Source: Nocardioides salarius (GTDB lineage: Bacteria > Actinomycetota > Actinomycetes > Propionibacteriales > Nocardioidaceae). From it: a DNA stretch of 64,000 bases. Positions 1 to 64,000 of this stretch are shown one piece after another; position 1 is the stretch's first letter; every line of letters starts with the position of its first letter. Where the stretch lies: NCBI RefSeq assembly GCF_016907435.1, contig NZ_JAFBBZ010000001.1, positions 3,100,001 to 3,164,000 on the forward strand. Direction: 5' to 3'. The position numbers and the translations under genes are program-made. A model generated the notes under the pieces. The model did no database searches and was not told where the DNA came from. It worked only from the letters and a program-made list of their open reading frames with translations.

Positions 1-363
1 GACCTCGCCGACCTGCGGGGTCGGCTCGGCGGGCTGCTCGTGGGTCAGCATCCAGTCCCAGCGCGTGGCCGCGTCGTGCGCCCAGCCCGCCGGCAGCGCG
101 TCGTACGCCGCCGCCTCGACGGTGATCCGCCAGGGGCGGGGGTGCAGCGCGGCGACGCGCGCCATCAGCGGCTCGAGCGCCTCGGCGGGCCCCAGGCAGA
201 CCAGCTGCGGTCCGGGGGCCGGGCCGGTCCAGCGCGGGTGGTTCTCGACCACGGCCGCGGCCCCCGCGACCCAGGCACGAGGGGCCAGCGCCGGGTCGAC
301 CTGGTGGCGCACGAAGCGGTGCTGCGAGGTGGTGACCAGCTGCTCGACCGAGATCTCCTGCAC
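1..363 (-). CDS. Possible GNAT-type acetyltransferase, N-terminal part (cut by window edge)
   Basis: An open minus-strand frame runs off the left edge. The GTG at 363 gives a protein beginning [20 protein letters not shown], and about 121 residues are visible with no stop. It carries aromatic-rich stretches ([22 protein letters not shown]) but no complete diagnostic motif. Actinobacterial tsaD genes often sit beside GNAT acetyltransferases, and the sequence is compatible with the N-terminal half of such an enzyme, but the acetyl-CoA site would lie outside the window. The short frame opening with an ATG at 374 is out of phase and looks like a shadow. The gene is divergent from tsaD, with 73 bp between start codons. 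Coding status is fairly sure; function is a weak inference. Confidence 0.55.
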
Positions 364-436
364 GGCCAGATCATGCCCGGGGCCCGGTGACGATCTGGGC
401 GCGGGGCCGGTGGGCTCGCGTGCGACGATGAGCCGC

Positions 437-1483
437 GTGAGCGAACCGCTGGTGCTGGGGATCGAGACGTCCTGCGACGAGACCGGGGTCGGGATCGTGC
501 GCGGCCACACGCTGCTGGCCGACGCGGTCGCGAGCAGCGTCGACGAGCACGCCCGCTTCGGCGGCGTGGTGCCCGAGGTGGCCAGCCGGGCGCACCTCGA
601 GGCGATGGTGCCCACGATCGAGCGGGCCTGCGAGACGGCGGGCATCTCGCTGCACGACGTCGACGCGATCGCGGTCACCAACGGGCCCGGCCTGGCCGGC
701 GCCCTGCTCGTCGGCGTCGCCTCCGCCAAGGCGCTGGCGCTGGGCCTGGGTAAGCCGCTCTACGGCGTCAACCACCTGGCCTCCCACGTCGCCGTCGACC
801 AGCTCGAGCACGGCCCGCTGCCCGAGCCCTGCCTGGCGATGCTGGTCAGCGGGGGACACTCCAGCCTGCTGCGCGTCGAGGACGTGACCGTCGGGGTCGA
901 CCCGATGGGCGAGACGATCGACGACGCTGCGGGGGAGGCCTTCGACAAGGTGGCCCGGCTGCTCGGGCTGCCGTTCCCGGGCGGGCCGCACATCGACCGG
1001 ATGGCACGCGAGGGCGACAGCGTGGCCATCGACTTCCCGCGGGGGCTGACGGCGCGCCGCGACCTCGAGCGGCACCGCTTCGACTTCTCGTTCTCGGGCC
1101 TCAAGACGGCCGTGGCCCGGTGGGTCGAGGCGCGCGAGCGCGCCGGTGAGCCGGTGCCGGTCGCGGACGTCGCGGCGTCGTTCCAGGAGGCGGTCTGCGA
1201 GGTGCTGGTGCGCAAGGCGCTCGACGCCGCCTCGAGCGAGGGCATCGACCACCTGCTCATCGGCGGTGGCGTCGCGGCCAACTCCCGGCTGCGTCACCTC
1301 GCCGAGGAGCGCGCCGAGCGGCTCGGCATCCGGGTGCGGGTGCCGCGCCCGGGCCTGTGCACCGACAACGGCGCGATGGTGGCCGCGCTGGGCGCGGAGA
1401 TGGTCGCCCGTGGCCGTACGCCGTCGTCGCTGGACCTGCCGGCCGACTCGAGCCTGCCGGTCTCCTCGGTGCTCGCCGGCTGA
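437..1483 (+). CDS. tsaD: tRNA N6-threonylcarbamoyladenosine synthase subunit TsaD
   Basis: TsaD transfers the threonylcarbamoyl group from TC-AMP to A37 of ANN-decoding tRNAs, working with TsaB and TsaE in the cytoplasm. The protein (348 aa) has the ASKHA-fold opening [15 protein letters not shown], the first metal-site segment SRAHLEAM (around residue 50) and the NHLASH motif (112-117) whose histidines bind the metal. LVSGGHSSL, the [14 protein letters not shown] segment and the C-terminal [11 protein letters not shown] and CTDNGAMVA blocks are also present, so it is full length. GTG 437 is chosen because the protein then starts [13 protein letters not shown] as in the family, and a GACGAT box ends 7 nt before it. 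ATG 428 is in frame and would add three residues. tsaB and tsaE are not in the window. Confidence 0.96.
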
Positions 1484-1488
1484 CCTGG

Positions 1489-1517
1489 CGCCCCGTCCTC
1501 AGTCGAGGACCGGGGCG
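1489..1517. terminator. Hairpin between convergent tsaD and the 1499-2827 gene
   Basis: Arms 1489-1500 and 1505-1517 pair over 12 bp with a single bulged G and a 4-nt loop. The stem starts just after the tsaD stop and includes the stop codon of the facing minus-strand gene, so it probably ends transcription from both sides. There is no clear U-tract. Confidence 0.6.
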
Positions 1518-2827
1518 TGGCCCTCGTCGTCGGTCCAGTCGTCCTCGGTGGCGAAGAAGGCCTGGTCGGGCCGGTCGGCGTCGCGCTTGCGACCACGGCC
1601 GGTGCCACCCGCCCCGCCGACCGCGCCACGGCCACCGGCGCCACCGGCCGAGCCGGCGGCGCGTGCGCCAGCCTGTCCGGAGGTGCCTCGGGCGCCGCCG
1701 GTCGCCCGGGTGCCCGTGGCTCCCGTCGCAGCTCCGCGACCGGCAGTGGTCGACGTCCCGACCGCACCGGCGCTGCGGCCGAGGGTGGCTCCGCCCGAGG
1801 TGCGTCCCGTGCCGATGGCGCGTGCGGCTGCGGGGCGACCGGCCGTGGACCCGGCAGCCGCGCCGCCCACCGGCGCCACGGAGGCTCCGCCGGCGAGGCG
1901 GCCGCCGAGGAGCGCCGCCCCACCCATCACGGCGCTGCCGGCGATGCCGCCGCCGATGCCTGCGGTCAGCCCGCCGGTGCCGCCGGTGCCGCTGGTCGTG
2001 CCGCTGGTCGTGCCGGGGCCCGTGGGCTGCTCGAACGGGTTGTCGCCGCCGTCGGGCGCGATCGCGTCGGTGTTCGGCTGCTCCGGGTCGCCCGAGCCGG
2101 TGTCCCCGTGGTCGGAGCCACCGGTGTCGATGGTGTCGCCGGTCGGTGCCGGTTGGGTGCCGGTCGGGTGGACGTGTGCGCTGCCCCCGGGGTGGCCCGC
2201 TGCGACGCTGCCGCCGGTCGGTGCGGCCCCGCCCGCGCCACGCCCGCCTCCAGCACCCGCGCCGGAGCCGGCGGCGTCACGCATGACCCGCTCGTCGGGC
2301 TCGCCGTGGATGCGGCGCATCACCTCGGCCGACTCGGCGTACGTCGTGTCGACCTGGTCGGCGCGCTGCTTGGCGCGCGTCTCGCGGTCGGCCATCGCGG
2401 CGTTGTAGGCGCCCAGGTCACGGCCGTAGCGCTGCTCGGCGCGCAGCGTGTCGGGGGTCTCCGGCATGCCGGGGGTCCGCTCGGGCGGCTGTGGCTGGGT
2501 GGGCGCGCTGGCGTCGAGGAGGCGCTGCTCGTGGGCGGCGGCCATCAGTGCCGAGTTCGACGTCTCGATCGCCTGTGCGGCCGCACGCATCTGCTCGCTG
2601 CGCTTCGCGGCCTTCTCGGCCACCTTGGTGAAGGCGGTGACGGCGGCCTCGCTGACCTCGGAGGACTCGCCGAAGCCGGCGCGCACGTCCTCCGTCGCCA
2701 TCTGGAGGACGCTCTGCACCTCCCGCAGCCTGTCGGCGCCCTGTCTCCACCCCTCGGCGGACACGGCCAGGTCGGGGAAGTGGGCGCCCGACACGGTGCG
2801 CCGCAGGCGCTCCTCCTGCTGGCCCAT
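1499..2827 (-). CDS. PPE/WXG-like protein with Gly/Ala/Thr-rich tail
   Basis: A 442-residue protein in two parts. Residues 1 to about 200 are helical and charged (heptad-like runs such as VAEKAAKRSEQMRAAAQAIE), resembling the helical region of type VII secretion-associated PPE/WXG100-superfamily proteins of actinobacteria. The rest is low complexity: Gly/Ala/Thr-rich segments, a hydrophobic glycine-rich patch (TAGIGGGIAGSAVMGGAALLGG) and a basic/acidic C-terminus (GRGRKRDADRPDQAFFATEDDWTDDEG). There is no signal peptide. Its ATG shares one base with the stop of the upstream gene (TGATG), so the two are probably translationally coupled. No EccC-type ATPase or mycosin is in the window, so assignment to a secretion system is inference from shape and pairing only. 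Confidence 0.75.
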   Translation of the reverse strand: MGQQEERLRRTVSGAHFPDLAVSAEGWRQGADRLREVQSVLQMATEDVRAGFGESSEVSEAAVTAFTKVAEKAAKRSEQMRAAAQAIETSNSALMAAAHEQRLLDASAPTQPQPPERTPGMPETPDTLRAEQRYGRDLGAYNAAMADRETRAKQRADQVDTTYAESAEVMRRIHGEPDERVMRDAAGSGAGAGGGRGAGGAAPTGGSVAAGHPGGSAHVHPTGTQPAPTGDTIDTGGSDHGDTGSGDPEQPNTDAIAPDGGDNPFEQPTGPGTTSGTTSGTGGTGGLTAGIGGGIAGSAVMGGAALLGGRLAGGASVAPVGGAAAGSTAGRPAAARAIGTGRTSGGATLGRSAGAVGTSTTAGRGAATGATGTRATGGARGTSGQAGARAAGSAGGAGGRGAVGGAGGTGRGRKRDADRPDQAFFATEDDWTDDEGHAPVLD

Positions 2828-3249
2828 CAGGCGTCGCCTCCCTGCTCGTTGCGAGCCCGGTCGTAGGCCGTGTCGCTCTGCGAGGTGAGTGAGGCCTCGT
2901 CGAGCATCTCGACGACCCGCTGCGTGGCCACCATGGTCTCGGCCGAGTCCTCATCGGCGCGCCTGATGAGGCGGGCGGCCTCGTGGACGCTCTCGGCGAA
3001 GGCCTCGAGGTCGCGGACGATGCCCTGCACGGTCTCGGCCATCACCTGCTGGGCCCGGGCGTGGTGCAACCCCAGCTCCTGGGCCCGGTCTCCGCGCCCG
3101 AGCGAGGGCATGGCGATCGGCGCGTCGGAGGCGAACCGGCGCGCCCACTCGCCCTCGCTGTTCTCACGCAGGAAGGAGATGACCCGGTCGATGGTCGTCT
3201 GTTCGACGGCCACGTACTGCATGGCCGCTGAAAGTCCTGCGAAGTACAT
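2827..3249 (-). CDS. Helical WXG100-like hypothetical protein
   Basis: A 140-residue, almost entirely helical protein that begins MYFAGLSAAMQYVAVEQTTI. It has no signal peptide or membrane segment. The region DLEAFAESVHEAARLIRRADED followed by MVATQRVVEMLDEAS looks like paired helices of the kind found in ESX substrate-like proteins, but a clear WxG turn is absent. Its last base pair is shared with the start of the PPE-like gene, forming a two-gene operon. Start 3249 is chosen because it retains the N-terminal helix; an internal ATG at 3222 is the alternative. A promoter-like TACCCT box embedded in a palindrome lies 61-80 bp upstream. Function unknown. Confidence 0.7.
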   Translation of the reverse strand: MYFAGLSAAMQYVAVEQTTIDRVISFLRENSEGEWARRFASDAPIAMPSLGRGDRAQELGLHHARAQQVMAETVQGIVRDLEAFAESVHEAARLIRRADEDSAETMVATQRVVEMLDEASLTSQSDTAYDRARNEQGGDA

Positions 3250-3309
3250 GCTGAGACTCCGGGTGTGTCGACGGTCCGTGTGTGTGCACACCTGTTGTGC
3301 CCCGGCGTG

Positions 3310-3329
3310 CTCAGGGTAAAACCTGAGCT
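3310..3329 (-). promoter_or_regulatory. Palindrome over a -10-like box upstream of the WXG-like operon
   Basis: On the minus strand, 7-bp arms (GCTCAGG / CCTGAGC) flank TTTTAC, and TACCCT (positions 3319-3314) forms a -10-like hexamer, which would start transcription near 3307. A similar motif, CAGGTTTTAC, occurs on the plus strand at 35056-35065. Confidence 0.4.
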
Positions 3330-3469
3330 GTGGCGGCATGTCCGCCCCGGCGCGTCCGGCACGACGGGCCCTCCTGCCGCACGGGCGTCGGCGAGGTGTC
3401 AACGGCGCTCGCTCCGGGTAGCAGGGATGCGAGGAGCCGCCCGTTGCCCGCCCGAGTCTCGGAGACCAT

Positions 3470-4063
3470 GTGAAGAAGCACGTGATCGTCGCCCCCCTGC
3501 TGTGCTCGGTGCTCGCGGTAGGTAGCTGCAGTGCGGGCGGCGAGGCCCCCGTCGCCGACGACGCCACGTCCCCGGCAGCGTCGCCGGGGTCGAGAGCTCC
3601 GGCGGAGGTCGACGACGCGTCCCTGGCCGCGTCCGAGGCGACGGGTGCTCGCCTGAGGTTCCCGTCGGCGCAGCTGCGGCTGCCCGACCAGACGTGGACG
3701 GCCAAGTCGGCGGCGAAGGGCTCGGGAGGGGGCTACGCGCCCGGCCTCTCGGGCAAGCTGTTCATCAACGAGGTGCCCACCATCACCAACTACCCCGACC
3801 TCGACGAGCTGTTGGACCTCTCGTTGGCAGACGCCAACCGCGACGAGTCCTTCGCTGTGCGGCTGGGGCCGGAGCGTGATCTCGACGGGGTGTCCGTCGC
3901 GGTCCTCGAGGGCAGCGGTGGGCGCGAGCACATGGTCCGCCTCGAGACTGGGGTGCTCGAGCCGCAGCCGGCGTACCTGACGCTGGAGATCCGCACCTCC
4001 GGGTCCGCCGCGCTGCACCGTGAGCGCGTCGACGCCGTGGTCGCCTCGTGGCAGTGGCGCTGA
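3470..4063 (+). CDS. Predicted lipoprotein, paralogue 1
   Basis: A 197-residue exported protein. The N-terminus MKKHVIVAPLLCSVLAVGSC ends in a lipobox-like AVGSC with the lipidated Cys at about residue 20. A Ser/Pro/Ala-rich linker follows to about residue 60, then a compact domain (GARLRFPSAQLRLPDQTW to the end WQWR). GTG 3470 is preceded by GGAG 9 nt upstream. The next gene is a diverged tandem copy and a decayed third copy follows, so the family expanded here by duplication; even the leader sequence around the ribosome-binding site is shared. No known domain is recognised; it may be a surface lipoprotein of the outer membrane leaflet. Function unknown. Confidence 0.8.
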   Translation: MKKHVIVAPLLCSVLAVGSCSAGGEAPVADDATSPAASPGSRAPAEVDDASLAASEATGARLRFPSAQLRLPDQTWTAKSAAKGSGGGYAPGLSGKLFINEVPTITNYPDLDELLDLSLADANRDESFAVRLGPERDLDGVSVAVLEGSGGREHMVRLETGVLEPQPAYLTLEIRTSGSAALHRERVDAVVASWQWR

Positions 4064-4114
4064 CGTGCGGGACGCGAGGAACCACCCGGCCGGAACACCA
4101 GAATCGGAGACCAC

Positions 4115-4705
4115 GTGAAGAAGCATCATCTCTCCCCGCTCCTGCTGTGCACGGCACTCGTCGTGGCCGGGTGCTCCGGGGATGACGACGGGTCGGCTGC
4201 CGGTGGTGCGACACCTCCGACGGCGCCCCCGACCTCGAGCACGCCGACGGAGCCCGAGTCGTCGGCTCCGGCGGCGCCTCCGGCGACCGGCGCCAGGCTC
4301 ACCCTGCCCTCAGCAGCTGTGCGGGTGCCTGACGACGACTGGGTCACTGAGGCGGCCGACACGGGGGCAGGAGGCGCCTACCTGCTGGACGGCACCGGTG
4401 GGCTGACGCTGCTGGAGGTCCCGACGCTGACCGACGACCCGGACCTCGACCTGCTGGTCGAGCTGACCCTGGACAACGCGAAGGCCGACAACCCCTTCCC
4501 GATGCGGTTGGGGGAGGCTCGCGAGGTCGACGGGGTGGAGATGCCGCTGATCGAGGGCAAGGGCGGGGGCAAGCACGTGACGATCCTGAAGTCGGTCGTC
4601 CTCGACCCGGCCGCCACGATCCACTTCGAGCTGCGGACCACGGGCCCGGCGTCCCTGCACCGCCAGCGGCTGGAGTCGATGCTCGCGACCTGGCGATGGC
4701 GCTGA
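4115..4705 (+). CDS. Predicted lipoprotein, paralogue 2
   Basis: A 196-residue paralogue of the preceding gene, with the same plan. The signal peptide MKKHHLSPLLLCTALVVAGC has a strong lipobox (VVAGC, Cys about 20), followed by a Thr/Pro/Ser-rich linker (about 25-65). The C-terminal domain is shared with paralogue 1: GARLTLPSAAVRVPDDDW, the VPTLTDDPDLDLLVEL block, FELRTTGPASLHRQRLESM, and the final WRWR. GTG 4115 has GGAGACCAC directly upstream, nearly identical to the leader of paralogue 1. The 51-bp gap suggests one transcript. Function unknown. Confidence 0.8.
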   Translation: MKKHHLSPLLLCTALVVAGCSGDDDGSAAGGATPPTAPPTSSTPTEPESSAPAAPPATGARLTLPSAAVRVPDDDWVTEAADTGAGGAYLLDGTGGLTLLEVPTLTDDPDLDLLVELTLDNAKADNPFPMRLGEAREVDGVEMPLIEGKGGGKHVTILKSVVLDPAATIHFELRTTGPASLHRQRLESMLATWRWR

Positions 4706-4709
4706 CGAG

Positions 4710-4846
4710 GTGCAGGTGAAGCAGCGGGGGCGGCACCCGTGCTTCGTCCTCGAGACGCTGGTCTGCAGCCTGAATTGCTGGCGGTGGGGATCGAGATCCG
4801 CACCCAGCGCGTCGAGTCGGTGCTGGCCTCGTTCCGCTGGCGCTGA
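4710..4846 (+). pseudogene. Decayed third copy of the tandem lipoprotein gene
   Basis: Directly after paralogue 2, frame 3 (from 4710) gives GRHPCFVLETLVCSL, matching GREHMVRLETGVLEP of paralogue 1. Frame 2 then gives LQPELLAVGIEIRT and QRVESVLASFRWR followed by TGA at 4844-4846. This matches EPQPAYLTLEIRT and the family ending ESMLATWRWR. The remnant therefore carries a frameshift near 4768, lacks the N-terminal two thirds, and has lost about nine residues (the SGSAALHRE-type segment) before the tail. Confidence 0.7.
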
Positions 4847-4852
4847 TCCGCA

Positions 4853-4874
4853 GTCCCGGTCCCGTCACCGGGAC
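4853..4874. terminator. Hairpin between the lipoprotein locus and the beta-propeller gene
   Basis: Perfect 8-bp arms GTCCCGGT / ACCGGGAC with a 6-nt loop. The stop codon of the facing minus-strand gene lies in the loop and distal arm. It is placed to act on both converging transcripts. Confidence 0.5.
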
Positions 4875-6049
4875 ATCCGGAACTCCGCCTCGATCTCGGG
4901 GTTCCCGCCCTGGACCGGCCCCTCGACCGTGGTGGGATCGCCGCCGTCCAGGGGCACCTCGAGCAGTGACCACTGGTTGTCCTGCAGGCCGGCGACCGAG
5001 ACCAGCAGCGCGTCGGGGGAGGCCCAGCCGGTCCGGCTGACCACCTGGCCGTCGTCGGGCTCGTAGGCCAGCACCGTCTCCAGCGACAGGTCGAGGACCC
5101 GGACGTCGCCCAGCATGTTGTTCTCGGCGAAGGCGGCCTCGACATAGCGCCCATCGGGGGAGAACGACAGCCCCCACACGACGCACGACCGGGCCGTGGT
5201 GGTCGCGGCAGCGACGTCGTACAGGCCGACGCAGCCGTACTGGGTGAACTCGTCGGCCGGCTGCTCGGAGAAGGACCACAGGCTGCCGTCGGGGCTCACG
5301 TCGTCGACGCGCACCGCCATGTCGATGTCGAAGGGCTCGACGCCGTCTCGGCTGACCACGTGCAGGGTGGTGTTCCCGTCACCGGTCAGCACCTCGCACC
5401 CCCCGGCGGCGCAACCGCTTCCGAGGACGGCGTCGACCGAGCGGTAGGCGTCGCGCTCGGCCGGCGGGGTGGCCAGCACGGTCGGCTCGCGGGTGCCCGA
5501 CTCGAGCACCCGCACGGCACCGTCCTCGCCCACCCACGCCGCCGTGTCGCTGGTCGCGCCGACGACGATGTGGTTGATCTCGGCGGGGTACGACGCCTGC
5601 ACCTCTCCGTCGGCGCCCAGCACGAGGATCTCCCTCCCGCCGTTGGGGACCGCCACGACCCTTCCGTCGCCGAGCAGGGCGTAGTCGATCACCTGCTCGT
5701 CGGGCAGGTCGAGCTCGGTCGTGGTCCCGTCGGGCCGGGTCAGGGTGCTGCCCCGCAGCACCGAGGAGGCCGGGGCCGAGGTCGTCTCGACCGCCTCGGT
5801 GGCCGACCGGGACGGGCCGGCGGGATCGGGGGCGTCGGTGCGGTCGATCGTGCCGCCCAGCAGCAGGACCGAGGGCACCGCGACGGCGACAGCCGCTGCC
5901 GCGGCGCCGGCCGCCAGGGCGTGGCGGCGGCGTCGGATGCCGCGGGCGCGGCCCTGCACGTCGGAGAGCGTGAAGGGCGTGTCGTGCAGGCCGGAGACCT
6001 CGCGCTCCAGTGCGGCCCCGATCTCGGTGCCCTGGCTGTTCTCGTTCAT
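4865..6049 (-). CDS. Membrane-anchored beta-propeller protein linked to the sigma factor
   Basis: A 394-residue protein: a cytoplasmic N-terminus (1-42), one transmembrane helix (about 43-66, [23 protein letters not shown]), a Ser/Thr-rich linker, then a large extracytoplasmic region with repeated motifs of a WD40/TolB-like propeller ([54 protein letters not shown]). Paired cysteines ([12 protein letters not shown]) may form a disulfide. Its ATG overlaps the sigma-factor stop (ATGA), so translation is coupled. This architecture and position are typical of accessory or anti-sigma-like partners of actinobacterial SigE-family sigma factors. I see no zinc anti-sigma motif, so sigma-binding is inference. 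Confidence 0.8.
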
Positions 6050-6636
6050 CGTTCCTCCTCCCGGGGGTGCAGGTGTGCCGGTGTGCGTTCGCGGAGCAGG
6101 GCCATCGCCCGGCTCGACTGGGACTTCACGGTGCCCTTCGAGACCCCGAGGGTCTCGGCGGTCTCCGCCTCGCTGAGCTGCTCGTAGTAGCGCAGCACCA
6201 CGACCGCGCGGGCCTTGGGCGGCAGCGAGCGAACGACGTCCCACAGGGCGGCGGAGCCCCCGTCGTCGTAGGTGTCGTGGTGGGCGGCCGTCTCGGGGAG
6301 CCGCTCGGTGGCCTGCTCACGTCGGTGCCAGGGCCGCCGCCAGGCCGACGTCGTCTCGTTGACGAGGATCCGGCGCACGTAGGCGTCGACGGCGCCGCGG
6401 TCGCGGACCTTGTCCCACGACAGGTAGAGCTTGGCCAGCGCGGTCTGCAGCACGTCCTCGGCCTGGTGCCGGTCGCCGCAGACCAGGTACGCCGTGCGCA
6501 GCAGTGCCGCCTGGCGCGCGGCGAGGTACTCGGTGAACTCGGCGTCGCGCCGCTCGCTCCTGCCGCGGACCGGCGTGCGGTCGGTCTCCACGGCGCTCAC
6601 CTTCTCGGCCTGCCGGGCCGGTGCTCGTGCCTGCAT
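6046..6636 (-). CDS. SigE-family (ECF) RNA polymerase sigma factor
   Basis: A 196-residue ECF sigma factor that would direct RNA polymerase to an alternative promoter set. Sigma region 2 covers about 38-95 ([28 protein letters not shown], with the LYLSWDKV segment). Region 4 covers about 135-190 ([36 protein letters not shown]), a clear helix-turn-helix. It has the compact form of the SigE family. ATG 6636 has a strong GAGGAGGAG ribosome-binding site. The next gene overlaps its stop by 4 bp. An ECF-type promoter lies upstream on the same strand, suggesting autoregulation. Confidence 0.92.
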
Positions 6637-6662
6637 CGTCTCCTCCTCGGTCCCACACCCAC

Positions 6663-6690
6663 CAGACGCAGCACCGGTGCGGAAGGTTGG
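6663..6690 (-). promoter_or_regulatory. ECF-type promoter of the sigma-factor operon
   Basis: On the minus strand a CCAACC -35 element (6690-6685) is followed after 16 nt by CGTCTG (6668-6663), about 27 nt upstream of the sigma-factor ATG. AACC and CGTC hexamers at this spacing are characteristic of ECF promoters, so the sigma factor may transcribe itself. The spacer contains a GCACCGGTGC palindrome. Confidence 0.5.
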
Positions 6691-6736
6691 AACCGCCTCC
6701 CCGGGGGTGCCCTCGCCCTCCTGGATGGGGTTGCAT

Positions 6737-6757
6737 GGTCCGGTAGCCATCCGGACC
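6737..6757 (+). promoter_or_regulatory. Inverted repeat at the mscR promoter
   Basis: Perfect 7-bp arms GGTCCGG / CCGGACC around TAGCCAT, ending 17 bp before the mscR start codon. The loop resembles a weak -10 box, so the palindrome is placed to act as an operator; it could also be a leader hairpin. Confidence 0.35.
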
Positions 6758-6774
6758 GATCGAGGAGATCGCAC

Positions 6775-7887
6775 ATGCAGCAGGTGAAGGCCGTCGTCGC
6801 GCGCGCCAAGGGCGCGCCCGTCGAGGTGACCACGATCAACGTCCCGGACCCCGGCCCGGGGGAGGCAGTGGTGCAGGTGCAGACGTGCGGTGTGTGCCAC
6901 ACCGACCTGCACTACCGCGAGGGCGGGATCAACGACGAGTTCCCGTTCCTGCTGGGCCACGAGGCCGCGGGGGTCGTGGAGTCGGTCGGTGAGGGTGTCA
7001 CCAGCGTGGCGCCCGGCGACTTCGTGGTGCTCAACTGGCGGGCGGTGTGCGGTGACTGCCGCGCCTGCAACCGCGGCGAGCCGCAGTACTGCTTCAACAC
7101 CCACAACGCGACCCAGAAGATGACGCTGGCCGAGGGTGACGACGCCGGCACCGAGCTGTCGCCGGCGCTGGGCATCGGCGCCTTCGCCGAGAAGACCCTC
7201 GTCGCCGCCGGCCAGTGCACCAAGGTCGACCCCGAGGCGCGTCCCGCCGCGGTGGGCCTGCTCGGCTGCGGCGTGATGGCCGGCATCGGTGCGTCCATCA
7301 ACACCGGCCAGACCACGCGGGGCCGCTCGGCCGCCGTGATCGGCTGCGGCGGTGTCGGCGTCGCAGCGGTCGCCGGTGCCGCGCTGTCGGGCGCCAGCCC
7401 CGTCATCGCCGTCGACATCGACCCCAAGAAGCTCGAGAAGGCCCGCGAGCTCGGCGCCACCCACACGGTGGACTCCTCGCAGGTCGACCCGGTCGAGGAG
7501 ATCAAGCGGATCTGCGCCGAGACCTACCCGGGCGCCGAGGGTGCCGACGTGGTGGTCGAGGCCGTGGGTCGCCCCGAGACCTGGAAGCAGGCGTTCTACG
7601 CCCGCGACCTGGCCGGCACCGTGGTGCTGGTCGGGGTGCCGACGCCGGACATGAAGGTGCCCGACCTGCCGCTCATCGACGTCTTCGGGCGCGGCGGGGC
7701 GCTGAAGTCGAGCTGGTACGGCGACTGCCTGCCCAGCCGCGACTTCCCGATGCTCGTCGACCTCTACACCTCCGGGCGCCTCGACCTCGACGCGTTCGTC
7801 ACCGAGGAGATCGGCATCGACGACGTGGAGGCCGCGTTCGACAAGATGCACCACGGCGACGTGCTGCGATCGGTGGTGGTGCTCTGA
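6775..7887 (+). CDS. mscR: S-(hydroxymethyl)mycothiol dehydrogenase
   Basis: A 370-residue zinc-dependent medium-chain alcohol dehydrogenase that oxidises the formaldehyde-mycothiol adduct to S-formylmycothiol with NAD (it can also act as nitrosomycothiol reductase). Catalytic zinc ligands are in [10 protein letters not shown] (Cys41) and GHEAAG (His62). The structural zinc site is C92-x2-C95-x2-C98-x7-C106. The Rossmann glycine motif is [15 protein letters not shown]. Length and motifs match the mycothiol-specific class III branch. ATG 6775 follows GAGGAG. The stop overlaps the start of the metallo-hydrolase gene, a pairing also seen in mycobacteria. Cytoplasmic formaldehyde detoxification. 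Confidence 0.93.
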
Positions 7888-8501
7888 TGACCGCCCGCGT
7901 GGACCACGCCGTCGTCTCGGGGACCTTCTCGCTCGACGGGGAGACCCACGAGGTCGACAACAACGTCTGGGTGGTCGGCGACGACACCGAGTGCGTCGTC
8001 ATCGACGCGCCGCACGACGTCGACGCGATCATGGAGCTGGTCGGTGACCGGGCGGTGCGCGCCATCCTGCTCACCCACGCCCACGACGACCACTGCCGCG
8101 TCGCCCCCGAGCTGCGCGAGCGGGTCGTGGCACCGATCATGCTGCACCCCGACGAGCGGCCGCTGTGGGAGCTCACCCACACCGACCACCTCTGGGACGT
8201 CGACCTCGGCGACGGGTTCGAGATCCTCGTCGGTGGCACCCGCCTGCAGGCCATCCACACCCCCGGCCACGCCCCGGGAGCGGTCTGCTTCCACGCGCCC
8301 TCGCTGGGCGTCGTCTTCACCGGCGACACGCTCTTCCAGGGCGGCCCCGGTGCGACCGGACGCTCGTACAGCGACGAGGACGTCATCAAGACGTCGATCC
8401 GCGAGCGGCTCTTCGCGCTGCCCGAGGAGACCGTGGTGCACACCGGCCACGGCCCCGACACCACCATCGGTGCGGAGAAGGCGGCGCTCGGCACCTCCTG
8501 A
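7887..8501 (+). CDS. MBL-fold metallo-hydrolase, partner of MscR
   Basis: A 204-residue metallo-beta-lactamase-fold hydrolase with the dinuclear metal motif THAHDDHC (H64, H66, D68, H69), a later HTPGHAPGAV histidine, FTGDTLFQGGPG and a final HTGHGPDTT histidine. The size is that of glyoxalase II-like thioesterases. It overlaps mscR by one base (TGATG) and is therefore co-translated. This suggests that it hydrolyses S-formylmycothiol or another mycothiol thioester produced by MscR. Family and operon are clear; the exact substrate is inference. Confidence 0.9.
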   Translation: MTARVDHAVVSGTFSLDGETHEVDNNVWVVGDDTECVVIDAPHDVDAIMELVGDRAVRAILLTHAHDDHCRVAPELRERVVAPIMLHPDERPLWELTHTDHLWDVDLGDGFEILVGGTRLQAIHTPGHAPGAVCFHAPSLGVVFTGDTLFQGGPGATGRSYSDEDVIKTSIRERLFALPEETVVHTGHGPDTTIGAEKAALGTS

Positions 8502-8516
8502 CCCATGGCGCTCGGG

Positions 8517-8575
8517 CAGTCCCTGACGTTCCACACACCTCGACGGCGTGTCGCGGTGAGGAACGTCAGGGACTG
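8517..8575. repeat. Long-armed hairpin (16-bp perfect arms, 27-nt loop)
   Basis: CAGTCCCTGACGTTCC (8517-8532) and its exact reverse complement (8560-8575) flank a 27-nt loop, between convergent genes ending at 8501 and 8602. It may act as a bidirectional terminator, but the loop is far longer than in the ordinary terminators of this window, and there is no U-tract. Five more hairpins here share this plan. Confidence 0.7.
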
Positions 8576-8601
8576 TCCGCGTCCTGGGGGCGCGGGTGGG
8601 G

Positions 8602-9771
8602 TCAGAGGGGGCGGACCAGCAGGGCGGTGCCGGCCCCGGCCACCCGGGTCAGCACGATCGTGGCCTCGGCGTCGCCGGAGAGGGCCAGGCGCTTGCGCAG
8701 CTCCTCGGGCACCACGTCGACGCCGCGCTTCTTGATGGTCAGCCGGCCCACGCCACGCTCGCGCAGGGCGGCGCGCAGCGCCTTCTCGCGGTAGGGCAGC
8801 TCCTCGAGCACCTCGTAGCCGCGGGCGAACGGGGTGGGGGTGGCCGTGTCGTCCGCGTCGGTGGTGACGTAGGCGATGTGCTCGTCGACCAGCCCGCCGT
8901 CGCAGGCCGCGGCCACGGCGGTCACCAGGCCGGCCCGGATCACCGCCGCGTCGGGCTCGTAGAGGAAGCGGCCCACCGGTCGTACGCCGGCGCCCGGGTC
9001 GTCCTCGTCGGTGAGGGTGGCCAGCCCGCCGTCGCCGATGACGGTGGCGCGCCGGCGGGTCGTGGCCAGGCGGCCCGACCACAGGGCGGCCTCCTTGACC
9101 TCGCCGTGGTCGCTGACCCACTCGGCCTCGACGCCCTCGGGCACCAGGTCGTGGGGGATGCCCGGCGCGACCTTGACGCAGGAGTCGCGGGCCAGCAGGG
9201 ACTCGACGAACGACCACGGGGGAGTCCAGTCGTCGACGTCGAAGCTGCGACCGCGCGCCGAGCGGCGCGCGGGGTCGGCGTACGCGACGTCGAAGGGGGA
9301 GGTGTCGATCGTGGTCGCGTCGACGACGCTGACGACGCCGTCGAGGTCGAGCGCCGCGAGGTTGGCGCCGGCGACAGCGACCCGCACCGGGTCGAGGTCG
9401 ACCCCGACGCTGACGATGCCGGTCTCGGCCGCGGCGAGCAGGTCGCCGCCGATGCCGCAGCCGAGGTCGACCAGGCTCAGGGCGTCGAAGGCCCGCAGCC
9501 GCGCCGCGCGGTGGCGGGCGACGGCCAGGCGGGTGGCCTGCTCGAGCCCGTCGGGGGTGAAGTAGAGCCGCGCGGCCAGGTCGCCGAACTTGGCGACCGC
9601 CCGACGCCGCAGCCCGGCCTGGGTCAGCGCGGCGGCCGCGTGCTCGGCGTCGGCGTGGCGGCGCAGGGCCGTCTGGGCGCGTAGCGGGTCGCCCGGGTCG
9701 AGCTCCTCGGCGCGGGCCAGGAGCGCCTGGCCGTCGTCGGTGAGCAGCCACCGGAAGGCGTCGAGGTCCAT
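8602..9771 (-). CDS. Class I SAM-dependent methyltransferase with THUMP-like C-terminal domain
   Basis: A 389-residue predicted methyltransferase. The N-terminal helical part (1-95) precedes the SAM-binding core: [16 protein letters not shown] (motif I), [16 protein letters not shown] (motif II) and [10 protein letters not shown], a DPPY-type catalytic motif. The C-terminal region (about 310-389; [29 protein letters not shown]) matches the THUMP-like tail of an actinobacterial family usually annotated as class I methyltransferases. The substrate is probably RNA or another nucleic acid, judged from the DPA motif and THUMP-like tail. Divergent from groES; a CAGGAT box 6 nt before the ATG suggests a leaderless mRNA. 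Confidence 0.85.
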
Positions 9772-9799
9772 CGGGCGATCCTGTCACCGCCCTCCCGCT

Positions 9800-9826
9800 C
9801 TGGCACTCCTCGAGGGGGAGTGCTAG
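9800..9826. promoter_or_regulatory. CIRCE element, HrcA operator of groESL
   Basis: CTGGCACTC (9800-9808), a 9-nt spacer, then GAGTGCTAG (9818-9826): the canonical 9-9-9 CIRCE dyad bound by the heat-shock repressor HrcA. It lies about 140 bp upstream of groES, in the promoter region. HrcA itself is not encoded here. Confidence 0.93.
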
Positions 9827-9834
9827 TTTTTGGA

Positions 9835-9861
9835 CTGGCACTCTCCCCGTGAGTGTGCCAG
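9835..9861. promoter_or_regulatory. Second CIRCE-like dyad upstream of groES
   Basis: CTGGCAC (9835-9841) and GTGCCAG (9855-9861) form a perfect 7-bp dyad just after the canonical CIRCE. It contains GGCACTC and GAGTGTGCC halves but with a shorter 7-nt centre. It may be a second, weaker HrcA site or a leader hairpin. Confidence 0.6.
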
Positions 9862-9968
9862 CGCTCACCAGGTCGGCGCGACCCCCGCGACGGCGTGCCA
9901 GGGCCTGCGAGCACCCCTTTACGTTTTCCACCAGCCAACGTGTGCAAGAAAGTGGAGGTCGATCCAAC

Positions 9969-10265
9969 GTGTCGATCAACATCAAGCCCCTCGAGGACCG
10001 CATCGTCGTGAAGACGCTCGAGGCGGAGCAGACCACCGCCTCGGGTCTCGTCATCCCCGACACGGCCAAGGAGAAGCCCCAGGAGGGCGAGGTCGTGGCC
10101 GTGGGCCCGGGCCGCTTCAACGAGGACGGCGACGAGCGCGTCCCGATGGACATCTCCGTGGGCGACAAGGTCATCTACAGCAAGTACGGCGGCACCGAGG
10201 TCAAGTACGGCGGCGAGGAGCTGCTGATCCTCTCGGCGCGCGACGTCCTCGCGATCGTCAACTGA
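9969..10265 (+). CDS. groES: Co-chaperonin GroES
   Basis: A 98-residue co-chaperonin that caps the GroEL cavity. It opens [20 protein letters not shown], has the mobile loop ([20 protein letters not shown]-type segment, about 20-38) that binds GroEL, and ends [18 protein letters not shown]. Length is typical. GTG 9969 follows GGAGG by about 11 nt and matches the family N-terminus. Transcribed from the CIRCE-controlled promoter, with groEL 102 bp downstream and a long hairpin in the gap. Confidence 0.97.
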
Positions 10266-10271
10266 TCCACC

Positions 10272-10329
10272 GGCCCGGGCGTCATGCCGACCGGTCGCCC
10301 TGCGACCCGCGTCGCATGGCGCCCGGGCC
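10272..10329 (+). repeat. Intercistronic long-armed hairpin between groES and groEL
   Basis: Arms 10272-10287 and 10314-10329 (GGCCCGGGCGTCATGC and its complement with one G-U pair) enclose a 26-nt loop. GTTTCATCTC follows. It would form in the groES-groEL mRNA and could partly terminate transcription or stabilise the upstream groES segment. Same plan as the hairpins at 8517, 12101, 32866, 41821 and 61620. Confidence 0.7.
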
Positions 10330-10352
10330 CGTTTCATCTCCCACACCACTGA

Positions 10353-11990
<1,638 letters not shown>

Positions 11991-12044
11991 TCAGGCACTG
12001 ATCACGCACTGATCCACCCCGCGGCGCAGCACGCGCCGCACCGC

Positions 12045-12082
12045 ACGACGGCCCGTCCGGGGAGACCCGGGCGGGCCGTCGT
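12045..12082 (+). terminator. groESL terminator hairpin
   Basis: Arms 12045-12061 and 12066-12082 pair over 17 bp (one G-U) with a GAGA tetraloop, 55 bp after the groEL stop. It is GC-only with no U-tract, as is common in actinobacteria. Confidence 0.75.
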
Positions 12083-12100
12083 CGTCCCGGTGACCGCCCA

Positions 12101-12148
12101 GGACGTCATACGGGCAGGACGTCCGCTCGTGCCAGACGTATGACGTCC
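12101..12148. repeat. Long-armed hairpin (12-bp perfect arms, 24-nt loop)
   Basis: GGACGTCATACG (12101-12112) and its exact complement (12137-12148). The loop contains the further palindrome GGACGTCC. It lies between convergent groEL and the glycosyltransferase gene, just after the ordinary groEL terminator, so it is not needed for groEL termination. It may serve the opposite strand or be a repeat-type element. Confidence 0.65.
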
Positions 12149-12162
12149 CGCGGCGCCGGGGC

Positions 12163-16253
<4,091 letters not shown>

Positions 16254-16273
16254 TCGCGGGGGAGGAGTCGGGC

Positions 16274-17182
16274 ATGGGAGCCGGGCACGACCACGGGGCG
16301 GGGGCGAACCGCGCCCGGCTGGGCACCGCCCTGGCGCTGACCGGCGTGGTCGTCGTCGCCCAGGCGGTCGGTGCGGTCGTCACCGGCAGCCTGGCGCTGC
16401 TGGTCGACACCGCCCACATGCTCACCGACACCGTCGGGCTGGGCATGGCCCTGGTGGCCAGCGTGCTGATGACCCGGCCGGCCACCGACCGGCACACCTG
16501 GGGGCTGCGGCGCGCCGAGGTGATCGCCGCCCTGGCCCAGGCCACGCTGCTGCTGGCGGTGGGCGGCTTCGCGCTCGTCGAGGGCGTACGCCGCCTGGTC
16601 ACCCCCGCCGACGTGCCGTCGACGTCGCTGCTGGTCTTCGGCGTGGTCGGCCTGGTGGCCAACCTCGTCGCGCTGGCGGTGCTGACCGGGGGCCGCCGCT
16701 CGAACCTCAACATGCGCGCGGCCTACCTCGAGGTCGCCAACGACGCGCTGGGCTCGGTGGCGGTGATCGTGAGCGCGGTGCTGATCGCCGCGTTCGGGTG
16801 GGTGCGCGCCGACAGCGTCGCGGGCCTGCTGATCGCGCTGCTGATCCTGCCGCGCACCCTGCTGCTGCTGCGCGACAGCACCCGGGTGCTGCTCGAGTCG
16901 GTGCCGCCGGGGCTCGACCTGGCCGACGTGCGCCGCCACATCCTCGAGGTGCGCCACGTAGTCGACGTGCACGACCTGCACGTCACCCGGGTCTCCTCCG
17001 ACCTCCCGGTGCTGACCGCCCACGTGACCATGCAGCGGGCCTGCTTCGAGTCGGGACACTCGGGCGAGGTGCTGCGCGAGCTGCAGGAGTGCGTGGCCGA
17101 GCACTTCGACGTCGCCATCGAGCACTCCACCTTCCAGATCGAGCCCGAGGGCCACGCCGGCACCGAGCACGCCCACCACTGA
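16274..17182 (+). CDS. Cation diffusion facilitator family metal exporter
   Basis: A 302-residue CDF-type transporter that exports divalent metal (zinc, cobalt or similar) in exchange for protons. N-terminal His-containing MGAGHDHGAG, then six membrane helices. The metal site signatures are SLALLVDTAHMLTDTVGLGM (helix 2, HxxxD) and LEVANDALGSVAVIVSAV (helix 5). A cytoplasmic C-terminal domain (about 215-302) ends in the His-rich EHAHH. ATG 16274 follows GGGGGAGGAG. It starts 20 bp after guaB and is probably co-transcribed. The HxxxD helix-2 motif fits zinc/cobalt exporters of the CzcD type; the metal is not proven. Confidence 0.9.
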   Translation: MGAGHDHGAGANRARLGTALALTGVVVVAQAVGAVVTGSLALLVDTAHMLTDTVGLGMALVASVLMTRPATDRHTWGLRRAEVIAALAQATLLLAVGGFALVEGVRRLVTPADVPSTSLLVFGVVGLVANLVALAVLTGGRRSNLNMRAAYLEVANDALGSVAVIVSAVLIAAFGWVRADSVAGLLIALLILPRTLLLLRDSTRVLLESVPPGLDLADVRRHILEVRHVVDVHDLHVTRVSSDLPVLTAHVTMQRACFESGHSGEVLRELQECVAEHFDVAIEHSTFQIEPEGHAGTEHAHH

Positions 17183-17204
17183 GCCGGCGGCGCGGGCCAG
17201 CGGT

Positions 17205-17210
17205 TAGCCT
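17205..17210 (+). promoter_or_regulatory. -10 box for leaderless guaB3 mRNA
   Basis: TAGCCT is followed by six bases and then GTG 17217, without a ribosome-binding site. Confidence 0.65.
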
Positions 17211-17216
17211 GGCCCC

Positions 17217-18323
17217 GTGAGCGAGATCGAGATCGGCCGCGCCAAGCGGGCCCGCCGGGCCTACTCCTTCGACGACGTCGCGATCGTGCCCTCCCGGCGC
17301 ACGCGCGACCCGGAGGAGGTCAGCACGCACTGGCAGATCGACGCCTACCGCTTCGACCTGCCGGTGATGGCCGCGCCCATGGACTCGGTGATGTCGCCGA
17401 GCACCGCGATCGCCTTCGGCCGCCACGGTGGCCTGGGCGTGCTCAACCTCGAGGGCCTGTGGACCCGCTACGAGGACCCCGAGCCGCTGCTCGAGGAGGT
17501 CGCCGGGCTGACCGGCACCGAGGCGACGCGCCGGATGCAGGAGATCTACCTCGAGCCGGTCAAGGCCGAGCTGATCACCCAGCGCCTGCGCGAGGTCCGC
17601 GAGTCCGGCGTGACCGTCGCCGGGTCGCTCTCGCCGCAGCGCACCAAGGAGTTCGCCAAGACCGTCGTCGACGCCGGGGTCGACATGTTCGTCATCCGCG
17701 GCACCACCGTCTCGGCCGAGCACGTCTCCAGCCAGGCCGAGCCGCTGAACCTCAAGGAGTTCATCTACGAGCTCGACGTGCCCGTCATCGTCGGTGGCTG
17801 CGCGACCCACCAGGCCGCCCTGCACCTGATGCGCACCGGCGCCGCCGGCGTCCTCGTCGGCTTCGGCGGCGGCGCGGCCCACACCACCCGCACCGTGCTG
17901 GGCGTCGCGGTGCCGATGGCCTCCGCGGTCGCCGACGTCGCGGCCGCGCGCCGCGACTACCTCGACGAGTCGGGCGGGCGCTACGTGCACGTCATCGCCG
18001 ACGGCTCGATCGGCCGGTCCGGCGACATCGCCAAGGCGATCGCCTGCGGGGCCGACGCCGTGATGGTCGGCTCGCCCTTCGCCCGCGCCAGCGACGCCCC
18101 GGGGCGCGGCTTCCACTGGGGCACCGAGGCGCACCACGCCGAGCTGCCCCGCGGCCAGCGGGTGCAGTTCGAGACCGTCGGCACCTTCGAGGAGATCCTC
18201 TTCGGCCCCTCCCGGGTCGCCGACGGCACCATGAACCTCATCGGCGCGCTGCGTCGGTCGATGGCCACCACCGGCTACACCGACTGCAAGGAGTTCCAGC
18301 GCGTCGAGGTCGTCGTCGAGTAG
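17217..18323 (+). CDS. guaB3: GuaB3-family IMP dehydrogenase-like protein
   Basis: A 368-residue barrel of the IMPDH/GMP reductase superfamily without CBS domains, matching actinobacterial GuaB3. Shared features are RAYSFDDVAIVPSRRTRD (N-terminus), MAAPMDSVMS, and GGRYVHVIADGSIGRSGDI. Where GuaB has GPGSICTTR, this protein has GGGAAHTTR, so the catalytic cysteine is replaced by His222. It therefore cannot use the normal covalent thioimidate mechanism at that position, and ordinary IMPDH activity is doubtful. The role of GuaB3 in actinobacteria is unresolved; it may be regulatory or catalyse a related step. Leaderless start. Confidence 0.92.
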   Translation: MSEIEIGRAKRARRAYSFDDVAIVPSRRTRDPEEVSTHWQIDAYRFDLPVMAAPMDSVMSPSTAIAFGRHGGLGVLNLEGLWTRYEDPEPLLEEVAGLTGTEATRRMQEIYLEPVKAELITQRLREVRESGVTVAGSLSPQRTKEFAKTVVDAGVDMFVIRGTTVSAEHVSSQAEPLNLKEFIYELDVPVIVGGCATHQAALHLMRTGAAGVLVGFGGGAAHTTRTVLGVAVPMASAVADVAAARRDYLDESGGRYVHVIADGSIGRSGDIAKAIACGADAVMVGSPFARASDAPGRGFHWGTEAHHAELPRGQRVQFETVGTFEEILFGPSRVADGTMNLIGALRRSMATTGYTDCKEFQRVEVVVE

Positions 18324-18332
18324 GCCTGTGTG

Positions 18333-18360
18333 GTGAGCACACCGTGAGCACACCGTGAGC
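18333..18360 (+). repeat. 11-bp tandem repeat at the nitrilase start
   Basis: GTGAGCACACC occurs twice, then GTGAGC a third time (from 18333, 18344 and 18355). Each copy offers a GTG but in a different reading frame; only 18355 opens the nitrilase frame. Confidence 0.75.
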
Positions 18361-19185
18361 ATCGCGACCACCGCGCTGCGCGTCGCCGCCGGCCAGGCGG
18401 CGGCCGTGCCGGGCGACCTCGACGCCAACCTGCGCACCACCGCGCGCCTGGCCGCGCTGGCCGGCGACCAGGGGGTGCGGGTGCTGGTGCTGCCCGAGGC
18501 GTTCCTGACCGGCTACGACGCCGCCGTCTTCGCCGGCAGCCTGCCCGGGCCCGCCGACCTCACCGGCCCCCGGCTCGACCCGGTGCGCGAGCAGGTGCTG
18601 CGCACCGGTGTGACGGTGGTCGTCGGCACCGCGCTCGACCGCGGCTCCCGGCGCACCCTGTCGACCCTCGTGGTGCGGCCCGACGGGGCGGCCGGCGACG
18701 GGGTCGCTGCCCACCTGCCCTACGACAAGCAGCACGTCGACCAGCCCGAGCGGGAGTGGTTCGAGGCCGGCGACCACGGCGCCTCCATCGTCGTCGACGG
18801 CGTCGAGCTGGGCCTGTCCACCTGCTACGACGGCTGCTTCCCCGAGCACGCCCGGGCCGCCAGCGACGCCGGCGCGCTCGGCTACCTGTGCTCGGCGGCG
18901 TACTTCCCCGGCGGCGCCCACCGCCGCGACCTCTACTACGCCGCCCGCGCGCTCGACAACGGGTTCTACGTCGTCCTCTCCGGGCTCACCGGCAGCTGCG
19001 GGGCCAGCTCCTTCATCGGCGGCTCGGCCGTCTACGACCCCGAGGGCCACCCGCTGGCCCGGCTCGGCGAGGAGGAGGGCCTGGCCATCGCCGAGATCCA
19101 GCCCGAGCAGGTGACCGCGACCCGCGAGCGGCACCGGATGCACCACGAGCACCGCGACGACCTGGGGGACCGCGTGCGGGTCTGA
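18355..19185 (+). CDS. Nitrilase/carbon-nitrogen hydrolase family protein
   Basis: A 276-residue C-N hydrolase with the complete Glu-Lys-Cys triad: E48 (VLPEAF), K125 (PYDKQHV) and C157 (GLSTCYDGCFPE). Such enzymes hydrolyse amides or carbamoyl groups on small molecules. The sequence and length fit the amidohydrolase branches rather than true nitrilases. GTG 18355 is the third of three repeated GTGAGC units and the only one in frame; no good ribosome-binding site precedes it. It starts 31 bp after guaB3 and may share its transcript. Substrate unknown. Confidence 0.88.
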   Translation: MSIATTALRVAAGQAAAVPGDLDANLRTTARLAALAGDQGVRVLVLPEAFLTGYDAAVFAGSLPGPADLTGPRLDPVREQVLRTGVTVVVGTALDRGSRRTLSTLVVRPDGAAGDGVAAHLPYDKQHVDQPEREWFEAGDHGASIVVDGVELGLSTCYDGCFPEHARAASDAGALGYLCSAAYFPGGAHRRDLYYAARALDNGFYVVLSGLTGSCGASSFIGGSAVYDPEGHPLARLGEEEGLAIAEIQPEQVTATRERHRMHHEHRDDLGDRVRV

Positions 19186-19206
19186 CGCCCACCGGCGGCC
19201 AGGGGC

Positions 19207-19212
19207 TAGAGT
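19207..19212 (+). promoter_or_regulatory. -10 box for the alpha-amylase gene
   Basis: TAGAGT lies 40 bp before the chosen GTG. Transcription would start near 19219, leaving a leader that contains GGGAGG. Confidence 0.5.
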
Positions 19213-19252
19213 GAGCAGGCTCTGTGACCTTCACCACTCTCGGGAGGCGTCC

Positions 19253-22060
19253 GTGACCCGCTTGATCCCCGCCCTGACCAGCGCGCTCGCGCTGGGCCTG
19301 CTCACCGCCGGCGCCTCGCTGCCGAGCACCGCCGCCCCGGCCGTCGCCGGCGCTGCGACCGCTCCGGCGGTCCGCGCCGACCGGCCCGACCGGGCCACCG
19401 ACGTGGCCCGCCCGGCGCTGCGCACCGGCCTGACCGACCACAGCTTCTACTTCGTGATGGCCGACCGGTTCGCCAACGGCGAGAGCACCAACGACACCGG
19501 CGGCATCGAGGGCGGTCGTCTCGAGCACGGCTTCGACCCCACCGCCAAGGGCTTCTTCAACGGCGGCGACCTGGTCGGCCTGCGCGAGCAGCTCGACTAC
19601 ATCGAGGGCCTGGGCACCGACGCCATCTGGCTGACCCCGGTCTTCGAGAACAAGGCCGTCCAGCTCGAGGACGGACCCTCCGCGGGCTACCACGGCTACT
19701 GGATCACCGACTTCACGCGCATCGACCCCCACCTGGGCACCAACGCCGACCTGGCCGACCTGGTCGACGCCGCCCACGAGCGGGGCATGAAGGTCTTCTT
19801 CGACATCATCACCAACCACACCGCCGACGTCATCGGCTACGAGCAGGGTGCGCGCACGGCGTACGTGCCCAAGGACGTCGAGCCCTACCGCACCGCCGAC
19901 GGCGAGCCCTTCGACGACCGCGACCACGCCGGCGGCGACGACTTCCCCGAGCTCGACGCCCAGACCTCGTTCCCCTACACCCCGGTGCACGAGGAGGGCG
20001 AGGAGGACCTCAAGGTCCCGGCCTGGCTCAACGACCCGACGCTCTACCACAACCGCGGCAACACCACCTTCACCGGCGAGGACAGCCAGTACGGCGACTT
20101 CTTCGGCCTCGACGACCTCTTCACCGAGCACCCCACCGTGCGGGAGGGGATGATCGACATCTACCGCACCTGGGTCGACGAGCTCGGCATCGACGGGTTC
20201 CGCATCGACACGATGAAGCACGTCGACGACCCGTTCTGGCAGTCGTTCGGGCCCGGCCTGCTCGACTACGCCCGCAGCCACGGCAAGCCCGACTTCTTCA
20301 TGTTCGGCGAGGTCGCGCTCGACGGCGCCGACGCCGCCGCCAAGGCCTTCACCTCCGGCTACACGACCCGCGCCGGCATGCAGTCGGTGCTCGACTTCCC
20401 CTTCCAGTGGGCCGCGCGCGACTTCGCCTCGCGCGGCACCAGCGCCGCCGACCTGGCCCGGTTCTTCGTCGACGACGACTTCTACACCGACGCCGACTCC
20501 AACGCCTACGCGCTGCCCACCTTCCTCGGCAACCACGACATGGGCCGCTTCGGGCACTTCGTCGGCGCCGACAACCCCGGGGCCGACGAGGCCGAGCTGC
20601 TGCGCCGCGACCGCCTGGGCCACGAGCTGATGTTCTTCTCGCGCGGCAACCCGGTCGTCTACTACGGCGACGAGCAGGGCTTCACCGGCACCGGCGGCGA
20701 CCAGCTGGCCCGCCAGACGATGTTCGCCAGCCAGGTGCCGGAGTACGCCGACGACACCCAGCTCGGCACCGACGCGAAGACCCCGGCCACCGACAGCCTC
20801 GACCCGACGCACCCGCTCTACCGCCGCATCGCCCGCCTCGACCGGCTCACCGAGCGCCACCCGACGCTGCGCGACGGCGCCCACCAGGTGCGGCTGGGCC
20901 AGGACGGGCCCGGCGTCGCCGCCTTCTCGCGCCTCGACCGCGACCAGCAGCGCGAGTACGTCGTGCTGCTCAACAACGCGAGCACCGCACGCTCGGCGAA
21001 GGTCTCCACCTGGGTCCGCAAGGGCGCCTTCCGCAAGGTCTACGGCCCGGGGGAGCAGCGGGTGCGCACCAACGGCTCCGGCGCGGTGCGCGTGCGGGTG
21101 CCCGCCCTGTCCACGGTGGTGTACGCCGCCACCGAGCGGCTGGCGGCCTCGCGCCGGGCCCCGGCGATCACGCTGCGCACCCCGCGGCCCAGCGCCGTCG
21201 ATCGCGGCCGGATGCTGGTGGGCGCACGGGTGGCCGGCCGCTCCTTCGCCGAGGTGACCTTCCAGGCCCGGGTCGGTGGCGGCGCCTGGCAGAGCATCGG
21301 CACCGACGACTCGGCGCCCTACCGGGTCTTCCACGACACCAGCGCGCTGGCGACCGGCACCCCGGTGCACTACCGCGCCGCCGTCCTCGACAACGCCGGC
21401 CACGCCCGGCTGGCGAAGGCGCGCGGCACCCAGGTCGCCGCCCCGGCCATCACGCTGAGCACCTCCGGCTCCGACGGCACGGTCAGCAGCATCGACCCGG
21501 TCACCGTCAGCGCCGAGGTCCAGCCCGAGCGGCCCACCCAGTCGGTGCGCTTCGAGCGCCGGGTCGGGCCCGACGGGGCCTGGGAGGTGCTCGGCACCGA
21601 CACGTCCTCGCCGGCCTACCGGGCCACCGACGACATCGAGGGGCTCGAGCTCGGCACCGAGGTCACCTACCGCGCGGTCCTGCTCGAGCCGGGCGCCGAG
21701 CCGGTGACCAGCGACGAGGTCACGGTGCGCACCGCCGCCCCGCAGCCGGCCCGCGACAGCGTCACGCTCGCCGGCAGCCTGCAGGACGAGCTCGGCTGCC
21801 CGGCCGACTGGCAGCCCGACTGCGCGGCCACCCACCTGGCCTTCGACGCGACCGACGGCCGCTGGCACGCGACCTTCACGCTGCCCGAGGGCAGCTACGA
21901 GTGGAAGGTCGCCGTCGACGACTCGTGGGACGAGAACTACGGCGCCGGCGGGGCCGCCGGGGGAGACAACCTGGTGCTGGACGTGCCGGCCGGCGGTGCG
22001 GCGTACACCTTCACCTGGGACCAGGTCACCCACGTGCCCTCGGTGTCACCTGCGCAGTAG
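19253..22060 (+). CDS. Secreted alpha-amylase (GH13) with C-terminal Ig-like and X25-type domains
   Basis: A 935-residue secreted glycoside hydrolase that cleaves alpha-1,4-glucans. Signal peptide 1 to about 30 (TRLIPALTSALALGLLTAGA). GH13 barrel about 55-560: FYFVMADRFANGE, GTDAIWLTPVFENK, FFDIITNHTADVIG, GFRIDTMKH (nucleophile D319), FMFGEVALDG (acid/base E353), LGNHDMGRF (D429). After the all-beta domain come two Ig-like modules (about 640-830). A final domain (SVTLAGSLQDELGCPADW to SWDENYGAGG) is like the X25 module of actinobacterial pullulanases. GTG 19253 has GGGAGG 8 nt upstream; an earlier in-frame GTG at 19211 sits upstream of the predicted transcription start. It may be an amylase or neopullulanase-type enzyme. 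Confidence 0.93.
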   Translation: MTRLIPALTSALALGLLTAGASLPSTAAPAVAGAATAPAVRADRPDRATDVARPALRTGLTDHSFYFVMADRFANGESTNDTGGIEGGRLEHGFDPTAKGFFNGGDLVGLREQLDYIEGLGTDAIWLTPVFENKAVQLEDGPSAGYHGYWITDFTRIDPHLGTNADLADLVDAAHERGMKVFFDIITNHTADVIGYEQGARTAYVPKDVEPYRTADGEPFDDRDHAGGDDFPELDAQTSFPYTPVHEEGEEDLKVPAWLNDPTLYHNRGNTTFTGEDSQYGDFFGLDDLFTEHPTVREGMIDIYRTWVDELGIDGFRIDTMKHVDDPFWQSFGPGLLDYARSHGKPDFFMFGEVALDGADAAAKAFTSGYTTRAGMQSVLDFPFQWAARDFASRGTSAADLARFFVDDDFYTDADSNAYALPTFLGNHDMGRFGHFVGADNPGADEAELLRRDRLGHELMFFSRGNPVVYYGDEQGFTGTGGDQLARQTMFASQVPEYADDTQLGTDAKTPATDSLDPTHPLYRRIARLDRLTERHPTLRDGAHQVRLGQDGPGVAAFSRLDRDQQREYVVLLNNASTARSAKVSTWVRKGAFRKVYGPGEQRVRTNGSGAVRVRVPALSTVVYAATERLAASRRAPAITLRTPRPSAVDRGRMLVGARVAGRSFAEVTFQARVGGGAWQSIGTDDSAPYRVFHDTSALATGTPVHYRAAVLDNAGHARLAKARGTQVAAPAITLSTSGSDGTVSSIDPVTVSAEVQPERPTQSVRFERRVGPDGAWEVLGTDTSSPAYRATDDIEGLELGTEVTYRAVLLEPGAEPVTSDEVTVRTAAPQPARDSVTLAGSLQDELGCPADWQPDCAATHLAFDATDGRWHATFTLPEGSYEWKVAVDDSWDENYGAGGAAGGDNLVLDVPAGGAAYTFTWDQVTHVPSVSPAQ

Positions 22061-22087
22061 CCGGCTCCCTCTGGGAGGATGCCGCGC

Positions 22088-22552
22088 GTGAGCGAGGACG
22101 TGCCCGATGTCGTGGTCATCCACACCGACGGGGCGTGCGTGCCCAACCCGGGGCCCGGCGGGTGGGGCGCCCTGCTGCGCCAGGGCTCCCACGAGCTCGA
22201 GCTCTGCGGGGGCGAGGCCGGCTCCACGACCAACAACCGGATGGAGCTGACGGCGCCGATCATGGCGTTGACGGCCCTCAAGCGACCGGTGCGCGTCGAG
22301 CTCTACACCGACAGCACCTACGTGCGCTCGGGGATCACCACCTGGGTGGCGGGCTGGATGCGCAACGGCTGGCGCACCTCGGCCAAGCAGCCGGTCAAGA
22401 ACGTCGACCTGTGGCAGCAGCTGCACGCGGCCTGCGAGCGCCACGACGTGCACTGGCACTGGGTCAAGGGCCACGCCGGCGACGAGGGCAACGAGCGGGC
22501 CGACCGGCTGGCGGCGCGCGGGCTGGCCGAGGCGGTCGCGGGCGCGCGTTGA
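22088..22552 (+). CDS. rnhA: Ribonuclease HI
   Basis: A 154-residue RNase HI that degrades the RNA strand of RNA-DNA hybrids. The four acidic residues of the metal site are D14 ([16 protein letters not shown]), E53 (TNNRMELTA), D75 (LYTDSTYV) and D139 (GNERADRLA). The His of [10 protein letters not shown] is also present. The start is GTG 22088, because GGGAGG at 22073-22078 is spaced 9 nt from it; ATG 22079, directly abutting the same ribosome-binding site, is unlikely. A strong terminator begins at the stop codon. Confidence 0.95.
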
Positions 22553-22585
22553 ACCGCCCCCGGTGAGCTCGTCACCGGGGGCGGT
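22553..22585 (+). terminator. rnhA terminator
   Basis: Perfect 14-bp arms (ACCGCCCCCGGTGA and complement) with a 5-nt loop, starting one base after the rnhA stop codon. Confidence 0.85.
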
Positions 22586-22615
22586 CCATTGCCCTGGAGG
22601 CCGTTGGGCGGGGGC

Positions 22616-22753
22616 CTAGGCCACCAGCTGCACGAGCAACCCCGCGCTGATGGTCGCGCCGGTCACCAGGCACGTCACGACGAGCAAGCCCGACGCGACG
22701 TCGTCCTCCACGCACCGTGCCAGGTGCGCGCGGGCGGTGTGGAACCGGTGCAT
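22616..22753 (-). CDS. Small membrane protein (45 aa) coupled to a secreted protein
   Basis: A 45-residue protein, MHRFHTARAHLARCVEDDVA followed by one hydrophobic helix (GLLVVTCLVTGATISAGLLVQ). It starts at ATG 22753, whose first base is shared with the TGA of the preceding secreted-protein gene, so translation is probably re-initiated there. The basic/polar N-terminus followed by a single helix suggests a tail-anchored membrane peptide. Not recognised. The overlap, codon bias and good start support reality, but its shortness keeps confidence moderate. Confidence 0.5.
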   Translation of the reverse strand: MHRFHTARAHLARCVEDDVASGLLVVTCLVTGATISAGLLVQLVA

Positions 22754-23184
22754 CAGCGCAGCTTGACGGTGCGTCCCTTGGCGGTGTCGGAGTAGACGCC
22801 CGAGGGGTCTGCGGTGGTGAAGTGGAAGTCCGTCACCCGCGCCTTGCCCTCCGACCACTTGTAGCCACCGGTGGGGCGGCGGACCGGGAGGTAGAACTTC
22901 TCCTCCTCGCCGGTGCACTCGAAGGCGGAGAGCGAGGCCACCCGGGCCGTCGCCGTCTGCGTCCCGCCGGTGGTGACCTGGGTCAAGGTGGCGGTGAGCT
23001 CGGCGCTCGTGGTGTCCTCCGAGCAGGTCACCCAGACGGCCACGTAGGCGATCTTGCCCGACGACGAGATCGAGCCCTTCTTGTTGATCTGGATGATGGT
23101 GCTGTCGGCCTGTGCCGGCAAGGCCGACAGGGTCAGGCCGGCCATGGTGGTCGCTGCTGCGAGCAGCTGTACGGACTTGCGCAT
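22753..23184 (-). CDS. Secreted hypothetical protein
   Basis: A 143-residue protein with a clear signal peptide (MRKSVQLLAAATTMAGLTLS, cleavage after ALPAQA, about residue 26). The mature part is beta-rich and contains two cysteines (VTCSEDTT, FECTGEEE) that could form a disulfide, with a basic end (YSDTAKGRTVKLR). No known domain is recognised. It is the first gene of a two-gene unit with the 45-residue membrane protein, and divergent from the phosphotransferase operon. Probably a small extracellular protein of unknown role. Confidence 0.75.
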   Translation of the reverse strand: MRKSVQLLAAATTMAGLTLSALPAQADSTIIQINKKGSISSSGKIAYVAVWVTCSEDTTSAELTATLTQVTTGGTQTATARVASLSAFECTGEEEKFYLPVRRPTGGYKWSEGKARVTDFHFTTADPSGVYSDTAKGRTVKLR

Positions 23185-23308
23185 CGTTGTCTCCCGAAGT
23201 GATGTGAATGGTCGTGTGGCCCCCTGGCGACCACGAGCAGGACGCTAGGCCGATGCCCGGACGGCTGCGTCGCCCAAATCGGGGAACCGCGGCGGGGTCG
23301 GCGGGCCG

Positions 23309-23338
23309 TTGACAAACGAGAACACGTTCCACCACGCT
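23309..23338 (+). promoter_or_regulatory. Promoter with KstR-like operator in its spacer
   Basis: TTGACA (23309-23314), an 18-nt spacer, then CACGCT (23333-23338). Inside the spacer, GAGAACACGTTCCA (23318-23331) matches the KstR motif TNNAACNNGTTNNA at every defined base except the first. KstR is the TetR-family repressor of steroid catabolism in actinobacteria. A repressor here would block the promoter of the operon starting at 23386. Confidence 0.55.
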
Positions 23339-23385
23339 GACGCGTGTCAACTCGTGCATGACCCACGTCACACCGGGGGAGTCCC

Positions 23386-24594
23386 GTGAGCCAGCCTGTC
23401 GCACCCGATGCCGACCTGACCCTGCAGCGGTCCAGCCGCGACGCGAGCGACTCCGCCGCCAGGCTGGCGCGGTGGCTGGCCGCCCGGCTGCCCGCCGGTG
23501 CCGACCCCGGCGTGGCCCTCGGCTCCGGGGTCGACGCCAACGGGATGAGCTCCGAGACGGTCGTCCTCGACGTCACCTGGACCGAGGGCGGTCAGCGCCG
23601 CACGCGGGGGTACGTCGCCCGCGTCGCGCCCACCCCGCAGGACGTGCCGGTCTTCCCCGCCTACGACCTGGCGGGCCAGCACGAGGCGATGCGCCTGGTC
23701 GCCGAGCTCACCGACGTGCCGGTCCCGGCCGTGCGCTGGATCGAGCCCACCGACGAGGTCCTCGGCAGCCCCTTCTTCCTCATGGACCGGGTCGAGGGCC
23801 GGGTGCCGCCCGACGTGCTGCCCTACCCCTTCGGCGACAACTGGCTCTTCGACGCCTCCGCCGACGAGCAGCGCCGGCTGCAGGACCGCACGGTCGAGGT
23901 GGTCGCGGCCCTGCACGCCGTGCCCGACGCCGCGTCGCGGTTCGACTTCCTCGATCCCGGCCCCGGCCCCGGCCCCGGCCCCGGCCCCGGCCCCGGCCCC
24001 GGCCCCGGCCCCGGCCCCGGCCCCGGCCCCGGCACTGGCACCGACACCGACACCCTGCGGGCCGTCCTGGCCCGCACCCGTGCCTGGTACGAGTTCGCGA
24101 AGGCCGACGTCGGGCCCTCGCCCACCGCGGAGCGCGCGCTGGCCTGGCTCGAGACCCACGAGCCCGCGACGACCACCGGCACGGTGCTGTGCTGGGGCGA
24201 CGCCCGCATCGGCAACATCCTCTACGACGGCTTCGAGCCCGCCGGCGTGCTGGACTGGGAGATGGCCACGCTCGGCCCGCGCGAGCTCGACCTCAGCTGG
24301 CTGGTCACCGCCCACCAGGTCTTCCAGTCGATCGTGGAGGTGCTCGGCCTGCCGGGCATGCCGGGCTTCCTGCGAGAGGACGACGTCCTGGCGACGTACG
24401 AGCGCGCCAGCGGCGTCCGGCTGGGGGACCTCGACTGGTACCACGTCCACAGCGGCCTGCAGTGGTGCATCGTCTTCATGCGCACCGGCTTCCGGCAGCT
24501 GCACTTCGGCGAGATCGCCGAGCCCGACGACATCGAGTCGTTGATGCACAACCTGCCCCTGCTGCTCGACACGCTGGAGAGGGTGGGTGCCTGA
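23386..24594 (+). CDS. Phosphotransferase-family protein (APH fold) with (Pro-Gly)13 insert
   Basis: A 402-residue kinase-fold protein of the APH/ChoK superfamily, in the subfamily often found with acyl-CoA dehydrogenase genes. N-lobe: GYVARVAPTP (probable ATP-binding Lys replaced by Arg) and FLMDRVEGRVPPDVLPY. C-lobe: VLCWGDARIGNILYD (catalytic Asp in WGD, metal Asn) and GVLDWEMATLGPRELDLSW. Between the lobes a simple-sequence insert encodes thirteen Pro-Gly pairs followed by TGTDTDT. GTG 23386 follows GGGGGAG. It heads an operon with a lipocalin-like protein and an aldehyde dehydrogenase behind a KstR-like operator, so a role in lipid or alcohol/steroid catabolism is plausible. Substrate unknown. 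Confidence 0.85.
   Translation: MSQPVAPDADLTLQRSSRDASDSAARLARWLAARLPAGADPGVALGSGVDANGMSSETVVLDVTWTEGGQRRTRGYVARVAPTPQDVPVFPAYDLAGQHEAMRLVAELTDVPVPAVRWIEPTDEVLGSPFFLMDRVEGRVPPDVLPYPFGDNWLFDASADEQRRLQDRTVEVVAALHAVPDAASRFDFLDPGPGPGPGPGPGPGPGPGPGPGPGPGTGTDTDTLRAVLARTRAWYEFAKADVGPSPTAERALAWLETHEPATTTGTVLCWGDARIGNILYDGFEPAGVLDWEMATLGPRELDLSWLVTAHQVFQSIVEVLGLPGMPGFLREDDVLATYERASGVRLGDLDWYHVHSGLQWCIVFMRTGFRQLHFGEIAEPDDIESLMHNLPLLLDTLERVGA
23956..24033 (+). repeat. Hexanucleotide microsatellite CCCGGC x13
   Basis: Thirteen uninterrupted in-frame copies of CCCGGC (78 bp) encode (Pro-Gly)13 within the phosphotransferase gene. Gain or loss of units would change protein length without shifting the frame. 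Confidence 0.95.
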
Positions 24595-24595
24595 G

Positions 24596-25708
24596 ATGGT
24601 CGGACCGCTGGACGAGTTCGCGCTGCACCAGGCCCCGCTGCCCGTGGGGTGGGCCGCCACCAGCGACCGCAACTTCTACGACCGCAGCTACTTCAACGCC
24701 CACGACCGCAGCGGCGAGCGCCTGCTGATCATGGGGCTGGGCTACTACCCCAACCTCGGCACCAAGGACGCGTTCGTGCTGTGGCGCCGCGGCGACGTCC
24801 AGACCGCGCTGCACCTCGGGGACCCCGTCGACGACGACCGCCTCGACATGCACGTCGGTCCCTTCCGCATCGAGGTGCCCGAGCCGCTGCGCCGCCTGCG
24901 GGTGGTGCTCGAGGAGACCGAGGGGCTGGCGCTCGACCTGCACTGGACGGGCTCCTTCGACGCCGTGCAGGAGCAGCCCCACGTGATGCGCTCGGGCAGC
25001 CGCGTCACCCTCGACGCGCAGCGCTTCGCCCAGGTGGGCTCGTGGGAGGGCACGATGCTCGTCGACGGCGAGGAGATCACCGTCTCTCCCGACACCTGGC
25101 TCGGCACCCGCGACCGGTCGTGGGGCATCCGCCCCGTGGGCGAGCCCGAGCCGGCGGGGCGGCCGGCCGACCCGCCCTTCGACGGGATGTGGTGGACCTA
25201 CGTGCCGATGCGCTTCGACGACTTCTCGATCGTGCTGCTGATGCAGGAGACGCCCGAGGGGCACCGCACCTTCAACGACTGCAGCCGGATCTTCGCCGAC
25301 GGACGCATCGAGCAGCTCGGCTGGCCGCTGGTGCAGGTGCGCTACGCGTCGGGCACTCGCACCGCCACCGGCGCCACGATCCGCTGCACCCGCCCCGACG
25401 GGGTCGAGGTGCTGCTCGAGGTCGAAACCAGGCTGCCCACCCCGCTGCACCTCGGCGGCGGGTACGGCGGCGACAGCGACTGGAGCCACGGGCTCTGGAA
25501 GGGAGCGGGCTTCGTCGAGCGGCTCAGCTACGACGTCACCACCCCCGAGAACGCCGGCAGGGCCATGTTCGGCGTCGTCGACTACGTCGGGCGCAGCACC
25601 TGCCACGAGGAGGGCCGCACCAGCGAGGGCTGGGGCCTCTTCGAGCACGGCGCGATCGGGCGCCACGACCGCAGCGGCTTCGCCGACTGGTTCGACCTCG
25701 CGCCCTGA
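24596..25708 (+). CDS. Hypothetical protein, lipocalin/hydroxyneurosporene-synthase-like
   Basis: A 370-residue protein without signal peptide or membrane helix, rich in aromatic residues and beta strands. Typical stretches are DRNFYDRSYFNAHDRSGE, RDRSWGIRPVG, MWWTYVPMRFDDFSIVLLMQE and GWGLFEHGAIGRHDRSGF. The RDRSWG motif and W-rich strands resemble the two-lipocalin-domain family that includes carotenoid hydratase (CrtC)-like and DUF7064/7065-type proteins, often found in lipid or steroid catabolic clusters. It starts one base after the phosphotransferase stop (TGAGATGG), so it is in the same operon; GTG 24587 is an in-frame alternative. Catalytic role not known. Confidence 0.8.
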   Translation: MVGPLDEFALHQAPLPVGWAATSDRNFYDRSYFNAHDRSGERLLIMGLGYYPNLGTKDAFVLWRRGDVQTALHLGDPVDDDRLDMHVGPFRIEVPEPLRRLRVVLEETEGLALDLHWTGSFDAVQEQPHVMRSGSRVTLDAQRFAQVGSWEGTMLVDGEEITVSPDTWLGTRDRSWGIRPVGEPEPAGRPADPPFDGMWWTYVPMRFDDFSIVLLMQETPEGHRTFNDCSRIFADGRIEQLGWPLVQVRYASGTRTATGATIRCTRPDGVEVLLEVETRLPTPLHLGGGYGGDSDWSHGLWKGAGFVERLSYDVTTPENAGRAMFGVVDYVGRSTCHEEGRTSEGWGLFEHGAIGRHDRSGFADWFDLAP

Positions 25709-25786
25709 GCGGCGCCCACCCACCGCCCCACACCCCACCCCACCCCGCGCCACCAGTCCAGCAGTCCAGCAGCCCAGGAGCCCCGG

Positions 25787-27277
25787 ATGACCCAGACCCA
25801 GGACCACCGACCGATCGGCGTCGACGCGCTCGACCGCGACTCCTTCTACATCGACGGGCGGTGGACCCGACCCGCCACGGGCGACGTCATCGAGGTCGTC
25901 TCGCCGCACACCGAGCAGGTCGTGGCGCGGGTGCCCGAGGGTCGTCCCGCCGACATCGACGCCGCCGTGGCGGCCGCGCGCCGGGCCTTCGACGAGGGGC
26001 CCTGGCCGCGCACGTCCCCGGCGGAGCGGATCGAGGTCGTCCAACGCCTCTCGGGCCTGTACGCCGCCCGGCTGGGCGACATGGCCGAGCTGATCACCAT
26101 CGAGATGGGCTCGCCCACATCGTTCGCCAACCTGGCGCAGTCGCCGGCCCCCTGGATGCAGATCGAGGCGTTCATCGCGATCGCGCGCGACTTCGCGTGG
26201 GAGGCCGCCCGACCGGGCGTGCTCGGCTCCGACGTGCTGGTGCGCCACGAGCCGGTCGGGGTGGTGGCGGCGATCGCTCCGTGGAACGTCCCGCAGTTCA
26301 CGCTGGTCTCCAAGGTGGTCCCGGCCCTGCTGGCGGGGTGCACGGTGGTCGCCAAGCCCGCCCCGGAGTCGCCGCTCGACGCCTACCTGCTGGCCGAGCT
26401 GCTGGACGAGGCGGGCGTACCGCCCGGCGTGGTGAACATCGTGGCCGGCGGCCGCGAGGCCGGCGCCCACCTCGTCGCCCACCCGGGCATCGACAAGGTG
26501 GCCTTCACCGGCTCCACCGCCGCCGGTCGCACCATCGGCGCGGTGTGCGGCGAGCAGCTCAAGCGCTGCTCCCTCGAGCTGGGCGGCAAGTCGGCGGCCA
26601 TCGTGCTCGACGACGCCGACCTCGCCGTCACGATGGAGGGCCTGCGCTTCACCTCCTTCATGAACTCCGGGCAGGCCTGCGTGGCCCAGACCCGGGTGCT
26701 GGCCCCGCGCGGGCGCTACGCCGAGGTGGTCGACGCCCTGGCGCAGACCGCCGCATCGATGCCGGTCGGCGACCCGGCCGACCCCGCCACCGAGGTCGGC
26801 CCGATGGTGGCGCGCCGGCAGCAGGAGCGGGTGACGTCGTACATCGAGGTCGGCCGGGGCGAGGGGGCCCGCCTGGTCACCGGCGGCACGGGGATGCCCG
26901 AGGGCCTCGACCGCGGCTGGTACGTGCGCCCGACGGTCTTCGCCGACGTCGACAACCGGATGCGCATCGCCCAGGAGGAGATCTTCGGGCCCGTCGTCTC
27001 GGTGATCGCCTACGACGGCGTCGAGGAGGCGGTGCGGATCGCCAACGACTCCGACTACGGCCTCGCGGGGACCGTGTGGACCGCCGACCTGGCGGCCGGG
27101 ATCGACGTGGCCCGCCAGGTGCGCACCGGCACCTACGGGGTCAACACCTACACGATGGACTTCGCCGCGCCCTTCGGCGGCTTCAAGGCCTCCGGGGTGG
27201 GCCGCGAGTTCGGGCCCGAGGGGATGGCGCAGTACACCGAGGTCAAGTCCATCTACACCCCGCCGCCGGCGGGCTAG
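25787..27277 (+). CDS. NAD(P)-dependent aldehyde dehydrogenase
   Basis: A 496-residue ALDH that oxidises an aldehyde to the acid. Substrate/cofactor motifs: APWNVPQFTLVSKVVPALLAG, VAFTGSTAAGRTIG, SLELGGKSAAIVLDDAD with general base E264, NSGQACVAQTRVLAP with nucleophile C298, and EEIFGPVVSVIAYD. Full length. ATG 25787 follows CAGGAG. The 78-bp gap upstream is a C-rich simple stretch. Third gene of the KstR-like-controlled operon; a terminator follows 6 bp after the stop. The aldehyde is probably derived from a lipid, steroid side chain or alcohol, but cannot be named from sequence. Confidence 0.93.
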   Translation: MTQTQDHRPIGVDALDRDSFYIDGRWTRPATGDVIEVVSPHTEQVVARVPEGRPADIDAAVAAARRAFDEGPWPRTSPAERIEVVQRLSGLYAARLGDMAELITIEMGSPTSFANLAQSPAPWMQIEAFIAIARDFAWEAARPGVLGSDVLVRHEPVGVVAAIAPWNVPQFTLVSKVVPALLAGCTVVAKPAPESPLDAYLLAELLDEAGVPPGVVNIVAGGREAGAHLVAHPGIDKVAFTGSTAAGRTIGAVCGEQLKRCSLELGGKSAAIVLDDADLAVTMEGLRFTSFMNSGQACVAQTRVLAPRGRYAEVVDALAQTAASMPVGDPADPATEVGPMVARRQQERVTSYIEVGRGEGARLVTGGTGMPEGLDRGWYVRPTVFADVDNRMRIAQEEIFGPVVSVIAYDGVEEAVRIANDSDYGLAGTVWTADLAAGIDVARQVRTGTYGVNTYTMDFAAPFGGFKASGVGREFGPEGMAQYTEVKSIYTPPPAG

Positions 27278-27282
27278 CCTGT

Positions 27283-27308
27283 GCGGGGAGGGTCCGGTCC
27301 CTCCCCGC
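27283..27308 (+). terminator. Terminator of the aldehyde dehydrogenase operon
   Basis: Perfect 10-bp arms GCGGGGAGGG / CCCTCCCCGC with a 6-nt loop, immediately after the stop codon. Confidence 0.8.
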
Positions 27309-27503
27309 GGGCGGGGCCCGGACGTCTGGACACCTGGTCGAGACCGGTGCGACCGGCAACCCCAGGGAGCATGGCCCACTCGGGCCAGGTCGACCCCAGG
27401 GACGGTCCCGAGTCGTCGATGCGGCGCATGCGCGGGCCGAGAGTGGGACCCACATCGACGCGGCGGGGAGGGGTTTTCGCCGCATGAGGGGGAGGACTCC
27501 ACC

Positions 27504-29129
27504 ATGCGCCTGAAGCGCACACGAAATCTGGCCACCACCGTGGCCGTGACCACGACCCTGGGCCTCGCGGGCCTGCCACTGCTCCTCGCGCCCGCCTCGG
27601 CCGCACCGGCGCCCCGGCTCGAGCTGAGCATCACCGCCGACAAGACCACGGCCGCCGGCGGCGACAGCGTGGTCTACACGCTCTCGGTCAAGAACACCGG
27701 CGGCTCGGTGGCCACCGCTCCCGTCATCACCCACACCGTCCCCCACGGCCTCACGCTCACCAGCGCGCCGGGGTGCAGCGCCACGGGCGCCACGCTCACC
27801 TGCACCCTCGGCGACCTGGCCGCCGGCGCGACGGCCGCGCCGCGCACCGTCACCGCCACCGTCGACGCCTTCACCGCCCCGGCGCCCAGCGACTCCGGGC
27901 ACCGGCTGGTCTACGTGAAGGAGGAGAAGTTCGTCGAGCTGCCCGCCGGCAAGGCGACGACCGCCTCGCTGGCCTGCCCGGCCGGGCACGTCGTCACCGA
28001 CGGCAGCCTGCAGCTCGACAGCGTGCACGCCTCGAGCGCCACCGACGTCTTCACCACCGAGAGCTACGCCGCCACCGTCGACGGTCGCTCGGGCTGGGTG
28101 GCGAGCGTCGTCAACGACGGGGCCCGCGCCACCGGCAAGCTGCGGGTGAGCTGCCTGGCCACGCAGACCACCGGCTCCAGCCACACCCACGCACTGGTCG
28201 GCGGAGTCACGCGCACGACCGGCACCGCGACGGGCGCCGACGGCGACGGCGTCATCGCCGCGACCAGCGGTTCCTGCGCCAGCGGACAGGTCGCGATCGC
28301 GCCCTCGTTCGAGTTCACCGCCGGGTCGGGCCTGATGATCTCCTCGGCACCCCAGGGCGCCGGGTGGTCCTTCACCGCCGAGGAGCTCGAGGAGGACAGC
28401 AGGTTGAAGGTCTCGGTCGCGTGCCTCGACCTGGCCACGGCTCCCGCCCACGGGCACAGCGCGCAGCTGGGCCTGCGCTCGGTCGACCCCGTCGCCCGGA
28501 TGATCGAGGACGGCGCCTCCGGCTCCGTCGAGACCAGCTGCGGGCCGTCGGCGTACGCCGTGGCCGGTGGCTTCAGCGCCACCGAGCCCGGCCTGCTCCA
28601 GGTCGGCTTCGACCCGCGCTACGAGACCCGGTCGCACCAGTTCTTCAACGACAGCGGCGACAAGGCCCGGGCCGAGGTCAGCGCGGTGTGCCTGGAGTCC
28701 TCGCTGGGCGGCGAGCGCGGCAGCAAGCAGATCACCAGCACCGCGGTCGTGACCTCCGGCACCAGGTCGGCCAGCGGCTCGACCACCATCACCGCCATCG
28801 CCGGCGGCGAGCCGGCCACGCCGAGCATCAGTGCCGCCGGTGCCCAGCACAACGCGGCGGGCAGCAAGATCAAGGTCACCGTCTCGTGCGGGGCGGCCCC
28901 CTGCACCCTGACCGGCAAGGCGATCTCGCTGGGCTCCGAGTCGGGCGGCATCGCCAAGGGCAAGCAGATCGGCTACGGCAAGATCAAGCTGGTAGCGGGT
29001 CAGACCAAGGTGCTCAAGCTCGGTGTGAAGAGCAGCTTCCGCACGCAGGTCAAGAGCAGCGGCTTCAAGAAGTTCACCCTCACCCTGCGTGGTGGCGGCG
29101 TCGACGAGAAGATCGACCTCGCCATCTGA
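27504..29129 (+). CDS. Secreted DUF11-domain surface protein
   Basis: A 541-residue secreted protein. Signal peptide MRLKRTRNLATTVAVTTTLG through about residue 34 (APASAAPA). Residues 35-125 form a DUF11/conserved-repeat Ig-like domain (ADKTTAAGGDSVVYTLSVKN, TVPHGLTLTSAPGCSATG). Three or four similar modules follow, each with a pair of cysteines (LACPAGHVVTDGSL, SGSCASGQVAIAP, TSCGPSAYAVAGGF), suggesting an internal repeat with disulfides. The C-terminal segment (about 445-541) is Lys/Gly-rich (KGKQIGYGKIKLVAGQTKVL). There is no LPXTG or terminal anchor, so it is probably released or wall-associated through charge. ATG 27504 follows GGGGGAGG. Function unknown. Confidence 0.8.
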   Translation: MRLKRTRNLATTVAVTTTLGLAGLPLLLAPASAAPAPRLELSITADKTTAAGGDSVVYTLSVKNTGGSVATAPVITHTVPHGLTLTSAPGCSATGATLTCTLGDLAAGATAAPRTVTATVDAFTAPAPSDSGHRLVYVKEEKFVELPAGKATTASLACPAGHVVTDGSLQLDSVHASSATDVFTTESYAATVDGRSGWVASVVNDGARATGKLRVSCLATQTTGSSHTHALVGGVTRTTGTATGADGDGVIAATSGSCASGQVAIAPSFEFTAGSGLMISSAPQGAGWSFTAEELEEDSRLKVSVACLDLATAPAHGHSAQLGLRSVDPVARMIEDGASGSVETSCGPSAYAVAGGFSATEPGLLQVGFDPRYETRSHQFFNDSGDKARAEVSAVCLESSLGGERGSKQITSTAVVTSGTRSASGSTTITAIAGGEPATPSISAAGAQHNAAGSKIKVTVSCGAAPCTLTGKAISLGSESGGIAKGKQIGYGKIKLVAGQTKVLKLGVKSSFRTQVKSSGFKKFTLTLRGGGVDEKIDLAI

Positions 29130-29161
29130 GCAGCCTCTGGGCGAGTGCTCCGGCGTCATCG

Positions 29162-29192
29162 AGCGCCCCGGGACCTGTGGTCCCGGGGCGCT
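29162..29192 (+). terminator. Terminator of the DUF11 gene
   Basis: Perfect 14-bp arms (AGCGCCCCGGGACC and complement) with a 3-nt loop, followed by TGACACTTTCTTTT. The downstream T-rich run also overlaps the promoter region of the next operon. Confidence 0.85.
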
Positions 29193-29224
29193 TGACACTT
29201 TCTTTTGCTGTGTAAAAGAGCACA

Positions 29225-29268
29225 CTCGCTACCAATCGGTAGTGAGCGAGACCGCGGTCACATACCCT
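29225..29268 (+). promoter_or_regulatory. Palindromic operator and -10 box of the semialdehyde dehydrogenase operon
   Basis: CTACCAATCGGTAG (29229-29242) is a perfect 5-4-5 palindrome, nested in the wider inverted repeat CTCGCT ... AGCGAG (29225-29250). TACCCT (29263-29268) ends 6 nt before ATG 29275, giving a leaderless mRNA. A second possible promoter, TTGACA at 29192-29197 and TAAAAG at 29214-29219, would start inside the palindrome. The size and symmetry fit a TetR-family operator; the regulator is not in the window. Confidence 0.5.
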
Positions 29269-29274
29269 CGGTAC

Positions 29275-30897
29275 ATGAACGCCCAGCAGCCCGACCGGCC
29301 CGGTGCCCCGTCGCTCGACGGGCCGCACGACCCCGAGCACGACCCGACCGCGTCGTACGCCCTCGAGCCGGAGTACGTCGCCTCGCTGACCCGGCGCGTG
29401 CGCAGCAGCACCGGGCGCACCGCCGAGGTGCGCACCCCGATCAACGGGGCGCCGCTGGCGCACGTGCCGCAGTCGGGCGAGCAGGACGTGCAGGGGGCCT
29501 TCACCCGGGCGCGGCGCGCCCAGGCGGCGTGGTCGCGCACCAGCCTCGAGCACCGCTCGGCCATCATGATGCGGCTGCACGACCTGGTGATCGACCGCCA
29601 GGAGGAGATCCTCGACCTCATCGTCTGGGAGTCGGGCAAGGCTCGTCAGCACGCCTTCGACGAGCCGATCCACATCGCGCTCACCGCGCGCTACTACGCC
29701 CGCACCGCGCACCAGCACCTCGACCCCCGGCGTCGCCTCGGCGTGGTGCCCGGCCTGACCCGGGTCGAGGTCAACCGCGTGCCCAAGGGCGTCGTGGGCA
29801 TCATCTCGCCCTGGAACTACCCCTTCACGATGGCACTGTGCGACGGGCTGCCCGCGCTGATGGCCGGCAACGCCGTGGTGGCCAAGCCCGACGCCCAGAC
29901 CATGCTCTCAGCGCTGCTGGGTGCGCAGCTGCTCGAGGAGGCCGGCTTCCCGAAGGACCTGTGGCAGGTCGTGGCCGGCCCCGGCTCCGACGTCGGCCCC
30001 CAGGTGATCGGCCAGGCCGACTACATCTGCTTCACCGGCTCCACCGCCACCGGCCGCCGGGTCGCTGCCGGCTGCGCCGAGCGGCTGATCGGCTGCTCCC
30101 TCGAGCTGGGTGGCAAGAACCCGATGCTGGTGCTGCGCGACGCCGACGTCGAGAAGGCCGCCGAGGGCGCGGTGCGTGCCTCGTTCTCCAACGCCGGCCA
30201 GCTCTGCGTCTCCGCCGAGCGGCTCTTCGTCGCCGACCAGGTCTACGACCGCTTCGTCGAGCGCTTCGTGGCACGCACCCAGGCGATGACCCTGGGCGCG
30301 AGCCTCCAGTGGGGCAACGACATGGGCTCGCTGGTCAGCCAGGCGCAGCTCGACACCGTGACCAGCCAGGTCGAGGACGCCGTCGCCAAGGGCGCGCGGG
30401 TGCTCACCGGCGGGCGCGCCCGGCCCGACCTGGGCCCCTACGTCTTCGAGCCGACCATCCTCGAGGGCGTCACACCCGAGATGACCTGCTTCGGCCAGGA
30501 GACCTTCGGGCCCGTGGTCTCGCTCTACCGCTTCCACGACGAGGCCGACGCGGTGGCGCGGGCCAACGCGGGGGAGTACGGCCTCAACGGCTCGGTCTAC
30601 AGCCGTGACGGCGTCCGGGCCCGGGCGATCGCGCGCGAGATCGCCTGCGGCACCGTCAACGTCAACGAGGCCTTCGCGGCCACCTTCGCCTCCATCGACT
30701 CGCCGATGGGCGGGATGCGCCAGTCGGGGATGGGGCGGCGCCAGGGGAGCGAGGGCATCCACCGCTACACCGAGACCCAGTCGGTCGCCACGCAGCGGCT
30801 GATCCGCATCGCCCCGATGCTGGGCATGTCCGACGAGACCTACGCACGGGTGATGACCGCCCAGCTGCGTGTGATGAAGAAGCTGGGAAGGCCCTGA
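29275..30897 (+). CDS. Succinate-semialdehyde dehydrogenase-type aldehyde dehydrogenase
   Basis: A 540-residue ALDH of the actinobacterial succinic-semialdehyde dehydrogenase (GabD2-like) group, with an N-terminal extension of about 45 residues. Key motifs: GVVGIISPWNYPFTMALCDG, ICFTGSTATGRRVAAGCAE, SLELGGKNPMLVLRDADVE with base E277, SNAGQLCVSAERLFV with nucleophile C311, and QETFGPVVSLYRF. It would oxidise succinate semialdehyde or a similar short aldehyde with NAD(P). ATG 29275 is chosen because of the TACCCT box 6 nt upstream. The GMC oxidoreductase gene starts one base after its stop, so the two form an operon. Confidence 0.9.
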   Translation: MNAQQPDRPGAPSLDGPHDPEHDPTASYALEPEYVASLTRRVRSSTGRTAEVRTPINGAPLAHVPQSGEQDVQGAFTRARRAQAAWSRTSLEHRSAIMMRLHDLVIDRQEEILDLIVWESGKARQHAFDEPIHIALTARYYARTAHQHLDPRRRLGVVPGLTRVEVNRVPKGVVGIISPWNYPFTMALCDGLPALMAGNAVVAKPDAQTMLSALLGAQLLEEAGFPKDLWQVVAGPGSDVGPQVIGQADYICFTGSTATGRRVAAGCAERLIGCSLELGGKNPMLVLRDADVEKAAEGAVRASFSNAGQLCVSAERLFVADQVYDRFVERFVARTQAMTLGASLQWGNDMGSLVSQAQLDTVTSQVEDAVAKGARVLTGGRARPDLGPYVFEPTILEGVTPEMTCFGQETFGPVVSLYRFHDEADAVARANAGEYGLNGSVYSRDGVRARAIAREIACGTVNVNEAFAATFASIDSPMGGMRQSGMGRRQGSEGIHRYTETQSVATQRLIRIAPMLGMSDETYARVMTAQLRVMKKLGRP

Positions 30898-30898
30898 C

Positions 30899-32617
30899 AT
30901 GAGCGAGCACGACTACGACGTCCTGGTGATCGGCTCCGGGTTCGGCGGCTCGGTGAGTGCGCTGAGGCTGACCGAGAAGGGCTACCGCGTGGGCGTGGTC
31001 GAGGCGGGCGCCCGCTTCGAGGACGACGACTTCGCCTCGGGCACCTTCGACCTCACCCGCTACCTGTGGGCGCCCGCCCTGGGCTGCTACGGCATCCAGC
31101 GCATCGACGCGGTCCGCGACACGATGATCGTGGCCGGGGCGGGCGTCGGCGGCGGCTCGCTGGTCTACGCCAACACGCTCTACGAGCCGCTGCCGGCCTT
31201 CTACAACGACCCGCAGTGGAGCCACATCACCGACTGGAAGTCCGAGCTGGCGCCCTACTACGACCAGGCCAAGCGGATGCTCGGCGTGGTCGAGAACCCG
31301 GTGCGCACCCCGGCCGACGACGTGATGGAGAAGGTCGCCGGCGACATGGGCGTGGCCGACTCCTTCCACCCCACCCCGGTGGGCGTCTTCTTCGGCGGCC
31401 CGGGCCAGCAGCCCGGCGAGCAGGCCGAGGACCCCTTCTTCGGCGGCGCGGGCCCCGCGCGCAACGCCTGCCTCAACTGCGGCGAGTGCATGTCGGGCTG
31501 CCGGCACAACGCCAAGAACACCCTGGTCAAGAACTACCTCTACCTCGCCGAGAAGCAGGGCGCGCGGGTCATGCCGCTGAGCACCGTGACCCGCATCCGC
31601 CCCCGCGAGGGCGGCGGGTACGACGTGACCATCAAGTACACCAAGGCCAAGCGCGCCACCGCGCGCACCACCCGCACCCTCACCGCCGAGCACGTGGTGA
31701 TGGCCGCGGCCTCCCTCGGCACCCAGAAGCTGCTGCACCGGATGAAGGACGAGGGCCACCTGCCGCGCGTCTCCGACCGGCTCGGCTACCTCTCGCGCAC
31801 CAACTCCGAGTCGATCCTGGGCGCCATCGCACCCAAGTCGGACACCACCGACTACTCCTACGGCGTCGCGATCACGTCGAGCTTCCACCCCGACGCCGAC
31901 ACCCACGTCGAGCCGGTGCGCTACGGCAAGGGCTTCAACGCGATGGCGATGATGCAGACCGTGCTCACCGACGGCGACGGCGACGGGCCGCGCTGGCGCG
32001 CGTGGTTGAAGGAGATGTGGACCCAGCGCCGCGAGATCGCCAACCTCTACGACCTCAAGCACTGGTCGGAGCGGACCGTGATCGCGCTGGTGATGCAGAG
32101 CCTCGACAACTCGATCACCACCTACGGCAAGCGCAACAGGCTCACCGGGCACTGGCGGATGACCTCGCGCCAGGGCCACGGCGCGCCCAACCCGACGTGG
32201 ATCCCGGCGGCCAACGACGCGGTGCGCCGCATCGCCGGGGTGCTGGGCGGCACGGCCGGCGGCAACATCGGCGAGCCCTTCAACATGCCGCTGACCGCCC
32301 ACTTCATCGGTGGCTGCGCGATCGGCGACTCGCCCGAGAGCGGCGTGATCGACCCCTACCAGCGCGTCTACGGCCACCCCGGCCTGCACGTGATGGACGG
32401 CGCCGCGATCACCGCCAACCTGGGGGTCAACCCGTCGCTGACGATCACCGCGCAGGCCGAGCGCGCGATGGCCCTGTGGCCCAACAAGGGCGAGGCCGAC
32501 CGGCGTCCCGGGCTGGGCGCCGACTACCGCCGCGTCGACCCCGTCGCGCCGCTGCACCCGGTGGTCCCGGAGGGCGCTCCCGGCGCCCTGCGGCTGCCCA
32601 TCGTGGGAGTCAGCTGA
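30899..32617 (+). CDS. GMC-family FAD oxidoreductase, cholesterol oxidase ChoD-like
   Basis: A 572-residue FAD enzyme of the GMC family like mycobacterial ChoD. FAD-binding DYDVLVIGSGFGGSVSALRL (5-24), GAGVGGGSLVYANTL, and C-terminal HFIGGCAIGDSPESGVIDP and LHVMDGAAITANLGVNPSLT, where the His-Asn pair of GMC oxidases would lie. Residues 191-201 hold a CX2CX2CX3C motif (CLNCGECMSGC) like that of iron-sulfur proteins, not expected in a classical cholesterol oxidase, so the enzyme may pass electrons through a cluster. There is no signal peptide. It lies between guaB3 and guaA, as choD does in mycobacteria. The substrate is probably a sterol-like alcohol, which is inference. Confidence 0.88.
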   Translation: MSEHDYDVLVIGSGFGGSVSALRLTEKGYRVGVVEAGARFEDDDFASGTFDLTRYLWAPALGCYGIQRIDAVRDTMIVAGAGVGGGSLVYANTLYEPLPAFYNDPQWSHITDWKSELAPYYDQAKRMLGVVENPVRTPADDVMEKVAGDMGVADSFHPTPVGVFFGGPGQQPGEQAEDPFFGGAGPARNACLNCGECMSGCRHNAKNTLVKNYLYLAEKQGARVMPLSTVTRIRPREGGGYDVTIKYTKAKRATARTTRTLTAEHVVMAAASLGTQKLLHRMKDEGHLPRVSDRLGYLSRTNSESILGAIAPKSDTTDYSYGVAITSSFHPDADTHVEPVRYGKGFNAMAMMQTVLTDGDGDGPRWRAWLKEMWTQRREIANLYDLKHWSERTVIALVMQSLDNSITTYGKRNRLTGHWRMTSRQGHGAPNPTWIPAANDAVRRIAGVLGGTAGGNIGEPFNMPLTAHFIGGCAIGDSPESGVIDPYQRVYGHPGLHVMDGAAITANLGVNPSLTITAQAERAMALWPNKGEADRRPGLGADYRRVDPVAPLHPVVPEGAPGALRLPIVGVS

Positions 32618-32637
32618 GGCTGGATGTCTAGCCCACG

Positions 32638-32665
32638 AAAAAAAGGTGCGGGAAAGCCCGTCACC
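32638..32665 (-). terminator. Intrinsic terminator for a minus-strand transcript
   Basis: On the minus strand, GGTGACGGG (32665-32657) pairs with CCCGCACC (32652-32645) with one bulged A and a CTTT loop, followed by seven U (32644-32638). This is the best classical terminator in the window, and it ends a transcript reading away from guaA toward the GMC gene, on the strand where only a small ORF is seen. Confidence 0.75.
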
Positions 32666-32717
32666 CACGTAACCCCCTGAGATCGACCTCGTTGTGAAGG
32701 TCAGACCCGGCAGTCAT
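32661..32717 (-). CDS. Candidate small ORF (18 aa) upstream of guaA, antisense
   Basis: An 18-codon frame encoding MTAGSDLHNEVDLRGLRG, preceded by the near-ideal ribosome-binding site GGGAGGGAG (32727-32719). Its TGA lies inside the intrinsic terminator at 32638-32665, so an ORF plus terminator unit is complete. The start codon and ribosome-binding site lie in the loop of a hairpin (arms 32704-32709 and 32734-32739). No homologue is recognised. It could be a small protein, a leader peptide, or a chance ORF in a non-coding RNA. Confidence 0.4.
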   Translation of the reverse strand: MTAGSDLHNEVDLRGLRG

Positions 32718-32813
32718 GCTCCCTCCCAAAGGTCGGGTCGTTTGTCCAAGCTGCTGTCCAACAGAGGCGTGGACGATCAGGGCCCGGCCATCCTCCCTCC
32801 CCGGCCGGGCCCT
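32704..32813. other. Two hairpins with matching C-rich (or G-rich) loops
   Basis: Hairpin A: GACCCG 32704-32709 / CGGGTC 32734-32739. Hairpin B: perfect 11-bp arms 32779-32789 / 32803-32813. Both loops carry CTCCCTCCC on the plus strand, which is GGGAGGGAG on the minus strand. Read plus, this resembles regulatory RNAs with C-rich loops that pair with ribosome-binding sites. Read minus, each loop displays a ribosome-binding site and an ATG (the second opens a four-codon frame, MAGP). The minus-strand terminator downstream favours the minus reading. Confidence 0.5.
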
Positions 32814-32835
32814 GGTGCTATTTCTGGGCGCTGCA

Positions 32836-32861
32836 GGAGTCCCCGGCCGGCCGGGGACTCC
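32836..32861. repeat. 26-bp perfect palindrome
   Basis: A gapless self-complementary stretch centred on GGCC|GGCC with outer GGAGTCCCC / GGGGACTCC. It lies between hairpin B and the long-armed hairpin at 32866, upstream of guaA. Confidence 0.8.
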
Positions 32862-32865
32862 CGCG

Positions 32866-32913
32866 CTTGTCAGGGGTTGCACCGCCCATCAAGCGCAGGA
32901 GAACCCTGACAAG
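32866..32913. repeat. Long-armed hairpin upstream of guaA (12-bp arms, 23-nt loop)
   Basis: CTTGTCAGGGGTT (32866-32878) pairs with AACCCTGACAAG (32902-32913) with one bulged G and a 23-nt loop. It has the plan of the other long-armed hairpins but is the only one not next to a gene end. It is 43-102 bp upstream of the guaA start. Confidence 0.65.
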
Positions 32914-32955
32914 TCCGGGGCAGGTGGCGACCCGAGGCCCCGGCCGGTACGCCGA

Positions 32956-32961
32956 TAGGCT
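32956..32961 (+). promoter_or_regulatory. -10 box for leaderless guaA mRNA
   Basis: TAGGCT is followed by six bases and ATG 32968 with no ribosome-binding site. Confidence 0.65.
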
Positions 32962-32967
32962 GGCCCC

Positions 32968-34575
32968 ATGAGCGACGTGACCCCCGGCATCCCCGACCAC
33001 GACCTCGTGCTGGTCGTCGACTTCGGGGCGCAGTACGCGCAGCTGATCGCCCGACGGGTGCGCGAGGCACGGGTCTACTCCGAGATCGTGCCGCACCACC
33101 TGCCGGTCGAGGAGATGCTGGCCCGCAAGCCGAAGGCGATCATCCTCTCCGGCGGCCCGAGCTCGGTCTACGCCGAGGGCGCGCCGGGCATCGACCCCAC
33201 GATCTTCACGTCGGGCACCCCGGTCTTCGGCATGTGCTACGGCTTCCAGCTGATGGCGGCCGGCCTGGGCGGCACCGTGGCGCGCACCGGCTCGCGCGAG
33301 TACGGCCGGACCCCGGTCACCGTCGGCGAGGCGGGCACCCTGCTGGCCGACGTGCCGTCGTCGCACACCGTGTGGATGTCGCACGGCGACGCGGTCACCG
33401 CGGCCCCCGAGGGCTTCTCGGTGCTCGCTGAGACCACCAAGACCCCGGTCGCGGCGTTCGAGCAGGTCGACCGTGGCCTGGCCGGCGTGCAGTGGCACCC
33501 CGAGGTGCTGCACACCGAGCATGGCCAGCAGGTCCTCGAGCACTTCCTCGTCGACATCGCCGGCTGCCGCCAGACCTGGACGATGGTCAACATCGTCGAG
33601 GAGCAGATCGAGTCGATCCGTGCCCAGATCGGCGAGCGCGGCCAGGCGATCTGCGGCCTGTCCGGCGGCGTCGACTCGGCCGTGGCCGCCGCCATCGTGC
33701 AGCGCGCCATCGGCGACCGGCTCACCTGCGTGTACGTCGACCACGGGCTGATGCGCTCGGGAGAGACCGAGCAGGTCGAGCGGGACTTCGTGGCCGCCAC
33801 CGGGGTCGACCTGCGCGTCGTCGACGCCGAGAAGCAGTTCCTCGACGCCCTCGCCGGGGTCTCGGACCCCGAGGAGAAGCGCAAGATCATCGGCCGCGAG
33901 TTCATCCGCACCTTCGAGGCCGCCGAGGCCGAGGTGCTGGCCGACAAGATGCCCGACGCCGTGACCGGCGAGGGCGGCGACAAGGTCGCGTTCCTGGTGC
34001 AGGGCACCCTCTACCCCGACGTGGTGGAGTCGGGCGGCGGCGCCGGCACCTCCAACATCAAGAGCCACCACAACGTGGGCGGCCTGCCCGAGGACCTCGA
34101 GTTCGAGCTCGTCGAGCCGCTGCGCACGCTCTTCAAGGACGAGGTGCGCCTGGTCGGCGAGCAGCTGGGCCTGCCCGCCGAGATCGTGCACCGCCAGCCG
34201 TTCCCGGGCCCCGGCCTGGGCATCCGGATCATCGGCGAGGTCACCCGCGAGCGGCTCGACATCCTGCGCCAGGCCGACGCGATCGTGCGCGAGGAGATGA
34301 CCCGCGCCGGGCTCGACCGCGACATCTGGCAGATGCCGGTGGTGCTGCTGGCCGACGTCCGCTCGGTCGGCGTGCAGGGCGACGGCCGCACCTACGGCCA
34401 CCCCATCGTGCTGCGCCCGGTCACCTCGGAGGACGCGATGACCGCCGACTGGGCCCGACTGCCCTACGAGGTCCTCGAGACCGTCTCGACCCGCATCACC
34501 AACGAGGTCGAGGAGGTCAACCGGGTCACGGTCGACATCACCAGCAAGCCCCCGGGCACCATCGAGTGGGAGTGA
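32968..34575 (+). CDS. guaA: GMP synthase (glutamine-hydrolysing)
   Basis: A 535-residue two-domain enzyme that aminates XMP to GMP using glutamine and ATP. The N-terminal class I amidotransferase domain has [13 protein letters not shown] with nucleophile C90 and the catalytic [11 protein letters not shown]. The ATP-pyrophosphatase domain (about 220-410) has the P-loop [17 protein letters not shown]. The dimerisation domain ends [11 protein letters not shown], the conserved GMP synthase terminus. Leaderless ATG. It follows a 350-bp structured intergenic region. Together with guaB and guaB3 it completes guanylate synthesis. Confidence 0.97.
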
Positions 34576-34587
34576 GCGGGGCGGGCC

Positions 34588-34950
34588 TCAGCGGTTCTTG
34601 ATGTCCTTCTTCGTACGCCGCCGCAGCTGGATGATGCGCAGGCTGCCGGCGGTCGCGGTGAGCAGGATGCCGGCCGCGGTGGCGATGAGCATCGCCACCG
34701 CCACGGGGGTCTCGCCCTCGAAGGAGAGGAACCGCACGGTCGTGGTGTCGGTGTTCTGGGCGATGAAGATGATCAGCAGCACCAGGAGCACGCCCAGCCC
34801 GACCACGGCTGCGTAGAGGCCGCTGGTGCGCGAGCCGCGCAGCGGGTCGTCGCCGGCCTTCCTGCCGGTAGGCCCGGTGGTCGGCTCGGTCGTCGGCTCG
34901 GTGCTGGGCTGGGTCGGCTCGTCACCCGGGGTGGGCTGCGTGGTGCTCAT
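34588..34950 (-). CDS. LapA/DUF1049-family membrane protein
   Basis: A 120-residue protein with a Pro/Thr-rich, disordered cytoplasmic N-terminus (TTQPTPGDEPTQPSTEPTTE), then two membrane helices (about 45-68, LYAAVVGLGVLLVLLIIFIAQ, and about 82-105, AVAMLIATAAGILLTATAGS), and a basic tail (RRRTKKDIKNR). The NTDTTTVRFLSFEGETPVAVAML loop fits the LapA (DUF1049) family. ATG 34950 fits a TACGGT box 7 nt upstream (leaderless). Convergent with guaA with only 12 bp between stops. Possible envelope role. Confidence 0.82.
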   Translation of the reverse strand: MSTTQPTPGDEPTQPSTEPTTEPTTGPTGRKAGDDPLRGSRTSGLYAAVVGLGVLLVLLIIFIAQNTDTTTVRFLSFEGETPVAVAMLIATAAGILLTATAGSLRIIQLRRRTKKDIKNR

Positions 34951-34957
34951 GTGGCTC

Positions 34958-34963
34958 ACCGTA
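34958..34963 (-). promoter_or_regulatory. -10 box for the LapA-like gene
   Basis: Minus-strand TACGGT, 7 nt before ATG 34950: leaderless. Confidence 0.55.
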
Positions 34964-35055
34964 GTCCGCCCGCGGCCCGGGGTGGGCCACCCCGGTGGTC
35001 CGGGGCCGTTCCTCCCGCGCCCTGGGTAAAAAGACGTGAGGGCGGTCACGAATCC

Positions 35056-35138
35056 CAGGTTTTACTGGTGAGGGCTCCCGCGACGTTGTACATTCTTCAA
35101 CAGAACCGCCGGAGACCCGAGACTCCGGCGGTTCTTTC
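35056..35138 (+). ncRNA. Candidate small RNA: promoter-like motif to intrinsic terminator
   Basis: CAGGTTTTAC (35056-35065) includes a -10-like TTTACT, predicting a start near 35073. A 13-bp perfect hairpin (35102-35114 / 35123-35135, loop 8 nt) is followed by TTTCAATTTC. No ORF with a ribosome-binding site lies between. The motif also occurs at the palindrome upstream of the WXG-like operon (3310-3329). The hairpin may instead be the bidirectional terminator of the VOC gene, whose stop lies at 35175. Confidence 0.3.
35102..35135. terminator. Intrinsic terminator downstream of the VOC gene
   Basis: AGAACCGCCGGAG and its exact complement flank an 8-nt loop. The U-rich side is on the plus strand (TTTCAATTT); the minus side is followed by GTTGAAG. 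Confidence 0.8.
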
Positions 35139-35174
35139 AATTTCTCCTCCCGCGCCGCCCGGCGCAGGCGGGAC

Positions 35175-35573
35175 TCAGTCCATCAGGACGACCTCGACCT
35201 CGAAGCCCTCCGAGCTCTCGACGTAGAGCGCGGTGTGCTGCTCGCCGCCGGCGTGCGGGTAGCGGTCGGCGTACATCTCGTGCCACCCGTGAGCGGTCGA
35301 CTCCGCCCGGATCCGGTCGAGCAGGGCGCGCGAGTCGGTGCACAGCGCGAGGTGGTTGATCCCCGCCCGCATCCGGTCGTACGCCGCGTCGTGCTGGTCG
35401 GGGGAGTGCTCGACGAAGAGGTAGGTGCCGTCGGGGTGGCACCACGACGTGCCCGGGAGGTCGATCTCCCAGCCCAGCTCGCCGAGGAGCCAGCCCCACT
35501 CGTCGACGGCGCGCTCGAGGTCGCCGACCCACAGGTCGAGGTGGTGCAGGGCCCGGGACGGCTGCTCGCTCAT
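35175..35573 (-). CDS. VOC/glyoxalase-family protein
   Basis: A 132-residue single-domain member of the vicinal-oxygen-chelate superfamily. Metal-ligand positions are consistent with HHLDLWVGDLERAVDEWGWL (N-terminal His), the mid-domain NHLALCTDSRALLDRI (His), and the Glu-rich end (ESSEGFEVEVVLMD). Such proteins are lyases, dioxygenases or resistance proteins. ATG 35573 is preceded by a TAGGGT box 7 nt away (leaderless). The specific reaction cannot be told. Confidence 0.85.
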   Translation of the reverse strand: MSEQPSRALHHLDLWVGDLERAVDEWGWLLGELGWEIDLPGTSWCHPDGTYLFVEHSPDQHDAAYDRMRAGINHLALCTDSRALLDRIRAESTAHGWHEMYADRYPHAGGEQHTALYVESSEGFEVEVVLMD

Positions 35574-35580
35574 GCCCGGG

Positions 35581-35586
35581 ACCCTA
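35581..35586 (-). promoter_or_regulatory. -10 box for the VOC gene
   Basis: Minus-strand TAGGGT, 7 nt before ATG 35573: leaderless. Confidence 0.6.
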
Positions 35587-35606
35587 TGCCCACCCGCGGT
35601 CGTGCG

Positions 35607-36056
35607 TCAGGCGTCGGCCGGGTCGTCGGGGACGACGTGCACCGCGGCCTCCTCGGCCGAGGCGGCCGCGCCGTCGATGCCGACGTCGTCGCCGACCAGG
35701 TCCTTCTCCAGGTCCTCGCCGAGGCCCTCGTCGGGGTCCACGAGGCGCCCGGCGCGCTCGTCGCCGACCTCGCCGGCGACCTGCTCGCGATCGGCCTCGG
35801 CCTCCGCTTCGGCGTACGGGTCGGGCTCGGGGACCTCCTGGGCCACCCGCTGGTCGAGCGACTCGCCGCTCGCCTCCTCGTAGGGCGTGTTGCCGAAGCC
35901 CTGACCGGGGGAGTACTTCTCGGGCGGCGAGTAGCCGCGGTCGAGCTGGTCCTCCACGTCGCCGTCGGCGAGGGTGTCCTCGCCGGTCAGCTGGTCGCTC
36001 TCCTCGACGGAGTAGTCGCCGTAGGTGTCGTCCTGTTCGTTCGGTCCGGTGCTCAT
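35607..36056 (-). CDS. DUF5709-family acidic protein
   Basis: A 149-residue, very acidic, probably disordered protein (YSVEESDQLTGEDTLADGDV, RGYSPPEKYSPGQGFGNTPY, then Ala/Glu-rich repeats). The DVEDQLDRGYSPPE block is typical of the actinobacterial DUF5709 family. No signal peptide, membrane helix or cysteine. ATG 36056 fits a TACGGT box 6 nt away. Role unknown. Confidence 0.85.
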   Translation of the reverse strand: MSTGPNEQDDTYGDYSVEESDQLTGEDTLADGDVEDQLDRGYSPPEKYSPGQGFGNTPYEEASGESLDQRVAQEVPEPDPYAEAEAEADREQVAGEVGDERAGRLVDPDEGLGEDLEKDLVGDDVGIDGAAASAEEAAVHVVPDDPADA

Positions 36057-36062
36057 GGCTCC

Positions 36063-36068
36063 ACCGTA
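36063..36068 (-). promoter_or_regulatory. -10 box for the DUF5709 gene
   Basis: Minus-strand TACGGT, 6 nt before ATG 36056: leaderless. Confidence 0.6.
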
Positions 36069-36115
36069 GCCACGCGGCGCGGCCGGTCGTCCCACCCGTT
36101 CGGCGCCGCGGCGGC

Positions 36116-37162
36116 TCACTGCCCGTCGAGCAGCAGCCGCCGCACCGGCAGCGCCTCCGTGTGCTGCTCGCGCACCCAGCGCACCAGCTCCTCGCGCACG
36201 TGGCAGCGCAGGTCGTAGAGCGTGGGAGCGTCGTACGACGTGACCAGGACGCGCACCCGCACCCAGCCGCCCACGGCGTCGGTGACCTGCACGTGCGAGA
36301 CGCGGCCGTCCCACATCTCGCCGGCGCGTTCCATCACCGAGGGCAGGTGCTCGCGCAGCGCGTCGACCCCGGTGCGCCAGTCGAGGTCGAGCTCGACCGA
36401 GCCCATCAGCTCGGAGTTCTTGCGCGTCCAGTTCTGGAAGGGCGTGGTGGTGAAGTACGTCGAGGGCAGGATCATCCGGCGCTCGTCCCAGATCCGCACC
36501 ACGACGTAGCTCAGGGTGATCTCCTCGATGGTGCCCCACTCTCCCTCGACGATGACGGCGTCGTCGACCTTCACGGCGTCGTTGAAGGCCAGCTGCATGC
36601 CCGCGAAGACGTTGGCGAGCATCGACTGCGCCGCGAGGGCCGCGACGACCGAGATCAGGCCGGCCGAGGCGAGCACGCTGGCCCCGATGGTGCGCACGGC
36701 GGGGAAGGAGAAGAGGATCGCGCCGATGGTCACGATGGTCACCAGCGCGATCGTGAGCCGGCGCACCAGCAGCACCTGGGTGCGCACCCGTCGGGCCAGC
36801 CGGTTGTCCCGCACGTCGGTGCGGGTGCGGCCCAGCGTCAGGTCCTCGACGAAGAGCAGCACGGCGGTCAGCAGCCACCCGCCCGCGCCGATCGCCAGGA
36901 CGCGCAGGGCCAGGGCCGCGGCGTCCCACCAGGTCGCCCAGTCGGAGGACGGGTCTGGGCGGACCCCGGCGACCCAGCCGCTCAGTGCGAGCAGCACGAC
37001 CAGGGCCCGGAACGGCCGCCGCGCCGAGTGCGCCAGGCGCGAGGCGGGCGGCCAGCGGCGGGCCAGGAGGCGCACGACCAGGTGCGTGAGCACGACGACG
37101 GCCAGGGCCCCCGCGAGCGCGGAACCGGCGGCGAGCAGGGCGTTGGTCCAGGTGACGGCCAT
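36116..37162 (-). CDS. MscS-family mechanosensitive channel
   Basis: A 348-residue channel that releases solutes on hypo-osmotic shock. Four or five membrane helices up to about residue 195; the pore helix region (GASVLASAGLISVVAALAAQSMLANVFAG) has the Gly/Ala packing of MscS TM3. The beta domain follows (VKVDDAVIVEGEWGTIEEITLSYVVVRIWD, then LPSTYFTTTPFQNWTR). A C-terminal alpha/beta domain is present. Start 37162 (MAVTWTN) is preferred because a CACGAT box lies 7 nt upstream; ATG 37171 adds three residues. Confidence 0.93.
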   Translation of the reverse strand: MAVTWTNALLAAGSALAGALAVVVLTHLVVRLLARRWPPASRLAHSARRPFRALVVLLALSGWVAGVRPDPSSDWATWWDAAALALRVLAIGAGGWLLTAVLLFVEDLTLGRTRTDVRDNRLARRVRTQVLLVRRLTIALVTIVTIGAILFSFPAVRTIGASVLASAGLISVVAALAAQSMLANVFAGMQLAFNDAVKVDDAVIVEGEWGTIEEITLSYVVVRIWDERRMILPSTYFTTTPFQNWTRKNSELMGSVELDLDWRTGVDALREHLPSVMERAGEMWDGRVSHVQVTDAVGGWVRVRVLVTSYDAPTLYDLRCHVREELVRWVREQHTEALPVRRLLLDGQ

Positions 37163-37169
37163 GCGCCCC

Positions 37170-37175
37170 ATCGTG
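37170..37175 (-). promoter_or_regulatory. -10-like box for the MscS gene
   Basis: Minus-strand CACGAT, 7 nt before ATG 37162: probably leaderless. Weaker than the TANNNT boxes because the first base is C. Confidence 0.4.
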
Positions 37176-37196
37176 CAACGCCCGTGCCGGGGCCGC

Positions 37197-38435
37197 TCAG
37201 GCCCCTCGGGGTGACCCGGGGGCCGTGACGGCCCCCCCGCCGACCAGCTCGGTGCGGTCCGCGGCGAGCAGCGCGGCGCCGAGCAGGCTCGCTCGCTCGC
37301 CCAGTTCGCTGGCCAGCACGGGGGTCTGTGCGACGGCGCTGAGCGCGTGGCGGCGCAGGCCGAGCCGGGCCGACTCGAGCAGCAGCTCGCCGGCACGGGC
37401 CATGTCGCCACCCACCACGACCACGTCGGGGTTGATCAGGTTGACGACGCTGGCGAGGCCCCATCCCAGGTGCAGCCCGGAGTCCTCGAAGACTCGACGA
37501 GCAGCGACGGAGCCCGACGTGGCGGCCTCGATGATGTCGTCGAGCGTGGCCTCGGGCAGCTGCGCGGCCATGAGGGCCTGCACGGTCTCGACCGAGGTGT
37601 ACGCCTCGAGGCAGCCACGGCTGCCGCACCGGCAGACGGGCCCCTGCTCGTCGAGCGTCAGGTGCCCGATCTCGCCGGCGGTGCCCCGCGCGCCGCGGAA
37701 GACCTGCCCGTCGATGATGATGCCGGCGCCGGCGCCGGAGGAGATCTTGATGAAGACCGAGCTGCGGTGGCCGCGCGCCACGCCGCGGCGGTGCTCGGCC
37801 AGGGCGCCCAGGTTGGCGTCGTTCTCGATGGACACCGGCACGCCGAGGTGCTGCTCGGCGGCTCGGCGGGCGTCGACGCCCTCCCACCCCGGGAAGATCT
37901 CCGAGGAGCTGATGGTGTCGTCGGTGACGGGGGCGGGCAGCCCGAGCCCCACGTGGTGCAGGCTCCCGGGCAGCCGTCCCTCCGGGTGGGGCAGGCCCAG
38001 CTCGTCGGCCAGCTCCAGCGCCATCCGGCGCGCCTGGTCGAGTGCGCTGGCGTGGTCGAGCCCGGCGGCCATCTTGCGGCGGGTCTCGCCGAGCGGGCGG
38101 CCCATGGTGTCGGCCAGGGTGACGGCGACGTGGCTGTGGCCGAAGTCGATGCCCAGCACGTGGCCGGCGCCGGGACCGATCCGCACCGACGACCCGCGGC
38201 GCCCGCTGCCGGGGTCGGACTCCAGGAGTCCTGCTGCGCCGAGGTCTCGCACGATGTTGGAGATCGTGGCCGGGGCGAGTCCCGTCGCCCTCGCCAGCTC
38301 GGCCTGGGTGAAGCTGTCGGCGTCGCGGTCCGGGCCCTCCTCGGGGTGCTCCAGGGGGCGTCCGCGCAGCACTGCGAGCACGCGGCGTTGGTTGGCGGTG
38401 CGCAGTGCTGCGGTGGACCCGGGGGCGGAGCTCAT
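37197..38435 (-). CDS. ROK-family transcriptional regulator
   Basis: A 412-residue repressor-type ROK protein. The winged helix-turn-helix (about 10-80; RTANQRRVLAVLRG, TQAELARATGLAPATISNIV) precedes a ROK sugar-kinase fold: GIDFGHSHVAVTLAD, ENDANLGALAEHRRG, GHLTLDEQGPVCRCGSRGCLE with the CXCGXXGCXE zinc motif, and VVVVGGDMA. It is transcribed divergently from a sugar ABC transporter operon and so probably represses it in the absence of a sugar such as xylose. ATG 38435 is chosen; an earlier GTG-based start would add seven residues. Xylose as effector is inferred from the transporter. Confidence 0.92.
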   Translation of the reverse strand: MSSAPGSTAALRTANQRRVLAVLRGRPLEHPEEGPDRDADSFTQAELARATGLAPATISNIVRDLGAAGLLESDPGSGRRGSSVRIGPGAGHVLGIDFGHSHVAVTLADTMGRPLGETRRKMAAGLDHASALDQARRMALELADELGLPHPEGRLPGSLHHVGLGLPAPVTDDTISSSEIFPGWEGVDARRAAEQHLGVPVSIENDANLGALAEHRRGVARGHRSSVFIKISSGAGAGIIIDGQVFRGARGTAGEIGHLTLDEQGPVCRCGSRGCLEAYTSVETVQALMAAQLPEATLDDIIEAATSGSVAARRVFEDSGLHLGWGLASVVNLINPDVVVVGGDMARAGELLLESARLGLRRHALSAVAQTPVLASELGERASLLGAALLAADRTELVGGGAVTAPGSPRGA

Positions 38436-38541
38436 GGTGCGAACTGTGACGCACACCGCATCGTGCGGTCAAGGAGTTGTCGGCACGACGTGATGGCAAT
38501 GACGGATTTCTGGAGGCGATCAGGCGATTTGCGTTCAGATC

Positions 38542-38571
38542 TTGACGACAAGAGTGTGACGCCTGACACTC
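38542..38571 (+). promoter_or_regulatory. Promoter and operator-like dyad of the sugar ABC operon
   Basis: TTGACG (38542-38547), 17 nt, GACACT (38565-38570). The dyad GAGTGT (38552-38557) ... ACACTC (38566-38571) with an 8-nt centre covers the spacer and -10, a natural site for the divergent ROK repressor. Confidence 0.5.
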
Positions 38572-38620
38572 GTCCCAGACCGTCGTGGCCGTCCGGCCCC
38601 ATCAGCTCGAGGAGACTCCC

Positions 38621-39727
38621 GTGTTCACATCCCTGCCCCGCGTCGCGGCGCTCGCGACCGCCATCGTCATCGGTGGTGCCGGCCTGTCCGCCTGCGGCGC
38701 CAACGACGCCCAGACCTCCGGCTCCGACGACGGCTCCTCGAGCTCCGCCGGCGGCACGATCGCGCTCCTGCTGCCCGAGTCCAAGACGACGCGCTACGAG
38801 GCGTTCGACAAGCCGCTCTTCGAGGCGAAGGTCGCCGAGCTGTGCAGCGAGTGCGAGGTCGACTACTTCAACGCCGACCAGGACGAGCAGAAGCAGGCCC
38901 AGCAGCTGACCAGTGCCCTGACCGCCGGCGCCGACGTCGTGGTGCTCGACCCGGTCAACGGCGCGGGCGCGACCGGGATGGTCGCCGAGGCCCAGGGCCA
39001 GGACGTGCCGGTCATCGCCTACGACCGCTTCATCGACGGCGCCGACTACTACATGTCCTTCGACAACGAGACCGTCGGCCAGATGCAGGGCGAGGCGCTC
39101 ATCGAGGCGATGGACGACCAGGGCAGCATCCTGATGCTCAACGGTGCGCCCAGCGACCCCAACGCCGCACAGTTCAAGGCGGGTGCCCACAGCGTCATCG
39201 ACTCCAGCGGGGTGACGATCCTCGAGGAGTACGACAACCCCGACTGGAGCCCCGAGAACGCCCAGCAGTGGACCAGCGACCAGCTCAGCAAGTACAAGCC
39301 CGCCGAGATCAACGGCGTGTACGCCGCCAACGACGGCCAGGCGGGCGGTGTCGTGGCGGCCCTGACCGGCGCCGGCGTCTCGCGGGACTCGCTGCCCCCG
39401 ATCACCGGCCAGGACGCGGAGATCGCTGCGATCCAGCGCATCCTCGCCGGTGAGCAGGCGCTGACCATCTACAAGCCGATCCCGATCGAGGCCGAGACCG
39501 CGGCCGAGGTGGCCGTCGAGCTGGCCACGGGCGAGGAGGTGGGTGAGACCACCGACACCGGGGTCACCCAGAGCGACTACAACGGCGTCACCTCCTACAT
39601 CTTCGACCCGATCGCGGTGACCCAGGACAACGTCGCCGACACGGTCATCGCGGACGGCTTCTACGACGCCTCCGACATCTGCACCGGGGACTACGCGAAG
39701 GTCTGCCAGGAGGCTGGCATCTCCTGA
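38621..39727 (+). CDS. Sugar ABC transporter substrate-binding lipoprotein (XylF-like)
   Basis: A 368-residue periplasmic-binding-type lipoprotein. The lipobox GGAGLSAC puts the lipidated Cys at about residue 26. The mature protein follows the ribose/xylose-binding (peripla_BP_4) fold: IALLLPESKTTRYEAFDKP, AGADVVVLDPVNGAGATGMV, VIAYDRFIDGADYYMSFDNE, GVYAANDGQAGGVVAALTG and PPITGQDAEIAAIQRI. The DRFI and SFDN blocks are those of D-xylose-binding XylF. GTG 38621 follows GGAG. It is the first gene of a three-gene operon (overlapping starts) controlled by the divergent ROK gene. Xylose is the likely, but unproven, ligand. Confidence 0.92.
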   Translation: MFTSLPRVAALATAIVIGGAGLSACGANDAQTSGSDDGSSSSAGGTIALLLPESKTTRYEAFDKPLFEAKVAELCSECEVDYFNADQDEQKQAQQLTSALTAGADVVVLDPVNGAGATGMVAEAQGQDVPVIAYDRFIDGADYYMSFDNETVGQMQGEALIEAMDDQGSILMLNGAPSDPNAAQFKAGAHSVIDSSGVTILEEYDNPDWSPENAQQWTSDQLSKYKPAEINGVYAANDGQAGGVVAALTGAGVSRDSLPPITGQDAEIAAIQRILAGEQALTIYKPIPIEAETAAEVAVELATGEEVGETTDTGVTQSDYNGVTSYIFDPIAVTQDNVADTVIADGFYDASDICTGDYAKVCQEAGIS

Positions 39728-40548
39728 TGACCACCACGACGACGCGACCGGTGAGGGACACCCACGTCCTGTCCCTCACCGGCATCAACAAGCGGTTCGG
39801 TGCCGTCCAGGCTCTCACCGACGTCTCGCTGGAGGTGGCTGCCGGGGAGGTGGTGGCCCTGGTCGGCGACAACGGCGCCGGCAAGTCCACGCTGGTCAAG
39901 GTGATCGCCGGGGTCTACCAGCCCGACGGCGGGGACATCACCTTCGCCGGACGCAAGGTCACCGTGGGCGGTCCCAAGGACGCCCAGGCCCTCGGCATCG
40001 CGACCGTCTTCCAGGACCTGGCGCTGTGCGACAACCTCGACGTCGTGGCCAACCTGTTCCTGGGCCAGGAGCGGACCACCGGTCCGGTGCTCGACGAGAT
40101 CGAGATGGAGAAGGAGTCGTGGCGGCTGCTGCGCACCCTGTCCGCCAAGATCCCCTCGGTGCGGATCCCCATCGCCGCCCTCTCGGGCGGTCAGCGCCAG
40201 ACGGTCGCGATCGCGCGGTCCCTGGTCGGCAAGCCGCAGGTGGTGATGCTCGACGAGCCCACCGCCGCGCTGGGCGTCGCCCAGACCGCGGAGGTGCTCA
40301 ACCTCGTCGAACGGCTGCGCGAGACGGGTCTCGGGGTCATCCTGATCAGCCACAACATGGCCGACGTCCAGGCGGTCGCCGACCGCATCGTCGTCCTGCG
40401 CCTGGGGCGGAACGCGGCGGAGTTCCGCACCGAGGACGTCTCGACCGAGGAGCTGGTGGCGGCGATCACCGGCGCCTCCGACAACGTCGTGACGGCCCGC
40501 GCCCAGCGCACCGGCGCGCAGACCCACGCGGAGGCCGGCGATGAGTGA
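39727..40548 (+). CDS. Sugar ABC transporter ATP-binding protein (single-domain)
   Basis: A 273-residue ATPase with Walker A GDNGAGKSTL, Q-loop FQDLALC, signature LSGGQRQT, Walker B VVMLDEPTAALG and switch His in LISHNMADV. It has one ABC domain, unlike two-domain RbsA/XylG, so it should act as a homodimer. Overlaps the substrate-binding gene (TGATG) and the permease gene by 8 bp. Cytoplasmic energiser of the sugar importer. Confidence 0.94.
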   Translation: MTTTTTRPVRDTHVLSLTGINKRFGAVQALTDVSLEVAAGEVVALVGDNGAGKSTLVKVIAGVYQPDGGDITFAGRKVTVGGPKDAQALGIATVFQDLALCDNLDVVANLFLGQERTTGPVLDEIEMEKESWRLLRTLSAKIPSVRIPIAALSGGQRQTVAIARSLVGKPQVVMLDEPTAALGVAQTAEVLNLVERLRETGLGVILISHNMADVQAVADRIVVLRLGRNAAEFRTEDVSTEELVAAITGASDNVVTARAQRTGAQTHAEAGDE

Positions 40549-41812
40549 GACCCTCGACAAGCGCACCGAAGACGCGACCGGGTCCGTCGTGGCGGCCGAC
40601 GCGGCCGACGAACGGTTGATCCGGCACCAGGGGCTGCAGGGCTACCTGCACTCCACCTGGGCCCGCCTCAAGGGCGGCGAGCTCGGCATGCTGCCGGTCG
40701 TCTTCGGCCTGATCGTCATCTGCCTGGTGTTCCAGCTCAACGAGCCGACGTTCCTCTCGAGCCGCAACCTGGTCTCGATCACCCAGTTCGCCGCCCCCAC
40801 CGGGGTGATCGCGCTCGGCATCGTGCTGGTGCTGCTGCTCGGCGAGATCGACCTGTCGGTCGGCTCGGTGTCGGGCTTCGCGGCGGCGACCATGGCGGTG
40901 CTCGTCGTCAACGAGGGCCTGTCGCTGGTCGTGGCGATGCTCGCGGGCGTCGGCGTCGGCCTGGCCATCGGGTGCCTCTACGCGTTCTTGTACGTCAAGG
41001 TCGGCGTGCCGAGCTTCGTGTTCTCGCTGGCCGGCCTGCTGGCCTTCCAGGGAGCGCTGCTCTACGTGCTCGGCGACCAGGGCACCATCGTGCTGCCGCA
41101 GGACTCCGGGTTGCGAGAGTTCGCCCGGGACCGCTTCCTGACCGATGCCCAGGCCTACGGGCTGGTCGCGCTCGTGGTGCTGGTCTACGTGGGCTCCAAG
41201 CTGCTCGACATCCGTCGGCGCAAGGCGGCCGGCCTGACCCCGGGCAGCCCGGTCGGCGTCGCGGTCAAGGCCGCGTTGCTCGGCCTCGGCCTGGGCTACC
41301 TGACCTACTACCTGGGCATCGACCGGGGGTGGAGCTACCTGCCGGTGCTCTTCGCCTTCCTGGTGGTCGTGATGGACTTCGCGCTGCGCCGCACCCGGTG
41401 GGGACGCCACGTCTTCGCCACCGGCGGCAACGAGGAGGCGGCACGCCGCTCGGGCATCAAGGTGACCCGGGTCTACGTCTCGGTCTTCGCCCTGACCTCG
41501 TCGTTCGCGGCACTGGGCGGCATCCTGCTGGCCGGACAGCTGACCTCCGTCTCGCAGAGCAGCGGCACCACCGACACCAACCTGACGGCCATCGCCGCAG
41601 CGGTCATCGGCGGGACCAGCCTCTTCGGCGGGCGCGGGTCGGCGTACTCGGCGCTGCTCGGCATCATCGTGCTGCAGTCGATCCAGAGCGGGTTGAACCT
41701 GATGAACGTCGACTCCTCGGTGCGCTTCATCGTCACCGGTGCGGTGCTGCTGCTCGCCGTCGCCATCGACTCGGTCTCGCGTCGAGCCCGCTCCTCGAGC
41801 GGGCGCGGTTAG
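40541..41812 (+). CDS. Sugar ABC transporter permease (XylH-like)
   Basis: A 423-residue permease of the branched-chain/ribose type with about ten or more helices. It opens with a soluble segment (to about residue 48), and TM helices include LPVVFGLIVICLVFQLN and ALGIVLVLLLGEIDLSVGSV. The signature loop NEEAARRSGIKVTRVYV contacts the ATPase, followed by FAALGGILLAGQLTS and GGTSLFGGRGSAYSALLG. The long central loop (about 195-245) is as in XylH. Overlaps the ATPase gene. Completes a carbohydrate importer. Confidence 0.93.
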   Translation: MSETLDKRTEDATGSVVAADAADERLIRHQGLQGYLHSTWARLKGGELGMLPVVFGLIVICLVFQLNEPTFLSSRNLVSITQFAAPTGVIALGIVLVLLLGEIDLSVGSVSGFAAATMAVLVVNEGLSLVVAMLAGVGVGLAIGCLYAFLYVKVGVPSFVFSLAGLLAFQGALLYVLGDQGTIVLPQDSGLREFARDRFLTDAQAYGLVALVVLVYVGSKLLDIRRRKAAGLTPGSPVGVAVKAALLGLGLGYLTYYLGIDRGWSYLPVLFAFLVVVMDFALRRTRWGRHVFATGGNEEAARRSGIKVTRVYVSVFALTSSFAALGGILLAGQLTSVSQSSGTTDTNLTAIAAAVIGGTSLFGGRGSAYSALLGIIVLQSIQSGLNLMNVDSSVRFIVTGAVLLLAVAIDSVSRRARSSSGRG

Positions 41813-41820
41813 CGCCCGAC

Positions 41821-41925
41821 CAGTCACATTCGCACCATCGAGGCGTCAGTTCTGCACCCACCCGGGTGCGGCGCTGACGCCTCGGTGGTGCAGGACTGAC
41901 TGGTGGGTGGTGCGAAGGTGACTGC
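41821..41925. repeat. Nested long-armed hairpin with a duplicated right arm
   Basis: Inner arms 41832-41849 / 41874-41891 pair over 18 bp (one G-U) around a 24-nt loop that itself holds GCACCC...GGGTGC. The outer left arm (41821-41837) pairs with 41908-41924 over 17 bp with one mismatch. The segment after the inner right arm (41886-41903) is a second, diverged copy of the outer right arm, so the left side has two alternative partners. It fills the gap between the convergent permease and fbiC genes. Confidence 0.75.
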
Positions 41926-41928
41926 TCG

Positions 41929-44481
41929 TCAGCGGGTCCCGTAGAGGGTGGTGCGCTCGTGGACGGGGCGGCCGATGCCGGCGCCCATCTCGCGCAGCTC
42001 CTCGACCGTCTTGGCCGAGCCGTGCTCGGAGCCGGCCATCCGGCTGATGGTCTCCTCCATCAGGGTGCCGCCCAGGTCGTTGGCGCCGGCGCGGAGCATG
42101 GCCTGGGTGCCCTCGACCCCGAGCTTGACCCACGAGGTCTGGATGTTGTCGATGCGCCCGTGCAGCAGGATGCGCGCCATCGCGTGCACCGCGAGGTTGT
42201 CGCGGTGGGTGGGACCGGGTCGCGCGACGCCGGCCAGGTAGATCGGCGAGGACGTGTGCACGAACGGCAGCGGCACGAACTCGGTGAACCCGCCGGCCCC
42301 GGCCTCGCGGGCCCGGTCCTGGATGCCGGCGAGCACCCGCAGGTGGCCCACCCAGTGCCGCGGGTGGTCGACGTGGCCGTACATCATCGTGCTGGTCGTC
42401 GGGAGCCCCACGCGGTGCGCGGTGGAGACGATCTCGACCCAGGTGCTGGTGGGCAGCTTGCCCTTCGTCAGCACCCAGCGCACCTCGTCGTCGAGGATCT
42501 CCGCGGCGGTGCCGGGCAGCGACCCGAGCCCCGCCTCGCGGGCCTTGATCAGGAAGTCCTCGATGGAGAGCCCGGTGCGGGCGGTGCCGTTGACGACCTC
42601 CATGGGGGAGAAGGCGTGCACGTGCATCTCGGGCACGCGCTTCTTGACCGCCGCCGCCAGGTCGAAGTACGCCGTCGCCGGCAGCTCGGGGTCGATGCCG
42701 CCCTGCATGCACACCTCGGTCGCGCCGAGGTCCCACGCCTCGGCCGCGCGGTCGGCGACCTCGTCGAGGGAGAGCGAGTAGGCGTCGGCGTCGCTCCTGC
42801 GCTGGGCGAACGCGCAGAAGCGGCACCCGACGTAGCAGACGTTGGTGAAGTTGATGTTGCGGTTGACGACGTAGGTGACGTCGTCGCCGACCACCTCGCG
42901 GCGCAGGTCGTCGGCGAGGCGGCACACCTCGTCGAGCAGCGCGCCCTCGGCGGTCATCAGCCTCAGCGCGTGCTCCTCGGAGAGCCCGCCCGGGTCGGCC
43001 TCGGCAGCGGCCAGCGCCTCGCGGCCCTCGGCGTGCAGCACCGCGGGTGCGCCCACCGGCGACGTGCTCGAGGAGGTCGAGGTGCCGGCGGCCGCGTCGC
43101 GCACCGAGTCCCAGTCGCCGTAGACCTCGCTGAAGTCGGAGCGCCGGTCGTCGGTGCGGCCCTCGGTGTCGACGGCCTCGTGCAGGTCGGTGCGGCCGCT
43201 GGACTCGAAGCCGCCGTCGGGCTCCTGCCAGGCCCGGCCCACCGGTCGTACGCCGTCGCGGGCCAGGCCGTCGGGGGCCGCGAGCGCCGCGACGTGGCCG
43301 GCCACCCGCGGGTCGAGCCACGGCGCACCGTCGTGGAGCGCGGCGCGGACGTACTCGGGCTGCAGGGTGAGCCGGGGCGCGAGCCGGAACCCGGCGGCGC
43401 CGCTGATCTCGCGCAGCCGCTCGACCGAGGGCCAGGGCCGCTCGGGGTTGACGTGGTCGGGGGTCAGCGGCGAGACGCCGCCCCAGTCGTCGACGCCGGC
43501 GGCGAGCAGCGCCTGGCACTCCTCGGCGTCGACGAGGTTGGGCGGCGCCTGCACCCGGGCGCGCGGCCCGAGGACCAGGCGGGTGACCGCCAGCGCGGCG
43601 CAGTACTCGTCGAGGTCGAGGTCGTCGCTGTGCCGCATCGCGGTGTCGGGCTTGGCCCGGAAGTTCTGCACGATGATCTCGTGCAGGGAGCCGTAGGCCT
43701 TCATCACCTTGCGCAGCGCGAAGATCGTCTCGGCGCGCTCGGTCAGCGTCTCGCCGATGCCGACCAGCAGGCCGGTGGTGAAGGGGATCGAGAGCCGCCC
43801 GGCGTCCTCGAGCACCCGCAGCCGCACGGCGGGGTCCTTGTCGGGGGAGCCGTAGTGGGCCTCGCCCCTGGTCTCGAAGAGCCGCCGCGAGGTGGTCTCG
43901 AGCATCATGCCCATCGACGGCGAGACCGGCTTGAGGCGGTTCATCTCCTCCCAGGTCATCACCCCGGGGTTGAGGTGCGGCAGCAGCCCGGTCTCCTCCA
44001 GCACCCGCACCGCCATCGCGCGCACGTAGGCCAGCGTGGAGTCGTAGCCCTGCTCGTCGAGCCACTCCTGGGCCTCGGGCCAGCGGTCCTCGGGGCGGTC
44101 GCCGAGGGTGAAGAGCGCCTCGAGGCAGCCGAGCTCGGCGCCCTGGCGGGCGATGTCGAGGATCTCGTCGGGGGACAGGTACGGCGCCCGGCCCTCGCGG
44201 GCCGCCTGCCCCGGGGTCTCGACGAAGGTGCAGTAGTGGCAGCGGTCGCGGCACAGCCGCGTGACCGGGATGAAGACCTTGGGCGAGTAGGTGACCACGC
44301 CGGGTCGGCCCGCGGCCACGAGCCCTGCGTCACGCACCTGCGCGGCCGCGGCGCACAGGCGGTCGAGGTCGGCGCCGGTCGCGGCCAGCAGCGCCTCGGC
44401 CTCGGCCACGTCGAGAGCCGCGCCGCGCTCGGCCCGGGCGAGCGCGCGGCGTACCTGCTGGGGCGTGGGCGCGGCGTTCAT
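41929..44481 (-). CDS. fbiC: FO synthase (fused CofG-CofH radical SAM enzyme)
   Basis: An 850-residue fusion that makes the deazaflavin FO, the chromophore of F420, from tyrosine and the flavin precursor 5-amino-6-ribitylamino-uracil. The N-terminal CofG half has the radical SAM cluster C77-x3-C81-x2-C84 ([13 protein letters not shown]). The C-terminal CofH half has C549-x3-C553-x2-C556 ([13 protein letters not shown]). The linker (about 425-490) is low complexity ([15 protein letters not shown]). Full length. ATG 44481 follows TAATCT by 6 nt; the GTG just before it is less likely. Fno and an LLM enzyme that use F420 lie further along. Confidence 0.97.
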
Positions 44482-44487
44482 CACCTC

Positions 44488-44493
44488 AGATTA
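44488..44493 (-). promoter_or_regulatory. -10 box for fbiC
   Basis: Minus-strand TAATCT, 6 nt before ATG 44481: leaderless. Confidence 0.65.
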
Positions 44494-44540
44494 ACGACGG
44501 CCGGGCCGCGTCGGCGGGGCGGGCCACCCGCCGGGACGGC

Positions 44541-46628
44541 TCAGCCCACGTGCTGCCCGCCCGAGGCCAGCGCCGAGGGCCACCAGGTGCGCTGGCCCAC
44601 GAGGTAGCAGACCGCGGGCACCAGCAGCGAGCGCACCACCAGGGTGTCGAGCAGCACGCCGAAGGCGACGATGAAGGCGATCTGGGCCAGGAACAGGATC
44701 GGCACCACGCCCAGGGCCGCGAAGGTCGCGGCCAGCACCACGCCGGCCGAGGTGATCACGCCGCCGGTGACCGAGAGCCCGCGCAGGATGCCCGGCCGGG
44801 TGCCCAGGCGCAGCGACTCCTCGCGCACCCGCGTCATCAGGAAGATCGAGTAGTCGATGCCCAGCGCGACCAGGAAGACGAAGGCGATCAGCAGGGTCGA
44901 GGGGTCGCTGGCGGGGAAGCCGAAGACGTGCTCGAAGACCAGCGCGCTGACGCCCATGGTCGCGCCGAACGAGAGCACGTTGGCCACGATCAGCAGCCCG
45001 GCGGCGGCCAGCGAGCGCAGCAGCAGCGCCAGCACCACGAAGATCACCACCAGGATCGCGGGGATCACCACGGCGCGGTCGCGGCTGGTGGTCTCGCGGG
45101 TGTCGAGCAGGGTGGCGGTGGAGCCGCCGACCAGGATGTCGTCGTCGACCTCCGACAGGTCCGCGCGCAGGCGCTGGACCGTCTCGGTGGCGGCCTCGGT
45201 CTCGCTGCCGTCGGCCAGGTTGGCCAGCAGGATGGAGACCCCGTCGACGCTGCGCGGCTGCTGCGGGTCGTCCGCCTCGGGGATCGGCGCGATCGCCGGC
45301 TGCGGGCCCTCGCTCTGCTGCGAGACGCCCTCGTCGGCGCGCAGCACGTCGACGGCCGCCCCGATCCGGTCGGTCGGCACCACGATCTGCAGCGGGCTCG
45401 CGGTGTCGGCCTCGTAGTGGGCGTCGAGCACGTCCTGCGCGGCGACCGACTCCTCGGCGGTCAGGAACAGGTCGGTCTGGGGGACGGGGTCCTCGTCGAG
45501 GGTGAAGGCGAAGCCGGCGAAGACGGCCAGCACCAGGGTGGTCACGGCGGCGACGGCCACGGTGCGGTCGCGCACGAGGCGGGCCACGGCGCCCCACAGG
45601 CCCTCGGTGTTCTTGTGCTCCGAGCCGTAGGCGGGCACGAGCGGCCAGAAGGCGCGGCGGCCCAGGAGCACCAGCGCCGCGGGCAGGAAGGTCAGCGAGA
45701 CCAGCATCGCCGCGGCGATGCCCAGCGCGCCGACCGGGCCGAGGCCCTGCAGGCTGGCCAGGTCGGAGAGCAGCAGGCACAGCAGGCCCAGGATCACCGT
45801 GGCCCCCGAGGCGCCGATCGGCTCGACGACCGCGCGAAGCGAGGCCCGCATGGCGTCGTACTTCGACTCCCGGTCGCGCAGCTCCTCGCGGAAGCGGGCC
45901 ACCAGCAGCAGCGAGTAGTCGGTGGCGGCGCCGATCGCCAGGATGAAGAGGATGCCCTGGCTCTGGCCGTTGAGGGCCAGCAGGTCGGCCGAGGCCAGCG
46001 CGTAGATCACCGCGGAGGCGGTGCCCAGCCCGAGCACGGCCGAGAACAGCACGACGAACGGGAGCACCGGGGTGCGGTAGACCACCACCAGGATCACCAG
46101 CACGACCGCCAGGGCCACCACGAGCAGCAGGCCGTCGATGGCGCCGAAGGCGTTGACCAGGTCGGCGAGGATGCCGCCGGGCCCGCCGACGAGCGCCTCG
46201 AGGCCCTCGGGCGGGTCGTCGAGCACCGCCCGCAGCGCCTCGACCCGCTCGATGATCACCTCGCCGTCGGTGGTGGCCACCTGCACGACCAGCTGGGCGG
46301 CCTCACCGTCGTCGGAGGGCACCGGGCCCTGCACGCCGGCGACGTCGTCGACCTGGCCCAGCTCCTCGGCGTACGCCGCGATCGTCTGCTGGTCGGCGTC
46401 CTCGAGGCCGCCGTCGCGCTCGAAGACGACCGTGACCGGGATGGTCTCCTGCTCCTGGAAGCCCGTGAGGGTCTCCAGGACCTGGGTCGACTCGGCGGTC
46501 TCGGGCAGGAAGGCGGCGTTGTCGTTCTCCTGCACGCTGCCCAGCTGGCCGGCGAACGAGCCCAGCGGCCCGCCCACGAAGACCCAGACGAGGACGATCA
46601 GCAGCGGCCAGACCCAACGTCGCTTCAT
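44541..46628 (-). CDS. MMPL-family RND transporter
   Basis: A 695-residue membrane transporter of the MMPL group of the RND superfamily. It has two repeats, each with one helix, an extracytoplasmic domain and a five-helix bundle. Repeat 1: FAGQLGSVQENDNAAFLPET, ILFILAIGAATDYSLLLVARFREEL. Repeat 2: LDEDPVPQTDLFLTAEESV, IAFVFLVALGIDYSIFLMTRVREES. The paired GAATDYS and GIDYS motifs hold the proton-relay Asp residues. Such proteins export lipids or drugs with the proton gradient. A CACGCT box 6 nt before ATG 46628 suggests a leaderless start. Cargo unknown. Confidence 0.93.
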   Translation of the reverse strand: MKRRWVWPLLIVLVWVFVGGPLGSFAGQLGSVQENDNAAFLPETAESTQVLETLTGFQEQETIPVTVVFERDGGLEDADQQTIAAYAEELGQVDDVAGVQGPVPSDDGEAAQLVVQVATTDGEVIIERVEALRAVLDDPPEGLEALVGGPGGILADLVNAFGAIDGLLLVVALAVVLVILVVVYRTPVLPFVVLFSAVLGLGTASAVIYALASADLLALNGQSQGILFILAIGAATDYSLLLVARFREELRDRESKYDAMRASLRAVVEPIGASGATVILGLLCLLLSDLASLQGLGPVGALGIAAAMLVSLTFLPAALVLLGRRAFWPLVPAYGSEHKNTEGLWGAVARLVRDRTVAVAAVTTLVLAVFAGFAFTLDEDPVPQTDLFLTAEESVAAQDVLDAHYEADTASPLQIVVPTDRIGAAVDVLRADEGVSQQSEGPQPAIAPIPEADDPQQPRSVDGVSILLANLADGSETEAATETVQRLRADLSEVDDDILVGGSTATLLDTRETTSRDRAVVIPAILVVIFVVLALLLRSLAAAGLLIVANVLSFGATMGVSALVFEHVFGFPASDPSTLLIAFVFLVALGIDYSIFLMTRVREESLRLGTRPGILRGLSVTGGVITSAGVVLAATFAALGVVPILFLAQIAFIVAFGVLLDTLVVRSLLVPAVCYLVGQRTWWPSALASGGQHVG

Positions 46629-46682
46629 GGCAGCAGCGTGCCAGAGACCGCCGGTGACCGACGGGTGAGGACCGGTCCTAGA

Positions 46683-47831
46683 TTAGATGCCCAGCGCGCG
46701 CCCGATGATCTCCTTCTGGATCTCGGTGGTGCCGCCGTAGATCGTCTGGATGCGGCTGTCGACGTAGGCCTTGGCGATGGGGTACTCCATCATGTAGCCG
46801 TAGCCGCCGTGCAGCTGCACGCCCTGGTCGACCAGCTTCTTCTGCAGCTCGGTGGTCCACCACTTGGCCATCGAGGCCAGGCTGGCGTCGACCTCGCCGG
46901 CGTTGAGCTTGGTGACGCAGTCGTTGACGAAGGTGCGCGCGATGTAGACCTCGGTGGCCATCTCGGCGAGCGTGAAGCGGGTGTTCTGGAACTTGCCGAT
47001 CGGCTTGCCGAAGGCTTCGCGCTCCTTGACGTAGGCCAGCGACAGGTCGAGCACGTGCTCGCAGGCGGCCAGCGCGATGCAGGCGATCGAGACCCGCTCC
47101 TGGGGCAGGTTCTCCATCAGGTGGATGAAGCCGTGGCCCTCGGTGCCGAGCAGGTTGTCCTTGGGCACCTCGACGTTGTCGAAGAACAGCTCGGCGGTGT
47201 CCTGGGCCTTGAGGCCCATCTTGTCGAGGTTGCGGCCGCGCTCGAAGCCGGCCATCCCGGCCTCGACGACCAGGAGGCTGAAGCCCATGTGGCCGGCGTC
47301 GGGGTCGGTGCGCGCGACGACGATGACGACGTCGCTCATGATGCCGTTGCTGATGAAGGTCTTGGAGCCGTTGAGCACCCAGTGGTCGCCCTTGTCGACG
47401 GCGCTGGTGCGGATGCCCTGCAGGTCGGAGCCGGCGCCGGGCTCGGTCATCGCGATCGCGGAGATCAGCTCGCCGGAGACCAGGCCGGGCAGCCAGCGCT
47501 GCTTCTGCTCCTCGGTGCCCAGGGAGGAGATGTAGGGCACGATGATGTCGGTGTGCACGGGGAAGCCCAGCCCGCTGGCGCCGACCTTGGAGATCTCCTC
47601 CGCGACGATGGCGTTGAAGCGGAAGTCGCGCACGCCCATGCCGCCGTACTGCTCGTCGACGTCGAAGCACAGCAGCCCCGCCTCGCCGGCCCTGCGCCAC
47701 ACCTCGCGGCTGACCTGGCCGTCCTTCTCCCACTGGTCGTGGTGGGGCACGACCTCCTTCTCCATGAAGGCGCGCGCCATGGCGCGGAAGTCCTCGTGCT
47801 CCTCGGTGTAGATCGACGTGGGCTGGGCCAT
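46683..47831 (-). CDS. Acyl-CoA dehydrogenase
   Basis: A 382-residue FAD-dependent acyl-CoA dehydrogenase, the first step of beta-oxidation. ISAIAMTEPGAGSDLQGIRT (substrate loop), WVLNGSKTFISNGI, AFGKPIGKFQNTRF, and QLHGGYGYMMEYPIAKAYVD with YGGTTEIQKEIIGR at the end. The usual YEG glutamate is absent at the C-terminus (YGG), and NLPQERVSIACIA carries the glutamate in the helix-G position used by isovaleryl-CoA and long-chain enzymes, so the base is probably there. ATG 47831 follows CGGAGG. Divergent from a MerR regulator with a palindrome between. Confidence 0.93.
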   Translation of the reverse strand: MAQPTSIYTEEHEDFRAMARAFMEKEVVPHHDQWEKDGQVSREVWRRAGEAGLLCFDVDEQYGGMGVRDFRFNAIVAEEISKVGASGLGFPVHTDIIVPYISSLGTEEQKQRWLPGLVSGELISAIAMTEPGAGSDLQGIRTSAVDKGDHWVLNGSKTFISNGIMSDVVIVVARTDPDAGHMGFSLLVVEAGMAGFERGRNLDKMGLKAQDTAELFFDNVEVPKDNLLGTEGHGFIHLMENLPQERVSIACIALAACEHVLDLSLAYVKEREAFGKPIGKFQNTRFTLAEMATEVYIARTFVNDCVTKLNAGEVDASLASMAKWWTTELQKKLVDQGVQLHGGYGYMMEYPIAKAYVDSRIQTIYGGTTEIQKEIIGRALGI

Positions 47832-47884
47832 GGGGTTGCCTCCGGTGTGGTGCCTGCCGCGGGTGCGGACCGTACGAGCAGAAC

Positions 47885-47905
47885 TGTGACAGCAGAACTG
47901 TCACA
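47885..47905. promoter_or_regulatory. MerR-type operator between the acyl-CoA dehydrogenase and merR genes
   Basis: Perfect dyad TGTGACAG, CAGAA, CTGTCACA (8-5-8). The left half repeats directly as AGCAGAACTGTGAC / AGCAGAACTGTCAC. It precedes the TAGGGT box of the MerR gene and lies 54 bp from the dehydrogenase start, so one protein could control both. Confidence 0.65.
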
Positions 47906-47915
47906 CTTCAAGCGT

Positions 47916-47921
47916 TAGGGT
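47916..47921 (+). promoter_or_regulatory. -10 box for the MerR gene
   Basis: TAGGGT followed by 7 nt and ATG 47929: leaderless. Confidence 0.6.
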
Positions 47922-47928
47922 CAGGTCC

Positions 47929-48660
47929 ATGACGGCGAGCACCCAGCTGGACGACGCGGACGCGCTGCTGACGGTCGACGAGCTGGCCGCCGCCGTCGGG
48001 CTCACGGTGCGCACCACCCGCTACTACGCCAGCCTCGGGCTGCTGCCCCCGCCGCTGCGCCGGGGCCGGGTCGCCTACTACGACAGCGTGCACCGCGCCC
48101 GGCTCGAGCTGGTGCGCGCGCTGCAGGAGCACGGCTTCACCCTCCAGGCCATCGAGCGGTACGTCGCCTCGGTGCCGGCCGAGGCGGGCGTCGAGGAGCT
48201 GGCGATGCAGCGGGCGATGCTGACCTCGTGGACCTCGCAGGTGCCCGAGGAGCTCGACCGCACCGAGCTCGACGCCCGGGCCGGGCGCTCGCTGGGCGAG
48301 GAGGACCTCGGGCTGCTGGAGCGCCTGGCGCTGCTCGACCCGGTCGAGGGTGGTCGCTACCGGGTGATGCCCAACCTGCAGATCGGCCTCGACCTGCTCG
48401 CCCTCGACGTGCCCCCCGAGAGCGTGGGCGCCGCCGGCGACGCGATCACCCGGCACATGACCGCCCTGGCCGAGGAGCTCACCGACATCCTGCGCAGCGG
48501 CCTGCTGGCGCCGTACCGCAGCGGCGAGCACAGCCCGGCCGAGGCCGAGCGGATCGAGCGCACGCTGCCGCAGCTGCGCCGGCTGACCCTCGAGTCGGTG
48601 GTGGCCGGCTTCCAGCGCGCCGCCAACGCCGTCATCACCCGCTCGCTGGCCCGCGACTGA
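47929..48660 (+). CDS. MerR-family transcriptional regulator
   Basis: A 243-residue regulator. The MerR helix-turn-helix is at about 14-80 (LTVDELAAAVGLTVRTTRYYASLGLLPPPL, GRVAYYDSVHRARLELVRAL). The C-terminal region (about 100-243) is long and helical, without cysteine metal ligands, so it is of the ligand-binding or acyl-CoA-responsive kind rather than metal-sensing. It is divergent from the acyl-CoA dehydrogenase, with a dyad between, and so probably regulates that gene and itself. Effector unknown. Confidence 0.9.
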   Translation: MTASTQLDDADALLTVDELAAAVGLTVRTTRYYASLGLLPPPLRRGRVAYYDSVHRARLELVRALQEHGFTLQAIERYVASVPAEAGVEELAMQRAMLTSWTSQVPEELDRTELDARAGRSLGEEDLGLLERLALLDPVEGGRYRVMPNLQIGLDLLALDVPPESVGAAGDAITRHMTALAEELTDILRSGLLAPYRSGEHSPAEAERIERTLPQLRRLTLESVVAGFQRAANAVITRSLARD

Positions 48661-48676
48661 GGGTCGGCGCGCACGC

Positions 48677-49336
48677 TCAGCGTCGCATCGCCCTGCGGGC
48701 CAGCCGGTTGCCGCCGAACTGGACCAGCTGGACGAAGGCGATGATCACCAGCACCGCGGCCCAGGTCACCAGCGGGTCGAACTGGCGGTAGCCGTAGGTC
48801 AGGGCGAAGGCGCCCAGCCCGCCACCACCGACCACGCCGGCGATCGCGGTCATGTCGACGATCGCGACCAGCACGAAGGTGTAGCCCAGGACGAGCGGCC
48901 CCAGCGCCTCGGGCAGCAGCACGGTCAGGATCGTGCGCAGCCGACCGGCGCCCATCGCGCGCGAGGCCTCGATGACGCCGGGGTCGACCGAGACGAGGTT
49001 CTGCTCGACGATCCGGCTGATGCCGAAGGTCGCTGCCAGCGAGAGGGCGAAGATGATCGCCCGGTTGCCGATCCCGATGCCGACGACCAGGCGCGCCAGG
49101 GGTTGCGCGGCGGCGATGAAGATGACGAAGGGGATCGGCCGGAAGAAGTTGACGACCAGGTTGAGGCCGACGTGCACCACGCGGTTGGGCGTGATGCCGC
49201 CGGCGCGGGTCGTGTAGAGCAGCGTGCCGAGCAGCAGTCCTCCCGTGCCACCGATGCCGAGGGTGATGGCGACGATGTAGAGCGTCTCCAGTGCCGCCTC
49301 GAGGAAGAGGGAGTCGAGCTCGATCAGGCGGTCCAT
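48677..49336 (-). CDS. metI: Methionine ABC transporter permease MetI
   Basis: A 219-residue permease with five helices. The family motif is VDPGVIEASRAMGAGRLRTILTVLLPEALGPLVLGY, containing the EASRAMGA loop that docks with MetN. Other features are FFRPIPFVIFIAAAQPL and the ITMVAIVDMTAIAGVVGGGGLGAFALTYGYRQF-type segment, all typical of MetI. Start codon overlaps the metN stop. Last gene of metQNI; convergent with the MerR gene, 16 bp apart. Confidence 0.95.
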   Translation of the reverse strand: MDRLIELDSLFLEAALETLYIVAITLGIGGTGGLLLGTLLYTTRAGGITPNRVVHVGLNLVVNFFRPIPFVIFIAAAQPLARLVVGIGIGNRAIIFALSLAATFGISRIVEQNLVSVDPGVIEASRAMGAGRLRTILTVLLPEALGPLVLGYTFVLVAIVDMTAIAGVVGGGGLGAFALTYGYRQFDPLVTWAAVLVIIAFVQLVQFGGNRLARRAMRR

Positions 49337-50406
49337 CAGGACGCCTCCTTCCCGGTGCGCGCGGGGGGCTCGGTGACCTCGGCCAGCGTGGCGACGTGCG
49401 CGAGCGCGCCGGCCACGGCAGCGTCGTCGCCGGTGAGGGTGAGGGTCAGGTGGCCGAAGGTGCGGCCGCGGACGTCCTCGACCCCGCCGTGCACGAGCTC
49501 GAAGGCCACGCTTCGCTCGATGAAGGCGGCGAAGACGTCGGCGGGCGAGGCGTGCTCGTCACGGAAGGAGAGCGTGACCATCCGCCCCGGGTGCCGCTCG
49601 CGCAGCCGCTCCAGGGCCCGCGGCGGCGGGCCCTTCTCCACCAGAGTGCTGACGAAGCGCTGGGTGGCGGGGTGCTGCGGGGAGGCGAAGACGTCGTAGG
49701 TGTCGCCGAGCTCGACGACGCGCCCGGCCTCCATCACCGCGACGCGGTGGGCCAGCGAGCGCACCACCTCCATCTCGTGGGTGATCAGCACGACGGTCAG
49801 CCCGAGTTCCTCGTTGACCCGGCGCAGCAGCGCCAGCACCTCGCTGGTGGTCTGCGGGTCCAGCGCGCTGGTCGGCTCGTCGGCCAGCAGGATGCGCGGG
49901 TTGGTCGCCAGCGCCCGAGCGATCCCCACCCGCTGCTTCTGCCCGCCCGAGAGCTGCTCGACGTGGGTGTGCGCCTTGTCGGCGAGGCCGACGAAGTGCA
50001 GCAGCTCGGAGATCCGTGCCCGGTGCTGCTCCCGGGGCACGCCGGCGACCTGCAGCGGGTAGGCGATGTTGCCCCACACGGTGCGCGAGGAGAAGAGGTT
50101 GAACTGCTGGAAGATCATCCCGATGTCGCGGCGCACCTCGCGCAGGGCGCGCTCCGACAACGAGCTGACCTCGCGGCCGGCGACGGTGACGGTGCCGCTC
50201 GTGGGCCGGTCGAGGGCGTTGACCAGGCGCAGCAGGGTCGACTTGCCGGCCCCGGAGTAGCCCACCACCCCGAGCACCTCGCCCTCGGCCACGTCGAGGT
50301 CGACGTGGTCGAGGGCGTGCACCGGCGCCCCGCGCCGGGAGGCGGCGGGGAAGGTGCGGCTCACGTCCGACAAGCGGATGAGCGGGGCGCTGGACGTGCC
50401 GGTCAC
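49336..50406 (-). CDS. metN: Methionine ABC transporter ATP-binding protein MetN
   Basis: A 356-residue ATPase. Walker A GYSGAGKST, Q-loop IFQQFNLFSSRTVWGNI, signature LSGGQKQRV, Walker B ILLADEPTSALD, switch His LITHEMEVV. The C-terminal region (about 255-345) is the NIL domain, which binds methionine and inhibits transport when methionine is high (trans-inhibition). GTG 50406 is 7 nt after the metQ stop. In the MetNIQ complex it powers uptake of methionine. Confidence 0.95.
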   Translation of the reverse strand: MTGTSSAPLIRLSDVSRTFPAASRRGAPVHALDHVDLDVAEGEVLGVVGYSGAGKSTLLRLVNALDRPTSGTVTVAGREVSSLSERALREVRRDIGMIFQQFNLFSSRTVWGNIAYPLQVAGVPREQHRARISELLHFVGLADKAHTHVEQLSGGQKQRVGIARALATNPRILLADEPTSALDPQTTSEVLALLRRVNEELGLTVVLITHEMEVVRSLAHRVAVMEAGRVVELGDTYDVFASPQHPATQRFVSTLVEKGPPPRALERLRERHPGRMVTLSFRDEHASPADVFAAFIERSVAFELVHGGVEDVRGRTFGHLTLTLTGDDAAVAGALAHVATLAEVTEPPARTGKEAS

Positions 50407-50413
50407 GCTGCGG

Positions 50414-51373
50414 TCAGCCCTGCTGGTCGCGGGTGTCGGCCTCGACCTCGGCCAGGATGGCCCGCAGGTCGTCGACGGGGGTGTCGAGCATGACGGCGGT
50501 GCCGCCCGAGACCTCGACGACGCCCTCCTGCACGGCCTGGGTCTCCTGGTAGATCTCCACCAGGCGCTGGTACGTCGGGTCGTCGAGGTCGTCGGCCTGC
50601 GCGGCGAAGACGTTGGCGTAGGGCAGCGCCTTGGCGTCGTCGGGGTCGTCCTGGGCCAGGGCGTCGTCGAAGTCGAGGCCGGCGCGCTCCACGAAGTCGT
50701 TGTTGACCACGGCGCCGGCGAGGTCGTCGAGCGAGGTCGCGGTCAGCGCCGCGTCGAGCGCCTCGACCTCCACGCGGGAGGCCGCGGTGTCGATGTCGGC
50801 GAGGTCGGAGAAGATCGTCCCGCCGCTCTTGAGCTCGATCAGGCCGGCCGACTGCAGCAGCACCAGGGCGCGGGCCTGGTTGCTGGCGTCGTTGGGCACC
50901 GCCACGGTCGCGCCGTCGGGGATCTCCTCCACCGCGTCGTACTGCTTGGAGTGCAGGCCGAGGGGGTAGATCGCGGTGGCGCCGATGGGCTGCAGGTCGT
51001 CGCCGCTGGCGATGTTGTAGTCGGCGAGGAAGACGATGTGCTGGAACTGGTTGAGGTCGAGCTCGCCCTCGGAGACGGCCGGGTTGGGCTGGTTGTAGTC
51101 GGCGAAGTCGACGACCTCGACGTCGATGCCCTCGTCCTCGGCGGCCTGCTCGTAGGTGGCCCAGTAGGGGTCGCTGGCGCCCACGACGCCGATGCGCACG
51201 GTCTCACCGGCCGTGGGGGAGTCGTCGTCGCCGCCGGTGGCGGCGACCACGACCCCGGCGACGACCGCCAGCGCCACGAGCGAGGCCAGCACGAACGGCC
51301 AACGGCGCCGGTTCGGCGCCTCGACGAGGTCGGGGCCGGTCGAGGAGGAGGGGATGGGGGAGGAGTCAGGCAC
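50414..51373 (-). CDS. metQ: MetQ/NlpA-family binding protein with membrane anchor
   Basis: A 319-residue NlpA-type binding protein: IGVVGASDPYWATYEQAAED, NQPNPAVSEGELDLNQFQHIVFL, YPLGLHSKQYDAVEEIPDGATVAVPNDASNQARALVLL, all diagnostic. It has no cysteine near the N-terminus, so there is no lipobox; instead a basic patch (NRRRW) and a hydrophobic helix (about 25-46) suggest an uncleaved membrane anchor. GTG 51373 is used. First gene of metQNI. The 190 bp upstream before the repeat array show no SAM-riboswitch pattern that I can recognise. Confidence 0.93.
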   Translation of the reverse strand: MPDSSPIPSSSTGPDLVEAPNRRRWPFVLASLVALAVVAGVVVAATGGDDDSPTAGETVRIGVVGASDPYWATYEQAAEDEGIDVEVVDFADYNQPNPAVSEGELDLNQFQHIVFLADYNIASGDDLQPIGATAIYPLGLHSKQYDAVEEIPDGATVAVPNDASNQARALVLLQSAGLIELKSGGTIFSDLADIDTAASRVEVEALDAALTATSLDDLAGAVVNNDFVERAGLDFDDALAQDDPDDAKALPYANVFAAQADDLDDPTYQRLVEIYQETQAVQEGVVEVSGGTAVMLDTPVDDLRAILAEVEADTRDQQG

Positions 51374-51565
51374 GAGAGGTGACCTTCCGGGTCAGCGACG
51401 GGGAACGTGGCTACAACAGGTGTGGGCCCACGGCATTCCGGTTCCGGGCCACGCAGGGCCGTCATGTGCGTCACACGAGCAGGGGGTCGAGCACCAGGTG
51501 GGCGGACATCGCCGGGTCCTGTCCCTCCCGCGAGCTGGGCAGCCGTCGAGTGCTCGACCCTCGTT

Positions 51566-52410
51566 GGTCGAGCAGTGACGAGCGCCAGCGAGGAGCGTCG
51601 CCGAGACCGGGTGAGGTGCCCACGTGCCGTACGCCGGGTGGTTGCGGGGTCTCGGCGTCGCTCGAGCCTTCGGCCCTCGCTGCTCGACAACGACCGCCGT
51701 TGGTCGAGCAGTGACGAGCGCCAGCGAGGAGCGTCGCCGAGACCGGGTGAGGTGCCCACGTGCCGTACGCCGGGTGGTTGCGGGGTCTCGGCGTCGCTCG
51801 AGCCTTCGGCCCTTGCTGCTCGACCAACGACCGCCGTTGGTCGAGCAGTGACGAGCGCCAGCGAGGAGCGTCGCCGAGACCGGGTGAGGTGCCCACGTGC
51901 CGTACGCCGGGTGGTTGCGGGGTCTCGGCGTCGCTCGAGCCTTCGGCCCTTGCTGCTCGACCAACGACCGCCGTTGGTCGAGCAGTGACGAGCGCCAGCG
52001 AGGAGCGTCGCCGAGACCGGGTGAGGTGCCTACGCGCCGTACGCCGGGTGGTAGCGGGGTCTCGGCGTCACTCGAGCCTTCGGCCCTCGCTGCTCGACCA
52101 ACGGTGCTTGCTGGTCGAGCAGTGACGAGCGCCAGCGAGGAGCGTCGCCGAGACCCGGTGAGTGACGTGCTCGCCGTACGCCGGGTGGTTGCGGGGTCTC
52201 GGCGTCGCTCGAGCCTTCGGCCCTCGTTGCTCGACCAACGACCGCCGTTGGTCGAGCAGTGACGAGCGCCAGCGAGGAACGACGCCGAGACCCAGCGAGC
52301 ACCACACCCGCCGTACGCCATGAGGTCACCGGGTCTCGGCGTCGCTCGAGCCTTCGGCCCTCACTGCTCGACCAACGGTGCTTGCTGGTCGAGCAGTGAC
52401 GAGACCCTGC
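51566..52410. repeat. Array of six 136/137-bp palindromic repeats plus a partial seventh
   Basis: Units begin with GGTCGAGCAGTGACGAG at 51566, 51702, 51839, 51976, 52113, 52250 and (truncated) 52387. Each unit is a 43-nt left arm ending GTCGCCGAGACC, about 37 nt of spacer, and a right arm starting GGTCTCGGCG and ending CTGCTCGACC. Arms pair with each other within a unit. Adjacent units also form CTGCTCGACCAACG / CGTTGGTCGAGCAG with a 5-nt loop across most junctions. Units differ at a few positions. Long frames in the array are not genes. It fills the gap between divergent metQ and the epimerase gene. Confidence 0.95.
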
Positions 52411-52451
52411 GGGGGAGGGGCGGCCTTCGTGGGCCTGGTTGGCTGGCGGGC

Positions 52452-53354
52452 ATGCGCATCCTCTTCACCGGCGGCAGCGGCAAGGCCGGCCGCCACGTCG
52501 CCCCGTTCCTCGCCGACCAGGGCCACCAGGTCACCAACGCCGACCTGGTGCCGCTCGACCACCCGGGGGTGGCCGACCTCCGGGTCGACCTGACCGACGC
52601 GGGCTCGACCTACTCGGCGCTGGCCGGGCTGGCGACCTTCGACGAGCTCGACCTGCCCGAGAAGCCGGCGTACGACGCGGTGGTGCACTTCGCCGCGGTG
52701 CCGCGCATCCTGCTCACCGACGACGCGACGACGTACGCGACCAACGTGCTGAGCACCTACAACGTGCTGGAGGCCGCGACCCGGCTGGGCGTGCGCAAGG
52801 TGGTCTTCGCCTCGTCGGAGACGACGTACGGCATCTGCTTCGCGCAGGGCGAGCGGCGCCCCCTCTACGTGCCGCTCGACGAGGAGCACCCCACCGTGCC
52901 GGAGGACTCCTACGCGATGTCGAAGGTGGCCAACGAGGTGACCGCGCGCTCGTTCCAGGCCCGCACCGGCGCCGACGTCTACGGGCTGCGGATCAACAAC
53001 GTCATCGAGCCCCACGAGTACGCCGAGATGTTCCCGGCCTTCCTCGAGGACCCCTCGCTGCGCCGGCGCAACGTCTTCGCCTACATCGACACCCGCGACC
53101 TGGGCCAGATGGTCCAGCGCTGCCTGGGGACCGACGGGCTGGGCTACGAGGTCTTCAACGTCGCCAACGCCGACATGTCGGTCGCCGCGACCACCGACGA
53201 GGTGCGCGAGCGCTTCTACGACGGCGTCGAGCAGCGCGGGGAGATGGGGCGCGACGAGACCTTCTACTCCATCGACAAGGCGCGCCGGCTGCTCGGCTAC
53301 GAGCCGCAGCACTCGTGGCGCGACGTGCTGGCCGACCCGGGGGCGTCCTCGTGA
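52452..53354 (+). CDS. NAD-dependent epimerase/dehydratase family protein
   Basis: A 300-residue extended short-chain dehydrogenase. The nucleotide-binding FTGGSGKAGRHVAPFLADQG (GxxGxxG) starts at residue 4; VVHFAAVPRI and VFASSETTYG follow, then the catalytic YAMSK (Tyr-x3-Lys). The C-terminal part (DTRDLGQMVQRCL, ARRLLGYEPQHSWRD) fits nucleotide-sugar epimerases/reductases. ATG 52452 is the family start, 41 bp after the last repeat unit. The next gene overlaps its stop (GTGA). Substrate not deduced. Confidence 0.9.
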   Translation: MRILFTGGSGKAGRHVAPFLADQGHQVTNADLVPLDHPGVADLRVDLTDAGSTYSALAGLATFDELDLPEKPAYDAVVHFAAVPRILLTDDATTYATNVLSTYNVLEAATRLGVRKVVFASSETTYGICFAQGERRPLYVPLDEEHPTVPEDSYAMSKVANEVTARSFQARTGADVYGLRINNVIEPHEYAEMFPAFLEDPSLRRRNVFAYIDTRDLGQMVQRCLGTDGLGYEVFNVANADMSVAATTDEVRERFYDGVEQRGEMGRDETFYSIDKARRLLGYEPQHSWRDVLADPGASS

Positions 53355-53500
53355 CGCAGCTCGAGGAGCGCGTGGCCCCGTGCGAGCGGTGCGGCCGTCC
53401 GGTCGGCGCCGAGCGGTTGGCGGCGCTGCCGCGGGCGACCACCTGCATCGCGTGCGCCAGCCTGCGCAAGCGTCCCTCGCGGGGCCAGACCTGCTCCTGA
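53351..53500 (+). CDS. Small DksA/TraR-like C4 zinc-finger protein (49 aa)
   Basis: A 49-residue protein, (V)TQLEERVAPCERCGRPVGAE with a second pair CIAC, giving C-x2-C ... C-x2-C as in the DksA/TraR zinc finger (CERCGRPVGAERLAALPRAT-type). Its GTG overlaps the epimerase stop by 4 bp, so it is translationally coupled. It lacks the coiled-coil needed to enter the RNA polymerase channel as true DksA does, so it may be a zinc-finger adaptor or small regulator. The match of the four cysteines is clear; the function is inference. Confidence 0.75.
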   Translation: MTQLEERVAPCERCGRPVGAERLAALPRATTCIACASLRKRPSRGQTCS

Positions 53501-53587
53501 ACCGGCGCGGCGTGCGGGACCGGCCCAGTCGTCCGACCCGTGCCCTCTCATCCCCCCGGGGGTACTCTTGAGGGTCATCACGAACGG

Positions 53588-54070
53588 ATGGACGGTTCCA
53601 TGTGGTGGTTGCTCTGGCTGGTAGCGGCGGTGGTGCTCGGCGCGGCGGAGTTCGTCACGCTGACGCTGTTCCTCGGCCTGCTGGCGGGCGCGTCGCTGGT
53701 CGCCGCGGTGGCCGCCGGCCTCGGTGCCTCGGTGCCCGTGCAGCTGCTGGTCTTCGCCCTCACCGGCGGGGTGGGCCTGGCTGCGGTCCGGCCGATCGCC
53801 AGGCGCAACCTGACGCTGCCGCCGCCCTCGCGCGAGGGCAGCGACGCCCTCGTCGGACGCTCCGCGCTGGTCACCCGCGAGGTCACCGCCGACGGAGGCC
53901 TGGTGCACCTGTCGGGCGAGGACTGGTCGGCGCGGGCCTTCGACGAGGACCTGGTGATCCCGCCCGGCGTCCGGGTCGACGTCTTCGGGATCGAGGGCGC
54001 GACCGCCGTGGTCCATCCGCGTGACCCGCTGCCGGACCAGCTGCGGGAGCCCGACCCCCTGGAGGAGTGA
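53588..54070 (+). CDS. NfeD-family membrane protein
   Basis: A 160-residue protein with two or three membrane helices (WWLLWLVAAVVLGAAEFVTL, LGLLAGASLVAAVAAGLGAS, VQLLVFALTGGVGLAAVRPI), then a C-terminal OB-fold (about 90-150; GRSALVTREVTADGGLVHLSGEDWSARA). This is the NfeD family, whose genes accompany SPFH proteins. A TACTCT box (53563-53568) gives a short leader; ATG 53588 is used, ATG 53600 is possible. Followed at once by the SPFH gene, a conserved pairing. Confidence 0.9.
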   Translation: MDGSMWWLLWLVAAVVLGAAEFVTLTLFLGLLAGASLVAAVAAGLGASVPVQLLVFALTGGVGLAAVRPIARRNLTLPPPSREGSDALVGRSALVTREVTADGGLVHLSGEDWSARAFDEDLVIPPGVRVDVFGIEGATAVVHPRDPLPDQLREPDPLEE

Positions 54071-54075
54071 GTGCC

Positions 54076-55122
54076 GTGGACCTGCTCGTGCCGATCGCCG
54101 TCCTGGCCGCCCTGGTCGTCTTCGTGGTCGCCTCGGCGATCCGGATCGTGCCGCAGGCGCGCCGCTACAACATCGAGAGGTTCGGTCGCTACCAGCGCAC
54201 CCTGCAACCCGGCCTCAACCTGATCATCCCGCTCGTCGACCGGGTCAACACCAAGCTCGACGTCCGCGAGCACGTCTACTCCTCCGACCCCAAGCCGGTC
54301 ATCACCGAGGACAACCTCGTGGTCGCCATCGACACGGTGCTCTACTACCAGATCACCGACCCGCGGGCGGCGGCGTACGAGGTGGCCGACTACCTGCAGG
54401 CCATCGACCACCTGACCGTCACCACGCTGCGCAACCTGATCGGCTCGATGGACCTCGAGAGCACCCTGACCTCGCGCGAGACCATCAACACCCGGCTGCG
54501 CGAGGTGCTCGACGAGGCCACCGGCCGGTGGGGCATCCGGGTCAACCGCGTGGAGATCAAGGCCATCGACCCGCCGACCAACATCAAGGAGGCGATGGAG
54601 AAGCAGATGCGCGCCGAGCGCGACAAGCGCGCCGCGATCCTGCACGCCGAGGGTGAGCGGCAGGCGCTGATCCTGACCGCGGAGGGCACCCGCAACAAGC
54701 TGATCCTCGAGGCCGAGGGCCGCCAGCAGGCCACCATCCTCGAGGCGGACGGCGAGGCGAAGGCGCTCGAGCGCGTCTTCCAGTCGGTGCACGCCAACGA
54801 CGCCGACCCCAAGGTGCTGGCCTACAAGTACCTCGAGATGCTGCCGCGGCTCGCCGAGGGCGGCAACAGCTTCTTCGTGATCCCCGGGGAGCTCACCGAG
54901 GCGGTCCGGACCGTGACGTCGGCGTTCGCCCCCGAGCACGGGCCCGAGCCCGGGGTCGGCCAGGACCGCCGGGCGCCGGCGCGACCCGTGCGCGAGCCGG
55001 CGCAGCGCATCGGCCCGGTGGCCCGGCCGCAGGCCATCGAGGCCGAGGCGGCCCGGGCGGCCGAGCTGGCCCGTGCCGCGGCCGACGAGGCGAAGAACGA
55101 GGTCGAGCGCGCCACCCTGTGA
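54076..55122 (+). CDS. SPFH/Band-7 family membrane protein
   Basis: A 348-residue stomatin/prohibitin-type protein. One N-terminal helix (LLVPIAVLAALVVFVVASAI), the SPFH domain (about 25-215; RRYNIERFGRYQRTLQPGLNLIIP, VNRVEIKAIDPPTNIKEAMEKQMRAERDKR), a coiled coil with repeated EGE/EAEG segments (about 190-240), and an Ala/Glu-rich tail. It forms large oligomers in membrane microdomains and works with NfeD. GTG 54076 lies 8 nt after GGAGGAG; the overlapping GTG 54067 is the alternative. Confidence 0.92.
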   Translation: MDLLVPIAVLAALVVFVVASAIRIVPQARRYNIERFGRYQRTLQPGLNLIIPLVDRVNTKLDVREHVYSSDPKPVITEDNLVVAIDTVLYYQITDPRAAAYEVADYLQAIDHLTVTTLRNLIGSMDLESTLTSRETINTRLREVLDEATGRWGIRVNRVEIKAIDPPTNIKEAMEKQMRAERDKRAAILHAEGERQALILTAEGTRNKLILEAEGRQQATILEADGEAKALERVFQSVHANDADPKVLAYKYLEMLPRLAEGGNSFFVIPGELTEAVRTVTSAFAPEHGPEPGVGQDRRAPARPVREPAQRIGPVARPQAIEAEAARAAELARAAADEAKNEVERATL

Positions 55123-55125
55123 CGC

Positions 55126-55626
55126 TCAGTCGGTCCAGCTGCGGTGCAGGGCGCGCGGCAGCGCCCACACGCCGCGCTCGGTCAGCCGCTCCTGGTCGTC
55201 GAGCACGCCGAGGGCCCGCCAGCGCGGTGCCAGGTGGTCCAGCGCCGCCGCCATGACCGCGAGGTGGCCGTCGGGGTCCTCGATCTCCCCGTCCACCTCG
55301 TCGAGGGCGACCACGTCGGCCTGCACCTGGGCCGCGTCGAGGTCGCTGCCGGGGCCGCGGCGTACGACGCCCAGGGCCAGGCCGAGCCAGTCGACGTGCT
55401 GCAGGGCCATCACCGCGGCCAGCGACTCCACCTCGTCGTCGCCTGGCAGCTCCGACGGCGAGATGGTGTCGACGAGCTCGTCGAGCCACACGGCCCTGTC
55501 GTCGGGGACGTCCTCGACGCCGGGCACTCGCTCCGCGAGGTAGCGCGCGGCCTCGCGGTCCACCGCCGCCCACTCCTCGAGCCAGGCGTCGGACTCCTCG
55601 TCGCTGGGGACCCAGTCGTCGGTCAT
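55126..55626 (-). CDS. Acidic hypothetical protein
   Basis: A 166-residue, strongly acidic soluble protein (MTDDWVPSDEESDAWLEEWA, DELVDTISPSELPGDDEVES). It lacks signal peptide, membrane helix and cysteine. The WALPRAL C-terminus and mainly helical composition are its only visible traits. It ends 3 bp from the converging SPFH gene. A TAGCGT box 6 nt before ATG 55626 suggests a leaderless mRNA. No family recognised. Confidence 0.75.
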   Translation of the reverse strand: MTDDWVPSDEESDAWLEEWAAVDREAARYLAERVPGVEDVPDDRAVWLDELVDTISPSELPGDDEVESLAAVMALQHVDWLGLALGVVRRGPGSDLDAAQVQADVVALDEVDGEIEDPDGHLAVMAAALDHLAPRWRALGVLDDQERLTERGVWALPRALHRSWTD

Positions 55627-55632
55627 GGGACG

Positions 55633-55638
55633 ACGCTA
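55633..55638 (-). promoter_or_regulatory. -10 box for the acidic protein gene
   Basis: Minus-strand TAGCGT, 6 nt before ATG 55626: leaderless. Confidence 0.55.
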
Positions 55639-55736
55639 GCGCGACTCGGGGTCGGGACGCACCGTCCGACGCGAGCTCTTCCGCGGGAGGGTGGCCAGCG
55701 CGCAGACTGGGGTGACGAGACGGGGAGGTGCGGCGA

Positions 55737-56435
55737 GTGCGAGCAGCGGTGGAACGTGGGAAGGGGGCCGGCGGGCTCGGCGCGGCGGTGCTCCTCGTCG
55801 TCGCCGGGGCGTTGCTGGTGGCGGCGTCGTGGCAGCGCTGGGCCGACGTCTGCGGGTGGGGCGAGAGCGGGAGCACGGCGTGCCTGGAGCGGCAGGACCA
55901 CCGCTTCGACGTCGTGGTGCCCGGAGCGCCGTGGGAGCCCGTCGGGGCGGCCGCCCAGCTGGCGGGTGGGTCGCTGCTGGTCCTCGCCGCCGCCCTCGTG
56001 CTGCTGCCGTGGGCCCTCGTGGGGCGTCGGCCGGATGCCGTCACCGCCGCCGCGACCCTCGCGGGCGCGCTGGGCACGGCGGCCGTCGGCGTCGCCACCC
56101 TCCGCTCCGGGCTCACCGGTGATCTCGTCGACCCGGTCGGCGGGGGCGTCGCGGCCGCGGCGTGGGTGCTGCTGCCTCCTGCGGTGGCGGTGCGGCTGGC
56201 GATCTCGGCGCGCGGGCCACGACTCGCCGCCGCGGTCCTGCTGGTGCTCGCCGCCCCGCTCGTGGCGGCGTTCTCCTACGCGGTCGGGCCCTACGACGCC
56301 CAGCCGTGGTGGGAGGCGGTCTCGGGCGTGCTCCTGGTCGGCGCCGGCCTGTGCCTGCTCACGGCTGACGTCGCCCGGCGCAGCCGCGGTGGGCGGGGGA
56401 GAGTGCGGTCCCGCGAGCTCGACCACGCCGTGTGA
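55737..56435 (+). CDS. Polytopic membrane protein of unknown function
   Basis: A 232-residue protein with about six hydrophobic helices, among them LGAAVLLVVAGALLVAASW, SLLVLAAALVLLPWALV and LAAAVLLVLAAPLVAAFSYAV. The extracytoplasmic loop after helix 1 holds a Cys pair (ADVCGWGESGSTACLE). The tail is basic (RRSRGGRGRVRSREL). GTG 55737 lies 8 nt after GGGGAGG; GTG 55728 overlaps that site. Divergent from the acidic protein gene. No family recognised. Confidence 0.7.
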   Translation: MRAAVERGKGAGGLGAAVLLVVAGALLVAASWQRWADVCGWGESGSTACLERQDHRFDVVVPGAPWEPVGAAAQLAGGSLLVLAAALVLLPWALVGRRPDAVTAAATLAGALGTAAVGVATLRSGLTGDLVDPVGGGVAAAAWVLLPPAVAVRLAISARGPRLAAAVLLVLAAPLVAAFSYAVGPYDAQPWWEAVSGVLLVGAGLCLLTADVARRSRGGRGRVRSRELDHAV

Positions 56436-56536
56436 GCAGGCCGGCGACCTGACCGACGGCCTGGCGCGTGGAGGGCGGCACGCCAACAGCCGCGACCCCG
56501 TGCGCTGGTCCCGGTGCTCCCGTGGAGGATGGGAGG

Positions 56537-57439
56537 ATGGTCGACGAGGTCACGACGCGGCGGGTTCCCTACACGGTGACGATCGCAGGGGTGCAGAAGG
56601 CTGCGACGAGCACGCTCTACTCCCTGCTGGCTCGCCACCCACGCGTGGCCGGTGGTGGCAGCAAGGAGGTCCACTACTTCGACGACGAGACGCGCGACTG
56701 GTCGAGGCCCGCCCACGGCGACTACCACGCCGTAGCCGAGAAGGAGCGCCAGCGGTTCGGGGTCGACGCGACACCGTCGTACCTGTTCTGGCCCGGAGCC
56801 ATGCGCCGCATCGCCGCCTACGACCCGCAGATGCGGGTGATCCTGAGCCTCAGGGACCCCATCGAGAGAGCGTTCTCCCAGTGGTCGATGACCTACGGAC
56901 GCCGTGCGGGCGACCACCCCGCCTTCGCGGAGCTGGTCGAGTCGTCCCTCGCGATGGGCGACGTGTCCCGTGGTGGGCCGGCCGGGGTGAGCAACGGGCA
57001 GCTGCGCAAGCGGAGCCTGGTGCAGCGGGGCCTGTACGGCGCCCAGCTCCGAGAGGCGCTGCTCCACCTGCCGCGCGAGCAGTTCCTGGTCATGGACTTC
57101 CGCGACGTGGTCGGTGACCTCACCGGGGCCGCTCGACGGATGACGACGTTCCTGGGCCTGCCGCCGTTCAAGAAGGCGGCGCCGGCCCTCAGCGCCAACC
57201 CCTCCCGCTCCAACCTGGTCGCCCCGCCCGTCACCGGGGCCCTGGTCCGCCGGCTCGCCGAGATCTACGCCGACGACCTCGCGCTGCTGGCGACCGAGGT
57301 CGACCTCGACGTCGCGGCCTGGTCGACCTCGCGGGTGCTGGCCGGCAGCCTCGACCCCGACGACCTCGCCGAGCGGCTGAACCGCAAGGCCGGCCTGGTG
57401 CAGCCGGCCCCGCCCGGGGTCAGGCCAGCCACTCCTTGA
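56537..57439 (+). CDS. PAPS-dependent sulfotransferase domain protein
   Basis: A 300-residue sulfotransferase that moves a sulfuryl group from PAPS to an acceptor. The 5'-phosphosulfate loop is VTIAGVQKAATSTLYSLLAR (catalytic Lys about 21). The KEVHYFDDE segment and the 3'-phosphate motif SLRDPIERAFSQW (about 105-117) follow. The rest matches the NodH/heparan type (MDFRDVVGDLTGAARRMTTFLGLP). ATG 56537 follows GTGGAGG. Its last 20 bp overlap the converging LLM gene. The acceptor may be a cell-envelope glycan or lipid. Confidence 0.9.
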   Translation: MVDEVTTRRVPYTVTIAGVQKAATSTLYSLLARHPRVAGGGSKEVHYFDDETRDWSRPAHGDYHAVAEKERQRFGVDATPSYLFWPGAMRRIAAYDPQMRVILSLRDPIERAFSQWSMTYGRRAGDHPAFAELVESSLAMGDVSRGGPAGVSNGQLRKRSLVQRGLYGAQLREALLHLPREQFLVMDFRDVVGDLTGAARRMTTFLGLPPFKKAAPALSANPSRSNLVAPPVTGALVRRLAEIYADDLALLATEVDLDVAAWSTSRVLAGSLDPDDLAERLNRKAGLVQPAPPGVRPATP

Positions 57440-58448
57440 CCTGCGCGATGGTCGCGGCGGGGTCCTCGGTGGCCGGGTTGACCTGCAGGTTGGTGACGCC
57501 GGCCTCGCGGAAGGCGGCGATGCGCTCCTTGACGTACGACGCCGGCCCGACCAGGTTGCCGGCCTCGAGCCACTCGGTGGGCACCAGCGCCTCGGCCTCC
57601 TTCTTCTTGCCGTCGAGGTAGAGGTCCTGGATCTGCTTGGCCTCGGCCTCGTAGCCGTACTGGCAGGCGAGCTCGTTGTAGAAGTTCTTGCCGCGCGCAC
57701 CCATGCCGCCGACGTACAGGGCGTACATCGGGCGCATGAAGTCGAGCATGCCCTTGACGTCCTCGCCGATCGCGACCATGCCGCCGGCGCTGACCTCGAG
57801 CGGGGCCAGCTCGTCGGAGCGCTTGGCGCGGCCCTTGGCCAGCGCCTCGCCCCAGACCGTCTCGGCCTTCTCGGGGTAGAAGAGGAAGGGCAGCCAGCCG
57901 TCGGCGACCTCGGCGGTCATCGCCACGTTGGCGTTGCCGAGCGCGGCCACCCACAGCGGGATCGAGGAGCGCTCGGGCTTGTTGAGCAGCTTGAGCGGCT
58001 TGCCCAGTCCCAGGCCCTGGTCGGCGGGCAGCGGGAGCGTGAAGATGCCGTCGGCCTCGAGGCGCTCGTGGCGCAGCCCCGAGCGCAGCAGCCGGATCAC
58101 CTCGCGGGTGCGGCCCAGCGGCTTCTCGTAGGCCATGCCGTGGAAGCCCTCGATGACCTGCGGCCCCGAGGCGCCCAGGCCGATGACCGCACGGCCGCCG
58201 GACACGTTGTCGAGGCCCGCGGCCGTCTGGAGCAGCGCGCCCGGGGTGCGGGAGTAGACGTTGAGGATGCCGGCGGCGATCTGGACCGTCTCGGTCTTCG
58301 CGGCGAGGTAGCCCATCAGCGTGGGGGCGTCGAAGCCGTAGGGCTCGGCCACCCAGATCATGTCCAGCCCGGCCTTCTCCAGGTCGACGACCTGGTCGGC
58401 GGTCTCTCGCGGGTTGCCGGCGTAGACGAGCGGCATCGACAGCTTCAT
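57420..58448 (-). CDS. LLM-class F420-dependent oxidoreductase
   Basis: A 342-residue luciferase-like (TIM-barrel) enzyme. MKLSMPLVYAGNPRETADQV, GLDMIWVAEPYGFDAPTLMG, IAAGILNVYSRTPGALLQTAAGLDNVSGGRAVIGLGASGPQVIEG and IPLWVAALGNANVAMTAEVADGWLP are the signatures of the F420-dependent LLM family. It would use reduced F420 to reduce a substrate. ATG 58448 follows AAGGGGAC; the upstream ATG 58481 lacks a ribosome-binding site. fbiC and fno, both in this window, supply the cofactor chemistry. Substrate unknown. Confidence 0.93.
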   Translation of the reverse strand: MKLSMPLVYAGNPRETADQVVDLEKAGLDMIWVAEPYGFDAPTLMGYLAAKTETVQIAAGILNVYSRTPGALLQTAAGLDNVSGGRAVIGLGASGPQVIEGFHGMAYEKPLGRTREVIRLLRSGLRHERLEADGIFTLPLPADQGLGLGKPLKLLNKPERSSIPLWVAALGNANVAMTAEVADGWLPFLFYPEKAETVWGEALAKGRAKRSDELAPLEVSAGGMVAIGEDVKGMLDFMRPMYALYVGGMGARGKNFYNELACQYGYEAEAKQIQDLYLDGKKKEAEALVPTEWLEAGNLVGPASYVKERIAAFREAGVTNLQVNPATEDPAATIAQVKEWLA

Positions 58449-58545
58449 GGGTCCCCTTGCGGTGCTGAGATCGGCGTACAACGTCGGTCGTGACCGTAGC
58501 AGTGCCGCTGTCAGGGTCCCGCGGGTCTTGGTCAGCCGGTCATCT

Positions 58546-60648
58546 TCAGCCCGTCATCTTCAGGGCCCGGCCCAGCGAGCCGGCCAGCCCGGCGGCGTAC
58601 TCGGTGGTGAGGTGGTCGGTGTCGCGGTAGGTCAGGGTGCCGCCGACCACGACCGGGCAGTCGCCCTCGAAGCACAGCCACGGCGTCGGGTCGACGACCT
58701 CGGCGCCGGCCAGCAGCGCCGACTTCACCACGACGTCGCCGAGGATCGTGGCGCGCTCGACCGGCTCGAACATGCAGCTGCCGAGGCTGGGGGTCGCCGA
58801 GGTCAGGCACTCGCCCGGGTCGGTCGCCGACTTCGGCACGTCCTTGACGACCACGACCCGCTCGGCGTGGGCGCGCAGCTCGTCGAAGAGCTCGTCGTAG
58901 CCGCGCTCGAGCTCGGGCGCGACCTTCTCGATCGTCAGCACCCGCCGGCCCTCCACCCACACGCCGTTGACCGGCGGGGCCGAGGAGACCACGACGAGGT
59001 CGGGGGAGAGCGCGGCCACCTGGTCGGAGACCCAGTCCTGGAACTCGTCGCAACCGGTGAAGACCACCGCCTGCTTCAACGGCGCCACGCTCACGTGACC
59101 GGCCGGGCACTGCGGCTTGACCAGGTAGAAGGCCCGCCAGCCGGAGTCGAGGGTGATCCGCTCCAGCGCCGGGATCCAGGCCCGGGCGTGCGAGTCGCCG
59201 ATCACCACGACGGTGCGCTCGCCGGCGGGGTCGCCGCGCACGCACAGGCGGCGTACGTCGTCCTCGTAGTCGCAGGCGCCGACGTCGGCCACGCTCTGGC
59301 GCAGGTCGAGCAGGTCGGGGGTCAGGTCGCTGGGGATCGCCACCTCCTCGCGCGCGGCGCGCACCGAGGCCTTGACCAGCGCGACCGTCTCGTCGTGGTG
59401 GTCGCGGTCGCGCACCGCGATGGCGGGGTTGTCGCCGCCCTCGCCGCCGCGCCACTCGGTGTAGTGCCACGAGCCGGCCGCGGCGCCCACGACCAGCAGC
59501 AGGCTGGCCGGGTAGAGCACCAGCGGGCGCGGCGAGGGCAGGCGCACGGCGACCCGGCCGCTGCGGAAGGGGGTCTCGACGAACCGGTAGGTCAGCGCCG
59601 CCAGGTTGAGCACCACGAGCACCGCGACGAGCCGCTCGGTGACGGTGAGCGCCCGGCCCAGGTGCTGCTCGGTGATCACCAGCGCCGGCCAGTGCCACAG
59701 GTAGAGGGAGAACGACCAGTCGCCCAGCGTGCGGGCGGGGCGGCAGGTCAGCAGCCAGCGCACCGGGCCGGGCTGGCCCGCGGTGGTGCTGCCCGCGGTC
59801 ACCAGGGCGGCGGCACCGAGGACCGGCAGCAGGGCGGCGTACCCGGGGAAGGCGGTGGCGGGCGAGATGACGACGCCGGCGACGACCACCGCTGCCAGGC
59901 CGCCGACCGCGAGCAGCCACGAGGCGACGGGCGGCACCCGGGGCGCGAGCCGCGGCAGCACGAGCGCGAGCACCGCGCCGACCCCGAGCTCCCAGACCCG
60001 GGCGGGGGTGGAGAAGTACGCCGCCGCCGGGTCGGCCGCGGTGGCGGCCAGCGACCACGCGAACGAGGCGCCGCTCACCACGAGCAGCACCACCAGCAGC
60101 GCCCGGCGCGTCAGGTGGCCGCGGCCGGCCCGGCGAGCCAGGGCGGCGAGCCCGAGCAGCAGCAGCGGCCAGACGACGTAGAACTGCTCCTCCACGGCCA
60201 GCGACCAGTAGTGCTGCAGGGGGGAGGGGCCGGTGCCCTCGGCGAAGTAGGAGACGCCCTCGTCGGCGAAGTGGATGTTGGCGGCGAACAGGCCCGACCA
60301 CACGGCGTCGTCGACGAGGTCGCGGGCGTTGACCAGCGGCAGCCACACCAGCGCGGCCAGCAGCGTCACGACGAGCACGAGCGTGGCGGCCGGCAGGATG
60401 CGGCGCGCTCGGCGCGACCAGAACCCCGTCAGGGACAGGCGGCCCTCGGCCTCGACCTCGCGCACCAGCAGGCCGGTGATCAGGAAGCCGGAGATGACGA
60501 AGAAGACGTCGACCCCGACGAAGCCGCCGGCGAGGAAGGGCACCCCGGCGTGCGCGGCGATGACCAGCGCGACGGCCAGGGCACGCATGCCCTGTACGTC
60601 GTCGCGGTGCCGCGTGCCACCGGTTGCCGCCACCTCGTGCCTCCCCAT
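58546..60648 (-). CDS. OatA-like acyltransferase with C-terminal SGNH domain
   Basis: A 700-residue two-part O-acyltransferase. The N-terminal acyltransferase-3 membrane domain (about 18-370, ten or more helices) starts VQGMRALAVALVIAAHAGVP and has the conserved GVDVFFVISGFLITGLL and FWSRRARRILPA motifs. The extracytoplasmic SGNH hydrolase-like domain (about 430-700) has VVVIGDSHARAWIPAL (GDSH Ser) and the TYRDTDHLTTEYA Asp-x2-His motif. It moves acyl groups across the membrane onto a cell-wall polysaccharide or lipid. A direct repeat of the final coding bases (TCATCTTCAG) follows the stop. Target unknown. Confidence 0.93.
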   Translation of the reverse strand: MGRHEVAATGGTRHRDDVQGMRALAVALVIAAHAGVPFLAGGFVGVDVFFVISGFLITGLLVREVEAEGRLSLTGFWSRRARRILPAATLVLVVTLLAALVWLPLVNARDLVDDAVWSGLFAANIHFADEGVSYFAEGTGPSPLQHYWSLAVEEQFYVVWPLLLLGLAALARRAGRGHLTRRALLVVLLVVSGASFAWSLAATAADPAAAYFSTPARVWELGVGAVLALVLPRLAPRVPPVASWLLAVGGLAAVVVAGVVISPATAFPGYAALLPVLGAAALVTAGSTTAGQPGPVRWLLTCRPARTLGDWSFSLYLWHWPALVITEQHLGRALTVTERLVAVLVVLNLAALTYRFVETPFRSGRVAVRLPSPRPLVLYPASLLLVVGAAAGSWHYTEWRGGEGGDNPAIAVRDRDHHDETVALVKASVRAAREEVAIPSDLTPDLLDLRQSVADVGACDYEDDVRRLCVRGDPAGERTVVVIGDSHARAWIPALERITLDSGWRAFYLVKPQCPAGHVSVAPLKQAVVFTGCDEFQDWVSDQVAALSPDLVVVSSAPPVNGVWVEGRRVLTIEKVAPELERGYDELFDELRAHAERVVVVKDVPKSATDPGECLTSATPSLGSCMFEPVERATILGDVVVKSALLAGAEVVDPTPWLCFEGDCPVVVGGTLTYRDTDHLTTEYAAGLAGSLGRALKMTG

Positions 60649-60796
60649 GTCCGAGCCCGTGCTCGACCTGCCTCCACGGTCTTAACAAGTGACCGGGCCG
60701 ATCGTTACGGGCCACGAGGGTGCCATGATCGCCGGGCGCCCGGGCGGGACCCGCCCGCGGCGGCCCAGACCTTCGCCGAGCTTGAGGAGCACCAGC

Positions 60797-61465
60797 GTGA
60801 CGACCTACCGCATCGCAGTGATCGGCGGCACCGGCCCGCAGGGCAAGGGCCTGGGCTACCGCTTCGCGAGGGCCGGTCACAGCGTGGTGCTCGGGTCGCG
60901 CTCCGCCGAGAAGGCCGGCCCCGTCGCCGACGAGGTCACCGAGCGGCTCGCGGGCGTCGAGGGAGCCGGCTCCGTGACCGGTGCCGCCAACGCCGACGCG
61001 ATCGGCGAGGCCGACGTGGTGCTGCTCGCCGTGCCGTACGACGGCCACGCCGAGCTGGTCGAGTCGCTCCCGCTCGCGGGCAAGACGGTCATCTCCTGCG
61101 TCAACCCGCTCGCCTTCGACAAGCGCGGCGCCCACGGCCGGGTCATCGACGGCGGCGAGGGCTCCGCGGCCGAGGAGGCCCAGCGCCTGCAGCCCGAGGC
61201 CACCGTGGTCGGCGCCTTCCACAACGTCTCCGCGGTGCTGCTGTGGGGCGAGGACGACCACCTCGACGAGGACGTCCTCGTCGTCGGTGACGTCGTCGAG
61301 GCCAAGGAGGTCGCCATGGACCTCGCCGAGTCCGTCACCTCCCGCCGCGGCATCGACGCCGGCAAGCTGCGCCTGGCCCGCCAGCTCGAGCCCTTCACCG
61401 CCGTGCTCATCTCCATCAACCGCAAGTACAAGACCCACGCCGGGGTGCGCATCTCCGGCGTCTGA
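60797..61465 (+). CDS. fno: NADPH-dependent F420 reductase (Fno)
   Basis: A 222-residue Fno, exchanging hydride between NADP(H) and F420. The NADP site is IAVIGGTGPQGKGLGYRFAR with SRSAEKA, then VVLLAVPYDGHAELVES, VISCVNPLAFDKRG and VVGAFHNVSAVLLWGEDD. The end, SINRKYKTHAGVRISGV, is typical of the family. GTG 60797 has GAGGAG 7 nt upstream. Followed by a copy of the 137-bp repeat. It belongs functionally with fbiC and the LLM enzyme. Confidence 0.95.
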   Translation: MTTYRIAVIGGTGPQGKGLGYRFARAGHSVVLGSRSAEKAGPVADEVTERLAGVEGAGSVTGAANADAIGEADVVLLAVPYDGHAELVESLPLAGKTVISCVNPLAFDKRGAHGRVIDGGEGSAAEEAQRLQPEATVVGAFHNVSAVLLWGEDDHLDEDVLVVGDVVEAKEVAMDLAESVTSRRGIDAGKLRLARQLEPFTAVLISINRKYKTHAGVRISGV

Positions 61466-61475
61466 CCCCGCCGTC

Positions 61476-61603
61476 GGTCGAGCAGCGACGAGCGCCAGCG
61501 AGGAGCGTCGCCGAGACCGGGTGAGTGATCCGCTCGGCGTACGCCGGGTGGTTACTGGGTCTCGGCGTCGCTCGAGCCTTCGGCCCTCGCTGCTCGACCA
61601 ACG
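61476..61603. repeat. Dispersed copy of the 137-bp palindromic repeat (full)
   Basis: Starts GGTCGAGCAGCGACGAG and ends TGCTCGACCAACG. It has both arms and a spacer like those of the array at 51566-52410, 8 bp after the fno stop. Confidence 0.9.
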
Positions 61604-61619
61604 GGTGGTCGCGGCGTGG

Positions 61620-61672
61620 AGTGGTCACAGACGACGGTGGCGGGGGCTCAGTGCTTGTCGTTCGTGACCACT
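61620..61672. repeat. Long-armed hairpin between repeat copies (15-bp arms, 21-nt loop)
   Basis: GTGGTCACAGACGAC (61621-61635) pairs with 61657-61671 with two mismatches; the flanking A-T extends it. The 21-nt loop and arm size match the other long-armed hairpins. Confidence 0.6.
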
Positions 61673-61687
61673 GCGGCCCCGGCCGTT

Positions 61688-61780
61688 GGTCGAGCAGTGA
61701 CGAGCGCCAGCGAGGAGCGTCGCCGAGACCCGGTGCGTGGCGCGCGCGCCGTACGCCGTGGACTCACGGGGTCTCGGCGT
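61688..61780. repeat. Truncated copy of the 137-bp repeat ending in the ABC gene stop
   Basis: The complete left arm starts at 61688; the right arm stops after GGGGTCTCGGCGT, where it abuts the stop codon of the minus-strand ABC exporter gene (61780-61782). The repeat therefore supplies the first bases beyond, or a base of, the coding end. Confidence 0.85.
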
Positions 61781-63528
61781 CAGGCGCGTCCGTGCCAGGA
61801 CTCCCACAGGTCGGCGTAGGAGCCGCCGTTGGCGATCAGCTCGTCGTGGGTGCCGAGCTCGGTGATCCGGCCGCCGTCGACGACTGCGACCCGGTCGGCG
61901 TCGTGGGCGGAGAAGAGGCGGTGCGCGATCGCGACGACCGTGCGTCCCTCGAGCACCGAGGCCATCGAGCGCTCGAGGTGCCGGGCGGCGCGCGGGTCGA
62001 TGAGCGACGTCGCCTCGTCGAGCACGAGCGTGTGCGGGTCGGCCAGGACGAGTCGCGCCAGGGCGACCTGCTGGGCCTGGGCGTCGGTGAGGGCGCGCCC
62101 GCCCGAGCCGACGAGGGTGTCGAGGCCGGCGGGCAGCGCCTCGACCCAGGCCCGCGCGTCCACCGACCCCAGCGCGGCCAGCACCGCGTCGTCGTCGGCG
62201 GTGGGCCGGGCCAGCACCAGGTTCTCGCGGACGGTGCCGACGAAGACGTGGTGCTCCTGGGTCACCAGCGCCACGTGGCCGCGCAGCTCGCCCAGCGGCA
62301 GGTCGACCAGCGGCACGCCGCCGACGGTGACCGCGCCCTCGCGCGGCGGGTGGATGCCGGCCATCAGCCGGCCCAGCGTCGACTTGCCCGCACCCGACGG
62401 TCCGACCATCGCGATCCGCTCGCCGACCCCCACCGACATCGACACGTCGTGCAGCACGTCGCGCTCACCGTCGTACGAGAACCGCACCCGGTCGACGTCG
62501 AGCTGCTCGTCGACCGGCCGGGCCTCGCCCTCGGTGCGGTCGTCGGGCACGTGCGCGACCCCGAGCAGCCGGGCCAGCGACGCGGCGCCGGCCTGCAGCT
62601 CGTCGAGGATCGAGACGATCCGGTCGACCGGGTCGATGAGCATCTGCACGTAGAGCGTCGCGGCGGTCACGTCGCCGAGGGAGACCTCGCCGCGGGTGTA
62701 GAGCCACCCGCCGAGCAGCAGCGTCGCCACCGTCGGCACCAGGTAGGACAGCTCCATGCTGGGGAAGAACACGGTGCGCAGGTGCAGCGTGTACTTCTCG
62801 GCGTCGTAGGAGTCGCGGATGTCGTCGTCGACACGGGTGATCTGCTCGCGCTCGAGGCCCAGCGCCTCGACGGTGCGCGCGCCCTCGACGGTCTCGGTCA
62901 GGCTCGCGCTGATCGCCGAGTACGTCGCCGACTCGCGCAGGTAGCCGTCCTTGGCGCGCGCCAGGTACCACCGCAGGCCGACCACCAGCGGCGGCACGCC
63001 CAGCAGGCACGGCAGCGCCACCCACCAGCCGATGCTCAGCGCGGCGACGAGCGTGAGCGCCGCGGTGACCACGGCGATCGTCCACTCGGGCAGCGCCATC
63101 CGCACCGACCAGCCGAGCTGGTCGACGTCACGGCTGGTGCGGGTCAGCAGGTCGCCGGACCCGGCCGACTCGACGACCCCCACCGGCAGCGACAGCGCGT
63201 TGTCGACGAAGTCCTCGCGCAGGTCGGCCAGCACCTGCTCGCCCAGCACCTGGCTGACGTAGCGGGCGTAGCGGGTCAGCACCGTCTGGGCGACCAGGAA
63301 CCCGACCAGGACCATCAGCACCCGGTCGACGTACCCGGTGGTGGTGCCCTGCTCGACCGCCTCGACGAGGTCGCCGAGCAGCCGGGGCGCCGCCAGCGCG
63401 GCCACCGCGGCCAGCACGTGCAGCGCGAGCGCGCCGAAGAGCATGCGTGGATGGCGGCGCGCCAGCTGCTTGACGTAGCGGCGCAGCGCGGGGGTGTCGG
63501 CGACCGGGAGCCGGGTCGTGGCGCTCAT
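61780..63528 (-). CDS. Heterodimeric ABC exporter, half-transporter with intact ATP site
   Basis: A 582-residue half-transporter: a six-helix membrane domain (about 20-310) and an ATPase domain. Walker A VGPSGAGKSTLG, Q-loop VTQEHHVFVG, Walker B LVLDEATSLID with catalytic Glu, and switch His VVAIAHRLFSAHD are all canonical. The ABC signature is degenerate: GGRALTDAQAQQVALARL instead of LSGGQ. Its ATG overlaps the stop of the next gene. As a pair they form an ABC-B-type exporter in which one ATP site is canonical and the other is not. Substrate unknown (drug, lipid or peptide). Confidence 0.93.
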   Translation of the reverse strand: MSATTRLPVADTPALRRYVKQLARRHPRMLFGALALHVLAAVAALAAPRLLGDLVEAVEQGTTTGYVDRVLMVLVGFLVAQTVLTRYARYVSQVLGEQVLADLREDFVDNALSLPVGVVESAGSGDLLTRTSRDVDQLGWSVRMALPEWTIAVVTAALTLVAALSIGWWVALPCLLGVPPLVVGLRWYLARAKDGYLRESATYSAISASLTETVEGARTVEALGLEREQITRVDDDIRDSYDAEKYTLHLRTVFFPSMELSYLVPTVATLLLGGWLYTRGEVSLGDVTAATLYVQMLIDPVDRIVSILDELQAGAASLARLLGVAHVPDDRTEGEARPVDEQLDVDRVRFSYDGERDVLHDVSMSVGVGERIAMVGPSGAGKSTLGRLMAGIHPPREGAVTVGGVPLVDLPLGELRGHVALVTQEHHVFVGTVRENLVLARPTADDDAVLAALGSVDARAWVEALPAGLDTLVGSGGRALTDAQAQQVALARLVLADPHTLVLDEATSLIDPRAARHLERSMASVLEGRTVVAIAHRLFSAHDADRVAVVDGGRITELGTHDELIANGGSYADLWESWHGRA

Positions 63529-64000
63529 CGGCCGACCTCCGCGGGAGCGACCTCGCGGGTCACCACGCGCCGGTAGTCGGCCGAGCGCTCGAGCAGCTCG
63601 GCGTGGGTGCCGGTGGCCACCACCCGGCCGTCGACGAGGAAGGCGACCTCGTCGACCGCGGCGAGCACCAGGGGGCTGGAGCTGGTCACCACCGTGGTGC
63701 GCCCGGCCCGGTGCGGGCGCAGCCGCTGCGCGATGCGGGCCTCGGTGTGGGCGTCGACGGCGCTGGTGGGCTCGACCAGCACCAGCACCTCGGGGTCGAG
63801 CGCCAGGGCGCGGGCCAGCACGAGGCGCTGGCGCTGCCCACCCGAGAAGCTGCGCCCGCGCTCGGCGACGAGGGTGTCGAGGCGCTCGGGCAGGGCGTCG
63901 AGCACGTCCTGCGCCGACGCGGTGAGCAGGGCACGCTCGACGTCGCCGTGGCCGGACACGTCGAGGCGCTCGCCCAACCGACCCGAGAACAGCACCGAGC
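63525..64000 (-). CDS. Heterodimeric ABC exporter, partner subunit (C-terminal part, cut by window edge)
   Basis: Only the last 157 or so residues of the ATPase domain are visible, from SVLFSGRLGERLDV, just after the Q-loop. The signature FSGGQRQRLVLARAL is canonical, but Walker B reads VLVLVEPTSAVD (Asp replaced by Val, Glu kept) and the switch-loop His is Ser (VVTSSSPL). The gene overlaps the downstream half-transporter by 4 bp. It supplies the good signature that the partner lacks, and holds the degenerate ATP site. The membrane domain and Walker A lie outside the window. Confidence 0.88.
   Translation of the reverse strand, partial: SVLFSGRLGERLDVSGHGDVERALLTASAQDVLDALPERLDTLVAERGRSFSGGQRQRLVLARALALDPEVLVLVEPTSAVDAHTEARIAQRLRPHRAGRTTVVTSSSPLVLAAVDEVAFLVDGRVVATGTHAELLERSADYRRVVTREVAPAEVGR

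Follow-up and report, generated by a model that had tools for sequence, protein, structure and literature searches.

A tandem array of inverted-arm units in Nocardioides salarius belongs to a mobile REP/BIME-like family that recurs beside DUF222-HNH genes

The window, a 64,000-nt stretch of the Nocardioides salarius genome, belongs to a single 4.47-Mb contig and carries a tandem array between the starts of two divergently oriented genes, metQ and an NAD-dependent epimerase gene. The following features were located (window coordinates, strand in brackets).

50414-51373 (-): metQ, gene of a MetQ/NlpA-family lipoprotein, left neighbour, start toward the array
51566-52406 (+): whole array, six A-spacer-B units and a truncated A arm
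51566-51608 (+): A arm of unit 1 (GGTCGAGCAGTGACGAGCGCCAGCGAGGAGCGTCGCCGAGACC)
51648-51689 (-): B arm of unit 1, outer end short by one base, hence a 136-bp unit
51702-51744 (+): A arm of unit 2
51784-51825 (-): B arm of unit 2
51816-51848 (no strand): perfect inter-unit hairpin, 14-bp stem, loop ACCGC, DNA z -8.3
51839-51881 (+): A arm of unit 3
51921-51962 (-): B arm of unit 3
51976-52018 (+): A arm of unit 4
52058-52099 (-): B arm of unit 4
52113-52155 (+): A arm of unit 5
52195-52236 (-): B arm of unit 5
52250-52292 (+): A arm of unit 6, slightly diverged (GGAACGACG)
52332-52373 (-): B arm of unit 6
52387-52406 (+): truncated A arm of 20 nt (GGTCGAGCAGTGACGAGACC), found at the same place in N. 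cremeus
52452-53354 (+): NAD-dependent epimerase gene, right neighbour, start toward the array
61476-61730 (+): the window's other cluster of this family (A+ B- A+), 11 nt past a stop codon, in a convergent gap

Each unit of the array consisted of a 43-nt A arm (GGTCGAGCAGTGACGAGCGCCAGCGAGGAGCGTCGCCGAGACC), a 39-nt spacer with the conserved core GCCGTACGCC and an inverted 42-nt B arm (GGTCGAGCAGCGAGGGCCGAAGGCTCGAGCGACGCCGAGACC in the arm sense). All six B arms were placed 39 nt past their A arms, and consecutive units were separated by 12-13 nt. The A arms started at 51566, 51702, 51839, 51976, 52113 and 52250, that is, in steps of 136, 137, 137, 137 and 137 bp, the first unit being shorter because its B arm lacks one outer base. 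In the window, TRF returned a period of 137 bp with 6.2 copies and 92% matches at 51555-52403. The coordinates and lengths given by the initial annotation for six units of 136/137 bp and a truncated seventh were thus right, as were the position between the two gene starts and the recurrence of the element at 61.5 kb. The complementarity of the A and B arms was concentrated in about 10 outer and about 10 inner nucleotides, the middle matching poorly. A CRISPR array, which had already been discounted, was ruled out on anatomy, namely 137-bp inverted pairs, near-identical spacers and metQ and the epimerase gene rather than cas genes as neighbours. Elsewhere in the window, a perfect run of 13 CCCGGC repeats was observed at 23956-24033 within an open reading frame (23386-24594, +); it encodes a long Pro-Gly stretch and is a possible slippage site.

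The pairing between consecutive units through a 5-nt loop was confirmed as the hairpin CTGCTCGACCAACG-ACCGC-CGTTGGTCGAGCAG, which was exact at 51816-51848, where it folded much better than shuffles; the 1/2 and 4/5 unit junctions carry imperfect versions of it. One 124-nt unit also folded better than shuffles (z -3.2), as did the C arm, a further arm type described below (z -2.6), and the RNA fold of the whole array reached a z of -10.8. The A arm alone and the B arm alone folded no better than shuffles, hence a conserved hairpin for each arm is not claimed. A U-tailed terminator signature was sought and not found, and Rfam gave no match above the gathering score, only sub-threshold chance matches. 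Both of the mutually exclusive folds that had been proposed are possible and beat shuffles as DNA; this double option comes with any tandem arrangement of units that have inverted ends. A regulatory switch between the two folds gained no support. A regulatory RNA that governs metQ or the epimerase gene by toggling between pairing within a unit and pairing across units would draw on the existence of both, but it was judged very improbable, given that the choice of fold follows from the repeat layout alone, that Rfam offers no counterpart above its gathering score and that, across the family, neighbouring genes differ, the number of units varies and most clusters do not lie 5' of genes.

The array is one member of a dispersed family. 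A 26-nt arm pattern had 102 occurrences genome-wide, far above chance expectation, and its reversed control had none; the whole family amounted to 176 matches, 41 clusters and approximately 210 arms. Strict arm patterns placed 105 A arms and 79 B arms in the 41 clusters, together with shorter C and D arms (GGTTGAGGAGGTTGCGCAGCAACCGTCTCGAAACC; GGTCGAGGAGGGACGAAGTCCCGTCTCGAGACC) that stand in for B arms in many units. Arm lengths ranged from 33 to 43 nt. The arms were regularly spaced in alternating orientation, A+ B- with a 39-nt spacer being the dominant arrangement; the inner spacer (A to B) was mostly 39 nt and at times 52-57 nt, and the outer spacer mostly 12-23 nt. The frame GGTYGAG...CGARACC was common to all arms, and its Y and R positions were matched in every one of 85 multicopy arm sequences from this and related genomes (66 C-G, 19 T-A, 0 discordant), which are mutually related and fall into several arm families, so that the pairs do not count as independent events. 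Some T-type B arms face C-type A arms; the match is therefore kept inside the arm and not across the unit. Such matched ends and the strongly fixed spacing of 39 nt are what an array of double-stranded binding sites for gyrase, a nucleoid protein or a ParB-like factor would show, similar to BIME-2 with gyrase. That reading seemed unlikely: inner spacings of 52-57 nt occur as well, presence of the pattern in only seven of 59 genomes of the genus argues against an essential site, and the arms are not known to be bound by a protein.

All 41 clusters were intergenic, in a genome in which 87% of the surveyed DNA codes, as judged by a simple codon-based gene caller run on genome stretches. Convergent gaps were enriched (18 of 41 clusters versus 22 of 214, p 1.4e-6) and divergent gaps depleted (3 of 41 versus 69 of 214, p 6e-4). 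Counting the copies and their positions relative to genes, a check suggested at the outset, thus revealed a preference for convergent gaps, and the window array, being one of the three divergent exceptions, is not typical of the family in its placement. In many clusters the A arm started 6-14 nt past a stop codon. A bias in replication direction was considered and dropped (27 of 41 clusters co-oriented, p 0.06). As a separate observation, a hairpin type (GAGCCGGCTSGTTCGAACSGGCCGGCTC), probably a terminator family, was repeatedly met past stop codons and in some cases within a spacer; examples lie at genome positions 1229025, 3184560 (inside an A-B spacer) and 3328720 and at the N. cremeus locus L272.

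It is quite possible, if somewhat short of probable, that the arrays are kept for a function in the cell, their hairpins stopping or insulating transcription from both sides in place of ordinary terminators. The convergent enrichment and divergent depletion, the A arms close behind stop codons and the strong fold of the whole array are consistent with such a role, and the corresponding gap of N. cremeus at the empty site 3320085, discussed below, contains a strong hairpin resembling a terminator. Against it stand the missing U-tailed terminator, the unit number, which is not conserved, the window array itself between two gene starts, and plain promoter avoidance, which would yield the same placement. 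The earlier suggestion of a transcription insulator is therefore plausible by position, 3' of genes and in convergent gaps, but it is weakened by the lack of a U-tailed terminator and by the divergent setting of the window array. A barrier role can be combined with either of the mobility models considered below.

Further, the family was compared among relatives. The arm pattern was present in seven of 59 genomes of the genus and absent from most. In N. cremeus SOB44, the flanking genes of which are about 95% identical, comparable sites usually carried a cluster in the same place and orientation with a different number of units: six units here versus about two in N. cremeus at 4392877, two versus six at 323588, and three versus two at 2998783. 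At 3814910 the arrangement was A+C- here and A+B- in N. cremeus, showing that B and C arms are swapped in place. Units resembled one another more closely within an array (0.939) than those of the orthologous array (0.911) or of other arrays (0.890). The differing unit numbers at orthologous sites and the likeness within arrays show that the arrays expand locally in tandem and are homogenised. The window array is also found in N. cremeus, where it lies at two contig ends and closes with the same truncated arm; it is therefore not an assembly artefact. The initial annotation had worried that the element might be absent from the rest of the genome and from relatives or its copy number artefactual; the 41 clusters and the N. 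cremeus array answer both concerns. Many contigs of the N. cremeus assembly (NZ_JAULSC01) end at or inside arm arrays, and short-read assemblies of such genomes break there. At 1550530 and 2650703 (L297, L303) a cluster here is replaced by other DNA or a gene in N. cremeus; clusters may mark rearrangement points.

Single units were likewise present in one species and absent in its close relative, and arrays changed by whole units. The site 3476112 holds a solo A-B unit here and none in N. cremeus, which reads CCCCCTGACC-ACGAGCT-TCGGCGTGG where this genome reads CCCCCTGACC-CTCCGTCGGTCGAG...CTCGACCGACGG-TCGGCGTGG. The additional segment extends from CCGTC to GACGG, has 15-bp inverted ends (CCGTCGGTCGAGCAG / CTGCTCGACCGACGG) and replaces 7 nt; no target-site duplication was found at this site. 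Loss with a scar in N. cremeus, instead of a gain here, is the alternative. The clean empty sites comprised this solo unit and one nuclease gene plus array. For the window array itself no empty site was obtained: where checkable, the epimerase orthologues of relatives did not lie beside metQ, and N. cremeus carries the array. It was concluded that the arrays form a mobile, copy-number-variable REP/BIME-like family. No match in either the plasmid or the phage collection was found that would indicate such an origin.

Low-scoring open reading frames beside the clusters led to a gene family with a DUF222 domain (PF02720), DUF222-HNH of the 13E12 type, of which the genome holds eleven close copies (84-100%). 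Arms lay directly 3' of 10 of the 11 (one set degenerate), mostly 25-60 nt past the stop codon, the copy at 3235162 being without arms. In this genome the arms were never upstream of these genes, and it was invariably the B/C side of the array that faced the copies. Nine copies adjoin catalogued clusters, versus 0.2 expected (p ~1e-14), although copies may have duplicated together with a flanking array, so that the adjacencies are not independent events. Nine of the 41 clusters abut such a gene; no nuclease gene adjoins the other 32, and no nuclease remnants were seen beside them. On the left the nuclease copies ended at a common sharp boundary (GGCCGAGCAGTCA), which resembles the arm end GGTCGAGCAGTGA; beyond this boundary the flanks were unique and often began right after a stop codon. 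The stretch upstream of the copies was conserved and contained iterons of 22-24 nt. These direct repeats (GCACCATCGACCAGTCRSTTTC), present upstream of each nuclease gene (e.g. at about 1340-1440 of locus L083), are like iterons or operator sites.

The association extended to relatives. Arms lay 3' of five of the six close copies in N. cremeus, and nuclease-arm adjacency was also seen in Nocardioides sp. 503, N. lijunqiniae and the genome G024; at the arm-bearing loci of other genomes, 8 of 9 HNH matches were near arms. In the genome G054, where the copies are only about 48% identical, arms were found no more than about 350 bp away, on one side or the other, for about five of six; one gene lay within an A-B spacer and some had arms on the 5' side, an arrangement that looks like insertion into an array. 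Several nuclease copies were common to this genome and N. cremeus with array lengths that differed. At 3320085, N. cremeus has neither the nuclease gene nor the array, the two having been gained or lost together, and at 1486788 both are missing in N. cremeus as well. At 1015237-1016450 and 3027298-3028511 (L035, L050), arm clusters beside DUF222-HNH genes had an IS3-family element between them, in the same relative orientation at both; N. cremeus lacks the copy at 1015237 (NF033516) at the corresponding site. Hence the statement that the element is not in an IS context applies to the window array and does not extend to the family, given its nuclease neighbours and these two IS3 loci.

The predicted nuclease was examined for its domains. 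Its C-terminal region contains invariant Cys and His residues (C363, C368, H378, H379, C398, H401, H402 and H406) and a weak sequence match to the HNH domains of IscB, McrA and Cas8-HNH; the Pfam HNH match was below the cut-off. Foldseek alone gave no match for the model at E <= 0.001. In a second structure comparison of the model, on which the ParB/Noc and HNH resemblances rest, it aligned to the HNH domains of EcoKMcrA and IscB (Z ~8), and residues ~43-176 aligned best to the DNA-binding part of Noc, ParB, Spo0J and KorB (Z 8-9), although a Z near 9 in a helical region may reflect a common arrangement only, as the tool itself warns. Noc, ParB, Spo0J and KorB bind palindromes. The predicted protein thus looks like a ParB/Noc-like domain joined to an HNH domain, which we take as a lead.

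On balance, and by a small degree, we favor the proposal that the window array is a local expansion of the mobile REP/BIME-like family and that a DUF222-HNH element disperses the arms. The mobile module would be one unit, that is, an A arm, a spacer of ~39 nt and an inverted B (or C) arm, with the ends CCGTYGGTCGAGCAG / CTGCTCGACCRACGG. Its spread would be driven by a DUF222-HNH (13E12-type) element that bears arms at its 3' end. The ParB/Noc-like domain may recognise the palindromic arm ends and the HNH domain may nick them, after which a copy of the module would be made elsewhere through repair or recombination. The nuclease possibly moves its own gene too, as a composite bounded by GGCCGAGCAG and CTGCTCGACC. 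The arrays would then grow by local recombination, and the hairpins, once placed, may be tolerated or useful as 3' transcription barriers between neighbouring genes. Several observations weigh against the proposal: most clusters (32 of 41) lack an adjoining nuclease gene, the copy at 3235162 has no arms, some G054 genes lie inside an A-B spacer or have 5' arms, the one clean solo and the one clean nuclease-plus-array empty site could reflect loss in N. cremeus, and no target-site duplication indicates a known transposition chemistry.

The main and close rival is that the REP-like family spread otherwise, by host recombination, replication slippage or another enzyme, and that DUF222-HNH and IS3 elements use the arrays as safe insertion targets. 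We consider this possible, though well below probable. It would account for the G054 nuclease genes that lie within an A-B spacer and are flanked by arms on either side, for the many clusters without a nuclease neighbour and for IS3 between clusters at two loci, one of them without it in N. cremeus, and REPs are known IS hot spots (PMC1525189). Random insertion would, however, place arms on both sides of the nuclease, whereas here they lie only 3' of it, with the gene always on the B/C side, and at 3320085 N. cremeus lacks the array along with the nuclease gene. G054 thus fits insertion into arrays better, whereas this genome fits mobilisation by the nuclease better.

REP/BIME sequences of gamma-proteobacteria are short, dispersed, extragenic and alternating, occur regularly spaced in tandem clusters, lie downstream of genes and between convergent genes, and are hot spots for mobile elements (PMC2817692, PMC3733652, PMC1525189). 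The arm family has the same dispersal, alternation, spacing, clustering and gene-end placement as REP/BIME with RAYT (REPINs), and the earlier suggestion of a REP/BIME-like element was borne out by dispersed, extragenic, alternating inverted arms in high copy, present in relatives with varying unit number. The Y1 gene (TnpA-REP/RAYT) that had been proposed as its partner was not found: PF01797 was absent from this and the six other arm-bearing genomes, the control genomes being positive. Unlike RAYT-type REPs, the family has DUF222-HNH as its recurring neighbour, its arms begin with GGTYGAG and end with CGARACC without a GTAG or CGTC tag, and they are 33-43 nt long, A and B, though not C, failing to out-fold shuffles when taken alone. 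CGTC-tagged REPs have no dedicated tyrosine transposase either (PMC3733652), a trait shared by the arm family, which differs from them in tag, phylum and neighbour gene. Since neither the tag nor the transposase of RAYT-type REPs is present, the family is regarded as REP-like but as a new variant, and is not filed with them. No earlier description of it was found in the open-access literature, which is not proof of absence.

Similarly to MITEs, the arm module is short, non-coding and mobile, has inverted ends and lies in gene gaps. It differs in that no target-site duplication was seen at the one clean empty site of a solo unit, where 7 nt were replaced, and in that the possible parent, DUF222-HNH, shares its end only partly, the left boundary GGCCGAGCAGTCA resembling an arm end and the right being the array. 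MIRU-type mycobacterial repeats are intergenic tandem direct repeats with a strain-variable unit number; the arm units are likewise intergenic, tandem and variable in number, but they are inverted pairs.

Gene conversion is frequent at the REP13E12 loci of Mycobacterium tuberculosis, for which no function has been defined (PMC13061034, PMC10589994). The nuclease gene described here shares the broad DUF222-HNH type with these loci and occurs in multiple, near-identical copies, and its association with arm arrays, seen here in Nocardioides, is the new point. We know of no engine for REP-like families without a transposase, nor, to our knowledge, of a function for the multicopy 13E12/DUF222-HNH genes. 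The repeated physical link of arms and nuclease, together with the turnover and the empty sites, makes both questions testable in an actinobacterium that is harmless. We tentatively suggest, as an idea that is at present more doubtful than probable, that in actinobacteria REP-like modules are moved by DUF222-HNH proteins, which, as HNH nucleases with a ParB/Noc-like, palindrome-binding domain, would form a second class of REP partner unrelated to RAYT. If this is true, the orphan 13E12 family would gain a function, and DUF222-HNH would play the part that RAYT plays in proteobacteria.
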